IMG/VR virus record: IMGVR_UViG_3300029907_000045
Coordinates: 1 to 21,375 of that record
Reading direction: 5' to 3' (one strand)
DNA: 21,375 nt
DNA from: a virus
Both the position numbers and the translations under genes were made by a program. The notes beneath the pieces are model-generated. The model was not told the origin of the DNA. It saw only the letters and a list, made by a program, of their open reading frames with translations, and made no database searches. Below, one piece after another: positions 1 through 21,375 of this stretch (the first letter of the stretch is position 1; each line of letters opens with the position of its first letter).

Positions 1-42
1 TACAACCGATCTGATTAGCGAATTCCATTGGTCTTGATTCAT
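1..42 (-). CDS. start of an unknown gene, cut by the window edge
   Basis: Fourteen codons are visible, beginning ATG at 42 and reading MNQDQWNSLIRSVV up to the window edge. A strong Shine-Dalgarno sequence (AAAGGAG) lies 7 to 8 bases before the ATG, and the gene follows the 54-aa membrane protein after a short gap. The position, just after the internal-virion cassette, and the short polar N-terminus leading into a hydrophobic start would suit a small phage holin or another lysis protein, but too little is visible to assign a function. Confidence 0.6.
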   Translation of the reverse strand, partial: MNQDQWNSLIRSVV

Positions 43-58
43 TATGGTCTCCTTTCAG

Positions 59-223
59 TTAGATCAACCCGAGCAAATGCAGGATCACCAGCAGCACGAT
101 AATCCCCACGATCCCACCACCCCAGCCATAGCTACCGCCAGGGAACGCGGTGTGCCAACCACTCCAGTATCCACCGCCACCGACTAATAGCAACACGATA
201 ATCAAGACAACTAGAATGTTCAT
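59..223 (-). CDS. 54-aa small membrane protein with two hydrophobic helices
   Basis: The ORF runs from ATG 223 to TAA 59. It has a hydrophobic N-terminal helix (MNILVVLIIVLLLVGG), a Gly/Trp/Tyr-rich central loop (residues about 15-37) and a second hydrophobic helix (GIVGIIVLLVILHLLGLI). The start has an excellent Shine-Dalgarno sequence (AAAGGAG, 6-7 bases upstream) that lies directly after the TGA of the giant virion protein. Two short helices around a GW-rich loop resemble DUF3309-type small membrane proteins, which are of unknown function. Position after the ejection proteins allows a role in lysis (holin-like), but that is only inference. Confidence 0.8.
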   Translation of the reverse strand: MNILVVLIIVLLLVGGGGYWSGWHTAFPGGSYGWGGGIVGIIVLLVILHLLGLI

Positions 224-235
224 GATATTCTCCTT

Positions 236-3200
236 TCACCTATTCGGCAGGGAACGTCCTGCCATGTAATCCCTAAGCGTCGCGGAATGGCCCTTGAGGG
301 TGCCATATCGACCAAGAACCAACCATCCCCAAGGCCCACGAGGGCGTTCGATGCCTTGGGAAACTCCATAGGCAGCCGATCCAACCTTACCGATTTGATC
401 TGGAACCCCAGTCAACGCCCCCGCGAAGTTCGATGCATCGCGGATGATCTTCTCAGAGTACTGAGTATTAAAGGCTTGTTTCTTATCAAGATCCCTCCAG
501 ACATCGAACAGCCGTTTACCTTCGGTCGAGAACAACCCAACCTCAGGTTCCTTACCTTGTAGCAAGGCGTTGGTGAACTCCCGCACAAACGGCATCGTAG
601 CGCCTTCGGTGTACAGTATCGACTTCGCCGCCCGCTTGCCCCAGCTTTCATCTGGGCTGGACTGTTGCGGCGAGACGTATTCCTCTACAATCGTGGGCCA
701 GATTGCATAAGCAAACACCCCCGTTGCTACCGTTGCGCCCATCGCCATTGCGGATTTGTGATTGCCTTCTTTAGCTAAATCAAGGGCTTCACCTGCTCGC
801 CACACCGTTTCAAGTTGTCGATTGAATATATCGTTGAAGAAGTTGTACATTGAGGTAAACCCAGGGTCGATCTGCTGGGTGATTAATGGGCGATTGGTAA
901 TAGCCGTCGATCCATGTGCTCGACGCACTGAGTAGTCAGCCTCATACACAGCATCGCCGTGGGATTTACCTTCACCACGCGCCTGATCATAGCGGGCCAA
1001 CCATGTCGGTACCGCAGACATCAAATCTGACAATGCCACTGGCTTCGAGCTAAGCTCCATAATGGTCTGTCGTAGTTGACCATACTTTGATCCGGCCTGC
1101 AACTCACCGGTTGCCCCGTACAGATTCTCATGCCAGTTTCTACCGCGGCGTTGGAGTTCTAGGGAATTGTTCATGGCGAATCGGTAGTTGCTATCTCCAG
1201 TTTCCTCATTAATGGTGAACATACTGCGCACGGCCTTGAGCAAAGGCATAGCACCGACTTCTTTAATACTAAGCCCAAGGGCGGTGGGGCCATGCTTTAA
1301 TACTGTCCCGGGGTTAAGGCCAACCAATGCGGTGATCAGATTCTGTCGCATGAACTCGCTAACTGAACCCAGCACTCCCGCATCATGCATCGCGGCGTTT
1401 GAGGCATTGGCCACGCCACGAAGGTAAGGGATCAACTGCTCAACATATTCCTTACCGTAATGAGTCTGGATCGCCGCGCGAATCTCTGGATCCTTAAACA
1501 CCTTCACCGCATTCAACACCGCAGGGCGAACCGCTGTGTTGTGGATCATCTGGGCGAGGCGGTTAGGCATTTGGTTAAGGGTTAAAGCTGTGGGTGCCGA
1601 GTATCCCGTTCGATCATTCTCATACCCGGCGCCCGGCATCGCCCGATCAAATCCTTCGAAGCCATCGCCCATCAGCCCAGCGTTGCCCATTAACTTGCGG
1701 CTGGTACCCTCAAATAGATCGTGGTAGATCATCGGGTAGTAGCCACCGCGATAGGTGCCGTGGGGTGTCTGCACCGGCACCGCCTGGATTCGCTGTGCAG
1801 GCACTCCAGAGATCGACCGATACATCGTGTCCGATCGGTCCTTGGCTTCTTCGAATATATCCCAGATCGCCTGGACTCGATCCCAATCGTGTTCGGTAGC
1901 GTTATTCCAGACCCAGCCCATAATAGCATCCGGCTCCAACCCCCAGCCCTTAGCCATCTTGGCGAGGTTGGATTTATTACCGACGTTAAGCATGATCGAG
2001 TGGAGAGCCTCGCGGTTCATGGTCAGCAGATGGTTACCATATCGCTCAGGTGATTTAAACAAATCATTCGGCACATTACGATTCATATCGTCAATGTCCT
2101 TGAGCGCCCCAAGCTTCTTTCCAAATTCCTTCTTCCAAGCATCGGACTGATTCACACCATCGACTAGATCACGAAGAACGTATTGCTTCCACGGCCCATT
2201 AACATCAAATCGATCCCATCGATTCAGTATGTTCTCCATCGCCAGGGTCCTAGCCAACATCGCTCGCGGAACCTTGGACACAATCGACGACCCACCTTCG
2301 AGATTAGCCTCACTAGACTTGAACCTCTCGATGGATTGAATCATCTCCCGTTTCTTTTCCTCGCGATCCGCTTCGTCACCGGCCTTGATCAGCTTTCGTT
2401 CCTCGCGCCCATTATGGGCAATGGTCTCGATCGAATCGCGAACCGAACGAAACTCGGGGACTGAGAGTTCTTTATAGTTCTTCGTCCACTTCGGATCGTA
2501 CAACTGATCCCAAACCGGCATAGCCTGCAACCATTGGGTTTTGTTCTGCACGAAGTCTTGTAGGGTCTTACTGGTTGATGCATCGATCTCACGTTGCAGA
2601 TCATCACCGCTTCGCCGAACCTTCTTACCAATCTGGGCCATAATCTGGTGAACCCAGTTAGTATACTCCGGATCCATCGAGGGCTGAACTTGCTTCGCCA
2701 ATCGCTTTGTGGTCTTATCGAACTTAGCGACTTCCTTCTCAACCGCCCGACCCTCAGCAGCTACCATAGCCCCCAGGGTCTGCCGCTGTAGTGCTTGGGT
2801 CGCGGTAGCGAAGTCACCGCTGACCAGTGCCTTCTCGGCGATCTTTGCCGATTTACCCATGTCCTGCATTAGCTTATAGGTATTAATACCATACGCCCGC
2901 ATAGAGTTGATAACATTCTTAGCGGCCGACTTCATCACTTCTTTATCGACGATAGTGACCCCGGCCTTCATGGCAGTTGCCATTAGCTGTTCATGGAGCA
3001 GATTGATATTTGTCTCAGACAGGGCGGTGTCTTTAGCCTCGTCCATGATGTTGTCTTCAAGTCTACCGTACCGCATCTCCATTCGCCGATCAGTCTCGGT
3101 TCCCACTAACTGATGCATGAAGTCCATCGACTGCATCCGGCCGCCCTCAGGAGTGCGCTTCATGGACTCGAGGGCGCCAAGACGTTGGATCATTTCATCG

Positions 3201-6004
3201 CCGGATCCATAACCAAACATTCCAGCGACCTGATCAACAGGCAGGCCATTCTTGGAGTAGTAATGATCTGGAAGCGCGGCCTTTTGTTCTGGGGTTAGGT
3301 CTTCCTCACGAAGCGTATAGCGCTGCTGAAGCTTCTTGCCGAACAACTCGCCCGACCCGAGGAACTGATCCGCTGCCACATCCGGTCGCTGACGAATCTC
3401 CGCTCCAACTTCCTTTGCCATCTCGACCCGGTTTGCTTTCCATTCCTTGGTCTGGCGATGGGTTTCTTCCTTAGCGGCCCGTTTGGTCGCAGTCTCGAGA
3501 TCTTCTTGATAGCGCTTGTCTAGGCCCGCCATTAGCTTATCAAAGGTCTTGCGATCGAGGCCGACCGATTGGGCTTGGAGATTGTCGCGCCCTTCAAGAG
3601 ACTCCCTAATATCAAACGCCCCCGCCGACCTAGGCTCTCCAGCCGGACGCTGGCCAACCTCACCGGAGTGTACCTTTGCAAATACATCTTCCCAGGTTGC
3701 CTCTGGGCCAAACCCAAGCTTGGCCTTAATCAAATCAAACAAATCCATAATCTTCTGGAACACTGCCCCGACACCGGTCTTCGGCCGAACATCCGGAGCT
3801 TGAGCCGCCCATTCTTGGAATGCCTTGGCGATGGATTCCTCAGTACGCCCGTCCTCAGTCACATGGGCGTAGCGATCGTTAATACCATAGCGATCCGCCC
3901 AACCTTCGGATTTGGCAGCATCGGCAAGAGTCGACCATTCTTTATCTGTGAAGAAATTATATCCGCGCAGAAAATGCACCGCCTCGTGGCGGCCAGTTGC
4001 TGTAACATCCGGCCTCAACAGATCCAACAAAATAGTAGGCGGTGCACCCCTGTTCGGCACATATGCTCCACCGGCCCAGCTGCCAGCCTTTTCACTATAC
4101 AGACCGGTTGTAGGCTCAATCCCAACCTTCTTGCCGGTAATTCGCTGGAGCTCATCCATCGCAGCTTCGCCGAACTTGACCTGTTCAGGGGTCCATTCGA
4201 CTGAGGCGGCATCCTTGGCTAATAGTGAAGTGTTACCGTACCGATGCCAGCCGTTTGCTAGAATGTCTCGGCCCCGATTGTATTCTTCTAGCGACGGATC
4301 ATCGACACTCAGCTTAACCTTCGGCAATGGCATCGGACCAAAGTCATTCGCACCTTCTCGTGCGCCAGACACTCTATGCCCAGTGATGTAGTCATAATCA
4401 GGATACAGCGCCTTGATCTGCCGCTTAAGGTCCATCATCAACGCTGGGCCAAACGAATTCGCCCACAGTCCACCCACGCCATTGATCATGTTGACATACA
4501 GCGTCCGGTCCGCTCCCGGTGCAATCTCAATATCTCCGACATGCTTACCGTTCTCGTCCAGCATGTTCAAGGTTTCAAGCTTGCCGCCGAACTGCTCGGT
4601 GAACTGATTGTCCTCGGTGACCCCCTTTATTAGACTTAACTTCCGATCGCCGAGGCTAAACATTGGCTCAAGCCCCGATGATCCCCTCACCGCGGCCAGA
4701 GGCGCATCCACCATGGCTTTGGGCTGGCTTTCCGCTGACTCGCCTGCTTCCCGTGCTGTGATACCACCCGGCCAGACTCGAATGTCATCATGAAGGCCCT
4801 TTGCTACTTGCGGATCGACCCGAGTTAACCAATCTTTGAGCGGAATGCTAATGTCGCTACCAATATCTCTAGCGGCCATCAGCTGCGATTCAATGTTCGG
4901 CGCCCACCCCAACAATCCATCATCAGGCATAGGAATCTTATCACCATATAATTTTAGCGCCGCATCGGAATGCACTCCCAGTGATATATCACCCAATGAA
5001 CCAATAGTCTTAAACATCTCTGGACTACGTCCATGAGTAGCTGAAGCCTGTGCATTCTCAAGGTCAGCCTCAATTCTATCTACCACTGCCGCATTGACCT
5101 CGGCCTTGGCCCGATCAATCAGCGGATGCACTCCATTTGGTGGTTCAAGACCATTATCAGTCCATGGCTTAGCGGCATTATAAGCTTCTTGAAACTGTAT
5201 AAATGCTTCATGCTTAGCGGGATCAAGCAATGGATTAACAGGTTTAGCCCCAGCCTCTGGCGCATGCAGCGGAATATCTCCCCGCATCATAGCCCATTGG
5301 GTCATGGCTTCGGCTTCACGGCCCAGTTGCTCACCGCCGATCGCTGTACCGGCTTGCTTAGCAGCGCCAGTCGCAGCACCAGCCACAGCGCCCATACCAG
5401 CCGACGCCGCTCGTTCCAGCGCCTCCAGCACCAACCACCCAGCCGATGACGTGGCCCAAGCAAGTCGTTGGGTCTCGGGATTGAAAGACTTTGAGGCAGC
5501 TTCACCAGCTTCCTGCCCTAGTGGAGCATCGCCCCAACCAGATTTAATTCCTTCCCACATTCCCTCGCTGGTACCGGCGAATGGCGCACTAAGTGTGTCG
5601 CTTAACTCTTCCATCCAGTTTTTTGTTACAGCCAATGAACGAGTATACTTATCTAGGTTCCCCCAGTCGTCATTGGACACTGACGCTGCCATCGGATGGG
5701 ATTGCAGATAGGTTACTAAATCTGGATTGTTCAACACCAATTGCTGGGCAGCGAATTTCTTAATCTGATCCTTCTGCTGGTCAAGGTTGCTTAAGGTCCA
5801 AGGCGCTGGAGCACCTGTGATACTAGACAGATCAGTTGCCTCAGCGGCATCATCGGGATTCGCATCCAGTCCCCGATTAATTTGATTCGCAGTCTCGCTG
5901 CGAAAACTCGCCAAGCCCCTTGCAACGTCATCCGACCCAACATAATACGGATCAATCGTTGGATCAAAGTCGGCCCCAGGATCCATCGGAGTTAGCTTGT
6001 TCAC
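236..6004 (-). CDS. giant polyvalent internal virion protein (T7 gp16 position) with HExxH peptidase motif
   Basis: This 1922-aa protein is the last of the internal-virion cassette and is predicted to be packaged in the head and ejected into the cell. Visible segments: an Ala/Gly-rich amphipathic stretch at 190-225; a mixed alpha/beta block at about 470-550 that looks like a GNAT acyltransferase fold; a gluzincin-like zinc peptidase region at about 600-790, with HEAVH at 673-677 and a downstream E-E-S-I-A helix at 722-726 that could give the third ligand; long charged helices at 820-1300; and a C-terminal part (about 1480-1922) like the large-polyvalent-protein-associated LPD38 region, with a hydrophobic segment near 1751-1777. 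I see no lytic transglycosylase (SLT) motif, unlike T7 gp16. The start is GTG at 6004, overlapping the upstream TGA as GTGA and preceded by GAGAGG; ATG at 5986 is an alternative. The internal-virion role rests on position and size; the peptidase is a motif call. Confidence 0.88.
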   Translation of the reverse strand: MNKLTPMDPGADFDPTIDPYYVGSDDVARGLASFRSETANQINRGLDANPDDAAEATDLSSITGAPAPWTLSNLDQQKDQIKKFAAQQLVLNNPDLVTYLQSHPMAASVSNDDWGNLDKYTRSLAVTKNWMEELSDTLSAPFAGTSEGMWEGIKSGWGDAPLGQEAGEAASKSFNPETQRLAWATSSAGWLVLEALERAASAGMGAVAGAATGAAKQAGTAIGGEQLGREAEAMTQWAMMRGDIPLHAPEAGAKPVNPLLDPAKHEAFIQFQEAYNAAKPWTDNGLEPPNGVHPLIDRAKAEVNAAVVDRIEADLENAQASATHGRSPEMFKTIGSLGDISLGVHSDAALKLYGDKIPMPDDGLLGWAPNIESQLMAARDIGSDISIPLKDWLTRVDPQVAKGLHDDIRVWPGGITAREAGESAESQPKAMVDAPLAAVRGSSGLEPMFSLGDRKLSLIKGVTEDNQFTEQFGGKLETLNMLDENGKHVGDIEIAPGADRTLYVNMINGVGGLWANSFGPALMMDLKRQIKALYPDYDYITGHRVSGAREGANDFGPMPLPKVKLSVDDPSLEEYNRGRDILANGWHRYGNTSLLAKDAASVEWTPEQVKFGEAAMDELQRITGKKVGIEPTTGLYSEKAGSWAGGAYVPNRGAPPTILLDLLRPDVTATGRHEAVHFLRGYNFFTDKEWSTLADAAKSEGWADRYGINDRYAHVTEDGRTEESIAKAFQEWAAQAPDVRPKTGVGAVFQKIMDLFDLIKAKLGFGPEATWEDVFAKVHSGEVGQRPAGEPRSAGAFDIRESLEGRDNLQAQSVGLDRKTFDKLMAGLDKRYQEDLETATKRAAKEETHRQTKEWKANRVEMAKEVGAEIRQRPDVAADQFLGSGELFGKKLQQRYTLREEDLTPEQKAALPDHYYSKNGLPVDQVAGMFGYGSGDEMIQRLGALESMKRTPEGGRMQSMDFMHQLVGTETDRRMEMRYGRLEDNIMDEAKDTALSETNINLLHEQLMATAMKAGVTIVDKEVMKSAAKNVINSMRAYGINTYKLMQDMGKSAKIAEKALVSGDFATATQALQRQTLGAMVAAEGRAVEKEVAKFDKTTKRLAKQVQPSMDPEYTNWVHQIMAQIGKKVRRSGDDLQREIDASTSKTLQDFVQNKTQWLQAMPVWDQLYDPKWTKNYKELSVPEFRSVRDSIETIAHNGREERKLIKAGDEADREEKKREMIQSIERFKSSEANLEGGSSIVSKVPRAMLARTLAMENILNRWDRFDVNGPWKQYVLRDLVDGVNQSDAWKKEFGKKLGALKDIDDMNRNVPNDLFKSPERYGNHLLTMNREALHSIMLNVGNKSNLAKMAKGWGLEPDAIMGWVWNNATEHDWDRVQAIWDIFEEAKDRSDTMYRSISGVPAQRIQAVPVQTPHGTYRGGYYPMIYHDLFEGTSRKLMGNAGLMGDGFEGFDRAMPGAGYENDRTGYSAPTALTLNQMPNRLAQMIHNTAVRPAVLNAVKVFKDPEIRAAIQTHYGKEYVEQLIPYLRGVANASNAAMHDAGVLGSVSEFMRQNLITALVGLNPGTVLKHGPTALGLSIKEVGAMPLLKAVRSMFTINEETGDSNYRFAMNNSLELQRRGRNWHENLYGATGELQAGSKYGQLRQTIMELSSKPVALSDLMSAVPTWLARYDQARGEGKSHGDAVYEADYSVRRAHGSTAITNRPLITQQIDPGFTSMYNFFNDIFNRQLETVWRAGEALDLAKEGNHKSAMAMGATVATGVFAYAIWPTIVEEYVSPQQSSPDESWGKRAAKSILYTEGATMPFVREFTNALLQGKEPEVGLFSTEGKRLFDVWRDLDKKQAFNTQYSEKIIRDASNFAGALTGVPDQIGKVGSAAYGVSQGIERPRGPWGWLVLGRYGTLKGHSATLRDYMAGRSLPNR
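3974..3988 (-). other. HEAVH zinc-peptidase motif within the giant virion protein
   Basis: The codons CAC GAG GCG GTG CAT encode H673-E674-A675-V676-H677 of the 1922-aa protein, in the context TGRHEAVHFLRG. This fits the HExxH zinc-binding helix of gluzincin-like peptidases found in phage polyvalent proteins. A possible third ligand is E722 or E723 in the helix TEESIAKAFQEW. Activity is not shown. Confidence 0.7.
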
Positions 6005-7836
6005 TGGGGAACCCTCTCAGTGGACTTGGGTTTGACTGGCTGCGAGGCTTGGCCGTATTTCATATAGATCATTCGCATTGCTAGATCGTTGACCAGCTTG
6101 CTATCCGCTTCGCTATCAAAGTTCGGGTCGCGGTTGTATTGCTGTCTAAATGCTGTTGTGCCCACCTTCTTGGCTTGCGGACTGAACTCGATCATTGAAT
6201 CGAACGGCTGTTTGGTGTTAATCTCACGCAGTCCACTGAACCAAGCGCCAGCGTTTTTATTAATTAAGCCCTGCGCAATCTCAGTCAACTCCTTGTCGTT
6301 CTTGACCGACCGTTCAGCGCCAAGACCATAAGCAACAATAGCATCATGATAGGCAGTTTGAAACTTGTTGTATTCGTCAGGGTTAGACTTCTTGTCAATT
6401 CCGTTATCCGTCAGCATCTGCTGCACCGACCCCAGCGTCAGCGCATGGGTCATGTTGGGGTTTTGTATCTGCCCGTTGATGACCTCGCCTTGAACCTTCA
6501 ACAATCCCTGACGCTGTTCACGAGTCAGCGAACTGAAGTTAGGGCTTAGCAGATCGGCATTGGCGAGATCATTTAACTCATCCGGAGTTGATCCGGCATC
6601 TCGATTGATTCCAATCTGCATCAACTTGTAATACTGCAAGTCGCCTTGCTGATTATGTACCACTCCACCGACAGACTGGTTCTTGCGGATCTGTTGCAGC
6701 ACCACGGACTGCGACTCAGGGGATAGCTCAAGGTAATGGCCCTTGAAGTCCGGATTCGCTGCCTCAGCCGCCTCAATGGAAACCGGGACCTTGCCATCTT
6801 TGCTATTAGTCCCGTCGATAGTCTGTAGCAACGACGAGCGAGCCATTTGCTCAGATTTGAAATCAACCTGTTGGCGGGTGTTCCAGAGAGTAACAGCGCG
6901 CTGCTCAGCATTGTCGGCAAGCTCACCGTTGCCGGGATCGGCCTTAGCCGCAGCACCCCTAGCCTTAGCGGCGATAGCGGCAGGCTTGGTGTCAGTGTCT
7001 GTGCCAACGTTGACAGTGTGCGCAATTGTGCTGGCGGTTTTATTCAACACCGCCGAGTCGATGCGGCCTTGGATAATATCCGCATCGGCAGGCTGCAACA
7101 ACCCTTCCGAAGTCATCTTCTTGAAGAACGCCTTGCCATCGGCCGGGTCGGCGTTGCTGCGGGAGATGGCTACTTTAGCGATTTGCTTGGACAGATAAGG
7201 TGCAGCAAGATTGTCATTATCCGGTGTGCCTGGAGCAAACCCAGTTAAATCATGTACGTGATTCGCGGCAGTTTGTTTAATAGTATTAACTATATTATCG
7301 AAGTTTGGTCCGTCAGTAACATTTACAGTTGCTAACAGGTTCCCAGACGCATCAATTTTACCTAGGCTAGCTTGCTTCTCAGCCTCATCCATCCCCTGTC
7401 TAGCTAACAAACTACCATGCCAGATCATCATGGATTGAGCGCGTCGAGTGTCACTAAGATATGCTCGCGTACCGACTGGGCTTAGTCCATTAGCTCCGTC
7501 GTCCCTAATCTTATCCATATCAGTTTGATACTGTTTAAACCCGTCAATCCTTTCTTGACCCCTAAGCTGATCAAACTGCAAATAGCGTTCGTTCATCTTC
7601 ATAAAGGCATCAGCCGAGGCTGCATCAGACTTCATGCCTTCATTAAGCTCTTGCATCGCGTAGGCGCGGTCGAATAATTCCTTGCCTGCGCCCTGCACCA
7701 CCTCGCCCATATGGGTGATGGCCCCGGCCGTAGCACCACCAAAGGCTGCAATAGGAGTATCAACATGAACTTGCGGCAGCGGGTTTAGCTGCGGAGCAAC
7801 ATCCATAGTGCCGCTGTAGGGGACTTGGCTAGCCAT
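6001..7836 (-). CDS. internal virion protein, gp15-like
   Basis: This 611-aa protein has no signal peptide or clear membrane segment and is mostly predicted helix, rich in Q, N, K, D and A. An N-terminal Pro-containing leader (residues 1-30) is followed by a conserved-looking helical block at about 55-110, with the pattern ELNEGMKSDAASADAFMKMN then YLQFDQLRGQE, typical of phage internal core and ejection proteins. It lies between the gp14-like and giant gp16-like genes, the same order as T7 gp14-gp15-gp16, where gp15 and gp16 form the trans-envelope DNA channel after ejection. The ATG at 7836 overlaps the upstream TAA as TAATG and the TGA overlaps the next GTG, so the cassette is translationally coupled. 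The assignment is by order, length and composition rather than by a diagnostic motif. Confidence 0.82.
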   Translation of the reverse strand: MASQVPYSGTMDVAPQLNPLPQVHVDTPIAAFGGATAGAITHMGEVVQGAGKELFDRAYAMQELNEGMKSDAASADAFMKMNERYLQFDQLRGQERIDGFKQYQTDMDKIRDDGANGLSPVGTRAYLSDTRRAQSMMIWHGSLLARQGMDEAEKQASLGKIDASGNLLATVNVTDGPNFDNIVNTIKQTAANHVHDLTGFAPGTPDNDNLAAPYLSKQIAKVAISRSNADPADGKAFFKKMTSEGLLQPADADIIQGRIDSAVLNKTASTIAHTVNVGTDTDTKPAAIAAKARGAAAKADPGNGELADNAEQRAVTLWNTRQQVDFKSEQMARSSLLQTIDGTNSKDGKVPVSIEAAEAANPDFKGHYLELSPESQSVVLQQIRKNQSVGGVVHNQQGDLQYYKLMQIGINRDAGSTPDELNDLANADLLSPNFSSLTREQRQGLLKVQGEVINGQIQNPNMTHALTLGSVQQMLTDNGIDKKSNPDEYNKFQTAYHDAIVAYGLGAERSVKNDKELTEIAQGLINKNAGAWFSGLREINTKQPFDSMIEFSPQAKKVGTTAFRQQYNRDPNFDSEADSKLVNDLAMRMIYMKYGQASQPVKPKSTERVPQ

Positions 7837-8369
7837 TAACTTGCTACCTGATTGTACTTAAGCCATTCGCTAGACACAGAACTAACGCCACCAAGAATAG
7901 ATGACGCAGCCCCAATCTCACCAGCAGACATAGCATTGGCTCCGGCCTGGGAATATAATTGAGCCTGCGCCCCGGCAACAGTGGCTTGTTCAGTGTAGCC
8001 ATAGGCCGTTCTAGCTGCGTTAGATCTGATCACATCGGTATCGAGCTGATTTAGGTGTCGTTGGCTGTCTTGGACTTGTTTATTAGACCCTGAGTTTACA
8101 TCAAATCCGCTGGAGGCCTGGGAAACCTTGATCTGGCCCATTTGTGTAGCTTGTTTGAGCCCAGCCTGCTGAGCCTGTTGCTCACCTTGCTGAGTGGCAA
8201 ATGTAGCATTCTGCAGATCAATTTGTTGATTAAGATTTGCTATACCAGACTGATAGTTGTACATTGACTGATTAGCACTACCAGACGATAGCGAGCCGAA
8301 TGCGGACAGCAGCGATCCGGCACCGGTAGCGCCTTCAGTGACGCCAGCGATTGCACTAGGACTACTCAT
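7836..8369 (-). CDS. internal virion protein, gp14-like
   Basis: This 177-aa protein has the usual features of T7 gp14-type ejection proteins: a Gly/Ala/Ser-rich hydrophobic N-terminus (residues 1-34, able to insert in a membrane), a central Gln-rich helix (about 42-85, with repeated QQ and QAQQAG), and a second Ala/Ser/Gly-rich stretch (about 130-165). In T7, gp14 enters the outer membrane on ejection and starts the channel completed by gp15 and gp16. It lies between the gp13-like and gp15-like genes, as in T7. A GAGGT Shine-Dalgarno sequence precedes ATG 8369, and the start overlaps the end of the upstream gene by 8 bases. Confidence 0.85.
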   Translation of the reverse strand: MSSPSAIAGVTEGATGAGSLLSAFGSLSSGSANQSMYNYQSGIANLNQQIDLQNATFATQQGEQQAQQAGLKQATQMGQIKVSQASSGFDVNSGSNKQVQDSQRHLNQLDTDVIRSNAARTAYGYTEQATVAGAQAQLYSQAGANAMSAGEIGAASSILGGVSSVSSEWLKYNQVAS

Positions 8370-8766
8370 GTTGTACCTCGATGGTGAATTTAATTAGACC
8401 CAGTTCGACTGGACCGAACTGTGCGCCAAGCGATTTCAACCAAGCCATGCTACTGGGATGGCCCGTGCAATGGCCAAAGAGTTCGGGGTATCGATAATGA
8501 AATGCCGGTACCCAGCGCCGGGCCAATCGAGCCACCGCCAATCGATGATTGCTGGTGGCTTCGGTGGTGTGGACCCAAACGTAGGCTGAATCGGATAGGG
8601 TTGAGGTTGGGACAAACCCAATAAACCCAAGCAGTTCATCGCCAAGTCTAGCCTCAAGTAACGGATCGGCCAACCTTGAGGCCGCGATCAAAGCAGCTGC
8701 ACCAGTCCAGCCCTGGACCAAGCTTTGCAATCTAACTAAACTAATCGCCTCCATCCGCGCGTTCAT
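8362..8766 (-). CDS. gp13-like protein with GNAT (DUF2833) fold
   Basis: This 134-aa protein looks like the T7 gp13 (internal virion protein A) family, which has a GNAT acetyltransferase-like fold and is needed for correct internal core assembly. Seen in the sequence: a short strand pair ELLGFIGFVP at about 45-55, a beta strand before SDSAYVWVHTTEA, the helix NHRLAVARLARRWVP, and the GNAT-type end pattern CTGHPSSMAWLKSLGAQF in which a helix is followed by 'LKSLGAxF'. It is the first gene of the ejection cassette, right after the gp12-like tail protein; the ATG overlaps the upstream TGA as ATGA. It ends with TAG at 8362, which overlaps the next start. Whether it is enzymatically active cannot be told. 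Confidence 0.8.
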   Translation of the reverse strand: MNARMEAISLVRLQSLVQGWTGAAALIAASRLADPLLEARLGDELLGFIGFVPTSTLSDSAYVWVHTTEATSNHRLAVARLARRWVPAFHYRYPELFGHCTGHPSSMAWLKSLGAQFGPVELGLIKFTIEVQHE

Positions 8767-11612
8767 GGATCATCCTCGGTTATTAGAGTTGGGAACACAC
8801 CAAGAATAGTTGCGGGATAGGGATTAGCTTGTTCAATACAATACTGCCCCGGAACCGTGTAGGTTGGGTCCATATAAATACGTGCATCCCCGGTGTACAA
8901 TCCATTTACAACTTGCGACTGCTGCCCAGTGAGCATTGAGTTAACATTACCTTGCACAAGATCTTTCATGTTGGTTAGATGATTGAAGTCATTACCAACC
9001 TTGAGCCCGAGGGTATTTGCCACCCTGACCACCACAGGGTCGATCTTCTTGAGCTTGCCCTGGATCTGGGTGCGGCTGGTGTCGATCGCTAGAGTTTGGA
9101 GTTTGCAAGTGTAGCCCAGACCGATCGTAACCACGGTATAGCCAGTTGCACCAACAGGTATCGGCGCAGGTAAGGTAAACTGCCCTCCAATAGGCATGAC
9201 GAACGGCGTGATGATTGTGATGTTGCCGAGATTATCGGTAGCCAGCCCAGTGACTGTGCAAGCATTGAGTTGTTCAGCGCCTTGAAAGCTTAAGGTTGCG
9301 GCGCCGTTGTATTGCAACCCAGCATCCACGCACCAAGCTCCAGCCAGTCCGTCGACCAAGGCGCGGTCGTCGTTGCGTTCGATATATTGAACTGTGTAGC
9401 CATTAACCACACGCTGTATACAGGTATATACAGCATCAACATTACCAGCATCCGAGGTGGCCTCGGTTACGGTGCAGACTGACTGGTATGTACCTTGCGT
9501 AACCTGGTGCGACCAGCCAACAAACTCTTGCTCTTTCAAGAACGTTAAGGTTAGCATCAACCCATCACTACGCGTGGCCCAAGCCACATAGAATGGCGAC
9601 TCGGCCCACGCCCAGCCAGTGATGGTGTAGCCGAAGAATAGGTGAGAGGCTGTGACTGAGATGTCGGTACCGGTGAAGACATTGAAGTAGATATTGTAGG
9701 TCAAGTCCCGAACCGCCGAGCCCTTGGACTGCACAAACAGTACATCATAGTTGGCTACAATAGGCGGCACATCGCTAGTGCCAACATTGGACTGTACATT
9801 GGCGACGATGGCAGTGGGCGACACAGCAGATCCCGATGAGCCGCCATTGATAAGCCAAGTGGATTTATCGGTCAGCACTAGCATACCAGCTGTGGAGGAC
9901 ACAATAGACTTAATTGTGTTCAACACCCCAGATACCAACGTCTCGGTAATGGCATTGCTAGCAACAACCGGATCGGTGACGTTGAAGTTGAAGTACGATC
10001 CGGGCTGAGACATGTAGAATGTTTGGGGAGCACCAAGAGGTGCAGCCAATACAAGTCGCTGCTGAAAAAAGCTCGGAACTGTAGGGTTGCCATTAGAGGT
10101 CGCTGTGAGCGTGGCAGTCGCTGCGGCTGCACCGGCGGAAAACACCGGAGTTGGCGCTGAACTATACCCAGCGCCTTGAGTTAGCACGATACCCTGTGTC
10201 ACACCCCAAGTAACGGTAGCCGTGGCTCCCGTGCCAGCCCCAGATGTTGAGATTTGAACTATTGGATTACTAGGCGTTGAGCCGGAGGTAATAGATCCGG
10301 CATTAGCAATAGCCCATGAAGTGATTGTGCCGCCGCTAATAGTAAGCACAGTTAGCACTAAACCATTGCCAAAGTTAACCGTATCACCAATAACAAATCC
10401 GGTACCAGCACCAGTTATGGTCGGCACTGAGATTGCACCAAGACTGGCTATAGCTGTCGCGCCTATGCTAGGGGAGCCACCGGAAAACGAAATGAGTGGA
10501 ACAGTGGTATAAGTGCCTGTAGCAGTGATGGTTAGATAACCGAGTCCGCTACCGACAAATGGGTTCTGTGCGACTGGCGGTGACTGCGAGAAGTCTGCAC
10601 CAATATTGGAGTCGATAAACTGTGTACCTTTGCAAGTACCAATGAATCCATAGCTAACACCACTCGGCACAACACCAAAGTAGCTAACTGACGATTCATA
10701 GACGTTATATGCTACCGCAGTTGTTACAGCACTCCACGAGATGCTGTTTGATCCAGCCACTGTGCGGATGTCTTGTTTGCCTGTCATAGATGCAGGTGTG
10801 GATAGACTAGATTCTTGACCATTAGAATCGATCGAAGTTACAGCGTAGGAATAATTCACCGAGCCGGAGGCCAATGTAGTCGATACACTAGGCGCAGCCG
10901 GTGCAGTTGCAGTAGAGCCAAAGACGATAGTGGTGATAGTCCAGTTTGTTGTGGTAACAACGGTTAACAACCTGGGGGCATAGTTGGGATGACACAGAAC
11001 CATTTCATTGGTTGACTGTGCGAATTTAATCATTGCCAGATCAGCTGCGGCGTATGGAGAGGCGATGGTGTAGATACGCTGGGAGGTACCGCCAGAGGTA
11101 TAGGCAGTGTATGTTAGAGAATTGATGTTGTTACCATTTAAATCGCCAAGAGTAATGTTGTTACCAGCAACAGATTGTATATTAAAATATCGACCATTAA
11201 GCTGTGTCATACCCGCAATACCGGATACGTAAATCCAGTCGTTGGCTGAATAGGCGTGGCCGGGGATGGTTAGAACACACGGATTGGCCTGGGAGGCAGC
11301 GGTGATGTTAATCGCGGTCTCGACGATCGGCGAGCCTTGGTAGTAGAATCGGATGTAATGGTCCCCAAACTCGAGGACGTAACCGACTGAGAAGCTAGCC
11401 TGGAAGGGAATCAATCGAACCGCGGTGGCGGATTTGTAAGCTTGAAGTATGTATCTAGTGCCTGGGCGAGTGCTAGCACCACCCCGGTAGTCGATGTAGA
11501 AATTCTCCAACAACGCCGCGCCAGAGTGATATTTCTGGAGATCTACACGTGCGTATAGGTTTGGGCTCCATTCACCGCTATTGAAGGATGCCTGTGCTAC
11601 GATCTCACCCAT
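8763..11612 (-). CDS. tail tubular (nozzle) protein B, gp12-like
   Basis: This 949-aa protein begins with the pattern FNSGEWSPNLYARVDLQKY, then LENF and RGGASTRPGTRYI, the hallmark N-terminus of the podovirus gp12-like nozzle family (usual T7 length about 790 aa). The extra length comes from inserted modules: residues about 101-181 resemble the short beta module often found in these proteins (QANPCVLTIPGHAYSANDW, then GMTQLNGRYF); 236-345 looks fibronectin type III-like (NYSYAVTSIDSNGQESSLS); 355-507 holds Gly-rich repeats with GAGTGFVIGD and GAGYSSAP. The family forms the distal tail nozzle that closes and later opens the DNA channel. The ATG at 11612 has AGGA about 8 bases upstream; that sequence overlaps the TAG of the previous gene. 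The TGA overlaps the next ATG. Confidence 0.9.
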   Translation of the reverse strand: MGEIVAQASFNSGEWSPNLYARVDLQKYHSGAALLENFYIDYRGGASTRPGTRYILQAYKSATAVRLIPFQASFSVGYVLEFGDHYIRFYYQGSPIVETAINITAASQANPCVLTIPGHAYSANDWIYVSGIAGMTQLNGRYFNIQSVAGNNITLGDLNGNNINSLTYTAYTSGGTSQRIYTIASPYAAADLAMIKFAQSTNEMVLCHPNYAPRLLTVVTTTNWTITTIVFGSTATAPAAPSVSTTLASGSVNYSYAVTSIDSNGQESSLSTPASMTGKQDIRTVAGSNSISWSAVTTAVAYNVYESSVSYFGVVPSGVSYGFIGTCKGTQFIDSNIGADFSQSPPVAQNPFVGSGLGYLTITATGTYTTVPLISFSGGSPSIGATAIASLGAISVPTITGAGTGFVIGDTVNFGNGLVLTVLTISGGTITSWAIANAGSITSGSTPSNPIVQISTSGAGTGATATVTWGVTQGIVLTQGAGYSSAPTPVFSAGAAAATATLTATSNGNPTVPSFFQQRLVLAAPLGAPQTFYMSQPGSYFNFNVTDPVVASNAITETLVSGVLNTIKSIVSSTAGMLVLTDKSTWLINGGSSGSAVSPTAIVANVQSNVGTSDVPPIVANYDVLFVQSKGSAVRDLTYNIYFNVFTGTDISVTASHLFFGYTITGWAWAESPFYVAWATRSDGLMLTLTFLKEQEFVGWSHQVTQGTYQSVCTVTEATSDAGNVDAVYTCIQRVVNGYTVQYIERNDDRALVDGLAGAWCVDAGLQYNGAATLSFQGAEQLNACTVTGLATDNLGNITIITPFVMPIGGQFTLPAPIPVGATGYTVVTIGLGYTCKLQTLAIDTSRTQIQGKLKKIDPVVVRVANTLGLKVGNDFNHLTNMKDLVQGNVNSMLTGQQSQVVNGLYTGDARIYMDPTYTVPGQYCIEQANPYPATILGVFPTLITEDDP
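10092..10550 (-). repeat. Gly-rich repeat modules in gp12-like protein
   Basis: Residues about 355-507 hold degenerate repeats of the type G-x-G-[YF]-x-x-x-[GP]-x-[VF]-x-F-x-x-G followed by an A/T-rich strand: ATGTYTTVPLISFSGG, GAGTGFVIGDTVNFGNG and GAGYSSAPTPVFSAG, with GATATVT or GATAIASL strands between. They are unlike the conserved gp12 core and share their pattern with the insert in the gp11-like protein. Confidence 0.65.
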
Positions 11613-11621
11613 GGACAGTTC

Positions 11622-11624
11622 CTA
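11622..11624 (-). other. TAG stop in frame with the next gene, overlapping its ribosome-binding site
   Basis: The TAG that ends the gp11-like gene is followed in frame by GAA CTG TCC ATG, where the ATG at 11612 starts the gp12-like gene. The last G of TAG forms part of the AGGA Shine-Dalgarno sequence of that start. Reading through this codon would fuse the two tail proteins, so it is good evidence that TAG is normally a stop in this genome. Confidence 0.85.
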
Positions 11625-12722
11625 ACCGAATGTGGGCCACATGCCACCCCAGTCAAACCCAGTGAATGGCCCGCTATAGGGTTCAGCAAAGTCAACCCCG
11701 CGGATTCGTATCCAGTCAGGGGTGATGTCATTAATAGTAAGCCCTTCATTGCCATCAGCTTGGCGTGCTAGCATAATAGTTTGATTAGCTTCCTGCACAG
11801 CGAAGTTAGCGAGCTTCTTATCGCCGGTTAGAGGTATGGTAATGGTTGCCCCAACCAACTTCACGTATGCATCTTGGAATAGATCATCCATTACATTGGG
11901 ATCAACAACATCTTGGCAATACACCAGCGTAGCGTATTCTTGATTGGTTAATATCACTCGCTGCGGGGCCTGAGTGCCGTAAGTTAGATTGAAGGTTGCT
12001 CCGACTCCCGACCCAGAGGTTGATCCTTGCGGCACCGGATTGCTCTGCTGTGCAAAGTACGATCCGCCAATAACCTCCTGCGATCCAGCGGTGTCCCCAG
12101 TATACACCGTATTTACAACGGTGGCAGAGGTAATAACTCCCCCGGCCACCATTGCTACGAGCAACTGAACCGGGGCGCCGATGGGAGGACTGGTCGTTGG
12201 TCCAGCTGGGAGGGTGATGAGATCGCCGACTCCATAACCAGTTCCTCCATTGACAACAGCGGCGGCCGTTACTGGGTAGAAGGTGTCGGTTTGAACTTTG
12301 TATTTGACTGGGGGACCTTGCCAGAAGCTGGACGCTCCCCCAGTAACCGCGGTGGTGATCGGCACACCACCAGCGAATCCGGTTTGGGTTGCTGGGATCA
12401 TCCAACAAGGGCGAACACAGTCGACGGGGTATTGGTATTCATAGGCCCACGGTGGGACGGGCTGTCCGGGCTGCCACAGGGTCGTGGGCGCGGAGGTATT
12501 CTCAGGGGTCCCCGGCGATGAGGTGATGTAGACTAGATTCGCTGCTTTGACTGAACAATTCCACGGTGCCATTCGCAGCAAGCGCCGGCGAATGTTGGTC
12601 ATGCAGAGGTTTAGTTGCAAAGCCTCGTTTGTTAGATTTCCAGCAAGTTCAGCGTCAGTTACGGACGTGCGTGTGCCGGGGACCTGTAGTGCGCGATTCG
12701 CAATGTCCGTGAGGGTGGTCAT
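11622..12722 (-). CDS. tail tubular (adaptor) protein A, gp11-like
   Basis: This 366-aa protein has the gp11-like adaptor signature: the N-terminal helix TDIANRALQVPG, a helical pair with NEALQLNLCMTNIRRRLLRMAPWNCS (residues about 32-57, the usual R-x-x-LL-x-x-x-PWN), then the YEYQYPVDC patch near 94-102, and a C-terminal helix with KKLANFAVQEANQTIMLARQADGNEG. Such proteins form the ring that joins the portal to the tail nozzle. T7 gp11 is about 196 aa; the surplus is an inserted Gly/Thr-rich beta module at about 153-250 with NGGTGYGVGD, matching modules in the next gene. It ends in TAG in the same frame as the following gene, three codons before that gene's ATG. The Shine-Dalgarno sequence is weak (AGGGA, 12 bases upstream). 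Confidence 0.87.
   Translation of the reverse strand: MTTLTDIANRALQVPGTRTSVTDAELAGNLTNEALQLNLCMTNIRRRLLRMAPWNCSVKAANLVYITSSPGTPENTSAPTTLWQPGQPVPPWAYEYQYPVDCVRPCWMIPATQTGFAGGVPITTAVTGGASSFWQGPPVKYKVQTDTFYPVTAAAVVNGGTGYGVGDLITLPAGPTTSPPIGAPVQLLVAMVAGGVITSATVVNTVYTGDTAGSQEVIGGSYFAQQSNPVPQGSTSGSGVGATFNLTYGTQAPQRVILTNQEYATLVYCQDVVDPNVMDDLFQDAYVKLVGATITIPLTGDKKLANFAVQEANQTIMLARQADGNEGLTINDITPDWIRIRGVDFAEPYSGPFTGFDWGGMWPTFG
11973..12266 (-). repeat. inserted Gly/Thr-rich beta module in gp11-like protein
   Basis: Residues about 153-250 of the gp11-like protein interrupt the normal adaptor fold. NGGTGYGVGDLITLPAG is followed by QLLVAMVAGGVITSATVV, a strand-turn-strand pattern also found in the gp12-like protein (GAGTGFVIGDTVNFGNG then LTVLTISGGTITSWAI). 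Confidence 0.65.
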
Positions 12723-12725
12723 AGC

Positions 12726-12911
12726 TTAGTGCTTTCCCTGAGTTCCACAACAACCGTGGTTGGTACCGCTAGCGCCAACGTCGGTTTTGTTCTTGGGACC
12801 CACTGGCGGCGAATATGGAAGTTCCTTAACTTCCTTAACACCGCCAGAGGTAGCTCGCTTGTCGCCGGGTTTGGACTCGGGGCCATATTCAGAAAGAATA
12901 TCTTTCGCCAT
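12726..12911 (-). CDS. 61-aa small phage protein ending in G(S/T)QGKH
   Basis: This short polar protein is rich in Gly, Pro and Lys, with LSEYGPESKPGDKRATSGG, LPYSPPVGP and a Cys-containing C-terminus, NHGCCGTQGKH. There is no signal peptide, membrane segment or fold I recognise. The ATG at 12911 overlaps the upstream TAA as TAATG and has a TAGGAGA Shine-Dalgarno sequence. Its C-terminus matches that of the 68-aa protein two genes upstream. Small proteins of this look occur in other proteobacterial podovirus structural clusters without an assigned function. It lies directly before the gp11-like gene. Confidence 0.8.
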   Translation of the reverse strand: MAKDILSEYGPESKPGDKRATSGGVKEVKELPYSPPVGPKNKTDVGASGTNHGCCGTQGKH

Positions 12912-13507
12912 TAGATTCTCCTACCGGTGGGAGTGCTGTTAGGAGTGGTGCTGGGCGAGACGGGAGTGCCTATAAGTGGGGACTCAGTCTGAGGAGCATA
13001 CGGAGCCGGGACTGGGTTGTTGTTGAACGTCGAGTTCGCATTACGTTCCTCAAGCCACTTCGATGAGCCTTCCGGCGGGGCGAATGGTTCAATAGCGGGA
13101 CTGGCGGGAATGGCCCGAGGACCAGTGCCGGGATTAACATTCTGCTCTGCCAACACCCGAGCCTCAGCGTCAGTCTTGGGCTGGTCAGCAGCAAACTTAT
13201 CCGCTTCGGAGATGGTCGCAGCGTCACGTTCGGCTTGCTGCTTGTCGAACTCAACTTGGTCGACACGTTCATGCGCACCAACTGCACGCTGCGTTACGGT
13301 CTGACCCTGCACGATAGCTGCCTGCTCAGCAGCGATCTTGTCTTGATAAGCCTTACGATCAGCATACAATCGCTTAACTTCTTCATCAGAGTCGATCTGC
13401 ATCTTGTTGATCTGTTCATCAACAAGAGTCTTCATGCCAGACAGCCGAGGATGGCCCTGGAGTTTTTCGGAAAGTGTAAGCAAAGTGAGTAGTGCGTTGA
13501 TATCCAT
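12911..13507 (-). CDS. 198-aa coiled-coil protein with Pro-rich tail, unknown function
   Basis: The N-terminal two thirds (residues about 10-118) are highly charged predicted helix and coiled coil (EQINKMQIDSDEEVKRLYAD, KAYQDKIAAEQAAI, EFDKQQAERDAATISEAD). From about residue 122 the chain becomes Pro/Ser/Thr/Asn-rich and probably disordered, ending TPNSTPTGRRI. No family is recognised. A very good Shine-Dalgarno sequence (AGGAGA) precedes ATG 13507 and overlaps the TAG of the previous gene; the TAA overlaps the next ATG. By position between the fibre-like and tail genes, a virion or assembly role is possible. Confidence 0.82.
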   Translation of the reverse strand: MDINALLTLLTLSEKLQGHPRLSGMKTLVDEQINKMQIDSDEEVKRLYADRKAYQDKIAAEQAAIVQGQTVTQRAVGAHERVDQVEFDKQQAERDAATISEADKFAADQPKTDAEARVLAEQNVNPGTGPRAIPASPAIEPFAPPEGSSKWLEERNANSTFNNNPVPAPYAPQTESPLIGTPVSPSTTPNSTPTGRRI

Positions 13508-13517
13508 TGTAATTCTC

Positions 13518-13724
13518 CTAGTGTTTTCCTTGACTGCCTCGGGGGTGGTTCTGGCGATTGGCTACCGGGGCTTCATAGCCACGGCCATCGTAGAGTTTGA
13601 CAGATTTGGTTCGTACCTGATGCGCACCAAGGTCGGACACAGCGGCTAGGCTGACCGATTTGGACTTTGGCGCAACAGCCTTGGCCCCATCGACAATGTG
13701 TTGATTCGCGGTTCCCTGTTTCAT
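13518..13724 (-). CDS. 68-aa small basic protein ending in G(S/T)QGKH
   Basis: A 68-aa basic, polar protein of no family I recognise. It contains KAVAPKSKSVSLAAVSDLGA and RTKSVKLYDGRGYEAP, and ends NHPRGSQGKH, closely matching the end of the 61-aa protein at 12726-12911. ATG 13724 has GGAGA six bases upstream and starts just after the preceding TGA. It ends with TAG; the bases after that stop form the Shine-Dalgarno sequence of the next gene. The shared tail suggests that the two small proteins are distant paralogues or bind the same partner. Confidence 0.75.
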   Translation of the reverse strand: MKQGTANQHIVDGAKAVAPKSKSVSLAAVSDLGAHQVRTKSVKLYDGRGYEAPVANRQNHPRGSQGKH

Positions 13725-13725
13725 T

Positions 13726-14088
13726 TCATTCTCCGGTCTTGGGCAACTGCCGATTCAATGGCCAGCGATTGCCTGAGCGCTGGGTCATTTCTTGACGAAC
13801 TCGTTCGAATGCGCCGGTGTCGGTGTTGAGATCCTCCAACAAATGGCGAAGGCGGTCATCGCATCGCTCAGCTTCTGCTTTGACATGGGGTGGAGCTTCG
13901 TGGCCGCCTTCGCGGTAGAAGTTAAGCATGTCATGGATGTCGTGCATGTACATAGCAAATCGGCGAATCTTTTCGGGAACCTCAGACTCAGCATCGGCCT
14001 CGGCATTGTTGGATTGGATCAAGGACGATCGGATTTGGGCGATGTCCCTAGCGATGTTTTTGAGTATCTGAAGCTCCTCATCGGTCAC
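13726..14088 (-). CDS. 120-aa acidic helical protein, unknown function
   Basis: Predicted almost wholly helical: TDEELQILKNIARDIAQIRS at the N-terminus, then RRFAMYMHDIHDMLNFYREGG, an Ala/Glu-rich stretch and CDDRLRHLLEDLNTD. It may form a coiled coil or a helical bundle; no known family is recognised. The start is GTG at 14088, two bases after the upstream TAA, with AAGGT as a moderate Shine-Dalgarno sequence. It ends in TGA, followed at once by the ATG of the next small gene. It is one of a set of small genes between the fibre-like protein and the tail genes. Confidence 0.75.
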   Translation of the reverse strand: MTDEELQILKNIARDIAQIRSSLIQSNNAEADAESEVPEKIRRFAMYMHDIHDMLNFYREGGHEAPPHVKAEAERCDDRLRHLLEDLNTDTGAFERVRQEMTQRSGNRWPLNRQLPKTGE

Positions 14089-14090
14089 GG

Positions 14091-14243
14091 TTATTTACCT
14101 TTCTTCTTGAGTTTGATCATGCCTTTGCCTTTGTCGGCTATGTTGAATTCCTTACCGACCTTTTCGGACACACCACCGAAGCCGCCTTTGGTGTGGGCGG
14201 CCGCGGCCATGAGGCGGGCTTGGGATGGGGATTTACTTGGCAT
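14091..14243 (-). CDS. 50-aa Lys-rich small phage protein (MPSKS type)
   Basis: The chosen start is ATG 14243, giving MPSKSPSQARLMAAAAH followed by KVGKEFNIADKGKG and a Lys-rich end. This MPSKSxxQxxLM...AAAH...KV-K-F-ADKG pattern recurs in small proteins of many proteobacterial phages, function unknown; the match favours this start over an upstream in-frame ATG at 14273. The gene overlaps the end of the preceding gene by 11 bases in another frame. It is strongly basic at the C-terminus (KLKKKGK), so nucleic-acid contact is possible but not shown. Confidence 0.8.
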   Translation of the reverse strand: MPSKSPSQARLMAAAAHTKGGFGGVSEKVGKEFNIADKGKGMIKLKKKGK

Positions 14244-14457
14244 CAGGTTTGTCCTTTGGTTTAATGGCATCAAGTTGTTTTTGCAAATCAGCGTTAATCA
14301 GCTCCTTCTTAGCGACCTCCGCCGAGAGTCCCACGACACGGCCGTTCGCCTCGCTGAGCAACTGTGCGTAGGTTACGGCAATGGGGTCAGTCGCCATTTG
14401 CTGTGCAAATGCAGGGCTGGCAACCAACGCAGTCAGAATCACAATTCGCTTCATCAT
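14233..14457 (-). CDS. 74-aa secreted or periplasmic coiled-coil protein
   Basis: The N-terminus is a textbook Sec signal peptide: MMKR, hydrophobic IVILTALVASPAFA, predicted cleavage after Ala18 before QQ. The mature part (about 56 aa) is a helix with coiled-coil character (YAQLLSEANGRVVGLSAEVA, KKELINADLQKQLDA) and a charged tail KPKDKPDAK. There is no lipobox Cys, so it is not a typical outer-membrane spanin. The ATG overlaps the upstream TGA (ATGATGA) and a GGAGAGG Shine-Dalgarno sequence lies upstream. Function is unknown; it directly follows the secreted fibre-like protein and may act with it. Confidence 0.8.
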   Translation of the reverse strand: MMKRIVILTALVASPAFAQQMATDPIAVTYAQLLSEANGRVVGLSAEVAKKELINADLQKQLDAIKPKDKPDAK

Positions 14458-16196
14458 ACGGCCCTCTCCATATTGACGAGATTATCGCTGGCTGGGATAT
14501 CAAGCATCCCATAGAGCCAACTCGTTCCGTTGCAAAACACGGGGGCGATCACCGCTCCCGTCGTCGAAACCGTTCCGAGGAACGTCGGCGTCGTCTGTCC
14601 ATTAGTGATGTAGGCCCGCGCACCTCTCGTTCCCGCTGCACACGAAGGCAGGGATGCAATGGCATAACCGGCCGTCGCAACCACGCCTCCAAAGTAACCA
14701 GACCCCGCGACACCGAGGCCGCCATTATCAATGATGCCGCCCGTCGTCGTGCTGATTGAAGCCACCGTTGACCCGAATGTGGCCGCACCATTAGAGCGGA
14801 GGATTAGTAACCAATCGCCAATAAATGACCCAGCGTCGCTGAAGGCATTTAGCTGATAATCAGAACCCGCGTTGCCACCGCTTTCCGCAGTGCCGTTACC
14901 AAGTAAAAAGTCCCATCTATTGTTGCCAGCCATAGTTGAGACGAATGCAGCAGATTGCGTCGATGCTGCCATATTAAGATTGATTTCCGGCGAGGTACTG
15001 GTAACATTGATCATACCATTAAGCGTCAATGTACCAGCGCCAGTCAGCGTGACGTGCGGGAAGTTGAGAATGTCGCCTGTCACAGTGACGTTTGCCAAGT
15101 TCAACACATTGGCTATCGTCGCCGTGCTTTCCGAGTATACTATGTCAGCAGACGGATCGAGGGCATGAAACAAAGTCCCGCCTTCGGTAGTCAAAGAGAT
15201 AAGATGTTTCCAGCACCCGGTGCTCGCGCCACCACACTGAACTGAGATTGCCGTGTCGAGCGTTCCTGCTTGATAGATGCCGTAATCGTCAATATTCAAC
15301 CCATAACGGCGCGGAACAGCGCTTGTTGTTGCGTTGTTCTGGGACATTCCAATCTCAAAACCGATCATATCTGGGGCTGATCCGGCCGCTCCGACTGTGA
15401 CGGCAGCCGTAGTGCCGTATAGTCGGCTTAATCCGGTATACTCTTGATCAACACCAGAAGAGATTGCGTCAAGGTCGCTCGTCGTCGTCGTCGCGGCGCT
15501 AGTGACGATGCCGACCGATAGTGTGAAGGCTTCCGTACCAGAATACCCTGCTCCAATTGTCAGCGTCTTTTGCTCCATCGCGAGGATTGGGGTTATCCCC
15601 GTCACGGCCGCACCGAACGTGGCAAATGTTTGATTCAGATAAACAGGAGTTGCATAAGACCCTGCGGTTGGGCCAGTTTGTGAGATTGCGAGACCTTGCG
15701 TAGTTGAATTAGTTGGCGGCCCAATCATCAATTCCGCAGTAGGTGACGTAGCCCCCGGTCCAATGCCTACATTGCCGGCAATGGGATTGAGAAGAAGGTT
15801 TCCGGCGCTCACCCCGCCGCCCGTATAAGCTTGAATTTCTGCGTAGGTATTGCCAGTCGACGCTCCCATAAGAATGTTGAGAAAACTACCGACACTCCCA
15901 GGTACAAAATCGGTCGTTATTGGACGCAGCAAATTACTAGACTCAATAACACCTGTTTGAGTAAATCCAGGGCCTCCATTATAAAGCAGCGTCGCCGGAG
16001 CACCGGGGAACGTCATGGCGTTGCCGCCAATATTCAGCGGATTTGGGAGGCTATTAATGGTATTTTGATTTACAAACGCCGTGCTGGCGCAGGCGTTGGA
16101 GTTGTCGCCAACCGGACGGGTGGGGCAGGTCTGTGCGGCGGCCGGTGTGGCGAGGAGCAATGCACCAAGGATGAAGAGTTTCTTGAGATCACACAT
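14454..16196 (-). CDS. tail-fibre-like protein with N-terminal signal peptide
   Basis: A 580-aa Gly/Ser/Thr/Ala-rich, beta-rich protein. Residues 1-21 form a Sec signal peptide (LKKLFILGALLLATPAAA, cleavage predicted before QTCP). The mature start, CPTRPVGDNSNACASTAFV, resembles the 'GDNSxxxATTxFV' motif found in phage tail fibres. Later, GNVGIGPGATSPTAELMIG is like the 'VGIGTxSPxAxLxV' repeat of fibre shafts, and the C-terminus (LPSCAAGTRGARAYITNG, then PVFCNGTSWLYG) resembles the end domain of many fibre-like proteins. The mature chain has six Cys (24, 36, a CGGASTGC pair, and two near the C-terminus), which would suit disulfides in the periplasm. The start overlaps the previous gene by 8 bases with no strong Shine-Dalgarno sequence. 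Host attachment is likely by type; export is unexpected for a virion part. Confidence 0.8.
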   Translation of the reverse strand: MCDLKKLFILGALLLATPAAAQTCPTRPVGDNSNACASTAFVNQNTINSLPNPLNIGGNAMTFPGAPATLLYNGGPGFTQTGVIESSNLLRPITTDFVPGSVGSFLNILMGASTGNTYAEIQAYTGGGVSAGNLLLNPIAGNVGIGPGATSPTAELMIGPPTNSTTQGLAISQTGPTAGSYATPVYLNQTFATFGAAVTGITPILAMEQKTLTIGAGYSGTEAFTLSVGIVTSAATTTTSDLDAISSGVDQEYTGLSRLYGTTAAVTVGAAGSAPDMIGFEIGMSQNNATTSAVPRRYGLNIDDYGIYQAGTLDTAISVQCGGASTGCWKHLISLTTEGGTLFHALDPSADIVYSESTATIANVLNLANVTVTGDILNFPHVTLTGAGTLTLNGMINVTSTSPEINLNMAASTQSAAFVSTMAGNNRWDFLLGNGTAESGGNAGSDYQLNAFSDAGSFIGDWLLILRSNGAATFGSTVASISTTTGGIIDNGGLGVAGSGYFGGVVATAGYAIASLPSCAAGTRGARAYITNGQTTPTFLGTVSTTGAVIAPVFCNGTSWLYGMLDIPASDNLVNMERAV

Positions 16197-16563
16197 GGCT
16201 GTCAGTCACCGTTAGAGGGTTGCCAGTCGCGGATGCAGCGAAGGCCTGCCATTGGCCTTGGCATTCGCCGGTGAAGGTACGTGTGCCACCGTTGGCGTAG
16301 ATGCGATAGCAGCCACCGAGGGCCGAGGTGGTTGGAGTCAAGGTGGAATTGGTGATTGAAGTGGGGATCGAGTTATTCGCTTGCACCAAACTCGGTGCCA
16401 CAAAGACATCCACCGTACCCGGATTGTCGAAGGTGATCTGTGTACGGTATTGATCGGCAGGGGCCACCACCTGCGGGGAGGTGGTTAGATTGTTGAATGC
16501 ATAAACCTTTCCGCCTGAGGTGGGGCCGATTGGAGATGCACTGAAACCAGAGGTGGTGGCCAT
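16189..16563 (-). CDS. 124-aa beta-rich protein, probable virion accessory
   Basis: The chain is Thr/Ser/Asn/Gly-rich with short beta strands (KVYAFNNLTTSPQVV, YRTQITFDNPGTVDVFVAP, GGCYRIYANGGTRTFTGEC). Its two Cys flank a predicted hairpin. No signal peptide is present. I know of no assigned function; similar small beta-sandwich-like proteins occur beside fibres and decoration proteins in phage structural clusters. The ATG at 16563 follows the upstream TAA by three bases, and the TGA overlaps the start of the fibre-like gene, so co-production with the fibre-like protein is likely. Confidence 0.75.
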   Translation of the reverse strand: MATTSGFSASPIGPTSGGKVYAFNNLTTSPQVVAPADQYRTQITFDNPGTVDVFVAPSLVQANNSIPTSITNSTLTPTTSALGGCYRIYANGGTRTFTGECQGQWQAFAASATGNPLTVTDSHV

Positions 16564-16566
16564 GGG

Positions 16567-17070
16567 TTAGACCCTTCGCTGGGTGAGGAGGTCGGCCATT
16601 GCCTTGGATTGGGCGGCGATGGCGGCGACTAGATCGCTGAGACCTTCGACCTGGACCGTGGAGGGTTTAGCCTCAAGGTCCGACTTCTCAGCCTCGAACT
16701 TATCGACGAGGGACTGCGAGTAGGTGACCTCGGCTGTTTCAGGTTTGTAGGACCATTGGGCTTCGAAAGATTTGGAGATCTCAATGGCTTCGTCGTCGAT
16801 CGGGGACATACCGGGAGTGGGATCGCCGAGGAACTCGATGTCGGACTTCTCGCCCTTGCCAGGAAGGCAGACGATGACTTCGCCGTCTGAATTATCCCGA
16901 TCACCCCAGCGGGTAGTCCAGTCGCTGGGGTCCTTGGGGTCGAGCAAGCGGGGAACATGGAATCGCTTGCGAACCTGTTTGCCGGTGGAGCGGTTAACTT
17001 CGGAGTATTCCCATTCCACCGGGTCCACGGTCTGGAGATAGTGGGCTTCGACTAGTTTCCAACGCGCCAT
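16567..17070 (-). CDS. 167-aa conserved phage structural-cluster protein, unknown function
   Basis: The chosen start is ATG 17070 (MARWKLVEAHYLQT), four bases after the preceding stop and with a strong GGAGG Shine-Dalgarno sequence; an in-frame upstream start at 17133 lies inside the preceding gene and is less likely. The pattern WKLxExHYLxT...EWEYxEV-RxTGKQxRKRFxVPxxLDPKDPSDW, then GEVIVCLPGKG and DIEFLGDPTPGMSPIDDEA, is of a kind often found in phages near the capsid genes, with no named function. The C-terminal part is helical (SLVDKFEAEKSDLEAK, LSDLVAAIAAQSKAMADLLT). Confidence 0.82.
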   Translation of the reverse strand: MARWKLVEAHYLQTVDPVEWEYSEVNRSTGKQVRKRFHVPRLLDPKDPSDWTTRWGDRDNSDGEVIVCLPGKGEKSDIEFLGDPTPGMSPIDDEAIEISKSFEAQWSYKPETAEVTYSQSLVDKFEAEKSDLEAKPSTVQVEGLSDLVAAIAAQSKAMADLLTQRRV

Positions 17071-17074
17071 GTGG

Positions 17075-17713
17075 TTATTCCTCCGTCCAGGTGATTTGAC
17101 CGTTGAGAGATGCGGTGGTAGATACAGCACCAAAGTTGACGCAGAGTTGCTGGGTGGAACCCTTGACTAAGGTCGGCACCTGTATATTGTTTTCAATATC
17201 TCGGCTCCAGTCGAAGACGGTCATGGGAGTGGGGGCACCAACCGTAGTGGCGACCACGCCTAACATAGCAGAGTCAACATAGACAGGCGACGAGTCGTTG
17301 ATGGTGGGGACCGCAGTGTAGGAAACCAACGCTGCTGTAGCGGAGGCATTGGTGGCGAGGCCGGTGTCACGAGAAGCGATCTGTGTGGTGATGCCAGGGT
17401 TGGCGGTGGTGGTGCCGATGGTACCACCAGTGTCAAGCGAGACTCGGCGGACGACTTGAATCGGTAGAGAAACAGCCGTGCCAGAACCACCAATTACAAA
17501 GCGGTCAACACGAACCGTCTTGGTTGAGGAGGCTGCAATACAGAGAACGTCAGTGGCCGAAGCAGGTGGGACAAGACCGAAGAACGAAGATGAATAAGTG
17601 ACCTTGGGCAGGTAGCCGGTAGTAAGGCCAACCTGTTGAACAGTATTGACCTGGGCGAATGCTGGGGCAGCGAGCCCCAGCATCAGCGCCGAAGTGAGAA
17701 GAAGTTTCTTCAT
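17075..17713 (-). CDS. 212-aa structural-type protein with Sec signal peptide
   Basis: The start is ATG 17713, with AAGGAG about 10 bases upstream; a longer in-frame reading back to 17920 lies inside the cement-protein gene and is rejected. Residues 1-20 are a classical signal peptide (MKKLLLTSALMLGLAAPAFA, cleavage before Q21). The mature part is beta-rich: DVLCIAASSTKTVRVDRFVI, PIQVVRRVSLDTGG, and a C-terminal block VLxKGSTQQLCVNFGA...GQITWTEE. That 'KGTxQQLxVNxxG...xxxWTEE' ending is familiar from phage virion proteins encoded next to the capsid or fibre genes, usually without a signal peptide. There are two Cys in the mature chain. Either a decoration protein or an exported accessory; the family function is not established. 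Confidence 0.8.
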   Translation of the reverse strand: MKKLLLTSALMLGLAAPAFAQVNTVQQVGLTTGYLPKVTYSSSFFGLVPPASATDVLCIAASSTKTVRVDRFVIGGSGTAVSLPIQVVRRVSLDTGGTIGTTTANPGITTQIASRDTGLATNASATAALVSYTAVPTINDSSPVYVDSAMLGVVATTVGAPTPMTVFDWSRDIENNIQVPTLVKGSTQQLCVNFGAVSTTASLNGQITWTEE

Positions 17714-17726
17714 GGCGCTGGGCTCC

Positions 17727-18308
17727 TTAGTTGGCGACAGTGATACCGGCTTGGTAGCCGGAGAGGTATGGACCCTGTGAGCCAACCTGGTCGAAGCGGT
17801 CGATGACGAGGGCGCCATTGACGAGGCCGGCAGTGTTGGCTGAGCCCACGACCACGTAACCGAGACGTAGATAGCGGGGCATAGCTTGACCGGTGGCTGG
17901 ACGAGGCACGTCGCAGTCAAGGAGTCGAGCGCCGACCACTAGATTGGCAAGAGCAATGACTGGACCGGAGACCATGGTAGTCCAGTCGGTGGCGTAGGGG
18001 GCGCCGCTGCCGTTGTCGTGGGTACCCTGCAGGATGATCTGGATGCTGGTGAGGGTGTTGAAGGCGACGGTGACGTCGACCAGAACCTTGAGGGCAGGGT
18101 CGTCGCCCACACCGATGTCGCGTGCGCCACCACCAGCACCGGTTGCGTTGGTGCCTGAGGAGGCGGGGAGACCGGCCATGCCAAGGTCAAGGACGTTGGC
18201 CGAGTAGGTCGTGCCGGAGGTGGGAAGGTCGGTGTAGGTGCCGAAACCCACGCCGCCGGTTGAGCCGTTAGAAGTGCCGGTGAAGAGAAGCAGTCCGTCG
18301 ATGATCAT
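17727..18308 (-). CDS. Bbp16-like capsid cement (decoration) protein
   Basis: This 193-aa protein follows the capsid gene and matches the look of the Bbp16 family, the cement protein that stabilises the BPP-1 capsid: N-terminus MIIDGLLLFTGTSNG, then a short Gly-rich loop, a Leu/Val strand with LVDVTVAFNTLTSIQIILQG, the phrase PRYLRLGYVVVG, and a C-terminus ending in DRFDQVGSQGPYLSGYQAGI. TAAGGAG before ATG 18308 is a strong Shine-Dalgarno sequence and overlaps the capsid gene's stop. It ends in TAA, a few bases before the next gene's Shine-Dalgarno sequence. Confidence 0.87.
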   Translation of the reverse strand: MIIDGLLLFTGTSNGSTGGVGFGTYTDLPTSGTTYSANVLDLGMAGLPASSGTNATGAGGGARDIGVGDDPALKVLVDVTVAFNTLTSIQIILQGTHDNGSGAPYATDWTTMVSGPVIALANLVVGARLLDCDVPRPATGQAMPRYLRLGYVVVGSANTAGLVNGALVIDRFDQVGSQGPYLSGYQAGITVAN

Positions 18309-18320
18309 TGTGGGTTCTCC

Positions 18321-19370
18321 TTAAACCACTTGAGCTTCGTTATTGAGGATGGCGTCCACCGTGCGGACGACTTGGCCGCGGAACGTAGTTACCACCTTAC
18401 CATCAAATTCCTCCAACCTCAACAGCACATTAGTTTTGTTCATTGCCTGTAGGTCCAAATAGGTCCGGACCACTCGGTTGCAATAGATAGCAACCCGGCC
18501 CATGTTGGCGCGGACCTCAGGAGTGTCGGAGGTCTGGATCGAGGTGGCAGCGGCTGGGGCGGTGGGCAGGCGCTAGAGGCCGCGGACTAGGAGGTTGATC
18601 AGGTTCGCCGCCGAGACACCGGTTAGTTGGGTCACATCGATGTTGGCGATGCGGACGACGTAGCGCCAGTCGCGGAGAACCAGGCCGATTTCCCATTTGA
18701 AGTGATCGCGATAGGCTTGATAGGTGTTGCCCGAGGCGTCTGAGACCGGCCATTCACCCATGTCGCGGTGCTGGAGACCGGTGATCTTGCCCTTGGGGAA
18801 GGTGCCGTGGAGAGTGTCGTTGCCCCACGTGGCGATCCAGATCGAGGTGTTGGTGGAAGAGGTGCCACCGCCATCGAGAACGTTATTGGCGGTTTGGGAG
18901 TTGGAAGTGTTCTTCGTGCTGTATCGAGGAGCAAAACCAGTAAAGCGTTCAGGGTTCACACCCTGGTTGCCGTAGATCAGGGTCGAGGCAACCTGTTGGG
19001 ACATACCTTCGAGGAAAGCCTTAACCTCAGAGAGTCGAAACTCCGGGGTATTGCCATTGAGATCGGCAATGTCCTTGTCGATAACCGCATAGGTCTCGAG
19101 GTTGCCGCAGGTATCGACAATCTGCGCCGTGGTCGACTTGGCATTCGGGACGCCGGTGTTGAGCAAGCGCCACGTGCCCTGAATAAGGCCGGTGCGGACG
19201 GTGGTCTTATGACCGGTAGGGAGGTTGCCTTCCATGACGAGCATATCGTCAAGGATTTCGTTGGTCTGAGAGAGGAGTTCGATGATGGAGGCGACGCGGT
19301 AGCCGTCGTCCATGCGTTTGGCCCAATCACCGTACGTGAGAGCGGTTGAGCCGATATTTAGGGTAGCCAT
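18321..19370 (-). CDS. major capsid protein, reading frame interrupted by an in-frame TAG
   Basis: One open frame of 349 codons holds the major capsid protein, except that codon 266 is TAG (18573-18575). Codons 1-265 start MATLNIGSTALTYGDWAKRM and include ELLSQTNEILDDMLVMEGNL, YAVIDKDIADLNG and YGNQGVNPERFTGFAPRYS, the HK97-fold capsid type of BPP-1-like podoviruses. Codons 267-349 go on in the same frame (RLPTAPAAATS, VRANMGRVAIYCNRVVRTYL, FDGKVVTTFRGQVVRTVDA, ILNNEAQVV, TAA) and carry the C-terminal core of the fold, so the 265-aa product alone should be incomplete. AAAGGA precedes ATG 19370. Explanations are a real nonsense mutation, suppression or readthrough, or a sequence error. An ATG at 18503 could start the C-terminal part alone but has only a weak, distant GAGG. 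The gene follows the scaffold gene and precedes the cement gene. Confidence 0.87.
18573..18575 (-). other. in-frame amber codon inside the major capsid gene
   Basis: The codons read GGC CTC TAG CGC CTG CCC (G L stop R L P). The frame on both sides of it is the same, and the downstream 83 codons encode recognisable capsid sequence, so no frameshift is needed. At least three other genes here (8362, 11622, 13518) end at TAG. One-base changes from Tyr, Gln, Trp, Glu, Lys, Ser or Leu codons would create this TAG. Confidence 0.9.
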
Positions 19371-19477
19371 TAGGTTTGTCCTTTCATTGGGAGTATACTG
19401 GTTCGGCTCATATCCAGTCTGGGCGGTTGCCGTTCATCCCACAACGGGGCCTGGGTGGTGAGTGGATGCAGATTTGA
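19371..19477 (-). other. gap between scaffold and major capsid genes
   Basis: This is the longest untranslated gap in the window (107 bases). It holds the capsid gene's AAAGGA Shine-Dalgarno sequence and a TATACT hexamer near 19389-19396 that could act as a -10 element, but no matching -35 at normal spacing. The only ORF seen is nine codons long. I see no clear hairpin terminator. A local capsid promoter is possible but not supported. Confidence 0.4.
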
Positions 19478-20164
19478 TTACTGGTCGGTTCTAGCCAGCG
19501 ACGGATACATGGCCTGCGCAAGGGTTGGCCGGTGAGTTTGACCACTGGCAACTTGACCATGGGGGCTCGGGCTGCCACCAGTGACAGGTTTGCCCTCGAT
19601 GACTCGCTGTGATAGTTTCCAAAAGGCCTTGACGAAGGCTGGATTGTCACCAGCACCGGTTAGGTCCATAGCTGTTTTGAAATCTTGAATGAGCTTGGCG
19701 TCGTTTAGAGTATCTAGGGCGCGGCCAACATCAGCCTTGATGGATTCAAGCTTACCGCCCATTTCGGGATCGGACCGAACCTCGGTGACCCACTTCTCGC
19801 GCATGGCTAGGACAGCCTTGGCGCCGGTGTCAGCGACCGCTTTCATTTGCTGGTTGTAAAAGTCGACAAGTTTGTCGGCAGCAGCTTGTGAGAGACCAAG
19901 TTCTCGGAAGATGGGAGTGGCGGCGGCGATGACGGTGTCATCAAGCGCTGCACCCTGCGGGGGCTTGAAGTCGTATTTGTCTGGGGCGCCGCCGGTGGGT
20001 TGAGTGGTTGTGTCATTGGGTTGGCTCAGGTTCGTAGAGGTTGAACTCGGGTTCGGCTCCGTCTGGGTCTGGGTCACCGGCGGCGCTGCGTCCTTCAAGG
20101 TCCCGTCTGGAGTTCTGGCCGCTTCGGTATTCGCTGCGGGCGGCTGCGTGATTGAGTCGTTCAT
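19478..20164 (-). CDS. capsid scaffold protein
   Basis: This 228-aa protein sits between the portal region and the capsid gene, the usual scaffold position. The first 60 residues are low-complexity Pro/Thr/Gln/Asn-rich, then APDKYDFKPPQGAALDD leads into a helical region (TPIFRELGLSQAAADKLVDF, NQQMKAVADTGAKAVLAMRE, LESIKADVGRALDTLND), and the C-terminus is Pro/Ser/Gly-rich ending LAQAMYPSLARTDQ. 'P-x-KYDFKxPxG...FxELGLSQxxAxKLVDFY' is the pattern of podovirus scaffold proteins, which fill the procapsid and leave on maturation. ATG 20164 has AAGGAAG 5-6 bases upstream, which supports this start even though it overlaps the preceding gene by 152 bases. Confidence 0.88.
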   Translation of the reverse strand: MNDSITQPPAANTEAARTPDGTLKDAAPPVTQTQTEPNPSSTSTNLSQPNDTTTQPTGGAPDKYDFKPPQGAALDDTVIAAATPIFRELGLSQAAADKLVDFYNQQMKAVADTGAKAVLAMREKWVTEVRSDPEMGGKLESIKADVGRALDTLNDAKLIQDFKTAMDLTGAGDNPAFVKAFWKLSQRVIEGKPVTGGSPSPHGQVASGQTHRPTLAQAMYPSLARTDQ

Positions 20165-20447
20165 TGGCTTCCTTTATCATTTGAATGTACTGGTTGGGGC
20201 AGTGCTGGGAGATTTCGGCGAAGATACGGAGCCCGACGTTGCGTTCGCCTTTGAGATAGGCTTCCCGATAGGGGTCGCCGGAGAATGGATCCGAGAACAG
20301 ATGGCTGTCTTCGAGGAAGTGATAGAACCACGTCCTACCCTGGACAGTGCTGAGGGCGGCTGTGAGGAATTCGATTCGGTCACGCTCGATACGTGCAGCG
20401 GCTTTCTCGGCTTCGCGGATGTCTTTGCGGTTGGAGGCGTCGTACAT
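20013..20447 (-). CDS. Bbp19-like protein
   Basis: This 144-aa protein (from ATG 20447, which overlaps the upstream TAA as TAATG; a GTG at 20459 is an alternative) matches the Bbp19 family of BPP-1-like phages: an N-terminal helix DASNRKDIREAEKAAARIER, then GRTWFYHFLEDSHLFSDPFSGD, GERNVGLRIFAEISQHCPNQ and YIQMIKEANERL. The family lies beside the portal and capsid genes; its role is not settled. The last 50 residues (Arg/Gly/Asp/Pro/Glu-rich) are encoded by DNA that also encodes the scaffold N-terminus in another frame, so this tail may be poorly conserved. Confidence 0.85.
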   Translation of the reverse strand: MYDASNRKDIREAEKAAARIERDRIEFLTAALSTVQGRTWFYHFLEDSHLFSDPFSGDPYREAYLKGERNVGLRIFAEISQHCPNQYIQMIKEANERLNHAAARSEYRSGQNSRRDLEGRSAAGDPDPDGAEPEFNLYEPEPTQ

Positions 20448-20686
20448 TATTGTGCACACAAATCGTGTTTAAGATATTCGCAGCCAGCAACAAGAATATG
20501 TTTCTTGCCATAGCCACGGCTCAATGTAAAGACGCAGTCATCACGGTGTACAGTTATTATACCTATGGCTTGCAGATCACCAGAGCGAGCTTTATCAAGC
20601 TGCTGCTCAAGAATCTCGACAATGTCTGGATTTGCCCCGTTGGGTTCGGGCGGTGTTATTCCATTAAGGCCGATGACGTTTGACAT
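20447..20686 (-). CDS. 79-aa conserved phage protein of unknown function
   Basis: The ATG at 20686 (MSNVIGLNGITPPEPNGANP) overlaps the TAA of the 27-codon ORF as TAATG; a longer in-frame reading back to 20749 is rejected because it runs over that ORF and has poor start signals. The helix DIVEILEQQLDKARSGDLQA is followed by beta strands (IGIITVHRDDCVFTLS) and an end helix. Small proteins beginning 'MSNVxxLxG...PxxxVxxLExxLxxAxSGxxQxxAI' occur in many proteobacterial phages without known function. Three Cys are present. Confidence 0.78.
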   Translation of the reverse strand: MSNVIGLNGITPPEPNGANPDIVEILEQQLDKARSGDLQAIGIITVHRDDCVFTLSRGYGKKHILVAGCEYLKHDLCAQ

Positions 20687-20769
20687 TAGTCTGGATCCCA
20701 GTTGGTTATTATGAGACCGATGGCGATTAGAATGGCAATGACGATGCAACTAGAGACTAGGTCTGTCAT
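20686..20769 (-). CDS. 27-aa single-helix membrane microprotein
   Basis: A very short ORF fits exactly between the portal gene and the 79-aa gene: its ATG (20769) overlaps the portal TGA as ATGA and its TAA overlaps the next ATG as TAATG. It reads MTDLVSS, then the hydrophobic core CIVIAILIAIGLIIT, then NWDPD, so a single membrane-spanning helix with an acidic end is predicted. The exact coupling at both ends and the clear hydrophobic pattern favour a real gene, and it also explains the spacing. Function is unknown. Confidence 0.7.
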   Translation of the reverse strand: MTDLVSSCIVIAILIAIGLIITNWDPD

Positions 20770-21375
20770 TGTCCTTGGCCTCCGCCTTGACCCAGCATGG
20801 CCTGGAGGGCGTTCTGGCCACCACCAACGTCGGTGCCAGAGAGGTTCTTGGCACCTTGAGAGAGTTGCTGAGCGATCTGGGCTTGTTGGGCTTGTTGCTG
20901 TTGCTGAGCACGTTGTTGGCGGATCTGCGCGAGTTCCTCGGGGCTGCGGATGATCTTCGGACTATTATTGAGTAGGCTAGAGTATTGATCAATGGCTTCG
21001 TCGGTGTCGATGTTATCCATGACTTCAGGCTTTACTCCAACCAAGCCGCCGGTCAACTGGAGTAGCCTCTCGATGCCAGCAGCTGCTGTGGCCTTCTGGG
21101 CTTGGGCGAGCATCGAGACGAACTCGATGTTTAGCATATGGCCCTGGATTTCTGGTGGAGGTGGGGGAAGGATTCCGGCTCGGTTAGCGATAGCGAAGAC
21201 TCGTTCGACGATGGGTTTAAGGACCTCGTCATCGATTCGTTCGAGAACAGGACCGAGCATAACGAGGGATTCCGACTTACGGAGGTCCCACTCGACTGCG
21301 GTAACATTGCTGCGAGTTTCATATTGGCTGGCAACTCGGAGGATGTCATTGAAGAAAACCTGACTCAATCGCTGC
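20766..21375 (-). CDS. portal (head-to-tail connecting) protein, C-terminal part
   Basis: The frame is open to the window edge, so only about the last 200 residues are seen; the first visible codons are Q R L S Q V F F N D, and the TTG at 21368 is an internal Leu, not a start. The sequence FAIANRAGILPPPPPEIQG then LNIEFVSMLAQAQKA and GIERLLQLTG is the hallmark of the C-terminal region of the PF12236 head-tail connector (portal) family of podoviruses. The end is a Gln-rich low-complexity segment (RQQRAQQQQQAQQAQIAQQ) and a Gly/Gln tail. The dodecameric portal is the DNA entry and exit gate. It ends in TGA overlapping the next ATG. Confidence 0.9.
   Translation of the reverse strand, partial: QRLSQVFFNDILRVASQYETRSNVTAVEWDLRKSESLVMLGPVLERIDDEVLKPIVERVFAIANRAGILPPPPPEIQGHMLNIEFVSMLAQAQKATAAAGIERLLQLTGGLVGVKPEVMDNIDTDEAIDQYSSLLNNSPKIIRSPEELAQIRQQRAQQQQQAQQAQIAQQLSQGAKNLSGTDVGGGQNALQAMLGQGGGQGQ

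Follow-up and report, generated by a model that had tools for sequence, protein, structure and literature searches.

The TAG that interrupts the major capsid protein gene of this viral contig is most likely a private, non-functional lesion of one base in an otherwise ordinary capsid gene, judging from comparison with related sequences. The window, by which we mean the whole stretch of DNA analysed, is a virus record of 21,375 bases, and it is evidently a genome fragment, because the portal gene runs past the window end. The capsid gene and the genes of known family that bear on its interpretation are as follows.

11622..12722, minus strand: tail protein gene ending with TAG (phrog_394); homologues of 361-362 amino acids stop at the same place
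17727..18308, minus strand: capsid cement protein gene (Bbp16-like), intact (PF21190, E 6.7e-10); full-length homologue in sibling L113
18321..19370, minus strand: major capsid protein gene (Bbp17 / epsilon15 gp7 family, PF20911), broken at codon 266
18573..18575, minus strand: the in-frame TAG, private to the window contig; its third codon base (18573) is unlike that of every relative
19478..20164, minus strand: PHROG 'protease' gene (probably prohead protease or scaffold), intact, upstream of the capsid gene (phrog_458, E 1.6e-34)
20766..21368, minus strand: head-tail connector (portal) gene, C-terminal part (phrog_332, PF12236); homologue of 581 amino acids in L113

The capsid frame reads on the minus strand from 19370 to 18321 and comprises 349 residue positions followed by a final TAA. 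Its sole internal stop is the TAG at codon 266 (18575-18573, minus strand), beyond which 83 capsid codons remain in the same frame. Translation of the window thus reproduces exactly the gene coordinates, the position of the stop and the number of downstream codons given in a first-pass annotation of this DNA, and the claim made there that the downstream codons encode the C-terminal part of the capsid protein also stands. The part before the TAG matches Pfam family PF20911 (major capsid protein GP7) at profile positions 4-244 (E 4e-107), and the part after the TAG matches the same profile at positions 251-313 (E 6e-18), so that together they account for a full-length family match. Since the two parts match consecutive stretches of one profile, they belong to one capsid gene with one stop. 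The sibling genes are intact, encoding 349 amino acids, and an intact sibling protein matches two solved structures over its full length, Bbp17 of BPP-1 (PDB 3j4u, E 1.6e-91) and gp7 of Salmonella phage epsilon15 (3j40, E 7.7e-81). The window resembles the Bbp17 and gp7 systems also in having a Bbp16-like cement gene after the capsid gene. Compared to Bbp17 and gp7, however, the window copy alone has a TAG, at codon 266 (approximately BPP-1 residue 264), and the TAG is a lesion and not a trait of the family. No internal stop was found in any other window gene that has family or homologue support.

The stop is found in a single contig. Among 80 viral contigs fetched using the N-terminal 265 capsid residues, codon 266 is TAT in 45 and TAC in 35, and in every one of the 80 the capsid frame terminates exactly 83 codons past the codon 266 site. 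Addition of relatives from bacterial genomes brought the total to 110 capsid matches, in which no stop occurs at any position; the 109 matches that cover the codon 266 site have Tyr (86), His (12), Phe (7) or another residue (4). Conservation of the stop, which would be expected for programmed readthrough, was therefore observed in 0 of the 80 viral relatives and 0 of the 109 homologues. Similarly, exact and degenerate DNA scans of the viral collection found no contig with TAG at this site, with the proviso that such scans demand exact matches and may leave out records very near the window.

The first-pass annotation had proposed comparing this codon in close relatives, and the comparison yields a tyrosine codon in all four near-identical siblings (L002-L005). 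These siblings are 99.75-99.86% identical to the window over 5.1-7.8 kb, and their capsid genes differ from that of the window solely in the third base of codon 266; another stretch of the L002 contig is 99.96% identical to the window over 4.8 kb. The 83 codons after the TAG have no changes relative to the siblings, and differ from those of the 92%-identical relative L006 by 26 synonymous and 0 amino-acid changes. This pattern indicates that the region after the TAG was under full capsid constraint, with no decay since the stop arose.

Two explanations for a private stop carry nearly all of the weight, and their relative standing, as we give it here, is a matter of judgement. We consider an error in the consensus base to be the probable cause of the TAG, with appreciable room for doubt. 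If so, a wrong base would have entered the contig consensus during sequencing or assembly, and would not be present in the virus; the genomes behind the contig would encode tyrosine at codon 266, as those of the siblings do, and the phage, a podovirus of the Bbp17/gp7 type, would make an ordinary capsid protein of 349 residues. An error is favoured because a genome without a functional capsid gene should not dominate a lytic population and because no integrase was found: neither a tyrosine nor a serine integrase was detected in 13 relatives, several of which are 44-50 kb in length. Against an error counts the location of the stop: even the closer end of the contig is 2.8 kb away, and coverage is usually better there than at the very edge.

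Sibling L005 has a private in-frame stop of its own, a TAA in the portal gene at about position 308 (equivalent to window position 21272), at a codon that specifies glutamate in the window and the other siblings; this TAA lies about 300 bases from the contig end. When the conserved structural genes of the 80 viral contigs were aligned, it was the one other in-frame stop in approximately 95,000 codons, which indicates that isolated wrong or dead bases are rare but present among these contigs.

The second explanation, to which we assign roughly a one-in-three standing, is a real and recent nonsense mutation. An amber mutant, either dead or open to complementation, would then be among the sampled genomes; it would make no working capsid protein from this copy, and could sit in defective virions, in co-infecting genomes or in a defective prophage. 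The mid-contig position of the stop is in keeping with this idea, as is the lack of any further change in the capsid gene, which fits a mutation of very recent origin. In addition, the window differs from all four siblings at positions 17500 and 16370 as well; these sites mark it as a distinct strain with some real differences, of which the TAG base could be another. However, a capsid-null genome cannot spread alone and should not furnish the majority sequence of a lytic population, and no other supported lesion was found in the window. A decaying prophage is disfavoured on this last ground and made less likely by the lack of an integrase in the 13 relatives. Thus, from the set of options offered in the first-pass annotation, sequence error and defective mutation are supported by comparison with the relatives, while readthrough, a suppressor tRNA and a split capsid are not.

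Taken together, readthrough, suppression and a split capsid are highly improbable. Most of this small weight falls on the idea that the TAG is read by ribosomes or by a suppressor tRNA, yielding full-length capsid protein either alone or beside a short form of 265 residues. The frame after the TAG is indeed intact and capsid-like, and the window is a fragment, such that a tRNA could be encoded elsewhere in the genome; the stop, however, is conserved in no relative. In Qbeta readthrough and the T7 10B frameshift, a conserved signal directs the extension, and most of the working capsid protein is the short form. The window resembles these capsid extensions in that a capsid-related frame stays open beyond the stop, but differs in that its short form would be missing some of the conserved capsid domain and its stop is conserved nowhere.

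The extent of this loss can be placed on the BPP-1 protein. In a study of BPP-1 (PMC3863775), the capsid protein is described as having a beta-element for domain swapping at residues 169-241, followed by an alpha-element, and deletion of the capsid gene is described as resulting in no infectious particles, a point that also favours a consensus error in the window. In the alignment to the BPP-1 protein, which has 331 residues, codon 266 pairs with residue 264 or thereabouts and so falls in the C-terminal alpha-element, most of which a truncated chain would lose. The short form would be without about 67 of the 331 BPP-1-equivalent residues, all of them in the alpha-element.

A general reassignment of TAG is rejected, as the internal TAG is confined to a single gene and other genes use TAG as their stop. 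TAG closes three genes of the window (8362-8766, 11622-12722 and 13518-13724) and also the capsid genes of relatives, for example L009, L013 and L015-L018. The homologues of the window tail gene stop where its TAG stands, which is evidence that TAG acts as a terminator in this phage. Phages that use code 15, in which TAG is read as glutamine, resemble the window in that a structural gene contains TAG in frame; one of these, phAss-1, carries internal TAG codons in 41 ORFs, along with three genes for suppressor tRNAs (PMC10607447). If the window were of this type, we would expect internal TAG codons in many genes and avoidance of TAG as a terminator. Instead, in contrast to phAss-1, the window has an internal TAG once, in one gene among about 20, at a position of tyrosine rather than glutamine, and uses TAG to end genes.

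A suppressor tRNA is likewise rejected on the sequence covered. The window has no tRNA genes, and six relatives of 44-50 kb likewise yielded no tRNA bearing a CUA anticodon. Of these six relatives, four are free of tRNA genes and the other two have only a tRNA-Gln(ttg), which does not read TAG:

L127, 6041-6115: tRNA-Gln(ttg), the sole tRNA of this relative
L131, 6085-6158: tRNA-Gln(ttg), the sole tRNA of this relative

Thus, neither readthrough nor a suppressor tRNA, both raised in the first-pass annotation, gains support from the relatives, the use of TAG as a normal terminator or the tRNA content. A literature search for capsid readthrough with a suppressor tRNA in metagenomes found nothing. 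It is more doubtful still that the amber codon is fixed in this strain only, with a suppressor tRNA supplied by the host or by the half of the genome that was not sampled, such that capsid protein is made only in suppressing hosts. Were the stop both real and suppressed, capsid synthesis would be under an unusual, host-dependent switch; none of our findings points there.

Least probable, and rejected, is a split capsid in which residues 1-265 are joined by a second chain that restarts at codon 290, an internal ATG at 18503. A GAGG precedes this ATG by about 10 bases, but the GAGG belongs to conserved coding sequence. The 109 homologues do not conserve the methionine (72 have M, 10 Q, 8 F, 8 T and the rest other residues), and with such a restart 24 residue positions would be absent from both chains.

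We suggest as a caution that, when a lone stop is found in one metagenomic contig from a well-populated phage group, the siblings be compared before any claim of translational novelty is made.

Differences between the window and its siblings (99.8% identity) are concentrated at 16134-16246, a stretch of about 110 bases in which one gene finishes and a gene of 580 amino acids begins. This cluster may be a short block that has recombined or is variable, or alternatively an assembly junction. Three genes of the structural cluster (14233-14457, 14454-16196 and 17075-17713) start with apparent Sec signal peptides (MMKRIVILTALVASPAFAQ, MCDLKKLFILGALLLATPAAAQ and MKKLLLTSALMLGLAAPAFAQ, respectively), and those of their proteins that were tested have no PHROG match. 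Exported proteins are unexpected among podovirus virion genes. The gene of 580 amino acids (14454-16196) is one that has no PHROG match, and a search of long relatives gave no homologue of it; it possibly encodes a strain-specific receptor-binding or accessory protein.
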